From NCBI RefSeq assembly GCF_003633725.1, contig NZ_RBIJ01000004.1, positions 62,001 through 126,000 on the forward strand: 64,000 bases of DNA, read 5' to 3'. The position numbers and the translations under genes were made by a program. The DNA comes from Brockia lithotrophica. GTDB lineage: Bacteria > Bacillota > Bacilli > Thermicanales > DSM-22653. Under the pieces are notes generated by a model. It was not told the DNA's origin and made no database searches. It saw only the letters and a list, made by a program, of their open reading frames with translations. Positions 1-64,000 of the stretch are shown one piece after another. Numbering within the stretch: the stretch's first letter is position 1; every line of letters starts with the position of its first letter.

Positions 1-1
1 G

Positions 2-421
2 CGCTACGTGTCCTTCCCGGAGCTCCTCGCCCTTTCCGACGTTCTGGTCGTGCTCGTCCCCTACGCTCCGGAGCTTCGGCATCGCATTGGCGCGGAGGAA
101 ATCCGCGCCATGAAGAGCGGAGCGATCCTCATCGTCGCCTCCCGCGGGGGGATCGTGGACGAGGCGGCGGTGGCGGAAGCGCTCGCGACGGGCCACCTCT
201 TTGCCGCGGGCTTCGACGTGTACGAAGTCGAACCCCTTCCCGAGGATTCCCCCCTCCGTCGGGCGCCGCGCGTCCTTCTCCTTCCGCACATCGGAAGCGC
301 CACGGAGGAGACGCGGGCGGCCATGGCGCGTCTCGCGGTGGACAACGTGGTCCGGGTCCTCCGCGGGCTTCCCCCACAAACTCCCGTTCCCGAGTGTGCG
401 GACCTCGCGGGAAAGTCGTGA
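2..421 (+). CDS. D-isomer specific 2-hydroxyacid dehydrogenase, C-terminal part (5' truncated by window edge)
   Basis: This is the last ~139 residues of an NAD(P)-dependent 2-hydroxyacid dehydrogenase. The open frame enters from the left edge, so the start is outside the window. The family reduces 2-keto acids such as glyoxylate, hydroxypyruvate or phosphohydroxypyruvate reversibly. Visible hallmarks are the segment ASRGGIVDEAAVAEAL carrying the substrate-binding Arg, DVYEVEPLP carrying the catalytic-pair Glu, and LPHIGSATEETR carrying the catalytic His. There is no C-terminal ACT domain: the protein ends about 35 residues after the His motif, which fits a glyoxylate or hydroxypyruvate reductase type better than a long SerA. 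The exact substrate cannot be told from this fragment. Aconitase follows 100 bp downstream on the same strand. Confidence 0.88.
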   Translation, partial: RYVSFPELLALSDVLVVLVPYAPELRHRIGAEEIRAMKSGAILIVASRGGIVDEAAVAEALATGHLFAAGFDVYEVEPLPEDSPLRRAPRVLLLPHIGSATEETRAAMARLAVDNVVRVLRGLPPQTPVPECADLAGKS

Positions 422-520
422 GGGCTTTGCGCTAAACGGCCTTCGGCTCTCCTCCGCGGCGAAAAAGAACTTCGAAAGGAACCTTCCGAAATCGTTCCGT
501 ACCGAAAAGGGTGAGCCGAC

Positions 521-3313
521 GTGTCCCGAGGAACCTTTACCTTTGATGTCTGCGCCGTGCGCGCCGAGGTCTTGCGCACGCTCGATGCGGGCGGGCGGTC
601 CGTGCGGATCGTAGACCTCTCCCGACTGGACGAGCTCACGGACGGCGCCGTACGCCGCCTCCCCTTTGCCCTGCGCATCTTCCTCGAAGGGATCTTGCGC
701 CACCTCCCGTGTCCAACCGCTCCCTACCGTGCCGAAGCCGGAAAGCGCGCCGACTTTGCCGACCTTGCTGCGGCGGCGCGCCGCCTTCTCGCGTACGGGG
801 GATTTGCGGAGGCGGGAGAGGCGACGGCGGAGGGCGGAGACGTCCCCTTCTACCCTTCGCGCATCCTCCTTCAAGACTACACGGGAGTTCCCCTCGTCGC
901 CGACTTGGCGGCGCTGAGGGACGCCGTGGCGGAACGGGGCGTAGATCCGCTGCGCGTAAACCCCGTTCTCCCCGTAGACCTCGTGATCGACCACTCCGTG
1001 AGCGTCGAAGCGTACGGCACACCCGACGCCCTCGAACGAAACCGCGAAATCGAGTTCGAGCGCAACCGCGAGCGCTTCCGCTTTTTGCGCTGGGCGCAGA
1101 ACTCCTTCGCGAACTTCCGCGTCGTGCCCCCGGGGAGCGGCATCGTCCATCAAGTAAACCTCGAGTACCTCGCGCGCGTCGTCGAAGTGCGCGGGGAGGA
1201 CGAACCTTGGGCCTTTTTCGATACGCTCGTAGGCACGGACTCGCATACGACGATGGTGAACGGGCTCGGCGTACTCGGGTGGGGCGTCGGCGGGATCGAA
1301 GCGGAGGCCGCCATGCTCGGCCGTCCCCTCGTATACCGCCTCCCGGAAGTCGTCGGCGTAGAGCTCACCGGACGACTCCCCGAAGGGCGAACGGCGACGG
1401 ACCTCGTGCTCACGCTCACCCACCTCTTCCGCCGCATCGGCGTGGTGGGCAAGATCATCGAATTCACTGGCTCCGGCGTACAAGCCCTGACCGTCGCCGA
1501 CCGCGCGACGGTGAGCAACATGGCACCGGAGTACGGGGCGACGGCGGCCCTCTTTCCCGTGGACGACGCCACCCTTCGCTACCTCGAACTCACGGGCCGT
1601 GCGCCGGAACACGTCGCCCTCGTGCACGCCTACCTCGAAGCGCAGGGAATGTTCGGCGGAGCGGCGCGGGGAGAAAGGCGGTACGCCCTCGAGATCTCCT
1701 TCGACCTCGGAAGCGTCGAGGCGACCGTGGCCGGGCCCAAGCGCCCGCACGAGACGGTTGTCCTGCGCGAGGTGCGGGACGCCTTCCGAAGCGCCCTCGA
1801 GCGTCCGCGGGAGGCGGACGGATACGGAAAGTCGGGTGCCGAGGCGACACGCGAGGTGGCCTTGGACATAGGTGGGCGTTCCTACGCCCTGCGCCACGGA
1901 AGCGTGGTGCTCGCGGCGATCACGAGCTGTACGAACACGTCCAACCCCTCCCTCATGCTCATGGCGGGGCTCGTGGCGAAGAAGGCGCGTGCCTTTGGCC
2001 TCCGCGTCCCCGCGTACGTGAAGACTTCGCTCTCCCCCGGGTCGCAGGCGGTCACGCGCTACCTCCGCGAGGCAGGCCTCCTTTCGGCTTTGGAGGAATT
2101 GGGCTTCCACGTAGTCGGGTACGGGTGCATGACGTGCATTGGCAATTCCGGTCCCTTGCCGGAGCCTGTGGAGCGGGCGATCCGCGAGGGAGACCTCGTC
2201 GTCGCTTCCGTCCTGAGCGGAAATCGGAACTTCGAAGGGCGGATCCACCCGCTGGTCAAGGCGAACTACCTCGCCTCGCCGCCGCTCGTCGTGGCCTTTG
2301 CCCTCGCGGGGCGCGTGGACGTGGACTGGGCGACGGAGCCTTTGGGATTTGCCCCGGACGGACGGCCCGTATACCTCCGCGACCTCTGGCCTTCTTCCGA
2401 AGAAGTCGAAGAGCTCCTCTTCCGCGTCGTGACCCCCGAGACGTTTCGCGCGGTGTACTCCCGGATTTTCGAAGGCGACGCGCGCTGGCAGGGACTCGAC
2501 GCCCCCCGGGACGTCCGCTTCGCCTGGGAGGAAGACTCCACGTACATCCGCCGCCCACCCTTCTTCGACGACCTGCCGCCCAGCGCCCCTCCCCTCGAAG
2601 ACATCCTCCACGCCCGCGCGCTCCTCGTCTTAGGCGACTACATCACGACGGACCACATTTCCCCTGCGGGGACAATCCCTGCCGATTCGCCGGCCGGGCG
2701 CTACCTGCAGGAGCGGGGGGTTTCGCCCCGCGACTTTGGCACATACGGGACGCGCCGCGGGAACCACGAGGTCATGGTGCGGGGGACCTTTGCCCACCTT
2801 CGCCTTCGCAACGCCCTGGCGGGTGGCAAAGAAGGGGGGATCACCCGCCACTTCCCGAGCGGCGAACTCCTCTCGATCTACGAGGCGGCGGAGCGCTACC
2901 GCGCCGAAGGGGTTCCCCTCCTCGTCTTTGCCGGCAAGGCGTACGGGACGGGCTCTTCCCGCGACTGGGCGGCAAAGGGGACCCGGCTTCTCGGGGTGCG
3001 GGCCGTGATTGCCGAGAGCTTCGAGCGGATCCACCGGAGCAACCTCGTGGGCATGGGCGTACTCCCGCTGGAACTCCCCCCTGCCACCAGGGTGTCCGAC
3101 CTCGCGCTTACGGGGGAGGAACTCTTCGACCTCCGCGGCCTCTCCGCGCTCGAACCCCTCGGTACGGTCGAGCTCGTCGTGCACCGTCCGGACGGAACCG
3201 CGGACGTATATCTCCTGCGCGTACGCATCGACAGCGACGAGGAACTCCGGGACTTTCGCGAAGGAGGGCTTCTCCCCGCCGTCGCGCGTGAGATCATCCG
3301 TTCCCGAGGGTAA
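521..3313 (+). CDS. acnA: Aconitate hydratase A (aconitase, [4Fe-4S])
   Basis: A 930-residue aconitase that interconverts citrate and isocitrate in the TCA cycle. Length and domain order match the AcnA/IRP1 branch: three N-terminal domains holding the cluster, a linker, and a C-terminal swivel domain from about residue 690 (ALLVLGDYITTDHISPAGTI). The cluster cysteines are in ITSCTNTSNP and GYGCMTCIGNSG. The swivel substrate motif is YGTGSSRDWAAKG. The GTG start is preceded by AAAGGGTGAG. The 100-bp gap upstream holds a short dyad (471-490) but no convincing promoter, so it may be cotranscribed with the dehydrogenase. Family members can also bind RNA when the cluster is lost; nothing here tests that. 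Confidence 0.95.
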   Translation: MSRGTFTFDVCAVRAEVLRTLDAGGRSVRIVDLSRLDELTDGAVRRLPFALRIFLEGILRHLPCPTAPYRAEAGKRADFADLAAAARRLLAYGGFAEAGEATAEGGDVPFYPSRILLQDYTGVPLVADLAALRDAVAERGVDPLRVNPVLPVDLVIDHSVSVEAYGTPDALERNREIEFERNRERFRFLRWAQNSFANFRVVPPGSGIVHQVNLEYLARVVEVRGEDEPWAFFDTLVGTDSHTTMVNGLGVLGWGVGGIEAEAAMLGRPLVYRLPEVVGVELTGRLPEGRTATDLVLTLTHLFRRIGVVGKIIEFTGSGVQALTVADRATVSNMAPEYGATAALFPVDDATLRYLELTGRAPEHVALVHAYLEAQGMFGGAARGERRYALEISFDLGSVEATVAGPKRPHETVVLREVRDAFRSALERPREADGYGKSGAEATREVALDIGGRSYALRHGSVVLAAITSCTNTSNPSLMLMAGLVAKKARAFGLRVPAYVKTSLSPGSQAVTRYLREAGLLSALEELGFHVVGYGCMTCIGNSGPLPEPVERAIREGDLVVASVLSGNRNFEGRIHPLVKANYLASPPLVVAFALAGRVDVDWATEPLGFAPDGRPVYLRDLWPSSEEVEELLFRVVTPETFRAVYSRIFEGDARWQGLDAPRDVRFAWEEDSTYIRRPPFFDDLPPSAPPLEDILHARALLVLGDYITTDHISPAGTIPADSPAGRYLQERGVSPRDFGTYGTRRGNHEVMVRGTFAHLRLRNALAGGKEGGITRHFPSGELLSIYEAAERYRAEGVPLLVFAGKAYGTGSSRDWAAKGTRLLGVRAVIAESFERIHRSNLVGMGVLPLELPPATRVSDLALTGEELFDLRGLSALEPLGTVELVVHRPDGTADVYLLRVRIDSDEELRDFREGGLLPAVAREIIRSRG

Positions 3314-3351
3314 CGCGCGAGACGCCTCCGTCCCGCCGGTCGGATTTGCGG

Positions 3352-3379
3352 CCTCGGGCTCCGAAGGGGGAGCCCGAGG
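3352..3379 (+). terminator. Hairpin after acnA, probable terminator
   Basis: A perfect 11-bp stem (CCTCGGGCTCC paired with GGAGCCCGAGG, loop GAAGGG) starts 39 bp after the acnA stop. There is no clean T-run after it, only ACTCCTATT, so termination may be partial or assisted. It isolates acnA from the transporter promoter that begins 8 bp later. Confidence 0.6.
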
Positions 3380-3386
3380 ACTCCTA

Positions 3387-3415
3387 TTGCATAACTATGC
3401 GTCTCTATGTATACT
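3387..3415 (+). promoter_or_regulatory. SigA-type promoter of the amino-acid ABC transporter
   Basis: TTGCAT (3387-3392), a 17-bp spacer and TATACT (3410-3415) make a good vegetative promoter in a locally AT-rich island. Predicted transcription start is near 3422, giving a leader of about 110 nt before the binding-protein gene. Confidence 0.72.
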
Positions 3416-3420
3416 TACAT
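3389..3420 (+). promoter_or_regulatory. Two tandem dyads over the transporter promoter (ArgR/AhrC-like operator candidate)
   Basis: GCATA-AC-TATGC (3389-3400) and ATGTA-TACT-TACAT (3407-3420) are both perfect inverted repeats. Their centres are 19 bp apart, about two helical turns. The first overlaps the -35 hexamer and the second the -10. Their shape resembles paired ARG boxes, with one or two departures from the consensus in each. Position and symmetry are seen directly; assignment to an ArgR-type repressor is inference from the adjacent amino-acid transporter. Confidence 0.5.
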
Positions 3421-3530
3421 CCATCGACATCGCCTCGCCTCTGCGGGAAATGCGGGGGCGGTCGTCGCGGCGAAAAAAAAGCAGAGTTTCGGATTTCCGA
3501 CAGGACGGAACGGAAACGGGGGGATCGCGC

Positions 3531-4352
3531 GTGCTGCGCGGCATTCGGCTGTCCAAGAGGTCGGCGTTTTTGGGGATTCTCGTCTTCGCCCTCGCCTTGG
3601 CCCTCGGGGCTTGCGGGAAAGGCCAGGAGGCGGCAAATTCTCCGGGAAGCACGGCGGCAAACGCAGGCGGTAAGGTCTACATCGTGGGGACGGATGCAGC
3701 CTACAAGCCGTTCGAGTACGTGAACGACAAGGGAGAAATTGTCGGCACGGACATCGAGCTCATCAAGAAGCTTGCGGAGATCGGGGGCTTCCGCGTGGAC
3801 ATCCGGAACATCGGCTGGGATGCCCTCTTCCAGGCCGTGCAAAACGGCGAGGTGGATATGGCAATTTCCGCGATTACGATCACGGACGAGCGGAAGAAGA
3901 CCTACGACTTTACGCAGCCGTACTTCGAGGCCCACCAGCTCATCGTATCCCGTGCGGACCATCCCGTAAGGAGCGTCGAGGATTTGAAAAACGGGACCTT
4001 CCCCGTCGGCGTGCAAAACGGCACCACGGGGCACGAGGTCGTCAAGAAGATCCTGGGGGACACGAACCCGCGCATCCGCTCCTTCGAAAACACGCCGTAC
4101 GCCTTGAAAGAGCTCGAGAACGGCGGTGTAGGCGCCGTGGTGGCGGACAACGCCGTCGTGGACCTCTACGTGAAGGAAAACCCCGGCTCCAAGCTCGTCA
4201 CCGCCGACGATCCCATGTTTGAAAAGGAATACTACGGGATCATGGTGAAGAAGGGGAATGCGGAGCTCCTCAACCTCCTGAATTCCGCGCTCGACAAGGC
4301 CAAGAAGCAGGGACTCCTCAAGCAGATCTTCGGCGCGGGCGCCGTCGAATAA
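3531..4352 (+). CDS. Amino-acid ABC transporter substrate-binding lipoprotein
   Basis: A 273-residue periplasmic-binding-protein type II lipoprotein. The N terminus has a charged start, a hydrophobic stretch and the lipobox LALGAC, so the mature protein is anchored by a lipidated Cys on the outer face of the membrane. The solute-binding domain follows: GTDAAYKPFEYVNDKG, the hinge region GTDIELIK, DERKKTYDFTQPYFE, and VGVQNGTTGHE, all typical of the polar/basic amino-acid (ArtJ/GlnH) group. Start GTG has a G-rich ribosome site about 10 nt upstream. A longer open frame begins inside acnA but lacks a signal peptide at its own start. The operator-like dyads upstream favour arginine or another basic amino acid as ligand, but this is inference. 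Confidence 0.9.
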   Translation: MLRGIRLSKRSAFLGILVFALALALGACGKGQEAANSPGSTAANAGGKVYIVGTDAAYKPFEYVNDKGEIVGTDIELIKKLAEIGGFRVDIRNIGWDALFQAVQNGEVDMAISAITITDERKKTYDFTQPYFEAHQLIVSRADHPVRSVEDLKNGTFPVGVQNGTTGHEVVKKILGDTNPRIRSFENTPYALKELENGGVGAVVADNAVVDLYVKENPGSKLVTADDPMFEKEYYGIMVKKGNAELLNLLNSALDKAKKQGLLKQIFGAGAVE

Positions 4353-4395
4353 GCCTCCCCGTTCCGGGGCCCCGCCCAAGGAGGTTGGACGAACG

Positions 4396-5097
4396 ATCGG
4401 TGGGGAACTCGCGCAACTCGCGGCACTGAACTTTCGCTGGGACATCCTCGCCCACTACCAAGACCTCATCGTACGGGGCATCGGCTACACGCTCTTTTTC
4501 GCCCTCGCCGGCGAGGCGATCGGCCTCCTCCTCGGCCTCGTCCTCGCCTTTGCCCGTCTTTCCCGCAATCCCTTCGTGCGGGTGCCGGCGTCTGCTTACG
4601 TGGACGTGTTCCGCGGCACCCCGCTTTTCGTGCAGATCTTCATCATCCACTTCGCGGTAATCCCGGCAATTTTTGGGGCTTCTCAGGGCCCCGTGGTAAG
4701 TGGCGTCGTCGCCCTGGGTCTCAACAGCGCGGCATATGTGGCGGAAATCTTTCGGGCGGGGATCCAGTCCGTGGCGCGCGGGCAGATGGAAGCGGCCCGT
4801 TCCCTCGGCCTCACCCACGGACAGGCGATGCGGTACGTGATCTTGCCCCAGGCCCTTCGGCGCGTCCTTCCGCCCCTCACGAACGAGTTCATCGCCCTTC
4901 TCAAAGACTCTTCGCTTCTCGCCGCGATTTCCGCGCCGGAACTCACCTTTGCGGCGCGGACGATCCTCGGAGCGACGCTCCGTCCCTGGGAAGCCTTTTT
5001 GCCCGTAGCTGCCCTCTACTTCGTCCTGACGACGATCTTCACGCAGGTTTCGTACGCGCTTGAACGGAGGTTTGCCCATGGCCGAAGCGACGAATGA
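4396..5097 (+). CDS. Amino-acid ABC transporter permease (non-canonical or uncertain start)
   Basis: A His/Glu/Gln/Arg-type inner-membrane permease that works with the neighbouring binding protein and ATPase. It shows the family motifs [15 protein letters not shown] and the EAA loop around [16 protein letters not shown]. The only ATG in frame (4576) would remove the first membrane helix ([18 protein letters not shown], coded from about 4471). The frame is open upstream and a strong AAGGAGGT site lies at 4378-4385, but no ATG, GTG or TTG in frame follows it. The best-spaced codon is ATC at 4396; a CTG at 4426 is another choice. I place the start at ATC with low certainty. The end overlaps the ATPase gene by 20 bp, indicating translational coupling. 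Confidence 0.75.
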
Positions 5098-5881
5098 GCA
5101 CACCCCTTTTGCGACGGCCGAAAAAGCGGCCGGCGGGGACACGCGGGACGTCCTCATTCGCACGGTCCGTCTGAACAAGTGGTTCGGCCGGCAACACGTC
5201 CTGCGGGACGTGGACTTCGTCGTGCACCGGGGCGAGGTCGTCGTCGTCATCGGCCCCTCTGGGTCGGGGAAGAGCACGCTCCTCCGCTGCCTCAACGGCC
5301 TCGAGACCTTCCAATCGGGAGAGGTGTACGTAGACGGCGTGCCGTTGCACGGCCCGGGGGTAAACCTCGATGCCGTGCGCCGCGAGCTCGGCATGGTCTT
5401 CCAGCAGTTCCACCTCTTTCCGCACCTCACCGTGCTCGACAACCTCACGCTCGCCCCGGTACTCGTGCGCAGGCGCCCGCGTCAGGATGCGGAAGAGGAG
5501 GCGCTCGCCCTGCTCGACAAGGTAGGTCTGCGGGATAAGGCGCGGGCGTTTCCCGACGAGCTGTCCGGCGGGCAAAAGCAACGCGTCGCCATCGCGCGCG
5601 CCCTCATGATGCGGCCCAAGGCGATGCTCTTCGACGAGCCTACGTCCGCCCTCGACCCCGAGATGGTGAAGGAAGTCCTCGACGTCATGCGGGAACTCGC
5701 CCGCGAAGGCATGACGATGGTCGTCGTCACCCACGAGATGGGGTTTGCCCGCGAGGTAGGCCACCGCGTGGTCTTCATGGACGAAGGACGGATCGTCGAG
5801 GAAGGTGCCCCCGAAGAGGTGTTCAATCGGCCGCGGGAAGAGCGCACGAAGGCCTTCCTCGGCAAGATCCTCCGGATATAG
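5078..5881 (+). CDS. Amino-acid ABC transporter ATP-binding protein
   Basis: A 267-residue ABC ATPase that drives the import complex. Walker A is GPSGSGKST, the signature is LSGGQKQR, Walker B is [12 protein letters not shown], and the switch His is in VVVTHEMGF. The sequence [15 protein letters not shown] is typical of GlnQ/ArtM-type ATPases. Chosen start is ATG 5078, preceded by ACGGAGG with 7-nt spacing; an earlier in-frame start at 5060 has no such site. It carries about 30 extra N-terminal residues before the ABC domain ([16 protein letters not shown]), without an obvious role. Last gene of the three-gene transport operon. Confidence 0.93.
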
Positions 5882-5925
5882 CCGTATCCTCTCCTTTTCG
5901 CCTGTACACGTGTGCCCCATCGGCC

Positions 5926-6660
5926 TCAGAGGAAGAGGAGAAAGAGGATCCCGAAGGCGAGGAAGTTAGCGATCTCGATCACCCCGACGAACGCCGGGGT
6001 GATCTTTTGTGAGCGCGGCGTTCCGAGGTCGCGGGCCAAGGCGGGGAGGAAGAGGAGGGCGTAGGTCGGGCGGATGAGGGCGAACACCAGCGGGACGGCG
6101 ACGTGGTACGCGTGGGAAGCCCAAGCATACGTCGGGTTGCGCCGTTCGCGGAGGAGGCTCTTTACGTACAAACTTGAACCTACGGTCAGGGCGGCGAAGA
6201 GGAAGTACCCGTGCCAGGCGTCGGCGGTGAGCGTCCCGGCGCCCGACGTGGCGAGGAGCGGGTAGGGGAGCGACAGGAGGAAGGCCAGGGCGACGTAGGC
6301 GGGCATGGCCTTTTCCCGCCCCCGAAGGACCTCCCACGCGTAGACGAGGGCCGAGAGAATCCCTATGGCGAGAAAGCCGTAGAGCACGGGAACGTGGATG
6401 AGGGGCGGAAGGAGGAAGAGGATTCCCGCACCGGCGAGAACTCCCCCCCAGACGAGGGCATGCTCTTCGCGGAAGCGGCTTCGGAGGTAGCGGAGCCAGC
6501 CGCCCGCGGACAAAAAGAGAAGCCCAAGCCCGAAGGCCAAAGAGACGTTCCAAGCGGACGGGAAGCGGACGAAGCCGACGACGAGGGGCACGAAGAACAT
6601 AAACCACGCCCCGTGTTCCCGAGGGATGTAGGCGCGTACGGGTAAGGAAGAGCTCGCCAC
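5926..6660 (-). CDS. ywiC: YwiC-like integral membrane protein
   Basis: A 244-residue hydrophobic protein of the YwiC-like family, function unknown. The family hallmark YIPREHGAW is near the N terminus, followed by several hydrophobic helices (for example MFFVPLVVGFVRFPSAW and VYAWEVLRG after helix 4). Start: an open frame begins at 6759, but that GTG lies inside the predicted -10 element, and an ATG at 6726 has no ribosome site. The GTG at 6660 has GGAGTTGAGG just upstream and gives a normal family length, so I chose it. The gene is convergent with the transporter operon and divergent from ylxM-ffh. No clear terminator lies between 5881 and 5926. Confidence 0.8.
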   Translation of the reverse strand: MASSSLPVRAYIPREHGAWFMFFVPLVVGFVRFPSAWNVSLAFGLGLLFLSAGGWLRYLRSRFREEHALVWGGVLAGAGILFLLPPLIHVPVLYGFLAIGILSALVYAWEVLRGREKAMPAYVALAFLLSLPYPLLATSGAGTLTADAWHGYFLFAALTVGSSLYVKSLLRERRNPTYAWASHAYHVAVPLVFALIRPTYALLFLPALARDLGTPRSQKITPAFVGVIEIANFLAFGILFLLFL

Positions 6661-6749
6661 GGACCTCAACTCCGCTTTGGACGGGTGCACGGCCCATCCG
6701 TTTCTTGTACGCTGGTTCTCCGGCATAGCCGAACTGGGGAGTCGGGACC

Positions 6750-6758
6750 ATTGTACCA
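6750..6758 (-). promoter_or_regulatory. Extended -10 promoter of the ywiC-like gene
   Basis: On the minus strand TG-G-TACAAT is an extended -10 element with a one-base departure from TATAAT. The -35 region is poor. Predicted start of transcription is about 6743, which gives an ~80-nt leader to the GTG at 6660. Confidence 0.45.
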
Positions 6759-6818
6759 CGAGCGGGCGCCGGACGACACGGCGCCCATTTGCTTGTCAGG
6801 ATTTTATCCGAACAGGAC

Positions 6819-6847
6819 TTGACTTTTCCCCTTCCCTTCGGTATGCT
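6819..6847 (+). promoter_or_regulatory. SigA-type promoter of the ylxM-ffh-rpsP operon
   Basis: TTGACT (6819-6824), 17-bp spacer, TATGCT (6842-6847). Predicted transcript starts near 6854, about 30 nt before ylxM. Back-to-back with the ywiC-like promoter about 60 bp away. Confidence 0.75.
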
Positions 6848-6883
6848 CTCTTCGTCCTGAGCGAAGTGTGGAGGATGGGGTCG

Positions 6884-7333
6884 GTGGACGAAGAGGAGCG
6901 TTTGCGGCGGAAGGTGGAGGTCGGCGAGCTCCTGGACATCTACGGGGAACTTTTGCCTCCGCGCACGCGGGAGCTCCTCGTCCGCTATTACGAAGACGAC
7001 CTTTCCCTTGCGGAGCTCGCTGCGGAAGCGGGACGGACGCGCCAGTCCGTACACGAGCACCTGCGGCGCGGCGAGGCGCGCCTGCGCGCCTTTGAAGCCG
7101 CCCTCGGGCTTCGGCAAAAGAGGGAGCGTCTGCACGCCCTTCGCGCCGCCTTTGCCCGCCTCCTCGCGCAAGTTCCGCCCCCGTTTCGCGGCGAGGGGCA
7201 AAGGCTCCTGGAGGAACTCCGCCGTCTCGCGGAAGGAGACGACGATCCCCGAGAAGCGCACAAGACGTCCCGCGTTCCTCCGCCCGCCGGTCCGAGAAGA
7301 GGCGCACGGAGAGGCGATGGGGAGAAGGGGTGA
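6884..7333 (+). CDS. ylxM: YlxM family DNA-binding protein, SRP-operon regulator
   Basis: A 149-residue member of the YlxM/SatD helix-turn-helix family, always found next to ffh. In streptococci YlxM modulates signal recognition particle function. The helix-turn-helix core is RTRELLVRYYEDDLSLAELA followed by AGRTRQSVHEHLRRGEARL (roughly residues 25-70). The C-terminal half is extended and Arg/Pro-rich at its end (VPPPAGPRRGARRG), which is unusual compared with the ~110-residue Bacillus protein. Start: GTG 6884 is 9 nt from GTGGAGG. The in-frame ATG at 6875 abuts that site and is less likely. It is 6 bp from ffh and transcribed from the promoter at 6819-6847. Confidence 0.88.
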   Translation: MDEEERLRRKVEVGELLDIYGELLPPRTRELLVRYYEDDLSLAELAAEAGRTRQSVHEHLRRGEARLRAFEAALGLRQKRERLHALRAAFARLLAQVPPPFRGEGQRLLEELRRLAEGDDDPREAHKTSRVPPPAGPRRGARRGDGEKG

Positions 7334-7339
7334 AGAGCG

Positions 7340-8749
7340 GTGTTCGAGGCGCTTACGGAACGGCTTGAGCGGGCGTTTTCCCGCCTGCGTGGCCGGGGCA
7401 AGCTGCGCGAAAGAGATGTGGACGAGGCACTCCGGGAAGTGCGCCTTGCCCTCCTCGAGGCGGACGTGAGCGTGGAGGTCGTCCGGGATTTCCTCGCGCG
7501 CATTCGGGAGCGCGCCGTCGGTCAGGAGGTTCTGGAGAGCCTCACTCCCGCCCAGCAGGTCGTCAAGATCGTCTACGAGGAACTTGTGCGGCTTATGGGC
7601 GAGGCGCGGGAGGACGTGCGCTGGGCGAAGTCGCCGCCCACAGTCGTGTTTCTCGTGGGGCTGCAGGGGACGGGGAAGACGACGACCGCGGCGAAGCTCG
7701 CCTACCACTTCCTCCGCGAAGGGCGCTCTCCCCTTCTCGTGGGAGCGGACGTCTACCGCCCGGCGGCGCGCGAGCAACTTGAGACCTTAGGCGCGAAGGC
7801 CGGCGTTCCCGTGTACACGCGCCACGACGTGGACGACGCCGTGCGCATCGCCCGCGAGGGCGTCGCGCGTGCGCGCGAAGAAGGACGAGACGTAGTCCTC
7901 GTAGATACGGCGGGTCGCCTCCACGTCGACGAAGAGCTCATGGCGGAGCTTGAACGGATGAAGGCGGAGCTCGCCCCGCACGAAATCCTCTTCACCCTGG
8001 ACGCCATGGCGGGACAGGACGCCGTACGCGTCGCGCGCGAGTTCCACGGGCGTCTGGCGCTCACGGGCGTCGTCGTCACGAAGCTCGACGGCGACAGCCG
8101 GGGCGGAGCCGTACTCTCCGTTCGGGCGGTCACGGGAGCGCCCGTGAAGTTCGTGGCCGTGGGGGAAAAGCTCGAAGACCTCGAGCCCTTTTACCCCGAC
8201 CGCATGGCCCAGAGGATCCTCGGCATGGGGGACATCCTCACGCTCATCGAAAAGGCCGAGCGCGAGCTCGACGAACGGCGCGCCGCCGAACTCGAGCGCA
8301 AGATGCGCGAGGCGACGTTCGACCTCGAGGACTTCCTCGAGCAGCTCCGGAGCCTTCGGCGCATGGGTCCTCTGGAGGAACTCCTCAAGCTCATTCCCGG
8401 TGTAGGCGGTGCGCTTCGCGGGGTGAGCGTGGACGAGCGCGAGCTTCGCCGTCTCGAGGCGATCATCCTCTCCATGACGCCGGAAGAACGCCGCCGCCCG
8501 GAGATCGTGAACTACAGCCGCCGGAAGCGCATCGCCCGGGGGAGCGGTACGTCCGTGCAGGACGTCAACCGCCTCCTCAAGCAGTTCGAGACGATGCGCA
8601 AGCTCATGAAGCAGATGAGCCGCGGCGCGGGCAAGAAAGGTCGCCTTCCCGACGTGGGAGATTTGGGCGACCTGAGCGGCCTTCTCGGAGGGGCAGGGGG
8701 ATTTCCCTTTGCTGGCGGCAAGAAGGCCAAGCGCAAATTCTGGCGTTAG
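7340..8749 (+). CDS. ffh: Signal recognition particle protein Ffh (SRP54)
   Basis: A 469-residue SRP GTPase that binds 4.5S/scRNA and targets ribosomes making membrane proteins to FtsY. The N domain (about 1-95) is followed by the G domain with P-loop GLQGTGKTTT at residues 107-116, G3 DTAGRL, and G4 TKLDGDSRGGA. The methionine-bearing M domain runs from about residue 300 to 440 and contains the RNA-binding SGTSVQDVNRLLKQF. The C terminus ends with a Lys/Arg-rich tail (GGKKAKRKFWR). GTG start with AAGGGGTGA upstream. Second gene of ylxM-ffh-rpsP-rimM-trmD. Length is normal for the family. Confidence 0.98.
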   Translation: MFEALTERLERAFSRLRGRGKLRERDVDEALREVRLALLEADVSVEVVRDFLARIRERAVGQEVLESLTPAQQVVKIVYEELVRLMGEAREDVRWAKSPPTVVFLVGLQGTGKTTTAAKLAYHFLREGRSPLLVGADVYRPAAREQLETLGAKAGVPVYTRHDVDDAVRIAREGVARAREEGRDVVLVDTAGRLHVDEELMAELERMKAELAPHEILFTLDAMAGQDAVRVAREFHGRLALTGVVVTKLDGDSRGGAVLSVRAVTGAPVKFVAVGEKLEDLEPFYPDRMAQRILGMGDILTLIEKAERELDERRAAELERKMREATFDLEDFLEQLRSLRRMGPLEELLKLIPGVGGALRGVSVDERELRRLEAIILSMTPEERRRPEIVNYSRRKRIARGSGTSVQDVNRLLKQFETMRKLMKQMSRGAGKKGRLPDVGDLGDLSGLLGGAGGFPFAGGKKAKRKFWR

Positions 8750-8810
8750 CTCACGCCTACCGGGCGTGCGCCGCCGATTTCGCGCCGAAACCGAAAAGGA
8801 GGCATGTGTC

Positions 8811-9107
8811 GTGCTCAAGATCCGCTTGCGTCGCATGGGGCGCAAGAAGCGCCCGTTTTACCGCGTGGTCGTTTCCGAGGCCTCCTCGCCGCGGGACGGC
8901 CGCTTCGTCGAGGAAATCGGCATCTACGATCCGCTCACCGAACCGGAGACCGTGCGCATCGACGTCGAACGCGCCCTCTACTGGCTGGAACACGGCGCCC
9001 AGCCTACGGAAACGGCGCGGAGCCTGCTCCGCAAGGCGGGTGTTCTCAAGGCCTACCACGAGCGGCGGAAGGCGCGCAAGGCGGAAGTCCGGGGCACCCA
9101 AGGTTGA
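8811..9107 (+). CDS. rpsP: Ribosomal protein bS16
   Basis: A 98-residue small-subunit protein that binds 16S rRNA early in 30S assembly. The N terminus LKIRLRRMGRKKRPFYRVVV is diagnostic, and VEEIGIYDPLTEPE follows. Start GTG 8811 is 8 nt from a strong AAAGGAGG (8795-8802). In most Bacillales khpA (ylqC), and in B. subtilis also ylqD, sits between rpsP and rimM. Here rimM starts 32 bp after the rpsP stop, so those genes are absent from this place. Confidence 0.98.
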   Translation: MLKIRLRRMGRKKRPFYRVVVSEASSPRDGRFVEEIGIYDPLTEPETVRIDVERALYWLEHGAQPTETARSLLRKAGVLKAYHERRKARKAEVRGTQG

Positions 9108-9139
9108 GGCGGCGCCGATTCTCCGAGGAGGCTGAGGAC

Positions 9140-9727
9140 GTGCCGGAGGAATCCAAGTCGCGCGGGCAAAGCGGGTACGCGCGCGTAGGTCGCATCGTCG
9201 CCCCGCACGGGATTCGCGGCGAAGTTCGCGTCCTGCCGTCTACGGATTTTCCCGCAGAGCGCTTTCGCCCTGGACGCACGCTCTACCTCGCCGGGCGGCA
9301 GGTGTCGAACCCGGAGGATTCCGACCTCCGCCCGCTCGAAGTCGTCCGCGCCCGCGCGAGCGGAACCGTGTACCTCCTCGCCTTTCGGGGCATCGAGGAC
9401 CGAAACGCCGCGGAGGCGCTCCGCGGCCGCGATCTCTACGTGCGCCGCGACGAACGCCCCGCCCTCCCCGAGGGGACGTACTACGTAGACGAAATCGTGG
9501 GTCTGCGCGTGCTCGACGAGGCGGGGAGGGAGGTAGGCGTGGTTTCCGAAGTCCTTTCCTACGCGGCAAACGACGTGTGGGTGGTGCGCCGACCCGGCAG
9601 GCCCGACATCCTTCTCCCCTTCGTTTCGGAGGTCGTGCGCGAGGTGTCCCCCGCGGAAGGGTACGTTCGCGTGCGGCTCCTACCCGGTCTTCCGGGGCTC
9701 GAAGACGAGGAGGTTCGGGGGTCGTGA
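9140..9727 (+). CDS. rimM: Ribosome maturation factor RimM
   Basis: A 195-residue factor for maturation of the 30S head; it binds uS19. The N-terminal RimM beta-barrel is marked by [17 protein letters not shown], and the PRC-barrel C-terminal half by [19 protein letters not shown] start lies 8 nt from GAGGAGG (9125-9131). An N-terminal tail of about 13 residues ([11 protein letters not shown]) precedes the domain. The stop codon overlaps the trmD start (GTGA), so the two are translationally coupled, as is usual for this pair. Confidence 0.96.
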
Positions 9728-10611
9728 GCGTTCGCGAACCCGTTCCCCTCATCGTGGACGTCCTCACCCTCTTCCCCGAGGTTTTCCCTCCGGTGTTCGG
9801 GGCGAGCATCCTCGGTCGCGCCCAGCGAGAAGGACGGTTTTCTCCCCGCATCGTCGACATCCGCGACTTTGCCGAAGACCGCCACCGGACCGTGGACGAC
9901 GAGCCGTACGGGGGCGGAAGTGGCATGGTCCTCAAGGTGGAGCCGATCTTTCGCGCCCTCGTCCACGTCTTGGGCGGGGAGGAAGCCTTCGAACGCTGGG
10001 CGGAGCTCCCGAAGCCCGAACGCCGTCCGCCGGTGATCCTCCTCACCCCCCAGGGGCGTCCCTTCACGCAGTCCGAAGCCCGACGCCTCGCGAACTTCGA
10101 CCGCCTCGTCTTCCTCTGCGGTCACTACGAGGGCGTGGACGAGCGGGTGCGCGAGCACCTCGTGAGCGAGGAGCTTTCCCTAGGGGACTTCGTCCTCACG
10201 GGCGGGGAACTTGCGGCGATGGTCGTCGTCGACGCGGTCGTACGCCTGCGCCCGGGGGTTTTGGGGAACGAAGCTTCCCCTGCAGAAGAATCCTTTTCCG
10301 AGGGCCTCTTGGAGTACCCGCAGTACACGCGTCCTCCGGAATTCCGAGGTTGGACGGTGCCGGACGTCCTGCGCTCCGGCAACCACGGGGAGATCGCCCG
10401 CTGGCGGAAGCGGGAAAGCCTCCGTCGGACGCTCGAACGGCGTCCGGACCTCCTTTTGGGCCGGGCGTTTTCTCTCGAAGAGGTAGAACTTCTGGCGGAC
10501 ATCGCCCGGTCTTCGCCGGAGCTTGCCGCGCGTGTGCGCGCCCTCGCCCTTCCCCCGCTTCCGCCGAAGAGGCGCCGCGGCGGTCCCGAACGACCTTGGG
10601 CGTTTTCTTGA
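9724..10611 (+). CDS. trmD: tRNA (guanine-N1)-methyltransferase TrmD
   Basis: A 295-residue SPOUT methyltransferase that makes m1G37 in tRNAs to prevent frameshifting, using AdoMet. The trefoil-knot motifs [27 protein letters not shown] and [23 protein letters not shown] split over two blocks are all present. The N terminus [20 protein letters not shown] is typical. It is longer than the usual ~245 residues. The extra length is mostly a C-terminal extension after the helical domain, ending [15 protein letters not shown], plus a small insertion around residue 90. GTG start overlaps rimM by 4 bp, with GAGGAGG upstream. Last gene before the rplS promoter. Confidence 0.96.
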
Positions 10612-10709
10612 GGGACCACTCCGTGCGGCGGACGGTGCATCCGCCGGACGCCCGGACGCGGGCATCGGACTGCGAACCCCGCGTTCTTTGCGGGATGCGG
10701 AGTTCGCAT

Positions 10710-10738
10710 TTGCTCCGGGCCGAAAAACGGCGTACAAT
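10710..10738 (+). promoter_or_regulatory. SigA-type promoter of rplS
   Basis: TTGCTC (10710-10715), 17-bp spacer, TACAAT (10733-10738). Transcription would start near 10745 and give a leader of about 115 nt before rplS, so rplS has its own promoter besides any read-through from trmD. Confidence 0.6.
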
Positions 10739-10783
10739 CGCAAGGAAGAGCCTCGTGGTCGCACCGCATTCACCGATTCCAAG

Positions 10784-10808
10784 GATCGCCGCCAATTGGG
10801 CGGCGGTC
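10784..10808 (+). promoter_or_regulatory. Hairpin in the rplS 5' leader (L19 leader candidate)
   Basis: A 10-bp stem (GATCGCCGCC with GGCGGCGGTC, one G-T pair, loop AATTG) lies in the middle of the predicted leader. Structured L19 leaders that feed back on rplS are known in Firmicutes. Whether this one matches that family needs a covariance search. No U-run follows, so it is not a simple terminator. Confidence 0.4.
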
Positions 10809-10858
10809 GTTTCCGGCGTACGTCGGCCGTGTGACGTCGGTAAAGGAGGGATTTTCCC

Positions 10859-11284
10859 GTGCACCCCATTCTCGAGCGGTTGACGAAGGAGCAACTCAAG
10901 AAAAACGTCCCCCACTTTCGCCCGGGGGACACGGTTCGTGTCGCCGTCCGCGTCGTAGAAGGCGGAAAGGAACGCACACAGATGTTTGAAGGTGTGGTGA
11001 TCAAGCGCCAAGGTCGGGGGATCGCCGAGACGTTTACCGTGCGCAAGATTTCCTACGGCGTCGGGGTCGAGCGCACGTTCCCGCTCCACTCGCCCAACGT
11101 CTTGTCCGTGGAGGTCGTTCGTTACGGGAAGGTCCGCCGGGCGCGTCTCCACTACCTCCGGGAGTTGCGGGGGAAGGCCGCCCGCATCAAAGAGAGAAAG
11201 CCCAAGCCGTGGGAGATCGCTTCGGCGGCGCCGGGCACCGAGACGGAGGGTGCTTCGGATCGTGGGGAGGGCGCGAAGGCGTAA
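10859..11284 (+). CDS. rplS: Ribosomal protein bL19
   Basis: A 141-residue large-subunit protein located at the 30S-50S interface. Diagnostic stretches are [32 protein letters not shown] and [15 protein letters not shown]. The core ends at about residue 112 ([18 protein letters not shown]), where most L19 proteins stop. Here roughly 25 further residues follow, rich in Ala, Gly and Glu ([15 protein letters not shown]). GTG start is 9 nt from AAAGGAGG. It begins the rplS-lepB-rbgA-rnhB-yraN run. Confidence 0.97.
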
Positions 11285-11356
11285 GGTTCCTTTGCCCTCG
11301 TGCGCGTGCGGAGACGCCCGGGCGAGTTCGCGATGGGCGGGATAGGAGGCAGGTCG

Positions 11357-11995
11357 GTGGACGGGGAAAAGGGACGAGCGGCGGACGTCGTCTCCATCGG
11401 AGGGAAGGAGATCGCGTCGCGGTCGGAAACGCGGCGCGGCGGGGAGCTTTGGGAGTGGGGGAAGGCGATCTTCGTCGGGCTCCTCCTCGCCCTGTTCGTT
11501 CGGACGTTCCTCTTTCAGCCGACGATCGTGGAAGGGGACTCGATGGCGGAGACGCTCAAACCCCACGAGCGCGTGCTCGTAAACCGCTTCATCTATCACT
11601 TCGTTCCCATTCGTCGCGGCGACATCGTGGTCTTTCACGGCATAGGCGGCAAGGAGCTCATCAAGCGGGTAATCGGGTTGCCCGGCGACCGCATCGAGAT
11701 GCGCCACGACGTCCTGTACGTGAACGGCCAACCCGTTGAGGAACCGTATCTCGCCGAGAACCTCCGTACCTGGGCGGAAAAGGAAAAGCTCCTGGGCTTT
11801 TCGCCTCCGCGGCCGTTCACCGAGGACTTTCCCGAAGTCCAGGTACCGCCGGGGAAGCTCTTCGTCCTCGGCGACAACCGTCCCGCCAGTTCGGACAGCC
11901 GTTTCTTCGGCTTCATTTCCGTCGACGATCTCGTGGGAAGGGCCGACCTCGTATACTGGCCCTTGGACCGCATTCGCTGGCTCGGCGGGTCCTGA
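11357..11995 (+). CDS. lepB: Type I signal peptidase
   Basis: A 212-residue membrane serine protease that cleaves signal peptides from exported proteins. One N-terminal membrane helix (about residues 36-53, AIFVGLLLALFVRTFLF) is followed by box B with the catalytic Ser62 (VEGDSMAETL). The catalytic Lys102 is in KELIKRVIGLPGD, then box E, GDNRPASSDSRFFG. Cytoplasmic N-terminal tail of about 30 residues. Chosen start GTG 11357 is 7 nt from TAGGAGG; a longer frame from 11300 lacks a ribosome site. Its position between rplS and rbgA is as in several Bacillales. Confidence 0.95.
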   Translation: MDGEKGRAADVVSIGGKEIASRSETRRGGELWEWGKAIFVGLLLALFVRTFLFQPTIVEGDSMAETLKPHERVLVNRFIYHFVPIRRGDIVVFHGIGGKELIKRVIGLPGDRIEMRHDVLYVNGQPVEEPYLAENLRTWAEKEKLLGFSPPRPFTEDFPEVQVPPGKLFVLGDNRPASSDSRFFGFISVDDLVGRADLVYWPLDRIRWLGGS

Positions 11996-12028
11996 GGCGT
12001 CCGATAGGGTAGGGTGGGAGGGAAGGGC

Positions 12029-12895
12029 GTGTCGGGCACGATTCAGTGGTACCCCGGACACATGGCACGGGCGGAGCGGGAACTCCGGGAGCGGGCGGCG
12101 CTCGTGGACGTCGTCCTCTTCCTCGTGGACGCGCGAATCCCGCGGTCGTCGTCTGCCCACCCTCGGGTGGAAGCCGCCCTTGCCGGACGGCCTACGCTTC
12201 TCGTGCTCGCCAAGGCGGACCTCGCCGACCCGCAGGCGACGGAGCAGTGGGTTCGCTGGTTTGCCCGACGTGGGCGGACGGCCGTTCCGTTTTCCGCCCG
12301 CTCTTCCCGTGGCGTCGCCTCCCTCGTACGCCACATCTTTTCGGCCGCTTCGGCGCGCGGCGGACGTCCGCCGCGCGTTGCCGTCGTCGGCATGCCCAAC
12401 GTAGGGAAGTCGACGCTCGTCAACCGTCTCGTCGGCCGACGCGCGGCCCGGGTCGGGAGCCTCCCCGGCGTCACGCGGGGCATTCAGTGGCTTCGCGGAC
12501 CGGAAGGGCTTCTCGTCCTCGACACGCCCGGGATTTTGCCTCCCCGGTTGGACGACCAGGAGTCGGCCCGGCGCCTTGCCCTTCTCGGGCTTGTCCGCGA
12601 GGAGCGCGCCCCGCGAGAAGTCCTCGCCGACCTCGCCTTTGCCCTCTTGCGCGGGCGGTACCGCGATCGGCTCGAGGCGCGCTACGGTCCCTTTTCTCCC
12701 CAAGCTCTCGAAAGCTCTGGGACCTTTTACCGCGCCCTGGCGGAACGCCTACACTTCCTCCTTCCGGGAGGAGAAGCGGACGCGGACCGCGCCATGCGCC
12801 ACGTTCTTCGGGAGATCCGCGAGGGCCGCTTTGGGCCCATGACTTTGGAATGGCCGGAAGAGGAGAGCGGAGGCACGGAAGGGGGAGGGCCGTGA
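12029..12895 (+). CDS. rbgA: Ribosome biogenesis GTPase RbgA (YlqF)
   Basis: A 288-residue circularly permuted GTPase required late in 50S assembly (uL16 incorporation). The permuted order is visible: G4 LAKADL (about residue 60) precedes G1 [10 protein letters not shown] (121-130), then the G2 region SLPGVTRG and G3 DTPGIL. The N-terminal [15 protein letters not shown] is the RbgA signature. The C-terminal RNA-binding helical domain includes residues after 200. GTG start 12029; the upstream GGGAGGGAAGGG serves as ribosome site. The stop overlaps the rnhB start (GTGA). Confidence 0.96.
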
Positions 12896-13611
12896 TCGAA
12901 CTCCAGGAAATTCCCTTAGGTTTCGGTCGGCGTTCCCCGGCCGAGCTGCGCCTCGTGTACGCAGCGATGCTCGCCCACGAACTCCCCTATTGGGAGCGCG
13001 GCCTCCTGGTGGCGGGCGTAGACGAGGCGGGGAGGGGCCCCCTCGCCGGTCCCGTTGCCGCCGCCGCCGTCGTCCTCGATCCCGAGCGGCCGCTCTACGG
13101 CGTGGATGACTCTAAGCGCCTCTCTCCCGCACACCGCCGCGCCCTCCTCCCGCGGATCTATCGTCTCGCCCGCGGCGTAGGAGTCGGGTTTGCCGAGGCG
13201 GACGAAGTCGACCGCTGGGGGATCGCGGAGGCTACGCGCATCGCCATGCGCCGCGCGCTGGCAGCCCTCCCCTTCGTCCCGGACGTCGTTCTCGTGGATG
13301 CCTTTCCGCCGAAGAGCGGGTTGCCCGAGGTACCCCTCGTGCGCGGGGACCGGCGGAGCGCTTCGATCGCGGCGGCGAGCGTGGTCGCCAAAGAGCTTCG
13401 CGACCGCCGGCTGCGCGCTTACGGCGGCCTCTATCCACACTACGGGTTCGAACGCCACGTCGGCTACGGTACGGAGGCCCACCGGGAGGCGCTCGTGCTC
13501 CACGGTCCTTCCGCCGTGCACCGCCGTTCGTTCCTCCGAAACATCGTCTGGTCGGCGGATCGTGCGGGAGACGACGGGGCTGAGGGGGAAGTGCCCCATG
13601 CGCGCCTTTGA
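12892..13611 (+). CDS. rnhB: Ribonuclease HII
   Basis: A 239-residue type 2 RNase H that removes ribonucleotides and RNA primers from DNA-RNA hybrids. The metal-binding motif [15 protein letters not shown] includes Asp44 and Glu45; a further acidic Asp is in VLVDAFPP, and KVV-type core [12 protein letters not shown] and [12 protein letters not shown] follow. An N-terminal extension of about 40 residues ([20 protein letters not shown]) precedes the catalytic domain, as in the longer Bacillus RnhB. GTG start overlaps the rbgA stop. The C terminus extends 14 bp over the next gene. Confidence 0.95.
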
Positions 13612-13963
13612 AACCGGCCGCCTCGGCGAAGCCCTCGCTCGCCGCTACCTCGAGGAACGCGGGTACCGCATCGTGGGGCAGAACATCCGCTTCCGCTTCG
13701 GAGAAATCGACCTCGTGGCGACGAGAGACGACTACCTCGTCTTCGTCGAGGTAAAGACGCGGCGTCGGGAGGGGAACTTTGGGACGGGCCGCGAAGCGGT
13801 CACCCCGCGGAAGTCTTCGCGCCTCGTACGCCTCGCCCAGGCGTACGTTCTCCGGTACGGGTGCGACGGGCGGCGGATCCGCTTCGACGTGATCGAGGTG
13901 GTTCTCGACGTTCGCCGGCGAAAGGCGCGGGTTCTCCATCTCCCCAATGCGTTCGAAATGTGA
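13598..13963 (+). CDS. yraN: YraN/UPF0102 family nuclease-fold protein
   Basis: A 121-residue member of the UPF0102 family, which has the restriction-endonuclease-like fold. GRLGEALARRYLEERGYRI at the N terminus, then FGEIDLVATRDD and VFVEVKTRRR supply the D-(X)n-ExK residues of that fold. Function is unproven; a role in DNA repair or processing has been suggested from the fold and its steady association with rnhB and comM-like genes. ATG start lies inside the end of rnhB (14-bp overlap). Length is normal. Confidence 0.9.
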   Translation: MRAFETGRLGEALARRYLEERGYRIVGQNIRFRFGEIDLVATRDDYLVFVEVKTRRREGNFGTGREAVTPRKSSRLVRLAQAYVLRYGCDGRRIRFDVIEVVLDVRRRKARVLHLPNAFEM

Positions 13964-14036
13964 GGTCGCCTTTTCAGACAGAACGTGCGCCCAACGGCAC
14001 GCGGAAAACGGGCGGAGGAAGAAAGGGGAAGCGAGG

Positions 14037-14738
14037 GTGGACGTCTTTGAAGCCATTCGCACGCGGCGGAGCGTGCGCAAGTTCAAACCCGATCCGGTGG
14101 AGGAAGAAAAGATCGCCAAAATCCTCGAAGCGGCGACGTGGGCGCCCAACCACGGGCTGACGCAGCCGTGGCGGTTTTTCGTCCTCACGGGGGAGGGGAG
14201 AAGGCCCCTCGGCCGGTTGTTCCGCGAACTCCGACGCCGAGAAATGGCCGATCCGGATACGCCGGAGAACCAAGAAATCCTCCGGCGCGAAGAGGAAAAG
14301 CCGTTTAAGGCCCCCGTCGTGATCGTCGTCGCCGTAGAGCCCAAGGACGAACCCGGCGTAATCCCCCAGGAAGAGCGGTCCGCGGTGAGCGCGGCGGTGC
14401 AAAACATGCTCCTCGCCGCCCACGCCCTCGGTTTGGGGGCAAAGTGGAAGACGGGGAAGCGCGCCTACCACCCGTACGTCGCCCGCTTTTTCGGGCTGAG
14501 CGATCGGGCGGAGATCGTGGGCTTTATCGACGTCGGCTACCCGCGGGAAGTCCCCCCGCCCCCGCCCCGCGACCCGTACACCGTGTACACGAAGTGGATT
14601 TCCGAGGACCTTCCGTACGACCGCGTGCCGCCGCTCGCCCGCAAGGAAGAGACGGATGCCGACGGAGAAGGGAGTTCCCCCGTTCGCGCCACGGTCCTCG
14701 GGGGAGGAATCTCCTCCACGGCCGACGAAGAAGAGTAG
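14037..14738 (+). CDS. Nitroreductase family protein
   Basis: A 233-residue FMN-dependent oxidoreductase of the nitroreductase superfamily. The N-terminal VFEAIRTRRSVRKFKPDPV gives the FMN-phosphate-binding Arg residues; ATWAPNHGLTQPWRFFV and the central AVQNMLLAAHALGLGAKW are typical. The C-terminal FMN-contacting GFIDVGYP is followed by about 50 residues with a Pro run and an acidic tail (SSTADEEE) not usual for the family. Chosen start GTG 14037 follows AAAGGGG. The gene sits between yraN and comM, where B. subtilis has no such gene, so it looks like a local insertion. Physiological substrate unknown. Confidence 0.85.
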   Translation: MDVFEAIRTRRSVRKFKPDPVEEEKIAKILEAATWAPNHGLTQPWRFFVLTGEGRRPLGRLFRELRRREMADPDTPENQEILRREEEKPFKAPVVIVVAVEPKDEPGVIPQEERSAVSAAVQNMLLAAHALGLGAKWKTGKRAYHPYVARFFGLSDRAEIVGFIDVGYPREVPPPPPRDPYTVYTKWISEDLPYDRVPPLARKEETDADGEGSSPVRATVLGGGISSTADEEE

Positions 14739-14763
14739 CAAAGCGGCGCGGGAGGGGTGGGGT

Positions 14764-16308
14764 GTGGCGGCCGGGGGACGTTCGGAGGGATTTGCCCGCA
14801 TTCGCAGCGCGGCCGTCGTCGGAATCGAAGCCTATCCGGTCGACGTCGAGGTGTCCCTTGCGCGCGGGCTTCCCGCCTTCGACCTCGTGGGTCTACCCGG
14901 AAACGCGACGCGGGAGGCGCGGGAGCGCGTGCGCGCCGCGTTGGGAAATTCCGGGTTTCCCTTCCCCCTGGCGCGGATCACGGCAAACCTCGCCCCCGCG
15001 GACCTTCCGAAGACGGGGAGCCACTGGGACCTGCCCTTGGCCGTAGGGATTCTCGTCGCGTCGGGCGGCGTGCGGCCGCTGGCCCGGCTGGACGACGTGG
15101 CGTTTCTCGGAGAACTGTCGCTCGACGGAACGCTTCGACCCGTGCGCGGGATCCTCGCCTTTGCCCAGGCGGTGCGACGCGCAGGCGTCGAAGCGTTTGT
15201 CCTTCCTGCGGAAAACGAGCGAGAGGCGCGCCTGCTCGGTCTCACCGCGTTTCTCGCCCGAAACCTCGCGGAAGTTGCGGCCTTTCTCGAACGTCCGCGG
15301 AACTTCGTGAGCTACAAGGGAGGTTCGGACGAAGCGGCGGACGCCGAAGGAGAGGCCGGGGACTATGCGGACGTATACGGGCACGAAGACGTCAAGCGGG
15401 CCCTCGTCGTCGCTGCGGCCGGATTTCACAACGTACTCCTCGTCGGCCCTCCGGGCTCGGGGAAGACGATGCTCCTCGAACGCCTCGGCACCATCCTCCC
15501 ACCCCTCACGCCGGAGGAATCCCTCGAAGTCTCCACGATTTACGACGTCGCCGGCCTTCTCAACGGTTCGGGGCTTCTTCGGAGGCGCCCTTTCCGCGCC
15601 CCGCACCACACGATCTCTCCACAAGGTCTCGTAGGCGGGGGCTCCGTTCCCGTACCCGGGGAGGTGACGCTCGCCCACCGGGGCGTCCTCTTTCTCGACG
15701 AACTCCTCGAGTTTCCGCCGCGCCTCCTCGATCTCTTGCGCCAACCTCTCGAGTCCGGAGAGGTGGTGTTGGCGCGGGCGCGGGCGCGCGTGCGTTACCC
15801 CGCGCGATTTCTCCTCGCCGCGGCGACGAACCCATGCCCTTGCGGGTACTTCGGTTTCGAGGACGAGGTGCACGCGTGCCGGTGTACCTCGCAAGAAGTC
15901 GGGCGGTACCGGAACCGCCTTTCGGGACCCCTCAAAGACCGCTTCGACATCCTCCTCGAGGTACCGCTCCCCCGGTACCGGGATATCCTCGACCGCAGGC
16001 GTACGGAAACTTCTGCGGAAATGGCCGAGCGCGTACGCGAGGCGGCGGCGCGTGCCGCACGGCGGCTTCCCGACCTTCCCCTGCCGGCCAACGGATTTCT
16101 CGGCCCCCGGGAGGTGGCCCAGGTCGTCCCCTTGTCGCCTCCCCTTCGCGCCTTTCTCCAGGAGCTCCTCGTGGGGTTGGGGCTTTCCGCCCGTGCCGTA
16201 CACAAGCTCCTCAAGGTCGCGCGCACGATCGCCGACCTCGAGGGCGAGGAGAACGTAGGCGAAGCCCACCTCCTCGAGGCAGCGGCCTTGCGCCGGGAGG
16301 TGATCTGA
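14764..16308 (+). CDS. comM: YifB/ComM family Mg-chelatase-like AAA+ ATPase
   Basis: A 514-residue AAA+ protein. ComM in Gram-negative bacteria is a helicase that promotes branch migration during natural transformation; Firmicute homologues are less studied. An N-terminal LonC-like domain (AVVGIEAYPVDVEVSLARGL to about residue 190) precedes the ATPase with Walker A GPPGSGKT at 228-235. RPFRAPHHTIS is the family signature, and LFLDELLEF is Walker B. A cysteine cluster in ATNPCPCGYFG and HACRCTS is also typical. Start GTG 14764 follows GGGAGGGG; a longer frame overlaps the nitroreductase and has no ribosome site. Together with dprA downstream it suggests a competence or recombination theme. Confidence 0.92.
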   Translation: MAAGGRSEGFARIRSAAVVGIEAYPVDVEVSLARGLPAFDLVGLPGNATREARERVRAALGNSGFPFPLARITANLAPADLPKTGSHWDLPLAVGILVASGGVRPLARLDDVAFLGELSLDGTLRPVRGILAFAQAVRRAGVEAFVLPAENEREARLLGLTAFLARNLAEVAAFLERPRNFVSYKGGSDEAADAEGEAGDYADVYGHEDVKRALVVAAAGFHNVLLVGPPGSGKTMLLERLGTILPPLTPEESLEVSTIYDVAGLLNGSGLLRRRPFRAPHHTISPQGLVGGGSVPVPGEVTLAHRGVLFLDELLEFPPRLLDLLRQPLESGEVVLARARARVRYPARFLLAAATNPCPCGYFGFEDEVHACRCTSQEVGRYRNRLSGPLKDRFDILLEVPLPRYRDILDRRRTETSAEMAERVREAAARAARRLPDLPLPANGFLGPREVAQVVPLSPPLRAFLQELLVGLGLSARAVHKLLKVARTIADLEGEENVGEAHLLEAAALRREVI

Positions 16309-16331
16309 ACGGTCTATACGGCAAGCGGAGC

Positions 16332-16378
16332 AAAATCGCACGCTCGAGAAATCGAGAGCGCGGCGAGATTTTGTTTTT
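16332..16378 (+). terminator. Terminator after comM
   Basis: An outer pairing AAAATCGC with GCGA..TTTT encloses a GAAA tetraloop hairpin (CTCGA-GAAA-TCGAG), followed by TTTTGTTTTT. It ends the comM transcript 25-70 bp after the stop. Confidence 0.65.
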
Positions 16379-16408
16379 GGGATGCATAGGGCCCCTGTGG
16401 ACCCACTC

Positions 16409-16417
16409 TTCGACAAA
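16409..16417 (+). promoter_or_regulatory. Perfect Spo0A box (0A box, reverse orientation)
   Basis: TTCGACAAA is the exact reverse complement of the 0A-box consensus TTTGTCGAA. It lies 7 bp upstream of the -35 hexamer of the promoter at 16425-16453, the usual place for a Spo0A-P site. The match is seen; binding is inferred. Confidence 0.5.
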
Positions 16418-16424
16418 CTTTTAC

Positions 16425-16453
16425 TTGACATTAAGTATGAAATGCGTTATGTT
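16425..16453 (+). promoter_or_regulatory. Strong SigA-type promoter upstream of the Spo0E-like gene
   Basis: TTGACA (16425-16430) with a 17-bp spacer and TATGTT (16448-16453): a consensus -35 and a good -10, in an AT-rich island within GC-rich DNA. Transcription would start near 16460. Confidence 0.75.
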
Positions 16454-16459
16454 TGATGC

Positions 16460-16773
16460 CGTACCTTATGCATGAGAAACGTTGTCCGTCCGCGCTATCG
16501 GAGATGCGCGAGAGGGTTCTGAGATCGTGTCCTGCGCCGCGGCCGCGGCGATCCCTTTGGGACACAGGGGGCGGTTCGCGGGAAGGGCGAGGGAGACGTC
16601 GGAAGAGGACGGGCGACGGACGATCCCGTATTCCGCAGCGCGGGACCTCGAACTTGAGAAACGGGCTTCAGAAACGGGAACAGGTACGGGACGGAAACAA
16701 GCCCAGAAGTGAGGTAGGGAAGAGGAGAAGAGGAAAGGAAATGAAAGGAAATGCGTAAACGGTTACTCGTCGT
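16460..16773 (+). other. Long predicted leader or small RNA region, no convincing gene
   Basis: About 310 nt between a strong promoter and the first credible coding frame. Short open frames here have no ribosome site and their translations are Arg/Gly-rich, as expected from GC-rich non-coding DNA. A structured element is visible at 16527-16565: GTGTCC pairs with GGACAC around an inner CGCCGCGGCCGCGGCG hairpin. The last 60 nt are purine-rich (repeated AGGAAAGGAAATG). A 15-codon frame begins at ATG 16751 (a Lys/Arg/Leu-rich peptide) with a good ribosome site and stops just before the Spo0E-like frame, so it could be a leader peptide. Function is unknown; it may be an independent small RNA or a regulatory leader. 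Confidence 0.35.
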
Positions 16774-17124
16774 TTGGCGGTTGCTTTGGGGGTGACCGGG
16801 GTGGAAGTGTTCGCGCGGGACATGGGGGAAGACTCCCTCCGAAACGACTCCTTTCGCCTCACGTTCATGACGACGGCGAACCTTTCGGGTGTGCCCGTAC
16901 GCAAGGGGTCGCGCGTTTCCGAAGAAGGGGTGGCGTACGGAGAGCGGAAGGGCGATTCCGACGGAGAGGGCTTCGAAGAGGACGAGGAGTTGGAGCGGCT
17001 TATCTTGGAAATCGTCCGCCTGCGCTTCGAGCTTTTGAAGCTCGCAGAGTCGACGCGTTCCCTCACCGACCCGGAGATCGTCCGTCTGAGCCGCCTGCTT
17101 GACGAAAAATTCAACCGTCTCTAG
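16774..17124 (+). CDS. Spo0E-like aspartyl-phosphate phosphatase family protein
   Basis: The C-terminal ~45 residues match the Spo0E-like family: two short helices with LERLILEIVRLRFELLKLAE, then LTDPEIVRLSRLLDEKFN, which carries the family's S-x-x-LD core. In B. subtilis such proteins dephosphorylate Spo0A-P and so delay sporulation. The frame is open from TTG 16774 (116 residues), longer than the usual 50-90. The N-terminal half (Gly/Asp/Glu-rich, GERKGDSDGEGFEEDEE) has no recognisable domain. The true start is uncertain: no candidate has a strong ribosome site, and starts at ATG 16867 or TTG 16990 would leave mainly the Spo0E domain. Preceded by a promoter with a 0A box, suggesting feedback on the sporulation phosphorelay. 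Confidence 0.7.
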   Translation: MAVALGVTGVEVFARDMGEDSLRNDSFRLTFMTTANLSGVPVRKGSRVSEEGVAYGERKGDSDGEGFEEDEELERLILEIVRLRFELLKLAESTRSLTDPEIVRLSRLLDEKFNRL

Positions 17125-17168
17125 GAAATCCCGAAGTTGGGACGTGCTGGATTTCTTTGCGCGATTTG

Positions 17169-17177
17169 TGGTAGAAT
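17169..17177 (+). promoter_or_regulatory. Extended -10 promoter of the small unknown gene
   Basis: TG-G-TAGAAT, an extended -10 with a one-base change from TATAAT. No good -35 at 16-18 bp. Transcript would start near 17184, about 50 nt before the gene. Confidence 0.45.
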
Positions 17178-17232
17178 GAATTCGGCATAGAGAGAGCCAT
17201 TTGCGGCAAGGCTTTGGGTGGAGGTGGTAGCC

Positions 17233-17448
17233 ATGCGGTCCGTATTTACGCGCGTTCCCGAGGAAGACGCGCAGATTGCCTGGCAGAAGCAGGTGATCGG
17301 CGAGGAATTTCGCGAACTCGTCGGTAAGAGGTACTTCCGCTTCGCGGGACGCAAGGGGATTCTGAATGCAGAAGAACTCGAGGCGATGCTCGAACGCCGC
17401 CGCGAGCGGGAAGGAAAGAAAAAGGTGTTCGAGGAGCGCATTTTTTGA
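17233..17448 (+). CDS. Small protein of unknown function (71 residues)
   Basis: I do not recognise this family. ATG 17233 has a strong GGAGGTGG six nt upstream, and coding bias matches its neighbours, so it looks real. The protein is highly charged with no signal peptide or membrane segment. The N-terminal part ends FTRVPEEDAQIAWQKQ; the middle VGKRYFRFAGRKGILNAEE could be a small basic binding face; the C-terminal half is a predicted charged helix (ELEAMLERRREREGKKK). It has its own promoter (17169-17177) and is followed by a hairpin (17478-17508), so it is probably monocistronic. It lies between the Spo0E-like gene and dprA. Confidence 0.6.
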   Translation: MRSVFTRVPEEDAQIAWQKQVIGEEFRELVGKRYFRFAGRKGILNAEELEAMLERRREREGKKKVFEERIF

Positions 17449-17477
17449 AAGCGCTCTCGCAGAGATTCGGAAGGAAA

Positions 17478-17508
17478 AGGGGCCGGCCGTGAGCCGGCCC
17501 GCATGTTT
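17478..17508 (+). terminator. Terminator-like hairpin after the small unknown gene
   Basis: Perfect 8-bp stem GGGCCGGC / GCCGGCCC with loop CGTGA, then GCATGTTTT. The short T-run begins six bases after the stem, so efficiency is uncertain. Confidence 0.5.
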
Positions 17509-17543
17509 TCCAGGGAAACGAAGGGTCGGCGGAGGGAAACCGG

Positions 17544-18719
17544 GTGACGGAAGCGGATCTCCTCGCGGCCGCGGTATTGCACGGCGTACACGGCGTAGGG
17601 CAGAGGCGTCTCTGGCGGGTGTACGAGCTCCTTTCCGGCGCCTTTCACCTCCTCTGCACCCGGGAGGGGTGGGAGCGGGTGCGCGCAGGGCGTGCCCTTC
17701 CTGAGGATGTCCTACGGGCGGCGGAGGAGCATTTTGCACGCATTTGCGGCGGAGGGGAGGTCCCACCGAAACCTCGAGATGTGCGCATCCTGTGGTGGGG
17801 CGATTCGGAATACCCTCGGGGACTTCGGGAGATCTCCGACCCTCCCTTCCTTCTCTACGCCCGCGGCGACCTCGACGCGCTCGCGCTTCCCCCGGTAGCT
17901 GTGGTAGGGACCCGGAGGCCTACGGCTTACGGCCTCCTCGTCGCCGAACGGTTCGCCGCGGGTTTTGTCGCCGAGGGGGCCGCGGTCGTAAGCGGCATGG
18001 CCTTCGGGATCGACGCTGCGGCGCACCGCTCGGCCTTACGGGCCCGAGGCCGGACGGTCGCCGTCCTCGCCTCCGGGGTGGACGTGCCGACGCCGGCGGC
18101 GCACCGGCGGCTGTACGAGGAAATCCTCGCAGGGGGAGGGCTCGTCCTCTCCGAAATGCCTCTCGGAACGGCGGCGGAGCGCGGCCTTTTCCCCCTGCGA
18201 AACCGCCTTTTGAGCGGCGTAAGTCGCGCCGTCCTCGTCGTGGAGAGCCGCCCCCGCGGCGGAGCGATGCTCACCGCGGAGTGGGCGCAAACACACGGCC
18301 GTCTCCTCTTCGCGGTTCCCGGGCCCGTGTTTTCTCCCGCAAGCGAGGGGCCGAACCGCCTTCTCGCCGCGGGAGCCCGTCCCGCCCTCTCCCCGGGCGA
18401 AGTCCTCGCGCACCTTTCGTCCGAGAGCCCGGGAGAATTCCGCCCTTCCTCGCAGGCCGAGGGAGCGTTTCGCCCTCCGCCCCCGCAAGACAAAGAAGCG
18501 GGTGCCGCACCCGAGTCGCCGTCCGCCCGCCGTGCGTTTGCCCCGGAAGAGCAGGCGATTCTCGCCCGGCTCGGCGCGGCGCCTCGAACGATAGAAGAGC
18601 TCCTCCGCGAACTCTCCTTGGAGCCATCGGCGCTTTACGCCCTCCTCATCCGCCTCGAACTTGCGGGGCTCGTCCGGCGGCTTCCCGGCGGGCGCTACGC
18701 CCGCGCGGAGGAGAAGTAG
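17544..18719 (+). CDS. dprA: DNA processing protein DprA (Smf)
   Basis: A 391-residue recombination mediator that loads RecA on incoming single strands during natural transformation. The Rossmann-fold core begins near residue 120: PPVAVVGTRRPTAYG, VVSGMAFGIDAAAHRSAL, TVAVLASGVDVPTP, SEMPLGTAAERGLFPLRNRL and LVVESRPRGGAML are all canonical. An N-terminal SAM-like region and a C-terminal winged helix (EEQAILARLGAAPRTIEELL) flank it, joined by a Pro/Gly linker. GTG start preceded by GGAGGG. In B. subtilis sucCD lies just upstream; here the Spo0E-like and unknown genes take that place. Confidence 0.96.
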   Translation: MTEADLLAAAVLHGVHGVGQRRLWRVYELLSGAFHLLCTREGWERVRAGRALPEDVLRAAEEHFARICGGGEVPPKPRDVRILWWGDSEYPRGLREISDPPFLLYARGDLDALALPPVAVVGTRRPTAYGLLVAERFAAGFVAEGAAVVSGMAFGIDAAAHRSALRARGRTVAVLASGVDVPTPAAHRRLYEEILAGGGLVLSEMPLGTAAERGLFPLRNRLLSGVSRAVLVVESRPRGGAMLTAEWAQTHGRLLFAVPGPVFSPASEGPNRLLAAGARPALSPGEVLAHLSSESPGEFRPSSQAEGAFRPPPPQDKEAGAAPESPSARRAFAPEEQAILARLGAAPRTIEELLRELSLEPSALYALLIRLELAGLVRRLPGGRYARAEEK

Positions 18720-18725
18720 CCGGAT

Positions 18726-18735
18726 ACGCGCGCGT
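18726..18735 (+). repeat. Alternating purine-pyrimidine tract, upstream copy (ACGCGCGCGT)
   Basis: A self-complementary ACGCGCGCGT within a 12-bp alternating purine-pyrimidine run. It lies between the dprA stop and the topA -35. A second copy is at 18805-18814, downstream of the topA transcription start. Confidence 0.6.
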
Positions 18736-18753
18736 TTCTGCCGCTTTGCGCGA

Positions 18754-18782
18754 TTGACAAACGGAATCCCCCCTTTCATAAT
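18754..18782 (+). promoter_or_regulatory. SigA-type promoter of topA
   Basis: TTGACA (18754-18759), 17-bp spacer, CATAAT (18777-18782). Start of transcription near 18789, leader about 73 nt. Confidence 0.78.
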
Positions 18783-18802
18783 TAGGTGTGAATTTTTTTC
18801 CG

Positions 18803-18816
18803 GTACGCGCGCGTAC
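18803..18816 (+). repeat. 14-bp perfect palindrome in the topA leader (GTACGCGCGCGTAC)
   Basis: Fully alternating purine-pyrimidine and self-complementary, placed 14-27 nt after the predicted transcription start. An outer AGGTGT (18784-18789) can pair with ACACCT (18815-18820). Contains the second copy of ACGCGCGCGT. Confidence 0.6.
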
Positions 18817-18861
18817 ACCTAGGGTGAACGACCGTAGCTCCGTCAAGGAGGATGGGCGTCT

Positions 18862-21072
18862 TTGGGAGAGGCGTTGGTCATCGTCGAGTCGCCGGCCAAG
18901 GCCAAGACGATTGCGAAGTTCCTCGGGCGCGGCGTGCGCGTCGTGGCGTCCATGGGCCACGTACGCGACCTACCGAAGAGCCAGCTCGGGGTAGACATCG
19001 AAAACGGGTTCACCCCGAAATACATCACGATCCGCGGGAAGGGGCAGGTGCTCAAGGAACTCAAGGAGCGCGCGAAAAAGGCGGAGAAGATCTACCTCGC
19101 CTCCGACCCAGACCGCGAAGGTGAGGCGATCGCCTGGCACCTCGCCCAGTACCTCGGCCTCGACCCCAATTCTCCGATTCGCGTCGTCTTCCACGAAATC
19201 ACGAAGCCGGCGGTGCAGGCGTCCTTTCGCGAACCGCGGGCTATCGACCAGCGGCTCGTAGACGCGCAGCAGGCGCGCCGGATTCTCGATCGCCTCGTGG
19301 GATACAAGCTCTCGCCTCTTCTCTGGCAAAAGGTCAAGCGCGGGCTTTCGGCGGGGCGCGTGCAGTCTGCGGCCCTCAAGCTCGTCGTCGACCGGGAGCG
19401 AGAAATTGAGGCGTTCGTTCCCGAAGAGTACTGGACCCTCACGGCCTACCTGCGGGCGGGCGAAGGGGAGTTCTCCGCGGAATTCGTGGGCTTCGGCGAA
19501 GACAAGGTCCCCCTTCGTTCCCGGGAGGACGTGGACGCCGTCCTCCGGAAACTCGAGGGTGCGGAGTTCGTCGTCGCCGCCGTGGAGACGAAGCCGCGTC
19601 GGCGCTCGGCGCCGCCGCCGTTTACGACGAGCACGCTGCAACAGGAAGCCTCTAAGCGCTTGGGCTTTCGTCCGGCGCGCACGATGCGCGTGGCCCAAGA
19701 GCTCTACGAAGGTCTTCCCGTAGGCGACGAGGGCCCTGTGGGTCTCATCACCTACATGCGCACGGATTCCACCCGCCTTTCTCCCCTTGCCGTCGAGGCG
19801 GGCCAGGCCTTCATCCGCGAGACGTACGGTTCGGAATACGTGGGGCAGGTGAGCGCGGGCAAAAAGCGCGAGAACGTCCAGGACGCCCACGAGGCAATTC
19901 GCCCTACGGACGTCCGGCGGACGCCGGAAGCCGTAAAGCCGTACCTCTCTCGCGACCAGTACCGCCTGTACAAGCTCATCTGGGAGAGGTTCGTGGCGAG
20001 CCTCATGGCTCCGGCGGTGTACAACGCTACGAGCGCCACGCTTGCCGCGGGAGAGGCGCGCTTTCGGGCGAGCGGGTCCGTCCTCGTCTTCCCCGGTTTC
20101 CTCCGGGTGTACGCGGACGTAAAGGAAGACGCCGCCGAAAAGGAAAGGGAAGAGGAACGCTCCCTGCCGCCCCTCGCCGCAGGGGAACGTCTCGAACTCC
20201 TTCGCTTCGAGCCCAAGCAGCACTTCACCCAACCGCCCGCGCGCTACACGGAAGCGCAGCTCGTCAAGGCCATGGAGGAACTCGGAATTGGACGCCCGAG
20301 TACCTACGCCCCCACCCTCGAAACCCTGACGAAGCGGCGCTACGTGGTCCTCGAAGATCGCCGCCTCCGTCCTACGGAACTCGGGCGCCTGGTCACGGAG
20401 CTCCTCGAGGGGCACTTCCCGGAAATCGTCGACGTAGGCTTTACCGCCAACCTCGAGTCCCAGCTCGACCAAATCGAGGAGGGTAAGCTTCCGTGGCGCC
20501 GGGTGCTCGAGGAGTTTTACGCGTGGTTTTCCGAACGCCTTCGGGAGGCCGAACGCACGATCGCCCGCGTCGAACTCGCGCCGCAGTACGCGGGGGAAAA
20601 TTGCCCCGTGTGTGGACGCCCGCTCGTCATCAAGGAAGGCAGGTACGGGCCCTTCTTGGCCTGCTCCGGCTACCCCGAGTGCACGTACACCCGCCCGCTC
20701 CTTAAGTCCCTGGACATCCCATGCCCCAAGTGCAAGCAGGGGGTGCTCGTGGAACGCCGGAGTCGCAAGGGGCGGGTGTTTTACGGGTGCAGCCGCTACC
20801 CGGAGTGCGACTTCGTCGTGTGGCAAAAGCCCGATCCCACCCCTTGTCCCGTATGCGGCGGCCTCCTCGTCATCGAGCGCAACGGTCGACTCCGCTGCAC
20901 TTCCTGTGGGGCCACGTTCACCCGAGAGGAGCTCGAACGGGGCAAAGCTCCGGAGGTGGAGAGCCCGGAACGCCCCCTCATCTCAGAAGGAGCGCACACC
21001 GACGAGGCGCGCGAAGCCCTTTCGGCGGGATCGCCGGAGGGGAGAAAGGGTTCGGCAAAGCGGAAGGGTTGA
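18862..21072 (+). CDS. topA: DNA topoisomerase I
   Basis: A 736-residue type IA topoisomerase that relaxes negative supercoils. The Toprim domain begins at once (ALVIVESPAKAKTIAKFLG; acidic triad SDPDREGEA). The catalytic Tyr298 is in GLITYMRTDSTRLS. GIGRPSTYAPT and the three C-terminal Cys4 zinc ribbons follow: CPVCGRPLVIKEG, CPKCKQGVLVERR and CPVCGGLLVIERNG, each with its second Cys pair. TTG start is 10 nt from AAGGAGG (18845-18851). The C-terminal tail after the last zinc ribbon is acidic. Transcribed from its own promoter. In B. subtilis trmFO follows; here codV comes next. Confidence 0.98.
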   Translation: MGEALVIVESPAKAKTIAKFLGRGVRVVASMGHVRDLPKSQLGVDIENGFTPKYITIRGKGQVLKELKERAKKAEKIYLASDPDREGEAIAWHLAQYLGLDPNSPIRVVFHEITKPAVQASFREPRAIDQRLVDAQQARRILDRLVGYKLSPLLWQKVKRGLSAGRVQSAALKLVVDREREIEAFVPEEYWTLTAYLRAGEGEFSAEFVGFGEDKVPLRSREDVDAVLRKLEGAEFVVAAVETKPRRRSAPPPFTTSTLQQEASKRLGFRPARTMRVAQELYEGLPVGDEGPVGLITYMRTDSTRLSPLAVEAGQAFIRETYGSEYVGQVSAGKKRENVQDAHEAIRPTDVRRTPEAVKPYLSRDQYRLYKLIWERFVASLMAPAVYNATSATLAAGEARFRASGSVLVFPGFLRVYADVKEDAAEKEREEERSLPPLAAGERLELLRFEPKQHFTQPPARYTEAQLVKAMEELGIGRPSTYAPTLETLTKRRYVVLEDRRLRPTELGRLVTELLEGHFPEIVDVGFTANLESQLDQIEEGKLPWRRVLEEFYAWFSERLREAERTIARVELAPQYAGENCPVCGRPLVIKEGRYGPFLACSGYPECTYTRPLLKSLDIPCPKCKQGVLVERRSRKGRVFYGCSRYPECDFVVWQKPDPTPCPVCGGLLVIERNGRLRCTSCGATFTREELERGKAPEVESPERPLISEGAHTDEAREALSAGSPEGRKGSAKRKG

Positions 21073-21228
21073 GCTTGGGGAGCCGTAGGGAGTTCGATCG
21101 CTCGGCCCGCGTCCGCCTGCGTCCCCGCGGGGGGAGTCCGGTTCGGGGAAGCGTCAAACCTGAATCCTCGGGTACGAAAAGCGTGAAACAACCGGAGATC
21201 GAGAAAACGAGATCTCTCCTCTCGGATC

Positions 21229-21257
21229 TTGCATTGGATTCGGAACTGTGATACGAT
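21229..21257 (+). promoter_or_regulatory. Promoter of codV-hslVU
   Basis: TTGCAT (21229-21234), 17-bp spacer, extended -10 TG-A-TACGAT (21249-21257). The predicted transcript starts near 21264, almost at the ribosome site CGGAGG (21265-21270), giving a leader of only about 15 nt. Confidence 0.65.
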
Positions 21258-21278
21258 TTGTCTACGGAGGCGGGACAC

Positions 21279-22250
21279 GTGAGGCGAGATCTCGAGCTTT
21301 GGCGCACGCGTTTTCTCCACGCCCTCCGGTACGAGCGCGGGCTTGCCCCGCGCACGGTGCGCGCGTATGGAACGGACGTGGCCGATTTTCTCGCCTTCCT
21401 TCGCGCGGTGGGCGGCGATCCGGGAGGAGAATCCCCCTCCCCATCCGGGGAAGGCGAGGCTCCGTCCGGTACGTCCATCGGATTCCCTGGAGAACCCCGG
21501 GAAACTCGGACGTTGGCCCGGCGTTACGTCCGGCAGATGCTCGAGCGCGGACGTAGCCGGACCACGGTGGCGCGGCGCCTCGTGTCCTTGCGGGCGTTTT
21601 TCGCCTACCTCGTAGACCAAGGTGTCGTGGAAAGCAATCCCTTCCTCGGAATCAAGCCCCCCAAGCCGGGGAAGCGCCTCCCCAAGGTGCTCGCCCCGTC
21701 GGAAGTCCGCCGGATGCTCGAAGCGCCCGATCCGCGCTCACCCGTGGGGCTCCGCGACCGCGCGCTTTTGGAAACGCTGTACTCCTCGGGGGCACGTGTG
21801 GGGGAGGTCGTCGGCCTGCGCGTCGGAGACCTGGACCTTCGGGAAGGCAAGGCCCGCGTCCTCGGCAAAGGGGGAAAAGAGCGCTTGGTTCCTCTGGGAA
21901 GGTATGCCGTAGAGGCGCTCGACCTCTACCTCGTCGCGGGACGGCCTAGGCTTTTGGGCGATCGCGAAGACCTGGGGTACGTCTTCTTGAGCGTTCGCGG
22001 TCGGCCGTTGGGGGATCGCGACGTGCGGCGTATCGTAGAACGTACGGCGCTCGGAGTGCTGGGCGCGGAACCGGTTACACCTCACACCTTCCGCCACACC
22101 TTTGCCACGCACCTGCTCGACGGGGGGGCGGATCTCCGCACGGTACAGGAGCTTCTCGGCCACGCGAGCATTGGCACGACGCAAGTCTACACCCACGTAT
22201 CCCAAGCACGGCTGCGGGAAACGTACAGGCGGACGCATCCGCGCGCGTAG
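21279..22250 (+). CDS. xerC: Tyrosine recombinase XerC/CodV
   Basis: A 323-residue site-specific recombinase that, with XerD, resolves chromosome dimers at dif. The N-terminal SAM-like domain ([20 protein letters not shown]) has an insertion of about 25 Gly/Pro/Ser/Glu residues after [11 protein letters not shown], absent from most family members. The catalytic domain holds Arg in [12 protein letters not shown], Lys in [13 protein letters not shown], His-x-x-Arg in [12 protein letters not shown], His in [11 protein letters not shown] and Tyr304 in VYTHV. Chosen start GTG 21279 is 8 nt from CGGAGG; a frame from 21258 overlaps the promoter. First gene of codV-hslV-hslU. Confidence 0.94.
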
Positions 22251-22261
22251 GAGGTGATGGG

Positions 22262-22801
22262 GTGCGCATTCACGGTACGACGATCGTCGCCGTGCGCAAG
22301 GACGGAAGGGCCGCTATGGCCGGCGACGGGCAGGTGACCTTCGGTCAGGCGACGGTCCTCAAGCACGGGGCGCGCAAGGTACGTCGGCTGTACGGAGGTA
22401 AGGTGCTCGCCGGCTTTGCCGGTGCCGTCGCCGATGCGATTACCCTCTTCGAACGCTTCGAGGGCAAACTCGAGGCCCACCACGGGAACCTCGCCCGCGC
22501 CGCCGTCGAGCTTTCCAAGGAATGGCGAACGGACCGTTACCTCCGGCGTCTGGAAGCGCTCCTCGTCGTCGTGGACCGCGAGGCGATGTTTCTCCTCTCG
22601 GGAAGCGGGGAGGTGCTCGAGCCCGACGACGGAATTCTCGCCGTCGGCTCCGGGGGAGCCTACGCCCTCGCCGCCGCCCGGGCCCTCATGCGCAACGCTC
22701 CCGATCTCACCGCGGCGGACATCGCCCGGAAGTCCCTCGAAATCGCCTCCGAGATCTGCGTGTATACGAACGACCGCATCGTCGTCGAGGAGCTCGGGTA
22801 G
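22262..22801 (+). CDS. hslV: ATP-dependent protease HslV (ClpQ), proteolytic subunit
   Basis: A 179-residue proteasome-beta-like peptidase that forms a two-ring complex with HslU. The sequence begins [21 protein letters not shown]. The Thr-Thr at residues 6-7 would be exposed after removal of a short propeptide, so the N-terminal nucleophile is Thr, as in Escherichia coli, unlike B. subtilis ClpQ, for which a Ser nucleophile is reported. [23 protein letters not shown] and the C-terminal NDRIVVEEL are typical. GTG start follows a full AGGAGGTGAT with ideal spacing. Confidence 0.95.
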
Positions 22802-22911
22802 GAGACGTCGGTCGGGTGTCGCGCGCGGACGGCGGTGTCCCCTCGTCCGCCCTGGAAGGGATCGGAGCGCCTACGTGACAAAACATGTCGAAGCGGGAGG
22901 AGTCGGTTCCC

Positions 22912-24303
22912 GTGAGTGAACGCGAACTCACCCCCCGGCGCATCGTGGAGGAGCTCGACAAGTACATCGTTGGCCAGCGGGCGGCGAAGCGGGCCGTCGC
23001 CGTAGCCCTGCGCAATCGCTACCGCAGGAGCCTCCTGCCGCCGGAACTTCGCGAAGAAATCGCCCCGAAGAACATCCTCATGATCGGCCCCACGGGTGTG
23101 GGGAAAACGGAAATCGCCCGGCGACTCGCGCGCATCGTAGGCGCCCCTTTCGTGAAGGTAGAGGCGACGAAGTTCACGGAAGTCGGCTACGTCGGCCGCG
23201 ACGTGGAGTCCATGGTGCGGGATCTCGTGGATACGGCGGTGCACATGGTGCGGGCGCGCAAGGTGGAGGCCGTTCGCCGGCGCGCGGAACTCCTCGCCGA
23301 GGAACGGCTCGTGGATCTCCTCACGGGCGGACCTAGGGTGCAGAGGGAGTTCCGCAACCCTTTGGAGGTCCTCTTCGGCGGTGGTGAGGCCCCGCGCGAA
23401 CGGGTACAAGACGCTGCGAACGAGGAGGCGCGTCGCAACGTGCGCGAGGCGCTGCGCGCCGGCCGGATGGAGGACGTCCTCGTGGAGGTGGAGGTCGAAG
23501 AGGAAGGGAATGCCTTCTTGTTCGACTGGTTTCAAGGCCAGGGGCTCGAGCAGATCGGCATGAACATGCAGGAGATGCTCCGCAGCATGTTTCCCCGCCG
23601 CACGAAGCGGCGCAAACTCACCGTCCGCGAGGCACGCCCCCTCCTCATTCAAGAGGAGGCGCAAAAGCTCATCGACATGGACGAGGTGCGGGACGAGGCG
23701 CTTCGCCTAGCGGAAGAGCACGGGATCATCTTTCTCGACGAGATCGACAAGATCGCGGGGCGGGAGGGGAGCGTAGGTCCGGACGTCTCCCGCGAGGGCG
23801 TACAGCGGGACCTCCTCCCGATCGTGGAGGGGTCTACGGTGATGACCAAGTACGGTCCTGTAAAGACGGACTTCATCTTGTTCATCGCCGCAGGCGCCTT
23901 CCACACCGCAAAGCCGAGCGACCTCATTCCCGAACTCCAGGGGCGGTTTCCCGTGCGCGTCGAGCTTGAACCCCTCACGGAAGAGGATTTTGTGCGGATC
24001 CTCACGGAGCCCGAAAACGCCCTCATCAAGCAGTACACCGCCCTTTTGGCCACCGAGGGGGTTACCCTGGACTTCACAACTGATGCAATTCGCGCAATTG
24101 CTCGTTTGGCGGCAGAAGTGAACGCCCATACTGAAGACATCGGGGCGCGGCGCCTCTACACCCTTCTGGAAAAGCTCCTCGAGGACGTTTCCTTTGAGGC
24201 TCCCGAACTTCGGGGCCAGACCGTTCCCATCACGGAAGCCTACGTCCGGGAAAAGCTCGGTCCGCTCGTCGAGCGCAGGGATTTGAGCCGCTACATCTTG
24301 TAA
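22912..24303 (+). CDS. hslU: ATP-dependent protease HslU (ClpY), ATPase subunit
   Basis: A 463-residue AAA+ unfoldase that feeds substrates to Hsl[18 protein letters not shown] starts the ATPase; Walker A is [14 protein letters not shown] from about residue 60, and Walker B is [12 protein letters not shown]. The I domain (about 110-240) is charged. Sensor region [12 protein letters not shown] and the C-terminal [15 protein letters not shown], which inserts into HslV, are intact. GTG 22912 has GGGAGGAG about 8 nt upstream; an ATG at 22885 adds nine residues but lacks a ribosome site. There is a 110-bp gap after hslV with no clear promoter. Confidence 0.96.
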
Positions 24304-24318
24304 TAGCGAGAAAGCCTC

Positions 24319-24345
24319 TAAAGCAAATGCCGATGTTGCCGATGC
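24319..24345 (+). promoter_or_regulatory. SigD/FliA-like promoter upstream of codY
   Basis: TAAA (24319-24322), 15-nt spacer, GCCGATGC (24338-24345), against the SigD consensus TAAA-N15-GCCGATAT: ten of twelve positions match. Predicted start near 24352, leader ~60 nt. No SigA-type promoter is evident in this gap. The GCCGAT part also forms a small hairpin (CCGAT-GCT-ATCGG), an alternative reading. Confidence 0.45.
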
Positions 24346-24411
24346 TATCGGGCGGTGGCGGAATCCCGGCGATTGGGCAAAACTTGTAAGCGAGTAAAGG
24401 GGGTTCAACCG

Positions 24412-25188
24412 ATGAGCCTGCTGCAAAAGGTGCGAAAGATCAACCGACTTCTTCAGACGTCTGCCACTACGCACGTAAACTTTCACGAGATGGCCGAAGT
24501 CCTCCGGGACACGATCGAGGCCAACGTGTACATTTTGAGCCGCAAGGGGAAGGTGCTCGGGTACTCCCTGCACCACGAAATCGAAAACGAGAGGATGAAG
24601 GAAATCCTCTCCGAGCGCCGCTTCCCCGAGTGGTACAACGAAGAGCTCCTCAAGGTCACGGAGACGCGGACGAACATCCCCATTGAGGACGTGCTTACGG
24701 CTTTCCCCGTGGAAATGAAAGACGAGTTCAAGGACGGGCTTACGACCGTCGTCCCGATCGTGGGCGCCGGCGACCGCCTGGGTACGCTTGTCCTTGCCCG
24801 ACTCCACAAAGAATTTACGGAGGATGACCTCGTGCTCGCCGAATACGGGGCGACCGTCGTCGGCACGGAAATCCTGCGCGAGCGCGCCGAAATGATCGAA
24901 CAAGATGCGCGCAACCGCGCCATCGTGCAGATGGCCATAAGCTCCCTTTCCTACAGCGAGCTCGAAGCTGTGGAGCACATTTTCGAAGAACTCGGGGGTA
25001 CGGAGGGTCTCCTCGTGGCGAGCAAGATCGCCGACCGCGTGGGGATTACCCGTTCCGTGATCGTAAACGCCCTGCGCAAGTTGGAAAGCGCCGGCGTGAT
25101 CGAGTCCCGTTCTCTGGGGATGAAGGGGACGTACATCAAGATCCTCAACGACAAGCTCCTGGAAGAGCTCGCCAAGGTGCGGAGCTGA
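24412..25188 (+). CDS. codY: GTP-sensing transcriptional pleiotropic regulator CodY
   Basis: A 258-residue global repressor that senses branched-chain amino acids and GTP. The N-terminal GAF domain ([21 protein letters not shown] split over its first 25 residues, through about 155) and the C-terminal winged helix ([20 protein letters not shown], then [15 protein letters not shown]) are both complete, and the length is that of the family. ATG 24412 follows AAAGGGGG with about 8-nt spacing; the frame upstream to 24355 is not credible. It is followed by a clear terminator and then by fla/che. In B. subtilis CodY represses the fla/che promoter, so the adjacency is functionally meaningful. Confidence 0.97.
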
Positions 25189-25215
25189 TCCCTCGTCGTC
25201 GTGGCTAAGGGTGTA

Positions 25216-25261
25216 GGCGGGATTCACGGAGGAGGACGTGGGTCCCGCCTTTTTCTTTTTC
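25216..25261 (+). terminator. Rho-independent terminator after codY
   Basis: Stem GGCGGGA / TCCCGCC with additional inner pairing (CACG / CGTG), then TTTTTCTTTTT. A textbook terminator that closes the codV-hslV-hslU-codY unit. Confidence 0.88.
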
Positions 25262-25286
25262 TTAGGAAATTCTTCTCTCATACAAT
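25258..25286 (+). promoter_or_regulatory. Candidate SigA promoter for the fla/che operon
   Basis: TACAAT at 25281-25286 is a good -10. The -35 at 17 bp (TTTCTT) is weak and falls in the T-run of the codY terminator, so the call is tentative. It would give a ~185-nt leader to flgB. Nothing better is visible between 25262 and 25478; a core 0A-like heptamer TGTCGAA is at 25418-25424. Confidence 0.32.
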
Positions 25287-25478
25287 GTGCCGGTATTTCG
25301 AGTCTTAGGACTTTGGGCCAACGAAGACGGGAAATCTCGGGGGATTTGAGCCTTTTAATCTATTGCGGGACGGAAGGAGTTTCCATACCCTTAGGCGTAG
25401 AGGATTCGGTCTCTTTGTGTCGAAAAAGGATGTACAAGGGCGGGCCGGGGGTGAACATCCAGCCAAAGGAGGGAGAGG

Positions 25479-25880
25479 ATGGGCGTAAGTCCCGTGACCG
25501 ACGCCCTACACCGTGCGGTTCGCGTTTCGTTTGCCGTGCGCGACGTCGCGGCGCACAACCTGGCCAACGCGGATACCCCCGGGTACAAGCGGTTTGCCGC
25601 GGTGTTGGCGGAGGTAGACCGCGGCGCAGAGGGAAAAGGTTCGTGGGAGGCCCGCCGCACGGACGTTCGACACTTTCCCTTTTTCGCAGAGAAATCCGGA
25701 GAGGCTCCTCCGGTACGCGTCGTCCGGGACGAGACCACGAGCGCGCGGCTCAACGGAAACAACGTAGACGTGGATGCGGAGCTCGTCCGTCTCATGGACG
25801 AGCAGCTCCGCGCCTACACCCTCCTCGGTCTTCTCGGGCAGACGTACGCCCGCTACCGCGATGCCTTGCGCGGTTCGTGA
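25479..25880 (+). CDS. flgB: Flagellar basal-body rod protein FlgB
   Basis: A 133-residue proximal rod subunit. The rod-protein N-terminal motif RDVAAHNLANADTPGYKRF is clear, and the C-terminal heptad helix EQLRAYTLLGLLGQTYARYR is as expected. ATG start with AAAGGAGG 8 nt upstream. First gene of the fla/che operon that extends to sigD; spacing to flgC is 62 bp. Confidence 0.94.
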   Translation: MGVSPVTDALHRAVRVSFAVRDVAAHNLANADTPGYKRFAAVLAEVDRGAEGKGSWEARRTDVRHFPFFAEKSGEAPPVRVVRDETTSARLNGNNVDVDAELVRLMDEQLRAYTLLGLLGQTYARYRDALRGS

Positions 25881-25942
25881 GGTGCGAAAGGCCCTTCGCG
25901 CGCAAGGCGCTTTCCGCCGAAGGACGCAGGGGGTGAAACGCG

Positions 25943-26377
25943 GTGTTCCTCTCCTCGTTTCGCATCAGCGGGTCCGCGATTACGGCGGGACGGCTTCGCC
26001 TGGACCTCATTGCGGAAAACCTGGCCAACGCCGATTCGACCCGGGTAGACGGGCGGGAAGGCCCGTACCGGCGAAAGCTGGCCGTATTTGAAGCGGTCGA
26101 AGGGGGAGGCTTTGCCGACGCCTTGGCGGCCGCCTCGTCTTCTCTCGGGGGAGTACACGTGCGGGCCGTCGTAGAAGATCCCGCCCCGCCCAAGTTGGTC
26201 TACGATCCTGAGCATCCGGACGCGGAGGCGGACGGCTACGTACGCTACCCCAACGTCGACGCCCCCAAGGAAATGGCCGATCTCTTGGCGGCGCAAAGGT
26301 ACTACGAGCTCAACGCAAACGTCCTCGACGCGTCCAAGGCATTGGTTCAGCGGCTTCTCGACCTCGGCCGTGCCTAG
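25943..26377 (+). CDS. flgC: Flagellar basal-body rod protein FlgC
   Basis: A 144-residue rod subunit. ISGSAITAGRLRLDLIAENLANADST at the N terminus is the rod motif, seen here from residue 8; the C-terminal YVRYPNVDAPKEMADLLAAQRYYELNANVLDASK half matches FlgC. GTG start with GGGGGTGA upstream. Lies between flgB and fliE as in most operons. Confidence 0.94.
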   Translation: MFLSSFRISGSAITAGRLRLDLIAENLANADSTRVDGREGPYRRKLAVFEAVEGGGFADALAAASSSLGGVHVRAVVEDPAPPKLVYDPEHPDAEADGYVRYPNVDAPKEMADLLAAQRYYELNANVLDASKALVQRLLDLGRA

Positions 26378-26404
26378 GCCCGAAGGAGGTGGCGTCCCGA
26401 GGAG

Positions 26405-26731
26405 TTGTGCCTCGGGCATTCGATGGACAAGCTCGTTTCCTTACCCGGAAGCGCTTCCGGCCTTCTGCGCCCGATCGAAGGGGGCGCGAGCTCCTCGAGA
26501 TTTGACGAAGCGTCGGGCTTTGCCGCGAACCTCCGTGATGCCCTACGCGAAATCGAAAGAAGCGAGCGTGAGGTTGCCGCGCTTTCCCAACGCGTGGCCG
26601 CCGGGGAACCCGTGCCCGTGGAGGAAGTCATCCTCAAGAGTCAGGAACTCACCTTCCTCGTACTTGCGGCGGCGGAGGTGCGCAACCGCGTGATCGAGGC
26701 GTACCACGACCTCATGCGCATGCCGCTCTAG
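26405..26731 (+). CDS. fliE: Flagellar hook-basal body protein FliE
   Basis: A 108-residue protein joining the MS ring to the rod. The diagnostic part is C-terminal: SQRVAAGEPVPVEEVILKSQ, then ELTFLVLAAAEVRNRVIEAY. Start uncertain: TTG 26405 is downstream of AAGGAGGTG and CGAGGAG, while ATG 26423 has no ribosome site but gives a length nearer the family's ~100. I took TTG. Confidence 0.88.
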   Translation: MCLGHSMDKLVSLPGSASGLLRPIEGGASSSRFDEASGFAANLRDALREIERSEREVAALSQRVAAGEPVPVEEVILKSQELTFLVLAAAEVRNRVIEAYHDLMRMPL

Positions 26732-26746
26732 GCGGGGGTTTCGGGG

Positions 26747-28321
26747 ATGGGAGAAATCGGACAAAGCATCCGGCAGATCGCGTCGCGGTTGGTGTCGTGG
26801 TACGGATCCCTTTCCCGAGGAGCGCGGATCGTCGGGATCTTCGGCATCGTCTTTTTCTTTCTCCTTCTCGTGTACCTCCTCTACGCCGTAAAGCACGTGG
26901 ACTATGTCCCCACCTATCGCAACCTATCGGAACGGGAAACCGGTGAAATCGCCGCCCGCCTTAAGGAACTCGGGGTACGCTATCGCATCACCGCCGACGG
27001 TCGCGGGATCGACGTCGAGCGCGACCGGGCGACGGAAGTCAAGGTCGCCCTCGCCAAGGAGGGAATCCCCCATCAGGGGACGATCACCCTCGAGGATCTC
27101 CTCAAGGGTTCCCCCTTCGGGTATTCCGAACGCGAGTTCAACGCTCTCACGCGGGAGGCGCGGCAGAACGCCTTGCGCAACCTCCTCGTTCGTGGGATTC
27201 GGGGGATCCGCGACGCACAGGTCCTCCTCGTGGAGCCGGAGCCGAGCATCTGGGTGAGCGACACCCCCCGAAGCGCTTCTGCGTCTGTCGTCCTCACCCT
27301 CGAGCCCGGGGTGGTCCTCACCCCCGAACAGGTGCGCGCCATCTACCACCTCATCGCCCACAGCGTTCCCAACCTCCCCGTGGAGAACATCGCCCTCACG
27401 GACCAAAGCGGTCGCCTCCTCGATCCGGGGGACGGGGTAGGGGGCGTGGACCAACTCCTCGCCGTGCGCCGACGTCTCGAGCAGGAAACCCAGCAGAGCA
27501 TCGAACGCCTTCTCGCGCCCATGCTCGCCGGTCGGGGGGAAGCCACCGTGCAGGTGACGTTGGCGCTCGACTTTTCCAAAGAGCAGCGCGAGGAGCAGCG
27601 CGTCGAACCTCAGGGCTCGGGAGACACCGGAGTGGTTTTGAGCCGGGAGACGCAGGAAGAAACGTGGAAGGGAGGGCCGCCGCCCGCGGCAGGGGTGCCC
27701 GGGGTCGGTGCCAACGAGCCGCCCACGTACCAGGCTCCGGCGGGAGGCGGCGGAGGCGGCGAAGGGTCGAGGCGCAGCGAACGCGTGAACTACGAGGTGA
27801 CGCGCGTCCACCAAATCCGGGAAGCCCAGCCCTTCCGCGTACGCAGCGTGGCGGTGAACGTCGCCGTCGGTCTCCCCGATCCCACCGCTCCGGAGGCGCA
27901 GAGGCTCAAAGAAGATATCCAGGCGGCGGTAGGCCAAGTGGCGGGCGCCCTTGTCGACACGCCGGGAGGGAGCGCCCAGGCCACCGTCCTCTTGTACGCC
28001 CGGACGTCACACCCGGCGCAGGCGCCCGGAGCGGCCCCCGGAGGTTGGCCGGGCGGTGTGTGGGTGTGGGCCTTCGGCGCGGGGCTCCTCCTTCTCCTCG
28101 CTGGCGGTCTCTTCTTCCTCCGCCGTCGGCGGGAGGAGGTTTCGGTACCGCCGCCCTCCGCGGTCGAGGTTCCGCCGAAGGAGGCCGCGCGGAGCGAAGA
28201 ACCTCTCGTCCTCGAGGTTACCGACGAGGAGCGGATGCTTCGGCAGCTCGCCCGTCTGGCCGAAGAGCGGCCCAAGGAGTTCGCTCAAATCTTGCGCGCC
28301 TGGCTTAAGGAAGAAGCCTGA
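26747..28321 (+). CDS. fliF: Flagellar MS-ring protein FliF
   Basis: A 524-residue membrane protein whose multimer makes the MS ring. Two transmembrane helices are visible: IVGIFGIVFFFLLLVYLLYA near residue 32 and VWVWAFGAGLLLLLAGGLFF near residue 435. Between them are the ring-building motifs (NLSERETGEIAARLKELG, VRGIRGIRDAQVLLVEPE). A Gly-rich linker (YQAPAGGGGGGEGS) is a notable low-complexity stretch. The C-terminal tail beyond residue 470 is the FliG-binding part (DEERMLRQLARLAEERP). 15 bp from fliE. Confidence 0.95.
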   Translation: MGEIGQSIRQIASRLVSWYGSLSRGARIVGIFGIVFFFLLLVYLLYAVKHVDYVPTYRNLSERETGEIAARLKELGVRYRITADGRGIDVERDRATEVKVALAKEGIPHQGTITLEDLLKGSPFGYSEREFNALTREARQNALRNLLVRGIRGIRDAQVLLVEPEPSIWVSDTPRSASASVVLTLEPGVVLTPEQVRAIYHLIAHSVPNLPVENIALTDQSGRLLDPGDGVGGVDQLLAVRRRLEQETQQSIERLLAPMLAGRGEATVQVTLALDFSKEQREEQRVEPQGSGDTGVVLSRETQEETWKGGPPPAAGVPGVGANEPPTYQAPAGGGGGGEGSRRSERVNYEVTRVHQIREAQPFRVRSVAVNVAVGLPDPTAPEAQRLKEDIQAAVGQVAGALVDTPGGSAQATVLLYARTSHPAQAPGAAPGGWPGGVWVWAFGAGLLLLLAGGLFFLRRRREEVSVPPPSAVEVPPKEAARSEEPLVLEVTDEERMLRQLARLAEERPKEFAQILRAWLKEEA

Positions 28322-28345
28322 AGCGGCGTTCAGGGGGTGGCAGAG

Positions 28346-29359
28346 ATGCCCCGCTCGACTAAGGAACTCACGGGCAAGGAAAAGGCGGCGGTGCTCCTCA
28401 TAGGCCTCGGGCCGGAGGTTTCGGCCAAGGTCCTTCGGCACCTCACGGACGAGGAGATCGAGGAGCTCACCCTCGAAATCGCCGCCACGCGGCACGTCCC
28501 CTCCGAACTCCGCAACCAGATCATCAAGGAATTTCACGAACTCGTCCTCGCCCAGACCTACATCGCGGAAGGCGGAATCTCCTATGCCCGCGAGGTGCTG
28601 GAAAAGGCGCTCGGTCGCGACAAGGCCGTGGATATCCTAAAGCGGCTCACCTCCATGCTCCAGGTGCGCCCCTTCGACTTCCTCAAACAGACGGATTCCA
28701 TGCAGCTTCTCCACTACCTCCAGGAAGAACATCCCCAGACGATCGCTCTCGTCCTCTCGTATTTGGAGCCAAAGCAGGCGGCGGAAATCCTCGCCTCGCT
28801 TCCGCCCGAACGCCAAGGGGACATCGCCTTTCGCATGGCGACGATGCGCGGGGCGAGTCCGGAGGCGATCTACGAGGTGGAGCGGATCCTCGAGCAAAAG
28901 CTCGCCTCTACGGGAATCGCGGACATCACGCAGGTGGGCGGCGTGGACGCAGTCGTGCAGATCTTGAACCTCGTCGACCGCTCCACGGAGCGCGCGATCC
29001 TCGAGCAGTTGGAAACGACGGACCCCGAACTCGCGGAGGAAATCAAGAAGCGGATGTTCGTCTTCGAGGACATCGTGCTCTTGGACAACCGCTCGATCCA
29101 AAAGGTGATCCGTGAAGTGCCGCAGGAAGACCTCGTCCTCGCCCTCAAGGGGGCGAGCGAAGAGGTGCGCCAGCTCCTCTTTCGAAACATGTCGCAGCGC
29201 ATGGCGGAGAGCATCCGCGAGGAGATGGAGTACATGGGCCCCGTGCGCCTCCGCGACGTAGAAGAGGCACAAGGCCGCATCGTCGGCGTGATCCGCCGGC
29301 TCGAGGAACTCGGCGAGATCTACGTGCGGCGCGGAGGGGAGGATGAGCTCATTGAGTGA
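28346..29359 (+). CDS. fliG: Flagellar motor switch protein FliG
   Basis: A 337-residue C-ring protein that binds FliF, FliM and the stator. LTGKEKAAVLLIGLGPEVSA starts the N-terminal domain; the middle-domain EHPQT motif is in LQEEHPQTIALVLSYLEP; the C-terminal torque domain includes DIVLLDNRSIQKVIREV and the charged residues around REEMEYMGPVRLRDVEEAQ. ATG 28346 has AGGGGGTGG at 6 nt; a GTG at 28337 lies within that site. It overlaps fliH by 17 bp. Confidence 0.96.
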   Translation: MPRSTKELTGKEKAAVLLIGLGPEVSAKVLRHLTDEEIEELTLEIAATRHVPSELRNQIIKEFHELVLAQTYIAEGGISYAREVLEKALGRDKAVDILKRLTSMLQVRPFDFLKQTDSMQLLHYLQEEHPQTIALVLSYLEPKQAAEILASLPPERQGDIAFRMATMRGASPEAIYEVERILEQKLASTGIADITQVGGVDAVVQILNLVDRSTERAILEQLETTDPELAEEIKKRMFVFEDIVLLDNRSIQKVIREVPQEDLVLALKGASEEVRQLLFRNMSQRMAESIREEMEYMGPVRLRDVEEAQGRIVGVIRRLEELGEIYVRRGGEDELIE

Positions 29360-30152
29360 GGCGACGGGTCTCTTCAAAGGTCCCGGGGTCGAACGGGCGT
29401 CCCCTTTGCGCCTCGACCCACCGGCCCCCTTCCGCGAATTTCCGGAGGATCGGAAACCGCAGGCGCCCGACGGAGCCGGCGGATCGCGTCTCGAGTCGCT
29501 CCTCCGCAAACGGGCGCTCCTCGAGCGCGAGCGCATCTTGCGCGAGGCGCGGGAAGCTCTGGCCCGCGAGGAGGCAGAGAGGCGGCGCGTTTGGGAGGAA
29601 GAGGCGCGCCGCGTGCGGGACGAGGCCCGCCGGGAAGGATACGCCGCCGGCTTTGCCGAGGGGAGTGCCGCGGCGCGCCGCGAGGCGGAGGCAGTGCTCG
29701 CCGAACGCCTCGAAAAGCTTGCGGAAGCCCAGGAGGCGCTTCTCGCCGAGTGCGACGCGATGCGCAGGGCGCTCCTCCGCGAGGCGGAAGAGGCGGTGTT
29801 TCTCCTCGCGGAAACCGTCGTGCGCGAGGCCCTACGGGACGAAGAACGGCTCGTTCGGTACGTGCGGGCTCAGCTCCGCGAGCGGCTCGAAGGAGGACAG
29901 GCGATCCTCTACGTCGCTCCAGAAGACTTTCCCGTGGTGCGGCGGCTTTCCGCCGAGGGAGAGTTGTCTTCGGACGTCGGACCTCTTTCTCGCTTCGAAC
30001 TCCGCATCGACCCCCGGCTGGCCCGTGGGGATTTCCGACTCGAGGTCGCCCGCGGGGTATACGAGGGAAGCGTGCACGCGCAAGTGCACCGGCTCCTCGA
30101 GGCTTGGAAGCGGTACCAAGAAGTCGGCGGCGACCCCGGTCGGGAGGGGTGA
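29343..30152 (+). CDS. fliH: Flagellar export ATPase regulator FliH
   Basis: A 269-residue stalk protein that binds FliI. The central region (about 60-150) is a long coiled coil extremely rich in Arg, Glu and Ala (EREILREAREALAREEAERR-like), including one GxxxG-type stretch GYAAGFAEGSAAARREAEA. The C-terminal domain (LRIDPRLARGDFRLEVARG) is the conserved FliI-binding region. ATG start inside the end of fliG with GGAGGGGAGG directly upstream. Two bp from the fliI start. Confidence 0.88.
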   Translation: MSSLSEATGLFKGPGVERASPLRLDPPAPFREFPEDRKPQAPDGAGGSRLESLLRKRALLERERILREAREALAREEAERRRVWEEEARRVRDEARREGYAAGFAEGSAAARREAEAVLAERLEKLAEAQEALLAECDAMRRALLREAEEAVFLLAETVVREALRDEERLVRYVRAQLRERLEGGQAILYVAPEDFPVVRRLSAEGELSSDVGPLSRFELRIDPRLARGDFRLEVARGVYEGSVHAQVHRLLEAWKRYQEVGGDPGREG

Positions 30153-30154
30153 AG

Positions 30155-31471
30155 ATGGGCTACGTGTTTTTCGAAGGCTTGCGCGAGGCCGTGCGCCGCG
30201 TCGATCCCGTAGAACTCGTCGGGCGGGTGACGAGGGCTGTGGGTCTCATGGTGGAGTCCCTCGGTCCGGACGTGCGCCTAGGGGAAACCGTGCGCATCGT
30301 GTCCGACGACGGCGAAGTCCTCGCGGAAGTCGTCGGGTTCGAAGGGGAGCGCGTCCGCCTCATGCCTCTCGGGGAAGTGGGGGCGATTGCCCCGGGGGCG
30401 CGCGTGCACGCCTTGCGGCGCCCGCACACCGTGGAGGTGGGGTCGGACCTGCTCGGCCGCGTGCTCGACGGCTTGGGTTGTCCCATGGACGGCCGCGGGT
30501 TTCGCCCGCCGTTCTTCCGCTTGCGCCTCGTCCGCGAACCACCCCGCCCCCTCGAAAGGCCGCCGATCGACGAACCCCTCCCGGTAGGCGTACGGGCCAT
30601 CGACGGGCTCCTCACCGTAGGGCGCGGGCAGCGCGTGGGGATCTTCGCCGGAAGCGGGGTGGGGAAGAGCACGCTCCTGGGAATGATCGCCCGGGGGACG
30701 ACGGCGGACGTGACGGTCATCGGGCTCATCGGCGAGCGGGGTCGGGAAGTCCGGGAATTCCTCGAACGAGACCTCGGTCCCGAGGGGTTGGCGCGTGCCG
30801 TCGTCGTTGCGGTGACCTCCGACGAGCCGCCCCTCCTCCGCCTCAAAGGGGCCTACCTCGCCACGGCCCTTGCCGAACACTTCCGCGATCAGGGTATGGA
30901 CGTCCTCCTCCTCCTCGACTCCGTGACGCGCGTGGCCATGGCGGCACGCGAAGTCGGACTTGCCGCAGGCGAACCGCCCACGACAAAGGGGTACCCGCCG
31001 TCTGTGTTTGCCCTCCTTCCGAGGCTCATGGAACGGGCGGGTACGGCGCCGCGAGGATCGATCACCGCCTTTTACACCGTCCTCGTGGAGGGCGACGACC
31101 TCGCCGATCCCGTGGCCGATCACGCCCGGAGCATCTTGGATGGGCACATCGTCCTCAGCCGGTCTCTCGCGCAAAAGGGCCACTTTCCCGCCATCGACGT
31201 CCTCGCGAGCACGAGCCGCCTCATGCACGCGCTCGTGTCGCCGGAGCACAGGCTCTTGGCCGCGCGCCTTCGCCGGCTTCTCGCCGTCTACCGGGAACAC
31301 GAAGACCTCGTGCACATCGGGGCGTACCGGGCGGGGCAAAACCCGGACCTCGACGAGAGCTTGGCCTACCTTTCCCGCATCGAACGTTACCTCGTCCAAG
31401 ACCGCGACGCGCCGACGACGTTTTCTGCGGCCGAAGAGGGGCTCCGGGAAGTCTTTGCCGACACCTCGTAG
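30155..31471 (+). CDS. fliI: Flagellum-specific ATPase FliI
   Basis: A 438-residue F1-beta-like ATPase that powers export unfolding. Walker A GSGVGKST begins at residue 166, followed by GLIGERGREVREFLE, Walker B VLLLLDSVTRVAMAAREV, and the family signature PPTTKGYPPSVFALLPRLME. C-terminal helical region intact. ATG 30155 with GGGAGGGGTGA upstream; the open frame extends far upstream through fliH but without relevance. Confidence 0.97.
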   Translation: MGYVFFEGLREAVRRVDPVELVGRVTRAVGLMVESLGPDVRLGETVRIVSDDGEVLAEVVGFEGERVRLMPLGEVGAIAPGARVHALRRPHTVEVGSDLLGRVLDGLGCPMDGRGFRPPFFRLRLVREPPRPLERPPIDEPLPVGVRAIDGLLTVGRGQRVGIFAGSGVGKSTLLGMIARGTTADVTVIGLIGERGREVREFLERDLGPEGLARAVVVAVTSDEPPLLRLKGAYLATALAEHFRDQGMDVLLLLDSVTRVAMAAREVGLAAGEPPTTKGYPPSVFALLPRLMERAGTAPRGSITAFYTVLVEGDDLADPVADHARSILDGHIVLSRSLAQKGHFPAIDVLASTSRLMHALVSPEHRLLAARLRRLLAVYREHEDLVHIGAYRAGQNPDLDESLAYLSRIERYLVQDRDAPTTFSAAEEGLREVFADTS

Positions 31472-31528
31472 GCCGTCTGGGTGCGCAAGGACTTTGGCTC
31501 CTCGCGCAAAGCTCGAGGAGGGATTGCG

Positions 31529-31975
31529 GTGAACCGCTGGTACCGACTCGAACATCTCGCCCACGTGGAGTCCCTCGTCCGCGCCGGGGAACTTCGCAGT
31601 CTCCGGGATTGGGCAGAACGCCTCGAGGACGACCTCACGCGCCTCCTCGAAGAGAAGCACCGAACGGAATACGCCCTTACCCGTACAGGACCCGGCACCG
31701 TATTGGACATGCAGACTGCCTATTCGTACCTTGCCGAACTCCGCGGGACGGCCCAAGCCCTTGCGGGGAGGCTCGAAGAAGCGCGGCGCAGGGCCGAGGA
31801 GGCCGAAGAAGCCGTACGGGAAAAGCGTACGGAGCGCGAGCGCTACCGAGTACTCCTCGGCTGGGAGGCGGAACGGGTGCGCCGGGAAACCCTCCGGCGT
31901 GAGCAGGGGGAAATCGACGCTCTGGCGGTGCGCTTCGTCCGCATGCGCTCGCCGGGCGCGGATTCGGAGACGTAA
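31529..31975 (+). CDS. fliJ: Flagellar export protein FliJ
   Basis: A 148-residue coiled-coil chaperone of the export ATPase. Recognised mainly by position between fliI and the MotE-like gene, by length, and by an almost continuous heptad pattern (LRGTAQALAGRLEEARRRAE). The N terminus NRWYRLEHLAHVESL fits the FliJ start. GTG 31529 is 7 nt from GAGGAGGG. Sequence conservation in this family is low. Confidence 0.8.
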   Translation: MNRWYRLEHLAHVESLVRAGELRSLRDWAERLEDDLTRLLEEKHRTEYALTRTGPGTVLDMQTAYSYLAELRGTAQALAGRLEEARRRAEEAEEAVREKRTERERYRVLLGWEAERVRRETLRREQGEIDALAVRFVRMRSPGADSET

Positions 31976-31987
31976 GGGGGGATCTCC

Positions 31988-32713
31988 GTGGAAGCTCAGG
32001 AGGACGTGCGGGCGAGCACGTGGGAAACCGTCCTCTTTCTCGTCGTCTTTCCCCTCATCGTCGCCTTGCTCCTTACGGCTGCGGTTCTACTCGCCTTCGG
32101 GATCGACGTCGTAAGCCCCGTCCTCGGAATGTTCCACAAGGCACCGGCTCCCGACGACGTTCGTCTCGAAGAGGCCGCCCGCACGCTTCAGGGGCTTCCG
32201 CCGGATGCGGCGGCAAAGCTCCTGCAAAACGTCGCTCCGGAGACGGCGGCGCTTTGGATGGAAAAGATGGACCTCGACTCCCGACGCCGCTTTTTGGCCG
32301 CCTTGCCCCCGGACGTCGCCGCCCAGCTCCTCGTCTTGCTCGTCAATCCGCCGAAGGCGCAAGGGGGAGAGGCGGAGCTCGTCCGCCTCGCCGGCGAGCT
32401 CGCCACCGTCCGCGCCCGGGCGGCCTCCCTCGAGGGGGAGAAGGCCGACCTCATGCGGCAGACCGCCGAACTCCAGAGCCGGATCCGCGACCTCGAGGCG
32501 AAAAACGCCTCCCTCCAGGGGAACCTCGATCTCCTTCGGACGCGTCTGAGCGTCTTGGACGGACGCCTAGGGGCCCTGGACCAAGATCTGGCGGCGCTTG
32601 CCGGGCGCAAGGACCCGTCGGCAAATGAGTCGGCGCTTCGCGAAGAAATCGCTGCCGTGCGCGCCGAGCTTTCCCGCCTTCGCGAGGCCCTCTCTACTCT
32701 TCCCGGTCCGTAG
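31988..32713 (+). CDS. ylxF: MotE/YlxF-like flagellar membrane protein
   Basis: A 241-residue protein in the ylxF slot between fliJ and fliK. One N-terminal transmembrane helix (LFLVVFPLIVALLLTAAVLL), then an MgtE-N-like helical domain (ARTLQGLPPDAAAKLLQNVA, ETAALWMEKMDLDSRRRFLA), then a C-terminal coiled coil (from about residue 145). MotE-type proteins with this layout chaperone the stator protein MotC in rhizobia; the role in Bacillales is not established. GTG start. 12 bp after fliJ. Confidence 0.75.
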   Translation: MEAQEDVRASTWETVLFLVVFPLIVALLLTAAVLLAFGIDVVSPVLGMFHKAPAPDDVRLEEAARTLQGLPPDAAAKLLQNVAPETAALWMEKMDLDSRRRFLAALPPDVAAQLLVLLVNPPKAQGGEAELVRLAGELATVRARAASLEGEKADLMRQTAELQSRIRDLEAKNASLQGNLDLLRTRLSVLDGRLGALDQDLAALAGRKDPSANESALREEIAAVRAELSRLREALSTLPGP

Positions 32714-32757
32714 GTGCCCCTGTCTTCGGGAGCCTTTGGGAAAGGAGGTGAAGAGCT

Positions 32758-34506
32758 GTGATGAGCGGATTACCCGACGGGTTTGGACTTTCCGCCCTTC
32801 CCTCTTCGGGCGGTGGGCCTCTCGGTCCTCGGACGCCGCCTCTTTCGGTAGGCGAGGCGGACTCCGCCCTCGTTTGGGAAGAATTCGCGTTTGTCCTTGC
32901 GGATGCGGCGGAAGATTTCCCCGCCTTCCGGCCTTTGGACGACCCTCCGTCCGAAGAGGGGGCCGTGCGTGCAGAAGACAGAAGCGCCCCGGAAAAGGCG
33001 AAAGAAGGGGACGGCGGCGTTCTTCCGGAATACCGGAACGTCGAAGCCCAGTTCCCCGCATTTGCCGTCGTCGTCGTGCCCGTTTCCGGAGTCGCGCCGT
33101 TCTCCTCCGCCGCGCGCGGCCTTTCGGGCGGAGAGGAGGGCGTCTCCGCCGGGCATTCTCCCCCCTTGTCGCCGCTTCCCGTTTCGGGGGTGAAGGCAGA
33201 CGGCACAGGGAGTTCGAGGGGATCTGCGGGCTTTCCCGGGACGCCCTTCGTCTTCGAAGGGCGGGGGGCGGGCGCCGCGGCTCTGCCGACCGACCTTTTC
33301 CCCCTCCCCTCTGCCCTCTACCTCGCCCTCAAGGCGGAACGGTCGCTCGAAGCCGTAAGGGGGTCGTACGCTCTCCTCGAAGGCGGGCCGTCCCTTTCCT
33401 CGGATGGAACCGCGCCGACCTTTGCGGTACGGCAAGAAGGTCCCACGCCGGTCCCGGGAGATTTGGCAGAAGCGGCATCTGCCGCGACTCCGGATTTTGC
33501 CCCGGAGCTTGCGCGTTCCGCGCGCCCCGGTTTCGCCCCTCCCGCGAACCCAGTCTCCGCACCAGAATCCGCTCCTTCCTCGCCTTCGGGATCCGCGTCG
33601 GAATCCGCCCCTGTGCAGCCGGATTTCGCGTCGGAATCCGCTCCACGTCCGCGGCCGGTGTCTTCGGAAGGTCCGAGCGTTTCTCCCAAAGCGGATTCCG
33701 CGTCGGAGTCGCGGCCCCCAGATCGGCCGCTTCTTCAGCAGGGCGCCCTTTCGGAAACGGCCTTGCGCGTTTCGGACGGATCTCCGCCATCTCGGGAAGC
33801 GCTTCTCAGGGAGGGCCCCCTTCGCGCATCGGGGGGAGAGCCTTCGGCCTCCGCCGATCCTTCCCCGGGTTCGGGACAGATGCCCCTTTCCGCGGGTACG
33901 GACGGGGTCTCGCGCCTGGCGCTTTTTTCCCGAGGTGAAGCATCGGTCTTTGGGCGCGGCCCCCGCGATTCGGGGCACGCCCCGACGTCGGATGTGCCCT
34001 TGGAGGGTGGGGAGGCGGTCTTTCTTTCGAGGGGCGTTCCCCCGGACTTGCCGCCTCGGCCGCCGGAGGTTCCTCCTTCGTTCGCAGGGGGGTCCGAGGT
34101 CTTCGCGCGCGTGCTCCGTCTCGCGACAAGTGCGTACCGCACGGGCGGCGGGGAAGCGGTGCTCCACCTTTCGTTCGGGCCGGATGCCCTCTTCGTCCAC
34201 GTGAGCGTGCGCGAGGGGCGCGTGTACCTCTCCCTCTCGGGGTCTTCCGAACACCTCGTGCGGGAATTCCTCCGTCAGGCGGCGGAACTCGAGGGAGCCT
34301 TGCGCCAAGCGGGGATCGGCTTCGGCGGCTTCGCGCACGTCGGACGTATCGACGGAGATTCTCCGCGGCGGCGCGGGGACGGAAGGCAGCGACCATTTGC
34401 GCAAGAAGGGGCCCTTTCCCTATCGCACGCGCAGGGAGGTGAAGGCGGTGGAAGTTTCCGGGATGTCTTGGGTGCAGGCCCCCTCCCCGGTTCCCTCTTC
34501 GGGTAA
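32758..34506 (+). CDS. fliK: Flagellar hook-length control protein FliK
   Basis: A 582-residue exported molecular ruler. Only the C-terminal hook-domain (about residues 440-525: VLRLATSAYRTGGGEAVLHL, then FVHVSVREGRVYLSLSGSS) is well conserved. The first 430 residues are low complexity, rich in Pro, Ser, Ala and Glu, with short SESAP repeats, in keeping with a variable-length ruler. GTG start 9 nt from AAAGGAGG. The 3' end overlaps flgD by 59 bp. Confidence 0.88.
   Translation: MMSGLPDGFGLSALPSSGGGPLGPRTPPLSVGEADSALVWEEFAFVLADAAEDFPAFRPLDDPPSEEGAVRAEDRSAPEKAKEGDGGVLPEYRNVEAQFPAFAVVVVPVSGVAPFSSAARGLSGGEEGVSAGHSPPLSPLPVSGVKADGTGSSRGSAGFPGTPFVFEGRGAGAAALPTDLFPLPSALYLALKAERSLEAVRGSYALLEGGPSLSSDGTAPTFAVRQEGPTPVPGDLAEAASAATPDFAPELARSARPGFAPPANPVSAPESAPSSPSGSASESAPVQPDFASESAPRPRPVSSEGPSVSPKADSASESRPPDRPLLQQGALSETALRVSDGSPPSREALLREGPLRASGGEPSASADPSPGSGQMPLSAGTDGVSRLALFSRGEASVFGRGPRDSGHAPTSDVPLEGGEAVFLSRGVPPDLPPRPPEVPPSFAGGSEVFARVLRLATSAYRTGGGEAVLHLSFGPDALFVHVSVREGRVYLSLSGSSEHLVREFLRQAAELEGALRQAGIGFGGFAHVGRIDGDSPRRRGDGRQRPFAQEGALSLSHAQGGEGGGSFRDVLGAGPLPGSLFG
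33593..33711 (+). repeat. Short in-frame repeats within fliK
   Basis: The 14-mer GCGTCGGAATCCGC recurs with small changes near 33595, 33630 and 33700, coding ASES-containing peptides in the FliK linker (SASESAP, FASESAP, SASESRP). Copy number change would alter ruler length. Confidence 0.6.
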
Positions 34507-34768
34507 GGGGGAGACGATGAACGTCTTGGGGAAGGACACCTTTCTCAAGCTTTTCCTTACCGAACTTCGCTACCAGGACCCCCTTTCCCCGGCCGACGGG
34601 AAGACGTTCCTCACGGAACTCGCCCTCTTTTCCGTCGTCGAATCCGTTCTCAAGCTCACGGAGCTCGTCCGGGAAATCCGCGACCGCCTAGAAGGCGGTG
34701 GGGGTTCTCCCCCGTCCGGAAGCACCCAGGGCCCGCCCGTTCCTTCTGGGCCTTCGCCGGAAGCGTAA
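34448..34768 (+). CDS. flgD: Flagellar hook assembly scaffold FlgD
   Basis: A 106-residue hook-cap protein. LGKDTFLKLFLTELRYQDPL is the diagnostic N-terminal motif, then KTFLTELALFSVVESVLKL. It has only this N-terminal domain and lacks the C-terminal Ig/Fn-like domains of enteric FlgD, as in other short Bacillales versions. GTG 34448 (GGGAGGTGA upstream) lies inside fliK; an in-frame ATG at 34517 just after the fliK stop, with AAGGGGGAG, would give 83 residues. Gly/Pro/Ser-rich tail. Confidence 0.85.
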   Translation: MEVSGMSWVQAPSPVPSSGKGETMNVLGKDTFLKLFLTELRYQDPLSPADGKTFLTELALFSVVESVLKLTELVREIRDRLEGGGGSPPSGSTQGPPVPSGPSPEA

Positions 34769-34820
34769 CGGGAGAGCCGGGTCAGGCGGACCTTCGACTC
34801 TTTTCCGGGAGGCGATAGCC

Positions 34821-35621
34821 GTGCTTCGTTCGCTCTACAGCGGGATTTCGGGACTTCGGAGTTTCCAGACGAAACTCGACGTCGTGGCGAACAACATCGC
34901 CAACGTGAACACGTACGGCTTCAAGGCGAGCCGCACGACCTTTGCCGACCTCATGAGCCAAACGCTCGTAGGTGCCGCCCAGCCGCAGGCGAACCGGGGC
35001 GGGGCAAACGCCGTCCAGATCGGCCTCGGCGTCCGCGTCGCCTCTACGGACCTCCTCATGACGCAGGGAAGCCTGCAGTTTACGGGCGTCACCCTCGACC
35101 TCGCCGTGGACGGGAATGGATTTTTCGCCGTGGAAAAGGAAGGAGAACGCCTCCTCACGCGTTCCGGAAACTTCTACCTCGACGCGAACGGCAACGTGGT
35201 GACCGCTGGCGGTGCCTTTCTCCTCGATGTGAACGGCAACCGAATTCAGATCCCGGCGGATGCCGAAAGCTTTTCCGTAGACCTCGGAGGTACCGTACGC
35301 GCGGTGGTGGGCGGTGCTGTCCAAGAGGTGGCTACGATCGGCCTCGTTCGGGTGCCCAACCCTCAGGGATTGGAAAAGGTGGGCGACAACATGTACCGCC
35401 TCACGACCAACGCGACGCCCAACCCCGCCGTCCTCGACCTTGGGGCTCCAGGTACTGGCGGCCGCGGCCTCGTGCGTTCCGGGTATCTCGAAATGTCCAA
35501 CGTCGACCTCGCCCAGGAATTCACGGAGATGATCATCGCCCAGCGGGGATTTCAGGCCAATGCCCGGATCACAACCACGTCCGACGAGGTCCTCCAAGAA
35601 CTCGTGAACCTGAAGCGTTGA
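34821..35621 (+). CDS. flgE: Flagellar hook protein FlgE (short, FlgG-like)
   Basis: A 266-residue hook/rod family protein. The N-terminal LRSLYSGISGLRSFQTKLDV with VANNIANVNTYGFKASR and the C-terminal GYLEMSNVDLAQEFTEMI followed by AQRGFQANARI are the family's coiled ends. DLAVDGNGFFAVEKEG is the start of the D1 region. It is about the size of the B. subtilis hook protein, far shorter than enteric FlgE. GTG start with GGGAGG upstream. Confidence 0.9.
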   Translation: MLRSLYSGISGLRSFQTKLDVVANNIANVNTYGFKASRTTFADLMSQTLVGAAQPQANRGGANAVQIGLGVRVASTDLLMTQGSLQFTGVTLDLAVDGNGFFAVEKEGERLLTRSGNFYLDANGNVVTAGGAFLLDVNGNRIQIPADAESFSVDLGGTVRAVVGGAVQEVATIGLVRVPNPQGLEKVGDNMYRLTTNATPNPAVLDLGAPGTGGRGLVRSGYLEMSNVDLAQEFTEMIIAQRGFQANARITTTSDEVLQELVNLKR

Positions 35622-35693
35622 TGTTCGGCCGCGTGAGGCACGCCACGTGAGGCGCCCTTCGCCTCTGCGGAAGCGGAAAGCGGGTGTGAGGCC

Positions 35694-35933
35694 TTGATCT
35701 TGCTTACCCGACTGAGCGGGGAGCCCTTTTTCCTCAATCCGTTCCTCGTCGAGGTGGTCGAAGGCGGCCAAGAGGCCGTGATCACCCTTGTCACCGGGAA
35801 GAGGCTCCGCGTGGTCGAACGCAAGGAAGAGGTGGCGGAGCGCCTGCGTGCCTTTTTCCTCGAACTCGGGGCGCCGCAGGCGCCCCTCCGTTCCCTCGTT
35901 CGGCCGGCGGAAGAAGGGGAGGATCGTCCGTGA
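35694..35933 (+). CDS. flbD: FlbD family flagellar protein
   Basis: A 79-residue member of the small FlbD/SwrD family. MILLTRLSGEPFFLNPFLVE at the N terminus is the hallmark. In B. subtilis SwrD is needed for full flagellar torque. TTG start; the last codon overlaps the fliL start (GTGA). The C-terminal 25 residues (APQAPLRSLVRPAEEGEDRP) are an unconserved charged extension. Confidence 0.88.
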   Translation: MILLTRLSGEPFFLNPFLVEVVEGGQEAVITLVTGKRLRVVERKEEVAERLRAFFLELGAPQAPLRSLVRPAEEGEDRP

Positions 35934-36382
35934 ACCGCAAACAACTCGTCCTCCTGAGCGTAGGGTTCGTCCTGGCCCTCGTCCTCATCGCCGCGGCGAT
36001 CGTCTTCGTCGGAAAGGTCCTCCTCGCCCCGGCCAAGGAATCGCCGTCGGCCGCGTCGGATCGCCCGAAGGTTGCCCCCGCCGACTACGCAAAGTACTCC
36101 GTGGAATCCGGCGACATCACCACCGACCTCAAGGACAACCACTACGTCGTCGTAAACTTCACGATCGTGGCCGACTCGGCGCAGGCGCAGGACTTCCTCA
36201 AGAAAAACCTCTTCCTCGTCCAGCGGGAGATCCTCGGCGTCCTGAGCGAGTGCAAGGCGGAAGAGTTCAAGACCGACAGCGGATTGCGCTCCGTAGAGGA
36301 ACGCGTCGCCCAACGACTGGACGGTGTGGTGGAGGGCGGCCACGTCGTCAAGGTCTTTGCGACGAAGAAGATCGTCCAGTGA
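35930..36382 (+). CDS. fliL: Flagellar basal body-associated protein FliL
   Basis: A 150-residue single-pass membrane protein near the stator. Helix LVLLSVGFVLALVLIAAAIV at residues 6-25, then the external domain with DNHYVVVNFTIVADSAQAQD. GTG start coupled to flbD by a 4-bp overlap. Confidence 0.9.
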   Translation: MNRKQLVLLSVGFVLALVLIAAAIVFVGKVLLAPAKESPSAASDRPKVAPADYAKYSVESGDITTDLKDNHYVVVNFTIVADSAQAQDFLKKNLFLVQREILGVLSECKAEEFKTDSGLRSVEERVAQRLDGVVEGGHVVKVFATKKIVQ

Positions 36383-36407
36383 GCGGGGAAGGGAAGGGGG
36401 GAGCGCC

Positions 36408-37388
36408 GTGGAAGAGGTCCTCTCGCAGGCGGAAATCGACGAACTCCTCAAATCGCTCACTTCCGGTGGGCCCCCGCAGCCGCCGGCTTCGGAAACAACC
36501 AAGGAGCGCGTGCGTCCTTACGACTTCAAGCGCGCGCTCCGCCTCTCCAAGGAACAACTCCGCTCGCTCAACCGCCTGAACGAGCATTTTGCGCGCCTTC
36601 TCTCGACGGCGTTTTCCGCGGCATTGCGGACGTACGTCCACGTCTCCTTGGCCGCCGCCGATCAGGTGCCCTTCGAAGAGTACGTCCTCTCCGCGCCCAA
36701 GTTCACGGTCGTAGGGGTATTCACCGCTTCCCCGCTCAAGGGTCGGTTCCTCGTCGAGTTCTCGCCGACGATGGCCTTCGGCATGCTCGACCGCTACCTC
36801 GGGGGTCCTGGGATCGCGGAGGTCAAGGAATCGGGGCTGACGGAGATTGAGACGCGGATCCTCGAGATGCTCTTTCAACGCACGGGAGAGAGCTTTCGCG
36901 AAGCTTGGCAGAGCCTGGCGGACCTCGACGTGCAGCACGAGGCCATCGAGACGAACCCGCAGTTCCTCCAGATCGCCTCGCCCAACGACATCGTCGTCGT
37001 GTTTTCCTTTCAGGTCAAAATCGGGGAGACCACGACGGTGATGAACGTCGTCCTTCCCCACTTCATGCTCGAACCGCTCATGCCCAAGCTCTCCGCCCGG
37101 CACATGTTGGAGGGGTTTCAGGAGGGCGACGACCCACGCCCGAGCGAGGAACTTAAGGCGCGACTCGCGTGGACGTGGGTCCCCATCCGCGTGATCCTCG
37201 GGCAGACTGCGCTCCGCTTTGCCGACGTCCTCCGTCTGGAAGTCGGAGACGTGATCCGCCTCGGAACGCGGATCGACGAACCGCTCGTCGTAAAGCTCGG
37301 CGACCGCGATGCCTTCGTCGGACGTCCCGGCATCTCCCGCGGTCGTGTGGCCGTGCGCATCGAAGGGATTCTCCCGAGGGAGGAGTGA
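36408..37388 (+). CDS. fliM: Flagellar motor switch protein FliM
   Basis: A 326-residue C-ring protein. The CheY-P-binding peptide VLSQAEIDELLKSL is at residues 4-17. The middle domain contains MAFGMLDRYLGGPG (the GGxG motif), and the C-terminal SpoA domain includes LRLEVGDVIRLGTRIDEP. GTG start after AAGGGGGGAG. Followed with little or no gap by fliY. Confidence 0.96.
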   Translation: MEEVLSQAEIDELLKSLTSGGPPQPPASETTKERVRPYDFKRALRLSKEQLRSLNRLNEHFARLLSTAFSAALRTYVHVSLAAADQVPFEEYVLSAPKFTVVGVFTASPLKGRFLVEFSPTMAFGMLDRYLGGPGIAEVKESGLTEIETRILEMLFQRTGESFREAWQSLADLDVQHEAIETNPQFLQIASPNDIVVVFSFQVKIGETTTVMNVVLPHFMLEPLMPKLSARHMLEGFQEGDDPRPSEELKARLAWTWVPIRVILGQTALRFADVLRLEVGDVIRLGTRIDEPLVVKLGDRDAFVGRPGISRGRVAVRIEGILPREE

Positions 37389-37393
37389 CCGCC

Positions 37394-38632
37394 GTGGAAG
37401 AACCTCGCCTTCCGTTCGACGATACCCCCCCGTCCGCAGGGAATCCGCCGTCTCTTCCCGAAGGATCGCAGGCGGAAGACCTGGTACGGGAGCTCGAGGG
37501 CGGGCTTTCGACCCTCGAACAAGATGCCATAGGGGAAATTGGCAACATCGCCTTCGGCACGGCGGCGACGACGCTCTCTACGCTCCTCGGGCAGAAGGTG
37601 GAGATTACGACGCCGAACGTGCGTCTTCTCAAAAAAGACGTGCTTGCGCAGGAGTTTCCCTACCCCCACGTGGGGATTACGGTGGACTACACCGAAGGAC
37701 TGCGGGGAAAAAACGTCTTCGTCCTTCGGGTGTCCGATGCGCTCATCATCTCTTCCCTCATGCTGGGGGAGGGGCCAAAAACCGAAGGGGAACTTGACGA
37801 ACTCCGCCTGAGCGCCGTGCAGGAAGCGATGAACCAAATGATGGGGTCGGCCGCCACGTCCATGGCGACGCTCTTCGGGCGCCGCGTGAACATCTCGCCG
37901 ACCAGCGTGAAGCTCCAAATGATCCCTCCCGAGGGGGAGGCGCTCCCCGACCTCCCCAACGGTACGCTCGTCGTCGTCTCCTTTCGCCTGAAGATCGGTA
38001 CGCTCGTGGACTCGTCCTTCGTCCAACTCATCCCCTTGAGCTTTGCGAAAGAGATGACGCGTGCCCTCTTCGAACCCCACGGAGAAGGGATCCCGGGTTC
38101 CCTTCCCTCAGCGGAGGAAATCCCCCTTTCTCCCTCTGCGTCTTCCGCATCGGGGAAGGTACCCCCTTCGCCCCCGGAGGGGAAGGAGGTTGTGACTTCC
38201 GCACCCAAAGCGGAAAGCGGACCTACTCCCTTGTCGGGAGGGTCAGGCGCCTCGGCGGAACACGTGGGGCGTTCCTCTGCCTCCGAACCCCCGCGGGCCG
38301 CGTCTGCGGGCGGGCAGGTGGTCGTCCGGCCGGTGGAGTTTGCGCCCCTCGAAGGAGGAAGCGGGGAGGGGGACGTCGACGAGCGCAACCTGGGCCTTCT
38401 CTACGACGTGGAGCTGGAGGTCACCGTAGAACTCGGGCGAACGCGGCGTCGGGTTCGGGACATCCTCGCCTTTCGCCCCGGTTCCATCGTAGAGCTGGAC
38501 AAGCTCGCCGGCGAACCCGTGGACATCTACGTGAACAACAAGCACATCGCCCGCGGCGAGGTCGTCGTGATCGACGAAAACTTTGGCGTCCGGATCACGG
38601 AGCTCGTGGGGAAGCTCGAGCGCGTGCGCTGA
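37394..38632 (+). CDS. fliY: Flagellar switch phosphatase FliY
   Basis: A 412-residue switch protein typical of Gram-positive bacteria, with CheC-like phosphatase halves and a FliN-like C terminus. The two active-site helices are EQDAIGEIGNIAFGTAATTL and LSAVQEAMNQMMGSAATSM. The C-terminal SpoA domain (DVELEVTVELGRTRRRVRDI) starts near residue 335 after a ~110-residue Pro/Ser/Gly linker. The N terminus (EEPRLPFDDTPPSAGNPP) lacks the LSQxEIDxLL CheY-binding peptide present in B. subtilis FliY. Start could also be GTG 37385, overlapping fliM. Confidence 0.92.
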   Translation: MEEPRLPFDDTPPSAGNPPSLPEGSQAEDLVRELEGGLSTLEQDAIGEIGNIAFGTAATTLSTLLGQKVEITTPNVRLLKKDVLAQEFPYPHVGITVDYTEGLRGKNVFVLRVSDALIISSLMLGEGPKTEGELDELRLSAVQEAMNQMMGSAATSMATLFGRRVNISPTSVKLQMIPPEGEALPDLPNGTLVVVSFRLKIGTLVDSSFVQLIPLSFAKEMTRALFEPHGEGIPGSLPSAEEIPLSPSASSASGKVPPSPPEGKEVVTSAPKAESGPTPLSGGSGASAEHVGRSSASEPPRAASAGGQVVVRPVEFAPLEGGSGEGDVDERNLGLLYDVELEVTVELGRTRRRVRDILAFRPGSIVELDKLAGEPVDIYVNNKHIARGEVVVIDENFGVRITELVGKLERVR

Positions 38633-38672
38633 CGGCCGGACGAAGCTTCGCGGAAGGAGCGTGGACCCGAAG

Positions 38673-39035
38673 ATGTCCAAGCGAATCCTCATCGTCGACG
38701 ACGCAGCGTTCATGCGCATGATGCTCAAGGACATCTTGAAGCGCGGCGGATACGAAGTCGTCGGAGAGGCGGCCAACGGCGTGGAAGCCGTGGCCCTCTA
38801 CCGCGAGCTTCGCCCCGACCTCGTCACGATGGACATCACGATGCCGGAAATGGACGGCATCGCCGCGCTCAAGCAGATCCGCACCCTCGACCCCGAAGCC
38901 AAGGTGATCATGGTGTCGGCCATGGGCCAACAGGCGATGGTCATCGAGGCGATCCAGTCCGGAGCGCGCGACTTCATCGTGAAGCCGTTTCAGGCCGAGC
39001 GCGTGCTCGAAGCTGTGCGCAAGGTCCTCGGGTGA
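38673..39035 (+). CDS. cheY: Chemotaxis response regulator CheY
   Basis: A 120-residue single receiver domain. Acidic pocket Asp9-Asp10, phospho-acceptor Asp54 (LVTMDITMPEMDG), switch Ser82 (VIMVSAMGQQ) and Lys104 (FIVKPFQAER) are all in place. ATG 38673 is 13 nt from AAGGAG; a GTG at 38661 is in frame but touches that site. Lies between fliY and fliO as in Bacillus. Confidence 0.96.
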   Translation: MSKRILIVDDAAFMRMMLKDILKRGGYEVVGEAANGVEAVALYRELRPDLVTMDITMPEMDGIAALKQIRTLDPEAKVIMVSAMGQQAMVIEAIQSGARDFIVKPFQAERVLEAVRKVLG

Positions 39036-39039
39036 TCGG

Positions 39040-39639
39040 GTGCGCGGAAAGGCGGTGACCTCCTTGCCCGTTTTCGCTTTGGGCGGCGGTCCTACGGTGG
39101 ACGAGTGGCTCCGGGGAGCCCCGAACTCGGGCGAACCCCCGCTTCCCGCCGCGACGGGGGAACCCCTCTTTCTCGTCCTCGTCAAGGTCTTTGCGTTTTT
39201 CCTCCTCTTGGGCTTCCTCGGCTGGATTGCCCTTCGCCTCGCGCGCCGAAAGGCGTGGGGAGATTCCCCCGAAGGTGCCGAAGTCCTCTTTCGCGTGCCT
39301 GTGGCGCCGGGGAAGTACGTCGCCGCGCTCCGCCTGGGAAGGTCGGTCTACCTCCTCGGCGTGGGCGAGGACGTCCACCTCCTCGAGGTTCTCGCGGCCG
39401 AAGAGGTCGAGCGAACTTCTCAGCCACCGCCTTCGGGTGGATCTTCCCTTCCCGCGTGGGGAGAACGCTTTTTCTCCTTACTTGTAGGTGCCGCGGAAAA
39501 CGCCGCGACGAAAGAAGGAAAGGGAAGGGGAACCCCCCTTCCTTCGGGGAAGGGACGCGAAGGTGCTGAAGGGGGCGAATCCCTTGCGGTCACCGAGGAA
39601 GAGCGCCGCCTCCGCGATCTCTTCCGAAGGGGGGAGTAG
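39040..39639 (+). CDS. fliO: Flagellar biosynthetic protein FliO (FliZ)
   Basis: A 199-residue protein assigned by position before fliP and by layout: a short N-terminal segment, one transmembrane helix (LVKVFAFFLLLGFLGWIALR), and a cytoplasmic FliO domain (VAPGKYVAALRLGRSVYLLG). FliO helps FliP oligomerise. The start is uncertain (GTG 39040 or GTG 39055). The C-terminal 70 residues are charged and Gly-rich. Confidence 0.82.
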   Translation: MRGKAVTSLPVFALGGGPTVDEWLRGAPNSGEPPLPAATGEPLFLVLVKVFAFFLLLGFLGWIALRLARRKAWGDSPEGAEVLFRVPVAPGKYVAALRLGRSVYLLGVGEDVHLLEVLAAEEVERTSQPPPSGGSSLPAWGERFFSLLVGAAENAATKEGKGRGTPLPSGKGREGAEGGESLAVTEEERRLRDLFRRGE

Positions 39640-39641
39640 AG

Positions 39642-40304
39642 GTGCCCATCCCGCCGGAGCTCCTCCGACCGGAAACGGCTCCCACCGCCGTTCAGTTTCT
39701 CCTCCTCATCACCGTCCTTTCCCTCGCCCCGGCGATCGTCATCCTCATGACGAGCTTTACGCGCATCGTCGTCGTCTTCGCCCTTCTCCGCAACGCCTTG
39801 GCGACGCAGCAGGTTCCGCCCAACCAGGTGCTCATCGGCCTTGCCCTCCTCCTCACCGTCTTCATCATGGAGCCTACGGTGCAGGAGGTGTACCGGACGG
39901 CTTACGTCCCCTACGTCGAAGGGCGGATCACGACGGAAGAGGCGATTCGGGCGGCGGAAAAACCGCTCAAAGAATTCATGGCCAAAAGCACGCGGCAAAA
40001 GGACCTGGCCCTCTTCCTCGAACGGCGGGGGATCACCGCCGTCCGCTCGCTGGACGAAATCCCCTTTTTCGCCCTCCTTCCCGCGTATGTCCTGAGCGAA
40101 CTCACGACCGCCTTTCAAATGGGCTTTCTCCTCTACCTCCCCTTTCTCCTCATCGACCTCCTCGTGGCCAGCGTCCTCATGGGGATGGGCATGCTCATGC
40201 TTCCGCCCGTGATGATCTCGCTTCCGCTCAAACTCCTCCTCTTTCTTTCCGTGGACGGGTGGAACCTCGTCGTCGCCACGCTCCTCCGAAGTTTCTCCGG
40301 ATGA
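39642..40304 (+). CDS. fliP: Flagellar export gate protein FliP
   Basis: A 220-residue export-gate membrane protein. Typical blocks: LAPAIVILMTSFTRIVVVFA, LRNALATQQVPPNQVLIGLA, LLPAYVLSELTTAFQMGFLL and the C-terminal MGMGMLMLPPVMISLPLKLL. No cleavable signal peptide is obvious, unlike enteric FliP. GTG start 2 bp after the fliO stop. Confidence 0.96.
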   Translation: MPIPPELLRPETAPTAVQFLLLITVLSLAPAIVILMTSFTRIVVVFALLRNALATQQVPPNQVLIGLALLLTVFIMEPTVQEVYRTAYVPYVEGRITTEEAIRAAEKPLKEFMAKSTRQKDLALFLERRGITAVRSLDEIPFFALLPAYVLSELTTAFQMGFLLYLPFLLIDLLVASVLMGMGMLMLPPVMISLPLKLLLFLSVDGWNLVVATLLRSFSG

Positions 40305-40338
40305 GGCGCCTTTTCGGGAGACGGTGGGAGGGACGCGC

Positions 40339-40608
40339 ATGACGCCGGAAACGGTGCAGTACGTCTTCCGCGAAGTTTTGGGGACGCTCTTTCTCCTCCT
40401 CACCCCGATCCTCGGTGCGGGACTCGTCGTGGGGGTTCTCTTCGGCATCCTCCAGGCCGCTACGCAGATTCAGGAGCAGACCTTGGCGTTTGTGCCCAAG
40501 CTCTTCGCCATGTTTCTCGTCATCGGCCTCCTCGGAAGGTGGATGCTGGGGGTGCTCGTGGAACTCACGTACCGGTTGCTCGCCCTGGCGGGGCACCTGG
40601 GCGGATAA
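40339..40608 (+). CDS. fliQ: Flagellar export gate protein FliQ
   Basis: An 89-residue two-helix export-gate protein. VVGVLFGILQAATQIQEQTL is the conserved centre. ATG 40339 follows GGGAGGG; a GTG frame from 40324 adds five residues. Six bp before fliR. Confidence 0.94.
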   Translation: MTPETVQYVFREVLGTLFLLLTPILGAGLVVGVLFGILQAATQIQEQTLAFVPKLFAMFLVIGLLGRWMLGVLVELTYRLLALAGHLGG

Positions 40609-40614
40609 GGGGGG

Positions 40615-41403
40615 ATGGACGTGGATCCGTGGACCGCGTGGGTGGCGGGCGGACTTCTCGCCTCGGCACGCGTTCTTCCGCTCTTTCTCTTCGTCCCCCC
40701 TTTTTCCTTCCCGGCCTTTCCCGTGCAGGTGCGGGCGCTCCTTGCCCTAGGGCTCGCCTTCTTCGTGGCCGCGCCGGAACTTCCTTCGGACGCCACCGCC
40801 CGTCTTCTCGCAGGGGGACTTGCGGCGTTCGTCCTCTCCTTTCTCCGCGAGCTCGTCTTCGGCTTTCTCCTCGCGCTTTCCCTCCTCTTCCTCTTTTCTC
40901 TCCTGCAGACGGCGGGGAACCTCCTCGACTTCGAAATGGGACTCGCCATCGCCAACGTCTTCGATCCCCAAAGCGGGGCGAGCGTTTCCGTCCTCGGGCA
41001 CGCCGTCACCCTCTACGCGGCGGCGCTCTTTTTCGCCTCAGGGGCGTACCGCACGGTGATCCGCGGGCTCTTCCTCACGTTCGACGCGCTGCCACCCGGT
41101 GCGGATTTTGCGCCCTTCGGAGGTGTGCGGCACCTCGTGTCCGTGGCGGGGGAGGCGCTGGTGGGAGCGGTCCTCCTCACGTTCCCCTTTCTCGTGCTCC
41201 TCTTCTTCATCGACCTCACGGCGGCGCTCCTCGCCCGGGCGGTACCCCAGCTCAACCTCTTCGTCCACGGACTTCCCCTCAAGCTCCTTGCGGGAAACTT
41301 CCTCCTCGTCCCGTTTGCAGGGGTGCTCGCGTTTGCCTTCTTCCGCATCGCCGACCGGTTCGTAGAGGAGATGCTCGTTTTGACGCGCTTGGCCGGGGGA
41401 TGA
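40615..41403 (+). CDS. fliR: Flagellar export gate protein FliR
   Basis: A 262-residue polytopic export-gate protein (about six helices). ARVLPLFLFVPPFSFPAFPV near the N terminus and VPQLNLFVHGLPLKLLAGNF near residue 215 are family motifs. ATG 40615 directly abuts AGGGGGG; GTG 40621 has better spacing, so the protein may be two residues shorter. Confidence 0.94.
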   Translation: MDVDPWTAWVAGGLLASARVLPLFLFVPPFSFPAFPVQVRALLALGLAFFVAAPELPSDATARLLAGGLAAFVLSFLRELVFGFLLALSLLFLFSLLQTAGNLLDFEMGLAIANVFDPQSGASVSVLGHAVTLYAAALFFASGAYRTVIRGLFLTFDALPPGADFAPFGGVRHLVSVAGEALVGAVLLTFPFLVLLFFIDLTAALLARAVPQLNLFVHGLPLKLLAGNFLLVPFAGVLAFAFFRIADRFVEEMLVLTRLAGG

Positions 41404-41440
41404 GGCTTGGCCGCGTGAGTATGCGAAGGAGGTGAAGGCG

Positions 41441-42553
41441 ATGCGCGGCGCGGGAGAGCGGACGCTCCGCTACCCCTATCCCGTAGACCTCCGCTTCTTC
41501 TCGGAGGAGAAGACCGAACCGCCTACGCCAAGGCGGCGCGAGGAAGCCCGCCGCAAGGGTCAGGTGGCGCGGAGCCACGACCTCACGGTGGCGCTCGGTC
41601 TCCTCTTCGCCGTCTTCCTCGTCTCCGCGGGGCAGCGCCCGCTCGCCGCCGCGCTTGCGGACCTCTTTCGCCACGGGCTCGTCCTTTCTTCTCGGCAGTC
41701 GCCGACGGAAGGGCTTCACCGCTTCGCGGAACTCGCCCTCCCCGTGGGCCTTTTGGGCGGCGGCTTTCTCCTCGCCCTCTTTGCCTTTGGATTCTTTGCG
41801 TCTTATGCCCAAACCGGCTTTGTCCTCTCATCGGAGGCCGTCGGGTTCGACTTGGGACGCATAAACCCCGTGCAGGGACTAAGGCGCATCTTTTCCCTCC
41901 GCTCCCTCGTCTACCTCGCCTTCGCCCTCCTCAAATCTGCCGGGGCGGTGGCCCTCGCCGCCTTCCTCTTTCGCGGGCTTTTGCGGGATGTGCGGGTTCC
42001 CCCGGACGTGGAGACGGCGGCGGCGGAACTCGCGGGCGCCTCCTTTCGTCTGCTTTTGTCCGTCGGGGGTCTTTTCCTCGCGCTCGCGCTGTTGGACTTC
42101 GCCTACCAGCGCTTCGAGCACGAGCGGGGGCTGCGCATGACCCGCACGGAAGTCAAGGAAGAGTTGCGGAAGACGGAAGGCGATCCCCTCCTCCGGAGCC
42201 GTCAGCGCGAACGGATGCGCTCCCTAGCCCGAAGCCGGATGATCCACGCCGTCCCCAAAGCGGACGTCGTCGTGACCAACCCCACCCACGTAGCCGTCGC
42301 GCTGAAGTACGAAGCGCGGGCGATGCAGGCCCCCACGGTCGTGGCCAAGGGGAAGGGCGTCGTAGCCTTGCGGATTCGAGAGGTTGCCCAAGAACACGGC
42401 GTCCCCCTCGTCGAACGTCCCCCGCTCGCCCGCCTTCTCTACGACCGCGTTCCCTTGGGGGCGCAAATCCCTCCTGACCTCTATCGGGCCGTCGCCGAAG
42501 TCCTCGCCTACGCCTATCGCATTCGCGGGCGAAACGTAGGGGAGAGGGGGTGA
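41441..42553 (+). CDS. flhB: Flagellar export switch protein FlhB
   Basis: A 370-residue export component that changes substrate specificity after self-cleavage. EEKTEPPTPRRREEARRKGQ at the N terminus, four membrane helices, and the cleavage motif NPTHVAVAL with Asn280-Pro281. ATG 41441 is 8 nt from AAGGAGG (41426-41432). Six bp before flhA. Confidence 0.97.
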   Translation: MRGAGERTLRYPYPVDLRFFSEEKTEPPTPRRREEARRKGQVARSHDLTVALGLLFAVFLVSAGQRPLAAALADLFRHGLVLSSRQSPTEGLHRFAELALPVGLLGGGFLLALFAFGFFASYAQTGFVLSSEAVGFDLGRINPVQGLRRIFSLRSLVYLAFALLKSAGAVALAAFLFRGLLRDVRVPPDVETAAAELAGASFRLLLSVGGLFLALALLDFAYQRFEHERGLRMTRTEVKEELRKTEGDPLLRSRQRERMRSLARSRMIHAVPKADVVVTNPTHVAVALKYEARAMQAPTVVAKGKGVVALRIREVAQEHGVPLVERPPLARLLYDRVPLGAQIPPDLYRAVAEVLAYAYRIRGRNVGERG

Positions 42554-42559
42554 GCAACC

Positions 42560-44596
42560 ATGGTGTTTGCCGAGCTCCGCGGCATCGGGTTTTACCTCGC
42601 CGTATTGGGCGCCGTGCTCCTCATGGTCGTCCCCGTGCCGCCGCCCGTGCTCGACGTGCTCGTCCTCTTCAACTTTTCCCTGGCGATCACCGTCCTCCTC
42701 GTCGCCATGCAGGTGGAACGGCCGCTCTTCTTTAGCTCCTTTCCCACCGTCCTCCTCCTCGCCACCCTCTTCCGCCTCGCCGTAAACATCGCCACCACGC
42801 GCTCCATCCTCGCCCGGATGAACGGTGGCACGGTGATCCACACCTTTGGCGATTTCGTCGTCGGCGGCGAGCCGGTCGTGGGGTTCATCGTCTTTCTCAT
42901 CCTCGTCCTCGTCCAGTACCTCGTGATCACGAAGGGCGCCGAACGCGTGGCAGAGGTCGCCGCCCGCTTCACGCTCGACGCCCTCCCCGGAAAGCAGATG
43001 AGCATCGACGCCGATCTCTCTTCCGGTCTCATCGGCGAAGAGGAGGCGCGGCGTAGGCGCCGGGAGCTCCAGCGCGAAGCCGACTTTTACGGCGCGATGG
43101 ACGGGGCGAGCAAGTTTGTGCGCGGAGAGGCCATCGCCGCCCTCGTGATCCTCTTCATCAACGTGTTGGGCGGGTTCCTCATCGGCATGCTCGTCCACGG
43201 AAAGACCTTTCAGGAATCCCTCCACATCTACACCGTGCTTTCCGTCGGCGAGGGGCTCGTCCAGCAGATCCCCGCCCTCTTCGTCTCTGCCGCCACGGGA
43301 ATTCTCCTCACGCGATCTGCGGGAGACGCGCGCCTCGACGCGGTGCTCGCCCGCGAGTTTCTCGCCTTTCCCCGGAACTTCTACCTCGTGGCCCTCATCC
43401 TTCTCGCCCTGGGCCTCTTTACCCCGATCCCCTTCGTACTCCCTGCGGCCCTTGCCTTCCTCTTTTTTGCCGTCGCCCGGCGCATGGAACGCCGAACGCG
43501 CGAGGAGGCCACACCCCAGGAGGTCGAGGAAAAGCAGGAACGCGCGCTTTGGACGCCCGAGGGTACGCTCGAGGTGCTCACGTACGATCCCGTGGAGTTC
43601 GAGTTTGGCTACGGCCTCGTGCCCTTGGTGGATCCGAAGCACGGCGGGGATTTCCTCGAGCGGATCCTGCTCATTCGCCGCCAGCTGGCGCTCGAGCTCG
43701 GATTCGTCGTTCCCACGGTCCGCGTGCGGGACAACCTCGCCCTCCCGCAGAACCGCTACGTCGTAAAGATCCACGGCGGGCGTGTGGGTGAAGGGGAGGT
43801 GTATCCCGATCGCCTCCTCGCCGTGGGCGTCGGCGAGGCGGAGGCACGGGAATTGGGAGGACTCGCCACGAAAGACCCGACGTTCGGACTTCCGGCGGCG
43901 TGGATCCCCCCCGAAGCGCGTTCCGCGGCGGAGGACCGAGGGTATACCGTGGTGGACGCCTCGACGGTTCTCGCCACGCACTTTACGGAGATCCTCCGGC
44001 GCCACGCCCACGAACTCCTCGGCCGCGAGGAGACGCGCGCGCTCCTCGACCACGTGAAAAAGACGCACCCCACGCTCGTCCAAGACCTCGTCCCAGGAAC
44101 CCTCACCCTCACGGAAGTGCAAAAGGTCCTGCGCAACTTGCTCAAGGAGGGCATCCCCATCCGCAACCTCGTCACCGTGCTCGAGGTGCTCACGGAGTAC
44201 GCGCCGCGGACGAAAAATCCGGACGAACTCACGGAACACGTGCGTCAGGCGCTCGCCCGCGTGATCACGGAACGCTACGCGCCGGAAGGGGAGCTCAAGG
44301 TGATCCACTTTGCCGCCGAGGCAGAGGAGCGCCTCCTCGGGGCGCTGCGCGCGCGCGACGGTTCGCCGACGCTTCTCTTGCCTCCGGAAGACGTAGAACG
44401 CCTCTACCGTTCTCTGGGCGACGCCCTTCGGCGGAGCGAGGCGCTCGGCGTTCGCCCGGTTCTCCTCACGTCTCCGGCGGTGCGTCGGGCCGTTCGGGAG
44501 CTCGTGGAGCGCGTCTTTCCCGACCTTCCGGTTCTCTCGTATGCCGAACTTCTCCCCGACGTGCGCGTCGAGGGGGTAAGCGTGATTGCGATCTAG
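42560..44596 (+). CDS. flhA: Flagellar export protein FlhA
   Basis: A 678-residue export-gate protein with about eight N-terminal membrane helices and a large cytoplasmic domain from about residue 320. FRLAVNIATTRSILARMNGG, then LDALPGKQMSIDADLSSGLI mark the FHIPEP-family core. The C-terminal half includes LLKEGIPIRNLVTVLEVL. ATG with GGGAGAGGGGGTGAG upstream. Overlapped by upstream frames of flhF only. Confidence 0.98.
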   Translation: MVFAELRGIGFYLAVLGAVLLMVVPVPPPVLDVLVLFNFSLAITVLLVAMQVERPLFFSSFPTVLLLATLFRLAVNIATTRSILARMNGGTVIHTFGDFVVGGEPVVGFIVFLILVLVQYLVITKGAERVAEVAARFTLDALPGKQMSIDADLSSGLIGEEEARRRRRELQREADFYGAMDGASKFVRGEAIAALVILFINVLGGFLIGMLVHGKTFQESLHIYTVLSVGEGLVQQIPALFVSAATGILLTRSAGDARLDAVLAREFLAFPRNFYLVALILLALGLFTPIPFVLPAALAFLFFAVARRMERRTREEATPQEVEEKQERALWTPEGTLEVLTYDPVEFEFGYGLVPLVDPKHGGDFLERILLIRRQLALELGFVVPTVRVRDNLALPQNRYVVKIHGGRVGEGEVYPDRLLAVGVGEAEARELGGLATKDPTFGLPAAWIPPEARSAAEDRGYTVVDASTVLATHFTEILRRHAHELLGREETRALLDHVKKTHPTLVQDLVPGTLTLTEVQKVLRNLLKEGIPIRNLVTVLEVLTEYAPRTKNPDELTEHVRQALARVITERYAPEGELKVIHFAAEAEERLLGALRARDGSPTLLLPPEDVERLYRSLGDALRRSEALGVRPVLLTSPAVRRAVRELVERVFPDLPVLSYAELLPDVRVEGVSVIAI

Positions 44597-44633
44597 TCCC
44601 GAACCCCGCGGAACGAAAAGGGGGTTGGTTTCC

Positions 44634-45875
44634 GTGCCCGTTCGCAAGATCGTGGGCAAAAACGTCGAAGAAGCCATGGCCCGGGCCCGCGCCGCGTACG
44701 GCGACCGCGCCTTCCTCTTGGAAAGCCGCCGAAGGCCCGCGTCCCCGTGGAGTCGCCTCTTCCCCTGGAAGAGGGAGGAGGAAGTCGAACTCCTCCTCTA
44801 CGTACCCGACGGACTTGAGGGAGAGGGGACCCTTAGAGGTTCGGGGAAGATTCGGGCCGTCTCCGGGACTTCCGATCCCGGCGTGCGTGCGGGCGGTGGG
44901 CCCGACGTGGCCCCGTCCTCCGGAGACGTGCTCCGGGAGCTCGAGGGACTTCGGCGCTTCGTGGAACGGCTGGCGGAAAAGGCTCCGCCGGAGTACCCCG
45001 GAGATTTTGCGGCGTGGGCCGAGCGCCTGCGCGCCCGCGGCATGGGGGAAGCCCTCCTCGCCGCCCTCTACGAGGCCTATCGGGAGGAGGCGGGCGATCC
45101 TCAAGAGAAGCTCCGTCGGGCGTTTCGCGCCCGCTTCGCTCCGGCGGTCTGGCAGGGGCGCGTGCGGGATCGGCCGACCGTGCTTGCCTTCGTCGGGCCG
45201 ACGGGGGTGGGGAAGACGACGACGCTTGCGAAACTCGCGGGTCAAGCCGTTCTCCGAGGTATGCGCGTCGCCCTCCTCACCGCGGATACGTACCGCATGG
45301 CGGCGGTCGAGCAACTCGGCAAGTACGCGGGGATCCTCGGGGCGCCCATGGCCGTCGTACGCACCCCGGCGGAAGTGGCGAGCGCCTTGGAAGAGTGGGG
45401 GCGGGAACGGGAACTCGTCCTTTTCGATACTTCGGGACGGAACTACTTCGAAGAAGACCCGGGCCGGACCATGGAGCTCCTCGCCCCCGCACGATCTTGG
45501 GGCGCGGTCTACGCCTTTCTCGTCGTCTCCGCCACGCAGATGCCCTCCGACCTCGAAGCGCTCTTCTCCCGGTTTGCCGAACACGCCCTCGACGGATTGG
45601 TCCTCACCAAGGTCGACGAGACGCGCACACCGGGGCACGTCTTGGACCTCGTCCTTCGCGGCCGCCTTCCCCTTGCCTACTTCGCCTGCGGGCAGAGCGT
45701 TCCGTTCGACCTCGCCCGCGCTTCGCCAGAACTCTTGTTCGAACTCTTCCTCGCCCCGGGTCCCGCCCGCGAAGCCTGTGGTCGGTTCAAAGACCAGGAC
45801 GTGTTCCTTCGCGAGGGGAGCCCTCCGCACTTTGGGGCGTTAGAGCAAGGAGGAAAGTCCCATGGACGACTTTGA
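44634..45875 (+). CDS. flhF: Flagellar SRP-like GTPase FlhF
   Basis: A 413-residue SIMIBI GTPase that controls flagellar placement and number. The N-terminal B domain (KIVGKNVEEAMARARAAYGD) is followed by NG domains with G1 [15 protein letters not shown] from residue 188, LLTADTYRMAAVEQL, G3-like LFDTSGRN and G4 LTKVDETRTPG. GTG 44634 follows AAAGGGGGT. In most Bacillales flhG (ylxH), its activating ATPase, comes next; here cheA overlaps the end by 14 bp, so flhG is not at this place. Confidence 0.93.
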   Translation: MPVRKIVGKNVEEAMARARAAYGDRAFLLESRRRPASPWSRLFPWKREEEVELLLYVPDGLEGEGTLRGSGKIRAVSGTSDPGVRAGGGPDVAPSSGDVLRELEGLRRFVERLAEKAPPEYPGDFAAWAERLRARGMGEALLAALYEAYREEAGDPQEKLRRAFRARFAPAVWQGRVRDRPTVLAFVGPTGVGKTTTLAKLAGQAVLRGMRVALLTADTYRMAAVEQLGKYAGILGAPMAVVRTPAEVASALEEWGRERELVLFDTSGRNYFEEDPGRTMELLAPARSWGAVYAFLVVSATQMPSDLEALFSRFAEHALDGLVLTKVDETRTPGHVLDLVLRGRLPLAYFACGQSVPFDLARASPELLFELFLAPGPAREACGRFKDQDVFLREGSPPHFGALEQGGKSHGRL

Positions 45876-47964
45876 CCTTTCTCAGTACCTCGCCCTCTTT
45901 CTCGAAGAAAGCCGCGAAAACCTCGACGCGCTCAACGAAGGGCTCCTCCGCCTCGAGCGCGAGCCGGAAAACCTCGGGGTCGTCGCCGACCTCTTCCGCG
46001 CCGCCCATACCCTCAAGGGAATGGCCGCGACCATGGGGTTCGAGGCGATCGCCGCGCTCACCCACGAGCTCGAAGACGTCCTCGACCTCGTGCGCTCCGG
46101 GCGGCGGACGGTGGATTCTGCACTCGTGGACGTCCTCTTCCGCGCCGTAGACACCCTCGGCGCGATGCTCGACGCCGTTACCCGAGAAGGGAAGGACGAC
46201 ATTCCCCACGCCGACGTCCTCCAGCAGCTGCGCCTCCTTCGCGAAGGAGAAGATCCCGCCGCCGCACCCCCGCCCATCGCCGAAGAGGGACCTTCGGGTT
46301 CGGACTTTCCCGAAGTTCCTGCGAGCTCCTTTCCTCCGTACGTCCAGGTCGTCGTCCGCGAGGCGCTCCGCAAAGGGTACGGTGTCTACCGGCTGGACGT
46401 CGAGCTCGTTCCGGATGCCCTTTTGAAGTCCGCCCGAGCCTTTCTCGTCTACCGTACGGCGGAGGAGTACGGCGAGGTGCTCCATACGGACCCTTCCGTG
46501 GAGGACATCGAGGAGGAGCGAATGGGGACGGCCTTTTCCCTCCTCATCGCCACCTCCGCCCCTCCCGAGGAGCTCCGCCGAAGCGTGGCCAACGTCTCGG
46601 AGGTCGCTTCCGTGGTCATCTCTAGGGTGATCGCGGAGGGAGCCCAAGAAGACGATGCGCCTGCCCGCAAAGACGACCGCGCCCCGGAGTCCGGCGGATC
46701 CGGTCCAACTTCTCCGGAGGAAAGCGGCGCACCCCGGGATTCCCTACCCGAGCGGAAGGAGCGAGGGCCTTCCTCCGAAGGGCGGGAAAAGCTCGCGCAG
46801 CGGCGCATCCTGCGCGTGGACGCCGAGCGGTTGGACAAGCTCATGAACCTCTTCAGCGAGCTCGTGATCGACCGAGGCCGCCTCGAACTTCTCGCCCGCG
46901 AGTCGGGAAACGTGGAACTCCAAGAGGTCGTCGAGCACATGTACCGCGTGATGGGCGAGCTGCAAATGCTCGTCCTGGGGATTCGCATGGTCCCCCTCGA
47001 GCAGATTTTCCACCGTTTTCCGCGCATGGTGCGCGATCTAGCAAGAGAATTGGGGAAAGAAGTCGAATTTGTAACGAGAGGGGAGGAGACGGAGCTCGAC
47101 CGTACGGTGATCGACGAGATCGGCGATCCCCTCGTGCACCTCTTGCGGAATGCCGTAGACCACGGGATCGAAACCCCGGAGGAACGGCGTGCGGCAGGGA
47201 AGCCCCCGGTGGGCCGCATCGAGCTCGTGGCTTACCCTTCGGGAAGCCACGTCTACATCGAGGTGCAGGACGACGGCCGCGGAATTTCCCGGGAAAAGGT
47301 CTTGCGCAAGGCGATTGCGCGGGGCTTCGTCCGCCCCGAGGAGGCGGAGGCGCTGGACGAAGAGGCGGTCTACCAGTTCCTCTTTTACCCCGGATTTACG
47401 ACAAAAGACGACGTAAGCGACGTCTCCGGACGCGGGGTCGGCCTCGACGCGGTAAAGAACAAGATCGAATCCCTCGGCGGAAACGTGAGCGTCTTTTCCC
47501 GCGAGGGCCGCGGTACGCTCTTCCGCATTCAGCTCCCCCTCACGTTGTCGATCCTCACGACGATGCTCGTCGGCGTCGAAGGGGAGACCTACGCGATTCC
47601 CGTGGGTGCCATTGTCGAGAGCCTGCGCGTGCGCCCCGAAGAGGTGCGGACCGTGGGGGGACAACCGGTCGTCCTCGTTCGCGACCGTCTCGTCCCCCTC
47701 GTCGACCTCGCCGCGCACTTCGGACTCCGGTCTCCCGGGGAGTCGCGCGCACCTGATGAGGAGGGAGAGCGCCTGGTCGTTGTCATCCGCCGCGGCGAAC
47801 GCTTCGTCGGGCTCGTGGTCGACCGCTTCTTCGGACAGCAGGAGGTGGTCCTCAAGCCCCTCGGCAGCTACCTCGCCCACATCCCCACGTTTTCTGGGGC
47901 GACGATCCTCGGCGACGGCCAAATCGCCCTCATCCTCGAACCGGCAGCCTTTTTCGCCCACTAA
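45862..47964 (+). CDS. cheA: Chemotaxis sensor histidine kinase CheA
   Basis: A 700-residue kinase that phosphorylates CheY. HPt domain with His49 in FRAAHTLKGMAATMGF; P2 region about 150-255; dimerisation helices (RLDKLMNLFSELVIDRGRLE); ATPase with N box HLLRNAVDHGIETPEER, G1 VQDDGRGIS and G2 SGRGVGLDAVKNKIESLGG; C-terminal CheW-like domain from about 560. The 275-325 linker is acidic and Pro/Ser-rich. ATG with AAGGAGG upstream, inside the end of flhF. CheB, normally just upstream in Bacillus, is missing here. Confidence 0.97.
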   Translation: MDDFDLSQYLALFLEESRENLDALNEGLLRLEREPENLGVVADLFRAAHTLKGMAATMGFEAIAALTHELEDVLDLVRSGRRTVDSALVDVLFRAVDTLGAMLDAVTREGKDDIPHADVLQQLRLLREGEDPAAAPPPIAEEGPSGSDFPEVPASSFPPYVQVVVREALRKGYGVYRLDVELVPDALLKSARAFLVYRTAEEYGEVLHTDPSVEDIEEERMGTAFSLLIATSAPPEELRRSVANVSEVASVVISRVIAEGAQEDDAPARKDDRAPESGGSGPTSPEESGAPRDSLPERKERGPSSEGREKLAQRRILRVDAERLDKLMNLFSELVIDRGRLELLARESGNVELQEVVEHMYRVMGELQMLVLGIRMVPLEQIFHRFPRMVRDLARELGKEVEFVTRGEETELDRTVIDEIGDPLVHLLRNAVDHGIETPEERRAAGKPPVGRIELVAYPSGSHVYIEVQDDGRGISREKVLRKAIARGFVRPEEAEALDEEAVYQFLFYPGFTTKDDVSDVSGRGVGLDAVKNKIESLGGNVSVFSREGRGTLFRIQLPLTLSILTTMLVGVEGETYAIPVGAIVESLRVRPEEVRTVGGQPVVLVRDRLVPLVDLAAHFGLRSPGESRAPDEEGERLVVVIRRGERFVGLVVDRFFGQQEVVLKPLGSYLAHIPTFSGATILGDGQIALILEPAAFFAH

Positions 47965-47994
47965 ACCGGAATTTGCGAGCGGGAGGGAATTCCC

Positions 47995-48483
47995 ATGGAA
48001 CTGTTGCGCACGGAGGGCAAGGAAGGACGCGAGCGAGAGTCGAAATTTGTCTTCTTCCGTCTCGGGAGCGAGATGTACGGCGTCGACGTGCGGTATGTCC
48101 GGTCCATCGAACGATTGGGGGCCGTGACGCGCGTCCCCCACTCCCCACCGTACGTGCGCGGCGTGATGAACTTGCGGGGTTCCGTGATCCCCCTCGTCGA
48201 CCTCCGCCTTCGTCTCGGGTTGCCAGCGGGGGAGACGAGCGAGCGGACACGCGTGCTCATCGTGAACCTCGGCGACAAGGAGATCGGCTACATCGTCGAT
48301 GAAGCCAACGACGTGCGTGACCTCACAGAGGCGTCCGTAGAGCCCACGCCTGAGGTGGCGAAGACGGAGCGCGCCCGGTACCTTGCGGGTGTGGCGCGCA
48401 TCGGAGAGGAGCTCGTCCTCCTCCTCGACCTCACGCGCATCCTGAACGAAGAAGAAACGCAGGAGTTGGAGGAGATGCGATGA
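47995..48483 (+). CDS. cheW: Chemotaxis coupling protein CheW
   Basis: A 162-residue scaffold linking receptors to CheA. The conserved core VPHSPPYVRGVMNLRGSVIP, then LVDLRLRLG, is present. ATG with GGGAGGG upstream; stop overlaps cheC start (ATGA). Confidence 0.95.
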   Translation: MELLRTEGKEGRERESKFVFFRLGSEMYGVDVRYVRSIERLGAVTRVPHSPPYVRGVMNLRGSVIPLVDLRLRLGLPAGETSERTRVLIVNLGDKEIGYIVDEANDVRDLTEASVEPTPEVAKTERARYLAGVARIGEELVLLLDLTRILNEEETQELEEMR

Positions 48484-49127
48484 CCACCGGACGCTATCCC
48501 CCGCTGGCGCTGGACGCCCTTCGGGAGATCTTCAACATCGGGGCGCATCACGCCGCGCGGGCATTGGGGGAACTCCTGCAGGTCACCGTGCGGATTTCCG
48601 TCCCCACCTTGCGCGAGGTGGACTTTGCGGAGGTCGATGCGCTTGTCGGGGGCGAAGAGCCGCGCGTCGGGGCATACCTCCGCTTTCAGGGGGATCTGGA
48701 AGGGAGCCTCTTTTTCCTCCTCTCTCCTCGGGACGCCCGCGCGCTCGCGCGGCGCATGACGATGCTCCTCGCAGGGAGTACGGAAGTTCGCACAGATCGC
48801 GCAAACGGAAAAGAGGGGGACTTTACGGAACTCGAGTGGAGCGCGTTGGCGGAGATCGGCAACATCCTCGCGGGGAACTTCGTTGCCACCCTCTTTTCCT
48901 TCACCTCGCTCGAAATGCGGATGAGCGTGCCCGGCCTCGCGTACGACTACGCCCTTGCCATCCTCGCCGAGGGGATGCTCGCCGTCGGGGAGAGCGCAGA
49001 CGAGATCCTCCTGGGCGATGCCCGCCTGAGTGCCGGAGAGCAGGAAATTCGCGGGGAGCTCGTCTTCCTCCCGCATCCTCGCTCCGTGGACGTGCTCCTC
49101 GCCGCCCTCGCGGTGGACGGGAAATGA
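48480..49127 (+). CDS. cheC: CheY-P phosphatase CheC
   Basis: A 215-residue phosphatase of the CheC/FliY family. Two active-site helices: LREIFNIGAHHAARALGELL and ALAEIGNILAGNFVATL, each keeping the Glu and Asn. The first reads NIGAHHA rather than NIGAGNA, a departure at two positions. The C terminus binds CheD in Bacillus. Coupled to cheW by a 4-bp overlap. Confidence 0.92.
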   Translation: MTTGRYPPLALDALREIFNIGAHHAARALGELLQVTVRISVPTLREVDFAEVDALVGGEEPRVGAYLRFQGDLEGSLFFLLSPRDARALARRMTMLLAGSTEVRTDRANGKEGDFTELEWSALAEIGNILAGNFVATLFSFTSLEMRMSVPGLAYDYALAILAEGMLAVGESADEILLGDARLSAGEQEIRGELVFLPHPRSVDVLLAALAVDGK

Positions 49128-49221
49128 AGGCGGGAGGCGTAGAGAGGTGTACGGGCGGGACTTGGCAGAACGAAAACGCGGCGCGGAGAACGAGCTGCCG
49201 CGCGGATGAGGGGGGCGAGGT

Positions 49222-49695
49222 ATGGTGATTCACGTACCCATCGCCCACATGGCGGTGGCCCGTCCTCCCGCCAAGCTGCGAACGACGGGACTAGGGTCTT
49301 GTGTAGGGGTTGTCCTGTACGATCCATGGGCCCGCGTCGCCGGCATGGCGCACATCATGCTCCCCCAGGCGACCGAAGGACGCGAAGGCCCCCCTGCCAA
49401 GTTTGCCGACACGGGGATCCCCGAACTCGTGCGGCGCATCGAAGAGGCGGGCGGCGTGCGTCGTCGGCTTCGGGCCAAGATCGCCGGAGGGGCGAACATG
49501 TTTCCCCAGCTCTCCAACGACTTCTTTCGCATCGGGGAAAAGAACGTGCTCGCCGTGAAGGCGGCTCTGCAGGAACTCCGAATTCCCGTGGAAGCGGAGG
49601 ACGTGGGAGGGACTGTGGGACGGACGATCGAGTTCGACCCGGAGAGCGGAAAGCTCACGGTTTGGACCATTCGGGGGGAAGTAGCGGTGTTTTGA
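49222..49695 (+). CDS. cheD: Chemoreceptor glutamine deamidase CheD
   Basis: A 157-residue deamidase. Catalytic Cys27 (TTGLGSCVGVVLYD), His44 (GMAHIMLP) and a Thr at 21/22 line up with the triad known from Thermotoga CheD. Pairs with CheC in adaptation. ATG start 6 nt from GAGGGGGG. The 94-bp gap after cheC has no clear signal. Confidence 0.95.
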   Translation: MVIHVPIAHMAVARPPAKLRTTGLGSCVGVVLYDPWARVAGMAHIMLPQATEGREGPPAKFADTGIPELVRRIEEAGGVRRRLRAKIAGGANMFPQLSNDFFRIGEKNVLAVKAALQELRIPVEAEDVGGTVGRTIEFDPESGKLTVWTIRGEVAVF

Positions 49696-49710
49696 GGGGA
49701 GGGGAGGAAC

Positions 49711-50478
49711 GTGGGGGATTCCATCCTGGAGGAGCGGAGCGAGGAGCGGATCCTTTGGGAGCGCTACAGGCGCACGAAAGACGTTCGGACGGAAGAGGAG
49801 CTCGTACGCCGCTTCCTGCCGCTCGTAGATCGCGTCGTGGGTCGGGTGGCGTCGCGGCTTCCCTCGTTCGTGAGCCAAGAAGAGCTCCGGAGCTACGGGT
49901 ACGTGGGGCTCCTCGAGGCCGTCCGCAAATTCGAACCCGATCGGGGGATTTCCTTTTCCACCTACGCGATGTGGCGCATCCGCGGGGCCATTTACGACGG
50001 CCTCAGGGATCTCGATCCCTACACGCGCTCCCTGCGCGAAAAGAGCAAGAAGATCGAGGAAGTCCAATCCCTCCTCGAGCAAAAGCACCTCCGGCGCGTG
50101 GGCGACGAGGAAATCGCTTCAGAGGCGAACCTCTCCCTTCGCGAGGTGGCGCGCCTGCGCCGCGAGGAACCGGAAGGTTCTTTCCCGGAGCTCGAGGACG
50201 ACGAAGGGCAAAAGCTCCCCCTGCCGTGGTCGGATCCCAACGCCCCCCTCCCCGAGGAAGATGTCGAGAGGAACGAGCTCCGGGACGAGCTCGCCCGGGC
50301 CATCGAAGGACTTCCCGAGCGCGAGCGGCTCATCCTTTCCCTCTTTTACTACGAAGGACTCAAGTTCCACGAAATTGCCGACCTTCTGGGCCTTTCTCCT
50401 TCGCGGATTTCCCAGCTCCACGGGCGCGCCCTCGCCCGCCTGCGCCCCCTCTTGGAGCGCTATCTAGAAGGCAGGTGA
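49711..50478 (+). CDS. sigD: Flagellar sigma factor SigD (FliA, sigma-28)
   Basis: A 255-residue sigma factor for late flagellar, chemotaxis and autolysin genes. Region 2 contains YGYVGLLEAVRKFEPDRGIS and FSTYAMWRIRGAIYDGLRDLD; region 4 contains the helix-turn-helix GLKFHEIADLLGLSPSRISQ. GTG with GGGGAGG upstream, 15 bp after cheD. Its target promoters likely include the SigD-like element before codY. Confidence 0.96.
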   Translation: MGDSILEERSEERILWERYRRTKDVRTEEELVRRFLPLVDRVVGRVASRLPSFVSQEELRSYGYVGLLEAVRKFEPDRGISFSTYAMWRIRGAIYDGLRDLDPYTRSLREKSKKIEEVQSLLEQKHLRRVGDEEIASEANLSLREVARLRREEPEGSFPELEDDEGQKLPLPWSDPNAPLPEEDVERNELRDELARAIEGLPERERLILSLFYYEGLKFHEIADLLGLSPSRISQLHGRALARLRPLLERYLEGR

Positions 50479-50605
50479 TCCTCCCCTATACGGTTTTTCT
50501 CCGTCGCCCGATTCCCTTCCGGGGACGGACTCTCGGACGCCAAAGTAGCGGTCTCCGGCCGCCGTCTGCGGGCGATTCCGCCTCCGTCCCGGGAGGGGGA
50601 GGGAC

Positions 50606-50995
50606 GTGCGTCTCGTCGAGCTCCAAATCGCCCTGACGCGCACGCTGTACGAGGGCGTGGTACGGTCCCTCGAACTTCAGGCGCGCGAAAGCGTCCAGCC
50701 GTACCTCCGGGAGCGGATGGACGCTCGCCAAAACGAGGCAAACCTCACCCTTGCCGCATCCCTTTCCGGCGATCGCGGCCTTCTTCCAGGAAGTGCCCCT
50801 TCCCGTGCGCGGGGGGCAGGGAGCGGATCGGGGCTCGCCCCGTATCGCGCGGGCGGCGAAGGCGGGCGGAAAGAAACCGGGGGAGGAAAGCGGGAAGGGA
50901 AACACCCTTCTCCCGAGACTTCCGAGAAACCTTCGTCGGGGCGGGGGATAGGGCTTCCGCCTTCTGCGGGGGCGTTGTTGGACGAACGCCTCTAG
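50606..50995 (+). CDS. Protein of unknown function in the swrB (ylxL) position
   Basis: A 129-residue protein I do not recognise. GTG 50606 follows GGGAGGGGGAGGG. The first ~45 residues look structured and helical ([20 protein letters not shown], then [16 protein letters not shown]); the rest is low-complexity Gly/Ser/Arg/Pro. It occupies the slot of swrB but has no membrane helix, so it is not an obvious SwrB. Last gene before the terminator and rpsB promoter, 127 bp after sigD. Confidence 0.55.
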
Positions 50996-51027
50996 GGTTT
51001 CCCGAAGTTCCAAAGCCGCACGCGTCG

Positions 51028-51056
51028 GCCCCTTTCCTTGCGGGGAGGAAAGGGGC
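51028..51056 (+). terminator. Terminator hairpin at the end of the fla/che operon
   Basis: Perfect 11-bp stem GCCCCTTTCCT / AGGAAAGGGGC with a 7-nt loop (TGCGGGG). No U-run follows. The -35 of the rpsB promoter lies in its upper stem and loop. Confidence 0.6.
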
Positions 51057-51067
51057 TGTGCTATAGT
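51038..51067 (+). promoter_or_regulatory. Promoter of rpsB-tsf
   Basis: TTGCGG (51038-51043), 18-bp spacer, extended -10 TG-C-TATAGT (51059-51067). Predicted start near 51074, leader about 88 nt, GC-rich and likely structured. Confidence 0.65.
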
Positions 51068-51161
51068 TACACAGGATTTACCCACCACGCACCGTCTCCC
51101 AAACTGGGGTGCCGCGCGGGCGGTCGGGGGACGGAAGGGAACCCCATCTGGAGGGAATCGC

Positions 51162-51959
51162 ATGGCCGTCGTATCCATGAAGCAGCTGTTGGAAGCCGGA
51201 GTGCACTTTGGCCATCAGACGCGCCGCTGGAACCCCAAGATGGCGCGCTACATCTTCACCGAGCGAAACGGGATCTACATCATCGACCTGCAGAAGACGA
51301 TGAAGCTCCTGGAGGAGGCCTACCGCTTTCTCCGCGACGTCGCGGCGGAAGGGGGAGACATCCTCTTCGTAGGTACGAAGAAGCAGGCGCAGGAGGCCAT
51401 CCGGGAGGAGGCCGAGCGGGCTGGCGTGTTTTACGTAAACCACCGCTGGCTCGGGGGCACACTCACGAACTTTCAGACGATCCAAAAGCGCATCGCCCGA
51501 CTTCATGAACTCGAGCGGATGGAGGAGGACGGCACGTTCGACGTCCTTCCGAAAAAGGAGGTCATCCTCCTTCGCAAGGAAAAGGAGCGCCTCGAGCGTT
51601 TCCTCGGCGGGATCAAGACGATGAAGCGGCTTCCGGACGCGATGTACGTCGTCGATCCGCGGAAAGAGCGCATTGCCGTGTCGGAGGCGCGCCGCCTGGG
51701 GATTCCCGTGGTCGCCATCGTGGATACGAACTGCGATCCTGACGAGGTCGATTACGTCATCCCCGGAAACGACGACGCGATTCGCGCCATCCGCCTCATC
51801 ACGTCGAAGATGGCCGATGCCGTCCTCGAGGGGCGCCGCGGACTCACCCCCGAAGCGGCGGGGAAACCCGCGCAGGCCGCGGAGGAACCCGCCGCCGAGG
51901 AGGACGTGCAGATCGACGAGGCGTTTTTTGCCCGGCCGGAAGGCGACGCCGAAGTTTGA
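51162..51959 (+). CDS. rpsB: Ribosomal protein uS2
   Basis: A 265-residue 30S protein. [20 protein letters not shown] is diagnostic; [30 protein letters not shown] and [20 protein letters not shown] follow. C-terminal ~35 residues are an acidic Ala/Glu extension. ATG with TGGAGGG upstream. Confidence 0.98.
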
Positions 51960-51984
51960 CCCGTCTTCGGCCGGATTCCCCGAT

Positions 51985-52012
51985 CCCGCCGCCGACAGAC
52001 GGAGGCGGCGGG
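51985..52012 (+). promoter_or_regulatory. Intercistronic hairpin between rpsB and tsf
   Basis: Stem CCCGCCGCC / GGCGGCGGG, loop GACAGACGGA, extended by GATC pairing after a bulge. Followed by TCTTT only, so more likely an attenuator or mRNA-stability element than a full terminator. Confidence 0.5.
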
Positions 52013-52037
52013 GAGATCTTTCGAGGAGGGACACTGC

Positions 52038-52694
52038 GTGACCGTACGCGCCGATCAGATCAAGGAGCTTCGCGAACGCACAGGCGCCGGGTTTCTCGAC
52101 TGCAAAAAGGCGCTCGAAGAAGCAGGCGGAGACATGGAGCGCGCCATACAGATCCTGCGCGAGAAGGGGAAGGCGCAGGCGGCAAAGAAGGCGGGCCGCA
52201 TTGCCGCCGAAGGCGTCGTCGAGGCGTACATCCACGCCGGCGGGCGCATTGGCGTCCTCGTGGAGGTGAACTGCGAAACGGACTTCGTCGCCAAGACGGA
52301 GATTTTCCGGCAGTTCGCCCGGGAGATCGCCATGCAGATTGCGGCCTTTAAGCCGCGTTACGTGCGGCGCGAGGACGTCCCCGCGGAGGTCATCGAACGG
52401 GAAAGGGCGATCTACCTCGAACAGGCCAAGAACGAAGGAAAGCCGGAGAACATCGCCGCCCGCATCGCCGAAGGCAAGCTGGAAAACTTCTTCAAGGAGG
52501 TCGTCCTCCTCGAACAGCCGTACATTCGCGACGCAAACCGCACGGTAAAGGACCTGCTCGAGGAGACGATCGCCAAGACGGGCGAGAAGGTGGACATCCG
52601 CCGCTTCGTCCGCTACGAGCTGGGCGAGGGGATCGAGCGGGAGACCAAGGACTTCGCCCAGGAAGTGATGTCGCAGTTGGGCCGTGAAGGGTGA
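52038..52694 (+). CDS. tsf: Elongation factor Ts
   Basis: A 218-residue nucleotide-exchange factor for EF-Tu. [20 protein letters not shown] and [19 protein letters not shown] are the two EF-Ts signatures. Shorter than the E. coli form, with one core repeat, as in thermophiles. GTG start with GAGGAGGG upstream. Confidence 0.97.
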
Positions 52695-54000
<1,306 letters not shown>

Positions 54001-54032
54001 CTTGGGATTGGTGCCGCGGGACCCACTCGGCC

Positions 54033-54068
54033 CGCCCCCCGGCCGAACCGGGTCGGGGGGTGTCCTCT
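54033..54068 (+). terminator. GC-rich hairpin after frr, weak terminator candidate
   Basis: CCCCCCGG pairs with CCGG-GTC-GGGGGG across a small loop, then TGTCCTCTATTT. The mismatched inner part and poor T-run make it tentative. Confidence 0.3.
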
Positions 54069-54116
54069 ATTTGGGCGCGGTTTGGGTAGAGCTCGTGCGG
54101 GACGGAGGCGACGGAG

Positions 54117-54896
54117 ATGTGGCCGTTCGGGCGTGGGCGTGCGCGCAAGCGGGAAGAGCTCCCTTCGGTCGATCGCCTGCCGCAGCACGTGGCGATCATC
54201 ATGGACGGGAACGGGCGCTGGGCACAGGCACGCGGACTCCCGCGGATTGCGGGGCACGAGGCGGGCATGCGTGCCGTTCGCCGAACGGTGCGCGCCGCCG
54301 ACGAATTCGGCATCCGCGTGCTCACCCTTTACGCCTTTTCTACGGAAAACTGGCGCCGTCCGCGGGAAGAGGTCGAATTCCTCCTCTCCCTCCCCACGCG
54401 GTTTCTCGAAAGCGACCTTCCGGAACTCAAAGAACGCAACGTCTCCGTTCGCGTGATGGGCTTTCTCGACGAACTTCCGCCCCACACGCGCGCAGCAGTG
54501 GAGCAGGCTGTGGCGGAAACCGAGGGCAATACGGGGCTTGTGCTGAACTTCGCCCTGAACTACGGCTCCCGCCGCGAGATCGTGTACGCGCTGCAAAGGA
54601 TTCTGTACGCCGTGCGAGACGGAACGCTCGCGTGGTCGGACGTGGAAGCGCTTCGCGAGGAAGACATCTCTCGCTTTTTGTTGAGCGCCGACTTGCCCGA
54701 TCCCGACCTCATCATTCGCACGGGCGGTGAGATGCGGCTTTCGAACTTTCTCCTCTGGCAGGCGGCCTACGCAGAACTCTGGTTTACCCCGCGGTTTTGG
54801 CCGGATTTCACGCGGGAGGACTTCCTCGAGGGGCTCCGCGCGTACGCGGAGCGGGAGCGGCGCTTCGGAGCGTTGGGAGACGGGGGTAGGCGGTAG
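54117..54896 (+). CDS. uppS: Isoprenyl (undecaprenyl) diphosphate synthase
   Basis: A 259-residue cis-prenyltransferase making the C55 lipid carrier for the cell wall. HVAIIMDGNGRWAQARGLPR with Asp30, GHEAGMRAVRR, LTLYAFSTENWRRP, LIIRTGGEMRLSNFLLWQAA are canonical. ATG 54117 after GACGGAGG-like GGAGACGGAG. Confidence 0.96.
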   Translation: MWPFGRGRARKREELPSVDRLPQHVAIIMDGNGRWAQARGLPRIAGHEAGMRAVRRTVRAADEFGIRVLTLYAFSTENWRRPREEVEFLLSLPTRFLESDLPELKERNVSVRVMGFLDELPPHTRAAVEQAVAETEGNTGLVLNFALNYGSRREIVYALQRILYAVRDGTLAWSDVEALREEDISRFLLSADLPDPDLIIRTGGEMRLSNFLLWQAAYAELWFTPRFWPDFTREDFLEGLRAYAERERRFGALGDGGRR

Positions 54897-54923
54897 CGGC
54901 TTTCGGTGTAGGGAGGGGAGCGC

Positions 54924-55730
54924 ATGGCTTCGCGGGTTGTCACCGCGCTCGTGGGCGGGTTCCTCGTCGTTTCGCTCATCGTCTTGGGTGGGCCTGCCTT
55001 CTCATTTCTCTTGCTCGTGATTTCGACGGCGGTCTTTCTCGAGTTCGCCGCTATGTACGAACGACGTTTCCTGACTCCTTTGAACGTCCTCGGGGTCCTC
55101 TTTACCTGGGGGCTCGTCTTCGGCTACGCGTTTTCGACGAGGTTTTCCCTCCACACCCGCGACCTCAAAGACCTCCTCTGGCTCGCCGCCTTCCTCCTTC
55201 TCTTCTTTTACGTCCTCTACCGCGAGGAGGTTTCCCTCCAAAGGCTCACCTACGTCTTCTTGGGCGTCGTGTACATCGGCCTCGGGTTCCACTACTTTTA
55301 CCTCTTGCGCGTGCTTCCCGGAACGGCCGCCTACACCCTGTTCGTCGCCTTCGTCGTCTGGGCCACGGACATCGGTGCCTTTCTCGCCGGGCGGCTCTTC
55401 GGGCGCCACAAACTCCTCCCCAACGTGAGCCCGAAAAAGACGTGGGAGGGTTCCTTGGGTGGCTTCCTCCTCGGCGTTCTCGCCGCCCTCCTTTCCGCCG
55501 GCGGCTTCCGCCTGCCGCTCTCCTTCGGGCAGGTCTTTCTCCTGGGGGGGATCCTTTCGTTTGCCGGGCAGGTCGGGGACCTCATCGAATCGGCGATCAA
55601 GCGGGCCTTTCAGGTCAAAGACTCTGGCCACCTCCTCCCGGGACACGGGGGGTTCTTCGACCGCTTCGACAGCATGATCGTCGCCTACCCGATTGCGTAC
55701 TTCTTTTTCCGCTTTCTCGGCCTCCTCTGA
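54924..55730 (+). CDS. cdsA: Phosphatidate cytidylyltransferase CdsA
   Basis: A 268-residue polytopic membrane enzyme making CDP-diacylglycerol. The CDS signature near the C terminus is split: SFAGQVGDLIESAIKRAFQV, then KDSGHLLPGHGGFFDRFDSM. WATDIGAFLAGRLFGRHKL and SPKKTWEGSLGG are also typical. ATG with GGGAGGGGAG upstream. Confidence 0.96.
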   Translation: MASRVVTALVGGFLVVSLIVLGGPAFSFLLLVISTAVFLEFAAMYERRFLTPLNVLGVLFTWGLVFGYAFSTRFSLHTRDLKDLLWLAAFLLLFFYVLYREEVSLQRLTYVFLGVVYIGLGFHYFYLLRVLPGTAAYTLFVAFVVWATDIGAFLAGRLFGRHKLLPNVSPKKTWEGSLGGFLLGVLAALLSAGGFRLPLSFGQVFLLGGILSFAGQVGDLIESAIKRAFQVKDSGHLLPGHGGFFDRFDSMIVAYPIAYFFFRFLGLL

Positions 55731-55881
55731 GCCGTTCGCTCCGCTCGAATCGTCCCCGTGCCCTCGTGAGAGGAGATCCCGTCCGCCGGAACAAGGGCAC
55801 ACCTGCGGCGGAGTTCCCCATGCCTTTTGCTTTCGGAGGGAAGTTTCCGCCCACTGGGGAACGAACGAAAGGGAGATGGAG

Positions 55882-57057
55882 ATGCGACGCGTGGTCATCC
55901 TCGGCTCCACGGGGTCTATCGGCGTGCAGACGCTCCAAGTCCTGGCGGAGTTTCCGGAATCGTTCGAAGTCGTCGGATTGGCTGCGGCGCGAAGCGCGGG
56001 TCGGCTTGCCGAACAGGTGTGCGCGTTTGGTCCGCGGGCGGTGGCCGTGCTCGACGGGGAGACGGCGGAGGCGCTCGCCGCGGAGCTCGCGGCCCGGAGG
56101 TGTTCTCCCCGGCCGGAAATCCTCGTAGGGGAAGAGGGGTACGTGTCCCTGGCCGAGCACCCGGATGCGGACGTCGTCGTCTCCGCCCTCGTGGGGTTTT
56201 CTGGTGCCATCCCGACGCTTGCCGCGGCGGAGGCCGGGAAGACGATCGCCCTCGCCAACAAGGAGGCCCTCGTCGCCACGGGGGAACTCCTCCTCGCAGC
56301 GCTTTCCCGCGGCGGGGGGCGGATCGTACCCGTGGACAGCGAGCACTCCGCCGTGTACCAGGCCCTCGCGGGCGAACCGCGCGCGGGCATCCGGCGCCTC
56401 ATCCTCACCGCTTCCGGCGGCGCCTTTCGCCACCTCTCGCGCGAAGAGCTCGTCCGTGTCACGGCGGCCGACGCCTTGCGCCACCCGAACTGGGCCATGG
56501 GCCCTAAGGTGACGATCGACTCGGCGACGATGATGAACAAGGCGCTCGAGGTGATCGAGGCGCACTTCCTCTTCGACGTGCCCTACGAGGCGATCGACGT
56601 CCTCCTCCACGATGAAAGCATCGTGCACGCTATGGTAGAATTTCAAGACGGGAACGTGAAGGCCGTCCTGAGCGTCCCCGACATGCGCTTTCCCATTCAG
56701 TACGCCCTCTTTGCCCCGGAGCGCCCCGCAAACTCCTTCCCCCGCCTCGACCTCGCGCGCGTGGGCACCCTGCACTTCCGGGCGGCGAGCTGCGAACGCT
56801 ACCCCGCCCTGTGCCTGGGGTACCGTGCGGGCAAGGCGGGTGGGACGTACCCGGCGGTGTTGAGCGCGGCAAACGAGGTGGCCGTGCAGGCGCTTCTCGA
56901 AGGGCGGCTTGGGTTTCACGCCGTCGAAGACCTCCTCGCCGCCGTGCTCGACGCCCACGTTCCCGTTGCGCATCCGACCCTTACCGAACTCCGGGAGGCG
57001 GACCGCTGGGCGCGGGAGGAGGCGGCGCGGCGCATCGCGCGGGCGTACTCGGGGTGA
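55882..57057 (+). CDS. dxr: 1-deoxy-D-xylulose 5-phosphate reductoisomerase
   Basis: A 391-residue MEP-pathway enzyme that converts DXP to MEP with NADPH. NADPH motif VILGSTGSIG at the N terminus; metal and substrate residues in VDSEHSAVYQAL, TASGGAF, HPNWAMGPKVTIDSATMMNK split; C-terminal SAANEVAVQALLEGR. ATG 55882 has AAAGGGAG at about 6 nt; ATG 55876 is two codons earlier. Confidence 0.96.
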   Translation: MRRVVILGSTGSIGVQTLQVLAEFPESFEVVGLAAARSAGRLAEQVCAFGPRAVAVLDGETAEALAAELAARRCSPRPEILVGEEGYVSLAEHPDADVVVSALVGFSGAIPTLAAAEAGKTIALANKEALVATGELLLAALSRGGGRIVPVDSEHSAVYQALAGEPRAGIRRLILTASGGAFRHLSREELVRVTAADALRHPNWAMGPKVTIDSATMMNKALEVIEAHFLFDVPYEAIDVLLHDESIVHAMVEFQDGNVKAVLSVPDMRFPIQYALFAPERPANSFPRLDLARVGTLHFRAASCERYPALCLGYRAGKAGGTYPAVLSAANEVAVQALLEGRLGFHAVEDLLAAVLDAHVPVAHPTLTELREADRWAREEAARRIARAYSG

Positions 57058-57091
57058 TCGCAGGGAAAACGATCGAACGGGAGTGAACTCG

Positions 57092-58597
57092 GTGCCCGAA
57101 CCGTTGTCCGGGATTTACGTAGCGCTGGCGATCGCCGGCGTGTTCACGCTTCTCGTCTTCGTGCACGAGTTCGGCCACTACACGTTTGCGAAGCGGGCGG
57201 GGATCTTGATCCGCGAGTTCGCCATCGGCTTTGGCCCGCGGCTCATTTCGTGGAAGCGGGGAGAAACCACGTGGAGCATCCGCCTCTTCCCCCTCGGGGG
57301 CTACGTCCGCATGGCCGGCGAAGAGGCCGAAGAGGGCGAAATCCCCGAAGGAACGCGCATCTACCTCGTCGAGGGATCCGACGGCCGCATCGCCCGCATC
57401 GTCCTCCCCGAGGCCCTCGAACGCCGGAAGGAGGCGGAGACCTGGATCCGCGGCGCGAGGGAGGCGGAGGTGCGTGCCTCCCGCCTCGTAGACCGCTTAG
57501 AGCTCGTGGTTGCCGATCCTTCCGGCGGAGTGGAAGTTCTGTATGCCCGCCCCGACTTGGAAATCGTCACCGCAGAGGGTCCCGTGCAGTTTGCCCCCCG
57601 GGATCGCCTCTTCGGGAGCAAGACGATCGGCCAGCGGCTTGCCGTGCTGGCCGCCGGCCCCGTCTTTAACATCCTCTTGGCCCTCCTCCTCTTCTTCGTG
57701 TACTTTCTCGTGCGCGGCGTGCCCAGCGAAGACCCTGTCGTAGGTGGGGTACTTCCCGATTCCCCCGCCCAACAGGCGGGCATCGTTCCCGGGGAGCGCA
57801 TCGTCGCCGTGGGGGACGTACCCGTGCGTACGTGGGACGAACTCGGCCCGGCCGTCTCCCTGTACGCCGGAAAACCGGTGGAGGTCACGCTGGAGAAGGA
57901 CGGCGTGCGCCGTACGGTCACGCTTACGCCGGAAGTGAGGTTCATCGTCGAGCGTGTACCGGCGGGAAAGGAGCTCAAACCGGGGGACAGAATCCTGGCG
58001 ATCGACGGCAGGCGCTTTGCGAGCCTTTCGGAGCTCGACGCCTACCTCCAGGCGCACCGAGGGGAACGGATCGTCGTCACCGTTGAACGTCCAGAAGGCG
58101 AAGAGCTTCGCCCTGTGGACGTACCTTACGACCTCGCCGCGGGCGAGCTCGGAGTTACCGTCAAGGGTCAGCTGGGCGTCCAGCAGGCGATCCTCCACAC
58201 TCCCGTCCTCGCGCTCATCCGCGCACCGGAAGAACTTTGGCGGTGGACGGCGATGATCTTCGGCGCCCTGGGGCACCTCTTCGTCGCCCAGAACCCGCTT
58301 GCGGAAATCGGGGGACCTGTGCTCATCATGTCCACTACGGGGGAGATGGCGAAGCGCGGGGTAGAGGCGCTCCTCTTTTGGACCGCCCTCCTCAGCCTCA
58401 ACCTCGGGATCTTCAACCTGATCCCCATCCCCGCCCTCGACGGGGCCCGGATCCTCTTTCTCGGGGTGGAATGGGTGCGGGGACGTCCCCTCGATCCGGC
58501 CAAGGAAAACCTCATCCACCTCATCGGCTTTGCCTTTCTCCTCCTCTTCATCCTCGTCGTCACGTGGAAGGACGTCCAGATGCTCTTGGGCGGTTGA
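57092..58597 (+). CDS. rasP: RIP metalloprotease RasP/RseP
   Basis: A 501-residue site-2 intramembrane protease. Active-site HEFGH is at residues 25-29 (LVFVHEFGHYTFAKRAG), the LDG motif is in LIPIPALDGARILFL. A PDZ domain lies in the middle (GGVLPDSPAQQAGIVPGERI), with a second PDZ-like stretch (LKPGDRILAIDGRRF), which is more than the Bacillus protein's single PDZ and explains the greater length. GTG 57092 is 8 nt from GGGAG; GTG 57083 is alternative. Confidence 0.93.
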   Translation: MPEPLSGIYVALAIAGVFTLLVFVHEFGHYTFAKRAGILIREFAIGFGPRLISWKRGETTWSIRLFPLGGYVRMAGEEAEEGEIPEGTRIYLVEGSDGRIARIVLPEALERRKEAETWIRGAREAEVRASRLVDRLELVVADPSGGVEVLYARPDLEIVTAEGPVQFAPRDRLFGSKTIGQRLAVLAAGPVFNILLALLLFFVYFLVRGVPSEDPVVGGVLPDSPAQQAGIVPGERIVAVGDVPVRTWDELGPAVSLYAGKPVEVTLEKDGVRRTVTLTPEVRFIVERVPAGKELKPGDRILAIDGRRFASLSELDAYLQAHRGERIVVTVERPEGEELRPVDVPYDLAAGELGVTVKGQLGVQQAILHTPVLALIRAPEELWRWTAMIFGALGHLFVAQNPLAEIGGPVLIMSTTGEMAKRGVEALLFWTALLSLNLGIFNLIPIPALDGARILFLGVEWVRGRPLDPAKENLIHLIGFAFLLLFILVVTWKDVQMLLGG

Positions 58598-58673
58598 TCG
58601 GGAGCTATACTTTTTCGGCCGGATCTTGCGCGTTTGGGATCGGTCGCCGCACTGCGGAAAGGGGGAGGACGGA

Positions 58674-59774
58674 GTGTACCGCCGGACGGAGACCAAACCC
58701 GTATGGGTAGGAGGCGTGCGCATCGGCGGGCAAGACCGCGTCGTGATTCAGTCCATGACGACGACGGATACGCGGGACGTTCGCGCCACCTTGGCACAGA
58801 TTCGCCGCCTTGCGGACGCGGGTTGTGAACTCGTGCGCCTTGCCGTCCTCGACGAGGCGGCCGCGGAAGCGCTTCGGGAGATCGTTCGCGAATCGCCTCT
58901 CCCCGTCGTCGCCGACATCCACTTCGACTACCGCCTGGCCCTCAAGGCGATCGACGCAGGGGTGCACAAGATCCGCCTCAACCCGGGGAACATCGGCGGG
59001 CGCGAGCGCGTGCGTGTCGTCGTCGCCGCAGCCCGCGAGCGGCGCGTTCCCATTCGCATCGGGGTGAACTCGGGTTCCGTAGAGCGCGAGTTGCTCGAAA
59101 AGTACGGCTCGCCCACCGCCGAGGCGATGGTGGAGAGCGCCCTGCGGCACGTGGAGATCCTCGAAGAGGAAGGGTTTACGGACATCGTGATTTCCCTGAA
59201 GTCTTCGGACGTCCCGACGATGGTCGCCGCCTACCGGAAGATGGCCGAACTTCGGCCGTATCCCCTTCACGTGGGGGTGACCGAGGCGGGGACGTTCTTT
59301 GCCGGGGGCATAAAGAGCGCCGTCGGAATCGGCGCCGTCCTTTTGGAAGGTCTGGGGGATACGATTCGCGTCTCTCTCGCGGCTCCTCCGGAAGAGGAAA
59401 TTCGGGTGGCCAAGGCGATCCTCAAAAGCGTTGGCCTTCCCGCGGGAGAACCCGTCGTCATCGCCTGTCCGGCGTGCGGCCGGGCGCAGATCGACCAGAT
59501 CTCCCTCGCGAACCGCGTCGAGGAAGCTGTACGCCACCTCAAGGTGCCGATCAAAATCGCCGTGATGGGCTGTGCGGTAAACGGTCCGGGGGAAGCGCGG
59601 GAGGCCGACGTCGGCGTGGCGGGCGGACGAGGGGAAGGGCTCATCTTCCGTAAGGGCCGCGTGATCCGCAAAGTTCCCGAGGCGCAACTCTTTGACGCCC
59701 TGATGGAAGAAGTCGAGCGCCTGGCGGCCGAGTGGGAGCGCGAAAATGCGCCCGCGTCCCGGCCGCTGCCGTAA
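58674..59774 (+). CDS. ispG: 4-hydroxy-3-methylbut-2-enyl diphosphate synthase IspG
   Basis: A 366-residue [4Fe-4S] enzyme of the MEP pathway. QSMTTTDTRDVRATLAQI at the N terminus; cluster cysteines in CPACGRAQID and VMGCAVNGPGEAREAD, with the conserved NGPGE loop. GTG 58674 follows GGGGGAGG. In B. subtilis ispG is elsewhere; the dxr-rasP-ispG order is common in Clostridia and some thermophilic Firmicutes. A TATACT at 58606-58611 may be a weak -10. Confidence 0.96.
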   Translation: MYRRTETKPVWVGGVRIGGQDRVVIQSMTTTDTRDVRATLAQIRRLADAGCELVRLAVLDEAAAEALREIVRESPLPVVADIHFDYRLALKAIDAGVHKIRLNPGNIGGRERVRVVVAAARERRVPIRIGVNSGSVERELLEKYGSPTAEAMVESALRHVEILEEEGFTDIVISLKSSDVPTMVAAYRKMAELRPYPLHVGVTEAGTFFAGGIKSAVGIGAVLLEGLGDTIRVSLAAPPEEEIRVAKAILKSVGLPAGEPVVIACPACGRAQIDQISLANRVEEAVRHLKVPIKIAVMGCAVNGPGEAREADVGVAGGRGEGLIFRKGRVIRKVPEAQLFDALMEEVERLAAEWERENAPASRPLP

Positions 59775-59839
59775 GGCGCAAGGACGTTCTCCGAAGGGGG
59801 ACGAAGCACCCGGATTCCCGCGGAAGAAGAGGTGAAAGC

Positions 59840-61567
59840 ATGCGCCAATCTGCGCTTTACGCCCCGACGCTGCGCGAAGATCCCAAAGAAGCCGAAGTCA
59901 CGAGCCACCGACTCCTCCTTCGGGGCGGGTATGTGCGGCAGGTGGCAAGCGGGGTGTACGCCTACCTTCCCCTCGCCTACCGCGTACTGCAAAAGATCTC
60001 GCGGATCATCGAGGAAGAAATGGATCGTGCCGGAGCCCAGGAGATCCTCCTCCCCGTGATTCAGCCGAAAGAGGTGTGGGAGGCCTCCGGACGTTGGGAG
60101 ACGTTCGGGCCACTCATGTTTCGCGCCGAGGACCGCCACGGCCGTCCGTTCGCCCTCGGCCCCACGCACGAAGAGCTCATCACCGCCCTCGTGCGCGACG
60201 AGGTGCGAAGTTACAAGCGCCTCCCGCTTAGGCTCTACCAGATCCAGACCAAGTTTCGCGACGAGTACCGGCCGCGCTTCGGGCTTTTGCGCGGGCGGGA
60301 ATTCCTCATGAAGGACGCCTATTCCTTCGACCGCGACGAGGAGGGGCTCGAGGAGAGCTACTGGGCGATGTACCGCGCGTACGAGCGCATCTTTCGCCGC
60401 CTCGGCGTGGAGGCGCGGGCGGTGCTCGCGGACACGGGGGCCATGGGCGGCTCCGAGAGCCACGAGTTCATGATCCTCGCGGACATCGGCGAGGACACGA
60501 TCGCCTACTGCCCGCAGTGTGACTACGCCGCCAACGTCGAGCGGGCGGAGGTCGTCGTCCGCGAAGAGGCGCCGCCGGAAGAACCTATGGAACCCCTCCG
60601 GCGCGTCCGCACGCCGGGGGCGCGGACGGTGGCCGAGCAGGCGGCGGCCCTCGGCCTGCCTCCGGAAAAGATCATCAAAAACGTGGTCTACGTCGCCGAC
60701 GGGGAGGTCGTCGTCGTCCTCGTGCGGGGCGACCACGAGGCAAACGAGGCTAAGGTGCGCCGCGTCCTCGGGGCAGAGACGCTCGAAATGGCCGACGAGG
60801 AGACGATCCGCCGCACGTTCGGGGCGGGCCCCGGCTTCGTGGGGCCCATCGGGGTGGTCGGCGTTCGGTTCTTCGCGGATCACGCCGTACGCGCGTTGCG
60901 CAACGCCTCTACGGGAGCGAACCGCGACGACGAACACTTCCTCGGCGTAAACCCCGGCCGCGACTTCGAACCCGAGGGGTACTACGACCTCAGGACCGTG
61001 CGGGAGGGCGACGTCTGCCCCAAGTGCGGTGCCCCCCTCCGTTTCGCCCGCGGAATCGAGGTCGGGCATGTGTTCAAGCTCGGGACGAAGTACAGCGAGG
61101 CCCTGGGGGCTACGTACCTCGACGAGGAGGGGCGCGAGCGCCCGATCGTCATGGGAAGCTACGGGATCGGCGTTTCCCGCCTCGTTCAGGCGATCGTCGA
61201 ACAGAGCCACGACGAAGACGGGATCATCTGGCCGCTGAGCGTCGCTCCCTATGAAGTACACCTCCTCGTGACGAACATGGCCGAGCCGGAGCTTCGGGAG
61301 GCGGGGGAACGCCTCTACGAGGAGCTCACGCGCCGGGGCGTCGAGGTTCTCTACGACGACCGTCCGGACCGCGCCGGCGTGAAGTTCAAGGACGCCGACC
61401 TCTTGGGCATCCCCTACCACGTCGTCGTAGGAGCGCGCACGCGGGAAGAAGGCCTCGTAGAGTGGAAGGAGCGCCGGACGCGCGCCGTCGACCCCATTCC
61501 CCTCGCGGAGGCGGCGGAGGTGATCGCCGCCCGCATCGCCGAAGCGCGGCGCGCCTTTTCCGCCTAG
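59840..61567 (+). CDS. proS: Prolyl-tRNA synthetase (bacterial type with editing domain)
   Basis: A 575-residue class II synthetase. Motif 1 region VSGVYAYLPLAYRVLQKI-like, motif 2 KFRDEYRPRFGLLRGREFLM split, motif 3 GSYGIGVSRLVQAI. The inserted Ala-tRNA editing domain (about residues 225-390) includes KIIKNVVYVADGEVVVVLVR. The C-terminal anticodon-binding domain has VLYDDRPDRAGVKFKDADLL. ATG follows GAAGAGGTGA. No T-box leader is evident in the 65-bp gap. Confidence 0.97.
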   Translation: MRQSALYAPTLREDPKEAEVTSHRLLLRGGYVRQVASGVYAYLPLAYRVLQKISRIIEEEMDRAGAQEILLPVIQPKEVWEASGRWETFGPLMFRAEDRHGRPFALGPTHEELITALVRDEVRSYKRLPLRLYQIQTKFRDEYRPRFGLLRGREFLMKDAYSFDRDEEGLEESYWAMYRAYERIFRRLGVEARAVLADTGAMGGSESHEFMILADIGEDTIAYCPQCDYAANVERAEVVVREEAPPEEPMEPLRRVRTPGARTVAEQAAALGLPPEKIIKNVVYVADGEVVVVLVRGDHEANEAKVRRVLGAETLEMADEETIRRTFGAGPGFVGPIGVVGVRFFADHAVRALRNASTGANRDDEHFLGVNPGRDFEPEGYYDLRTVREGDVCPKCGAPLRFARGIEVGHVFKLGTKYSEALGATYLDEEGRERPIVMGSYGIGVSRLVQAIVEQSHDEDGIIWPLSVAPYEVHLLVTNMAEPELREAGERLYEELTRRGVEVLYDDRPDRAGVKFKDADLLGIPYHVVVGARTREEGLVEWKERRTRAVDPIPLAEAAEVIAARIAEARRAFSA

Positions 61568-61626
61568 GACTCGGGTGAGCGTGCGGCGCGCGGCGCAGCT
61601 GCGTTTCCGCGGAGGGGATGAACGGA

Positions 61627-64000
61627 ATGGACGAGCGGTTGTTTCGCCTTCTCCGGGAGTTCACCCCGGAATTCGCAGACGAAGGGCCTTCGGAAGACCT
61701 CCTACGCCTCTTGGCGCAGGCGGAGCTCAGGCGCCTCGAAGTCGTACGCCGCAAACGGCTTTGGCGTCTGCGCCTCGTCGTGCCCGCCTTTCCGCCCGTG
61801 GCCCCCTACCTCACGTGGGGCCGGACGTTTGCCGCACGCCTTCGGGATCGGGCCGGGCTTCGCCTCGACCTGCACCCCGAGTACCTGAAGCCCTTCGATC
61901 CCGCGTCCTTCGTCGCGGAGGTCGCCCGCGAGCTTCGGGAATGGGCGGCGGCTACCGAAGACCTCGCGGCGTACGCCGACGGGTTTCGCCTCGCGTTCGA
62001 CGGGCGTGCGGGCGTGCTCGTCGTGCACTTTTCCACGGCGGCAGGTCTCCCTTCGGAAGCCGGGATCGAAGAACTCGCCGCCTACGTCCGCTGGCTCTTC
62101 GGCCTTCCCGTCCGCAAAGTCCTCCCTGTAGACGACGGGTCGCAGGCGGGAGACGCTCCAACGCACGGAGGGGGCGACCTCTTCTCGGCGGGTGGCGAGG
62201 GAGGGGAGCGCTGTGTGCGCCCTGTCCGCAAGCGCCCTTCGGAAGCAAACCACGGCGTGCCCCTCTTGGCTATCGAAGAGCTGACGGAGGACATGCCGCG
62301 CGTGGCCGTGGAGGGCACGATCTTTGCCGTGGAGACGCGGCCCGTGAAGTCCGGCGGGACGCGCTACGTCTTTAAGATCACGGACGGAACGGACAGCATT
62401 GCCGTGAAGGTCTTTCCCCGGGACGAGGCGGAGGAAGAGCGCTTCCAAAACCTCGGTCCAGGAGCCGCCATCCGCGCCGAAGGCAACGTCCACTACGACA
62501 CGTACGACCAGGACTTCGTCCTGAGCGCGCGTAAGGTCGAGGCGATCGAACGTCCCAAACGCCTGGACCTCGCCCCCGTCCGCCGCGTGGAACTCCACCT
62601 GCACACGGCGATGAGCGCCATGGACGCGCCGCTCAAGGTCGCCGACGCCGTCCGCCGCGCCGCCGAGTGGGGGCACGGCGCCCTGGCGATCACAGATCAC
62701 GCCGTCGTACAGGCTTTCCCTGAAGCGTACGAGCTGGGAAAGGCCCTAGGCGTAAAGGTGATCTACGGCCTGGAGGCCTACCTCGTAGACGACGCCGTGC
62801 CGATCGTCCACGATCCCGAGCCGCGGGATCTCCTCGAGGACACGTACGTCGTCTTTGACGTAGAGACCACGGGGCTTTCCAGCGAGTTCGACGCGCTCAT
62901 CGAGATCGCCGCCGTGAAGTTTCGAGGCGGGGAAGTCGTGGAGACCTTTCGGACCTTCGTCGATCCGAAACGCCCCCTTCCTCCGAAGATCGTCGCCCTT
63001 ACGGGAATCCGGGATGAAGACCTCGTGGGGGCACCTTCGGAACGGGAGGCCGTACACGCCTTTCTGGAGTTCGCACAAGACGCGACGCTCGTCGCCCACA
63101 ACGCCCGCTTCGACGTGGGTTTCCTCCAGGCGGCCCTCAGGCGCATGGGACTCCCGCCGCTCAAGCGCCCCGTCGTCGACTCCCTCGAGCTCGCCCGCCT
63201 CCTTTTGCCCAACCACCGCAACCACCGCTTGGACACGCTCGCCGAAACCTACGGCGTCGCCCTCGAGCGGCACCACCGCGCACTCGACGATGCGGCGGCT
63301 ACGGCGCAGGTCTTTTGGCGGCTCGTCGAGCAGGTCGTAGAGGAACGGGGGGTTCGGACGCAGGACGCCCTGGCCCGCCTGGCCAACGCCCGCGGTGCCG
63401 GAGCTTCGCGCGCCCGGCCGTACCACGCCACGCTCCTTGCGACGAGCGAAGAGGGCTTGCGCAACCTCTACCGGCTCGTCACCTTGAGCCATACGGAGTA
63501 CTTCTACCGGGTGCCGCGCATTCCCAAGAGCGTCTTAGAGGCGCATCGCGAAGGCCTCCTCGTGGGAAGTGGCTGCGAGGAAGGCGAGGTGTTCGAAGCG
63601 GCGCTGAACAAAGGGCCCGACGTCCTCCGCGGGATTCTCGAGTTTTACGACTACGTGGAGCTCTTGCCGCCCGACCTCTACCTCGCGCAGGTGGAAGACC
63701 TCACGGAGGATCGCCTGCGGGAAGTATTCTCTAAACTCCTCACCCTCGCCCGGGAGCTCGGGAAACCGGTCGTCGCCGTGGGGAACGTCCACCATTTGGA
63801 GCCGGAGGACATCGTCTTCCGCAAGGTCCTCCTCGTAAACCAAAACGGGATCCCCACCAAAGATCCGGAGAGGATCGGTTCCGCGTACTACCGCACGACC
63901 GAGGAGATGCTGGACGCCTTTCGCCCGTACGTGGGGGAGCTCGCGGAGGAAATCGTCATCCACGCCCCGCGCCGCATCGCCGAATCGATCCCCGAGCTTC
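61627..64000 (+). CDS. polC: DNA polymerase III PolC, N-terminal part (3' truncated by window edge)
   Basis: The first ~791 residues of the Gram-positive replicative polymerase. N-terminal domain to about 215, OB-fold from about 223 (RVAVEGTIFAVETRPV), PHP domain from about 321 (VELHLHTAMSAMDAPLKVAD, then ITDHAVVQAFPEAYE), and an inserted DEDD 3'-5' exonuclease with Asp411/Glu413 (VFDVETTGLSSEFDALIEIA), HNARFDVGFLQ and the HHRALDDAAAT motif. The PHP resumes near 620. A low-complexity linker (about 175-205) is longer than usual. ATG 61627 is 9 nt from GGAGGGG; ATG 61618 abuts it. The frame is open to the edge; the polymerase palm lies outside. Confidence 0.96.
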   Translation, partial: MDERLFRLLREFTPEFADEGPSEDLLRLLAQAELRRLEVVRRKRLWRLRLVVPAFPPVAPYLTWGRTFAARLRDRAGLRLDLHPEYLKPFDPASFVAEVARELREWAAATEDLAAYADGFRLAFDGRAGVLVVHFSTAAGLPSEAGIEELAAYVRWLFGLPVRKVLPVDDGSQAGDAPTHGGGDLFSAGGEGGERCVRPVRKRPSEANHGVPLLAIEELTEDMPRVAVEGTIFAVETRPVKSGGTRYVFKITDGTDSIAVKVFPRDEAEEERFQNLGPGAAIRAEGNVHYDTYDQDFVLSARKVEAIERPKRLDLAPVRRVELHLHTAMSAMDAPLKVADAVRRAAEWGHGALAITDHAVVQAFPEAYELGKALGVKVIYGLEAYLVDDAVPIVHDPEPRDLLEDTYVVFDVETTGLSSEFDALIEIAAVKFRGGEVVETFRTFVDPKRPLPPKIVALTGIRDEDLVGAPSEREAVHAFLEFAQDATLVAHNARFDVGFLQAALRRMGLPPLKRPVVDSLELARLLLPNHRNHRLDTLAETYGVALERHHRALDDAAATAQVFWRLVEQVVEERGVRTQDALARLANARGAGASRARPYHATLLATSEEGLRNLYRLVTLSHTEYFYRVPRIPKSVLEAHREGLLVGSGCEEGEVFEAALNKGPDVLRGILEFYDYVELLPPDLYLAQVEDLTEDRLREVFSKLLTLARELGKPVVAVGNVHHLEPEDIVFRKVLLVNQNGIPTKDPERIGSAYYRTTEEMLDAFRPYVGELAEEIVIHAPRRIAESIPEL

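Follow-up and report, generated by a model that had tools for sequence, protein, structure and literature searches.

Is the gene for a Spo0E-like phosphatase in Brockia lithotrophica controlled directly by Spo0A~P, the protein on which such a phosphatase would act? The question arises from an exact 0A box that lies in front of the promoter upstream of this gene, in the window analysed here (the whole stretch of DNA, 64 kb). The source genome (G000) was compared with G001 of the same genus, with G002 to G004 of the wider family and with G005 of the same order.

A negative feedback loop from Spo0A through AbrB to spo0E has been described in Bacillus subtilis (PMC3269414, available excerpt). Feedback as such is not new for this reason, and the direct site is what differs. 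In both cases Spo0A~P leads to more Spo0E, by which Spo0A~P is dephosphorylated, a course of events that is predicted for the window locus; AbrB acts as go-between in B. subtilis, whereas here a Spo0A box stands at the phosphatase promoter itself. The original prediction held that the wiring would differ, spo0E being an AbrB target in B. subtilis. This holds for the direct site, but not for Spo0A feedback, which the excerpt of PMC3269414 already places in that species. No literature on direct Spo0A control of any Spo0E-family gene was found, the available part of PMC8102284 included; subscription papers were mostly outside the search, so such reports may exist.

The 0A box, the promoter and the regulator

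An exact 0A box had been claimed 7 bp upstream of a consensus -35, and both elements are present (TTCGACAAA at 16409-16417, TTGACA at 16425-16430). The promoter region is laid out as follows.

16409 to 16417, + strand: exact 0A box TTCGACAAA, a single copy within the 64-kb window, identical in G001
Within 16409 to 16417: TTCGACA, the core of the 0A box, which is TGTCGAA on the opposite strand
16425 to 16430, + strand: -35 hexamer TTGACA, 7 nt past the nine-mer, identical in G001
16448 to 16453, + strand: -10 hexamer TATGTT, separated from the -35 by a 17-nt spacer and lying 32 nt after the 0A core; TAGGTT in G001

The combination TTGACA-17-TATGTT is the sole sigma-70-like site in a scan of 16200-17700, where 0.2 were expected. 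Relative to the inferred transcript start, the box would occupy about -51 to -43. The core TGTCGAA, which a direct Spo0A target requires, is present at the promoter of the Spo0E-like gene; the available portion of PMC3485338 describes this core and the bases contacted within it.

Spo0A is encoded in all five family genomes, the source included. The C-terminal domain of the source's Spo0A is B. subtilis-like and can be aligned over its full length with the solved DNA-binding domains 1LQ1 and 1FC3. Lack of spo0A, raised beforehand as an objection to the proposal, is excluded by the gene and its conserved DNA-binding domain. The source genome also has spoIIGA, spoIIAB, spoIIE and a Spo0B-type match. 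Two AbrB-type proteins are encoded as well, a short one that we take to be AbrB-like and a long-tailed one that is presumably like SpoVT. Given the AbrB-like protein, an indirect route via AbrB is possible too.

The spoIIG promoter upstream of spoIIGA (L060 and L061) has TTCGACA 21 nt before TATACT in both genus genomes, amid diverged surroundings. It is the only internal yardstick, because no conserved exact box was seen upstream of spoIIA, spoIIE or abrB. The window promoter resembles the spoIIG type of Spo0A-activated sigma-A promoters in that TTCGACA lies in the same orientation upstream of the -10 in the same genome, with 32 instead of 21 nt between them, about one helical turn further. 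However, the spoIIG-type layout, in which the box takes the place of the -35 at a distance of about 21-22 nt from the -10, is not found at the Spo0E-like promoter, where the full TTGACA is present at the longer distance.

It is proposed that transcription of the Spo0E-like gene starts from the sigma-A type promoter at 16425-16453 and that Spo0A~P would bind the 0A box just upstream of the -35. The bound protein would raise transcription, the transcript would extend into the Spo0E-like gene, and additional Spo0E-type phosphatase would remove phosphate from Spo0A~P, which would constitute direct negative feedback on sporulation entry. Where the box lies and how it is oriented make activation likelier than repression, and Spo0A is known to activate from sites placed upstream of the -35 in such fashion. 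If Spo0A~P at the box instead repressed the gene, the phosphatase would be off at high Spo0A~P, and this positive feedback would make sporulation commitment sharper. With its complete -35 and fair -10, the promoter might need no activator, and two boxes elsewhere in Bacilli (L083 and L204) precede a -10-like hexamer by 6 nt, so that a protein bound there would stand in the way of the polymerase. The window box, however, is found on the upstream side of the -35, shares the orientation of its spoIIG counterpart and is farther from the -10 by one helical turn, and repression is unlikely. A direct link from Spo0A~P to the Spo0E-like gene, with the promoter activated via the box, is the best explanation and on balance a probable one. 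It draws on features that were observed directly, namely the box, the promoter, the gene, conservation in the genus, the presence of Spo0A and enrichment in Bacilli.

Chance level and conservation of the site

Taken singly, the box is no more than chance would give. TTCGACAAA occurs once in the window, and shuffled versions have a mean of 0.45 copies, with at least one copy in 36 of 100 shuffles; the earlier estimate had been about one chance match of nine bases per window. The 7-base core has 7 copies in the window against 7.5 expected. Genome-wide, the nine-mer is found 19 times in G000 against 5 for the reversed pattern, and 17 against 7 times in G001. With genes predicted by a crude codon-usage gene caller, 13 of the 19 copies in G000 fall inside predicted genes and 6 outside, the window's box among them.

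The place of the box and its conservation exceed chance. G000 and G001 each contain a single TTCGACA-N(4-16)-TTGACA, in both cases before the Spo0E-like gene; the original argument had been that the position at a promoter makes a chance match less likely. Three further family genomes contain no such pattern. A wider regulon sharing the box and -35 was considered and rejected, no site being present in 5 genomes except at the Spo0E-like locus.

Between G000 and G001, the two genus genomes compared, the box and -35 are identical over 22 of 22 bp, and the remaining intergenic region is about 49% identical. Identity in the flanks amounts to 54 of 100 positions upstream of the box, 31 of the next 50 and 86 of 197 in the rest of the leader. 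An identical run of 22 arose in 3 of 100,000 simulated alignments at an overall identity of 0.49, with sites treated as independent. The -10 is less conserved than the box and -35, TATGTT being replaced in G001 by TAGGTT, a poor -10.

Outside the genus, neither of the other two family genomes that have a Spo0E-like gene (G002 and G003) carries the box at it. The gene of G002 begins 16 bp past the preceding ORF and has no box, and the sole exact box at the locus of G003 sits within a neighbouring ORF. G004 is without a Spo0E-like gene, and the Spo0E-like locus of G005 has no box. Comparison of orthologous loci, which had been suggested as a check, gave a divided outcome: the box is conserved in the genus (2 of 2 genomes, 22 of 22 bp) but not in the family outside it (0 of 2).

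Enrichment of the box at Spo0E-family genes

Two sets of genomes were searched for the exact core upstream of Spo0E-family genes. The first consisted of 124 family matches in 51 genomes of class Bacilli, from which 121 loci were taken and 120 used, one being without a start codon. The second came from genomes absent from the first, with 18 loci plus the first 40 further matches in table order making 58, of which 56 were used (two without a start codon). A simple rule based on ribosome site, ATG and distance decided the start codon, and 179 heptamers of matched composition with one CG each served as controls.

The exact core lies at most 150 bp upstream in 17 of the 120 genes of the first set (controls: mean 1.54, highest 10, 0 of 179 reaching 17) and in 6 of the 56 of the second (controls: mean 0.56, 0 of 179 reaching 6), some of the matches in these counts being orthologous to each other. 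When the stretch from -1050 to +1200 is divided into 150-bp bins, the one just before the start has the core at 16 of 119 loci of the first set and the other 14 bins at 0 to 6; bins of the second set other than the one before the start have 0 to 3. With G000 and G001 left out, the Spo0E family has 23 of 174 genes with the box and neighbouring ORFs at the same loci 3 of 133 (Fisher p 3e-4). For the combined sets, 23 of 176 Spo0E-family genes carry an exact box within 150 bp and 153 of 176 are without one. Measured from the start codon, the boxes begin 34 to 147 nt upstream, and 13 of the 32 families and 19 of the 79 genomes examined have at least one. The window locus departs from this range, its box being located 290-342 nt before the conserved ATG. 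With a box about 300 nt or more upstream, the genes of G000 and G001 fall outside the enrichment matches.

The control heptamer ATCGTCA is itself frequent upstream of Spo0E-family genes, at 10 of 120 genes of the first set and in 9 of 28 families, and is outside the top five of the second set; it may mark another regulator. When the first set is collapsed by family, the box is found in 11 of 28 and ATCGTCA in 9 of 28, so that the family-collapsed count alone is weak. In the Bacillus pumilus group, an exact box is present at 1 of 10 orthologous spo0E loci. At one locus (L212, in G072), three exact 0A cores precede a single Spo0E-family gene, starting 169, 139 and 109 bp upstream and 30 bp apart. 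Spacings from the box to a -10-like hexamer outside the window are 6, 22, 26, 27, 31, 32, 43 and 44 nt, which hint at helical phasing and are too few and noisy for a claim.

The enrichment of the exact core across Bacilli is stronger support for direct wiring than the lone box. A chance nine-mer match is a true description of the box alone, and was rejected for the box together with its place, its conservation and the enrichment in the family. Alternatively, the conserved 22 bp might represent a promoter that includes an upstream element, or might be bound by a different regulator, and resemble the 0A box by accident. The nine-mer is no rarity and the -35 is itself part of the conserved block; however, the GC-bearing core was kept while the spacer and -10 changed, and the core is enriched at the Spo0E family in two genome sets, which leaves an accidental likeness quite improbable. 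At this locus a direct Spo0A-Spo0E loop is plausible, and in other Bacilli such a loop is probably recurrent. The claim that Spo0A-P controls its own phosphatase gene in a feedback loop gains from the enrichment and the genus conservation, which back direct wiring, and is weakened by the absence of the box at the two other family loci.

The Spo0E-like gene, its leader and its neighbours

The region downstream of the promoter contains the following features.

16460 to 16750, + strand: inferred untranslated leader of about 290 nt, its transcript start inferred from the promoter sequence
16751 to 16795, + strand: conserved ATG16751 with a 14-codon ORF in a frame different from that of the Spo0E-like protein, a possible leader peptide or relic start
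16801 to 17124, + strand: Spo0E-like gene, start uncertain; in the original prediction the ORF began at TTG16774
17218 to 17448, + strand: small conserved gene directly after the Spo0E-like gene, encoding a 76-residue protein of unassigned function

The family domain of the Spo0E-like gene is at 16999-17109. Residues 76-112 of the ORF 16774-17124 match PF09388 (E 3.1e-7, 30.7 bits against a curated cut-off of 23), the sole such match in the genome by profile search, which confirms the Spo0E-like C terminus that had been claimed for the downstream protein. The ORF as first drawn stands for its PF09388 domain but not for its start. TTG16774 is doubtful as a start since the same codon reads TCT in G001, and the N-terminal part of this frame displays no protein-level constraint between G000 and G001. 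From the beginning of the 0A box it is 342 nt to the conserved ATG16751 and 392 nt to the conserved in-frame GTG16801. ATG16751 has a ribosome-site-like stretch before its ORF, and a -1 shift from there into the Spo0E-like frame would give a signal-peptide-like start; in G001 the ORF extends to 41 codons.

For the signature S..LD the window protein has SRLLD, in which S and D are retained; the B. subtilis form is SQELD. Among 176 Spo0E-family members, an S....D-type motif, as counted, is present in 174 and SQELD in 38. Phosphatase activity of the window protein is predicted from its family membership. A sequence search of solved structures returned none of the Spo0E family and gave weak matches to calbindin and others, and a search for named relatives of the protein found none. 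YisI and YnzD are other Spo0E-family phosphatases acting on Spo0A~P (PMC3782651 and PMC3533761, available portions). Like these small proteins, the window protein belongs to the Spo0E family and is predicted to act on Spo0A~P; unlike theirs, its N-terminal part is longer and unconserved, and SRLLD replaces SQELD.

The leader is poorly conserved from 16481 onward (the 86 of 197 aligned positions given above), an Rfam search of it gave no match and its fold is ordinary (z -1.17). A structured leader RNA was rejected on the absent Rfam match and the ordinary fold. Codon-level constraint is clear only in 16999-17124, the Spo0E domain having 4, 1 and 12 differences of 41 at codon positions 1, 2 and 3; 16801-16998 has no codon-position bias, with 14, 23 and 15 differing sites of 64. 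That the promoter drives a small RNA or a leader peptide instead of the Spo0E-like protein, whose ORF would be decaying, as the leader of about 290 nt, the conserved ATG in the other frame and the missing bias in 16801-16998 (14, 23, 15 of 64) could suggest, is very improbable in view of a hardly conserved leader with no Rfam match and no unusual fold, the lack of any other promoter-like site between promoter and gene in the scan, and the clear constraint on the Spo0E domain (4, 1, 12 of 41).

The gene upstream of the box ends at 16308 and carries Mg-chelatase-type domains, from which we take it to be ComM/YifB-like. On the other side, the product of 17218-17448 has no match in Pfam, and a similar neighbour gene is found in G001, G002, G003 and G005.

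Implications for sporulation entry

The B. subtilis spo0E gene also has a sigma-B promoter (PMC7522486, as far as available). There too, according to the same partial source, transcription of a Spo0A phosphatase sets sporulation entry; the input is general stress and not Spo0A~P, and the window promoter is a sigma-A type one. Control of Spo0E-family genes by Spo0A itself may be a general design in the class Bacilli, acquired or retained by many lineages, of which the AbrB-mediated loop of B. subtilis would be one variant; we give this broader view an even chance.

The level and timing of Spo0A~P decide entry into sporulation. If the proposed link is true, such a brake, being direct, would take effect earlier and at a different threshold from a brake that depends on prior removal of AbrB. 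If the link is recurrent across Bacilli, models based on B. subtilis would miss a common link.
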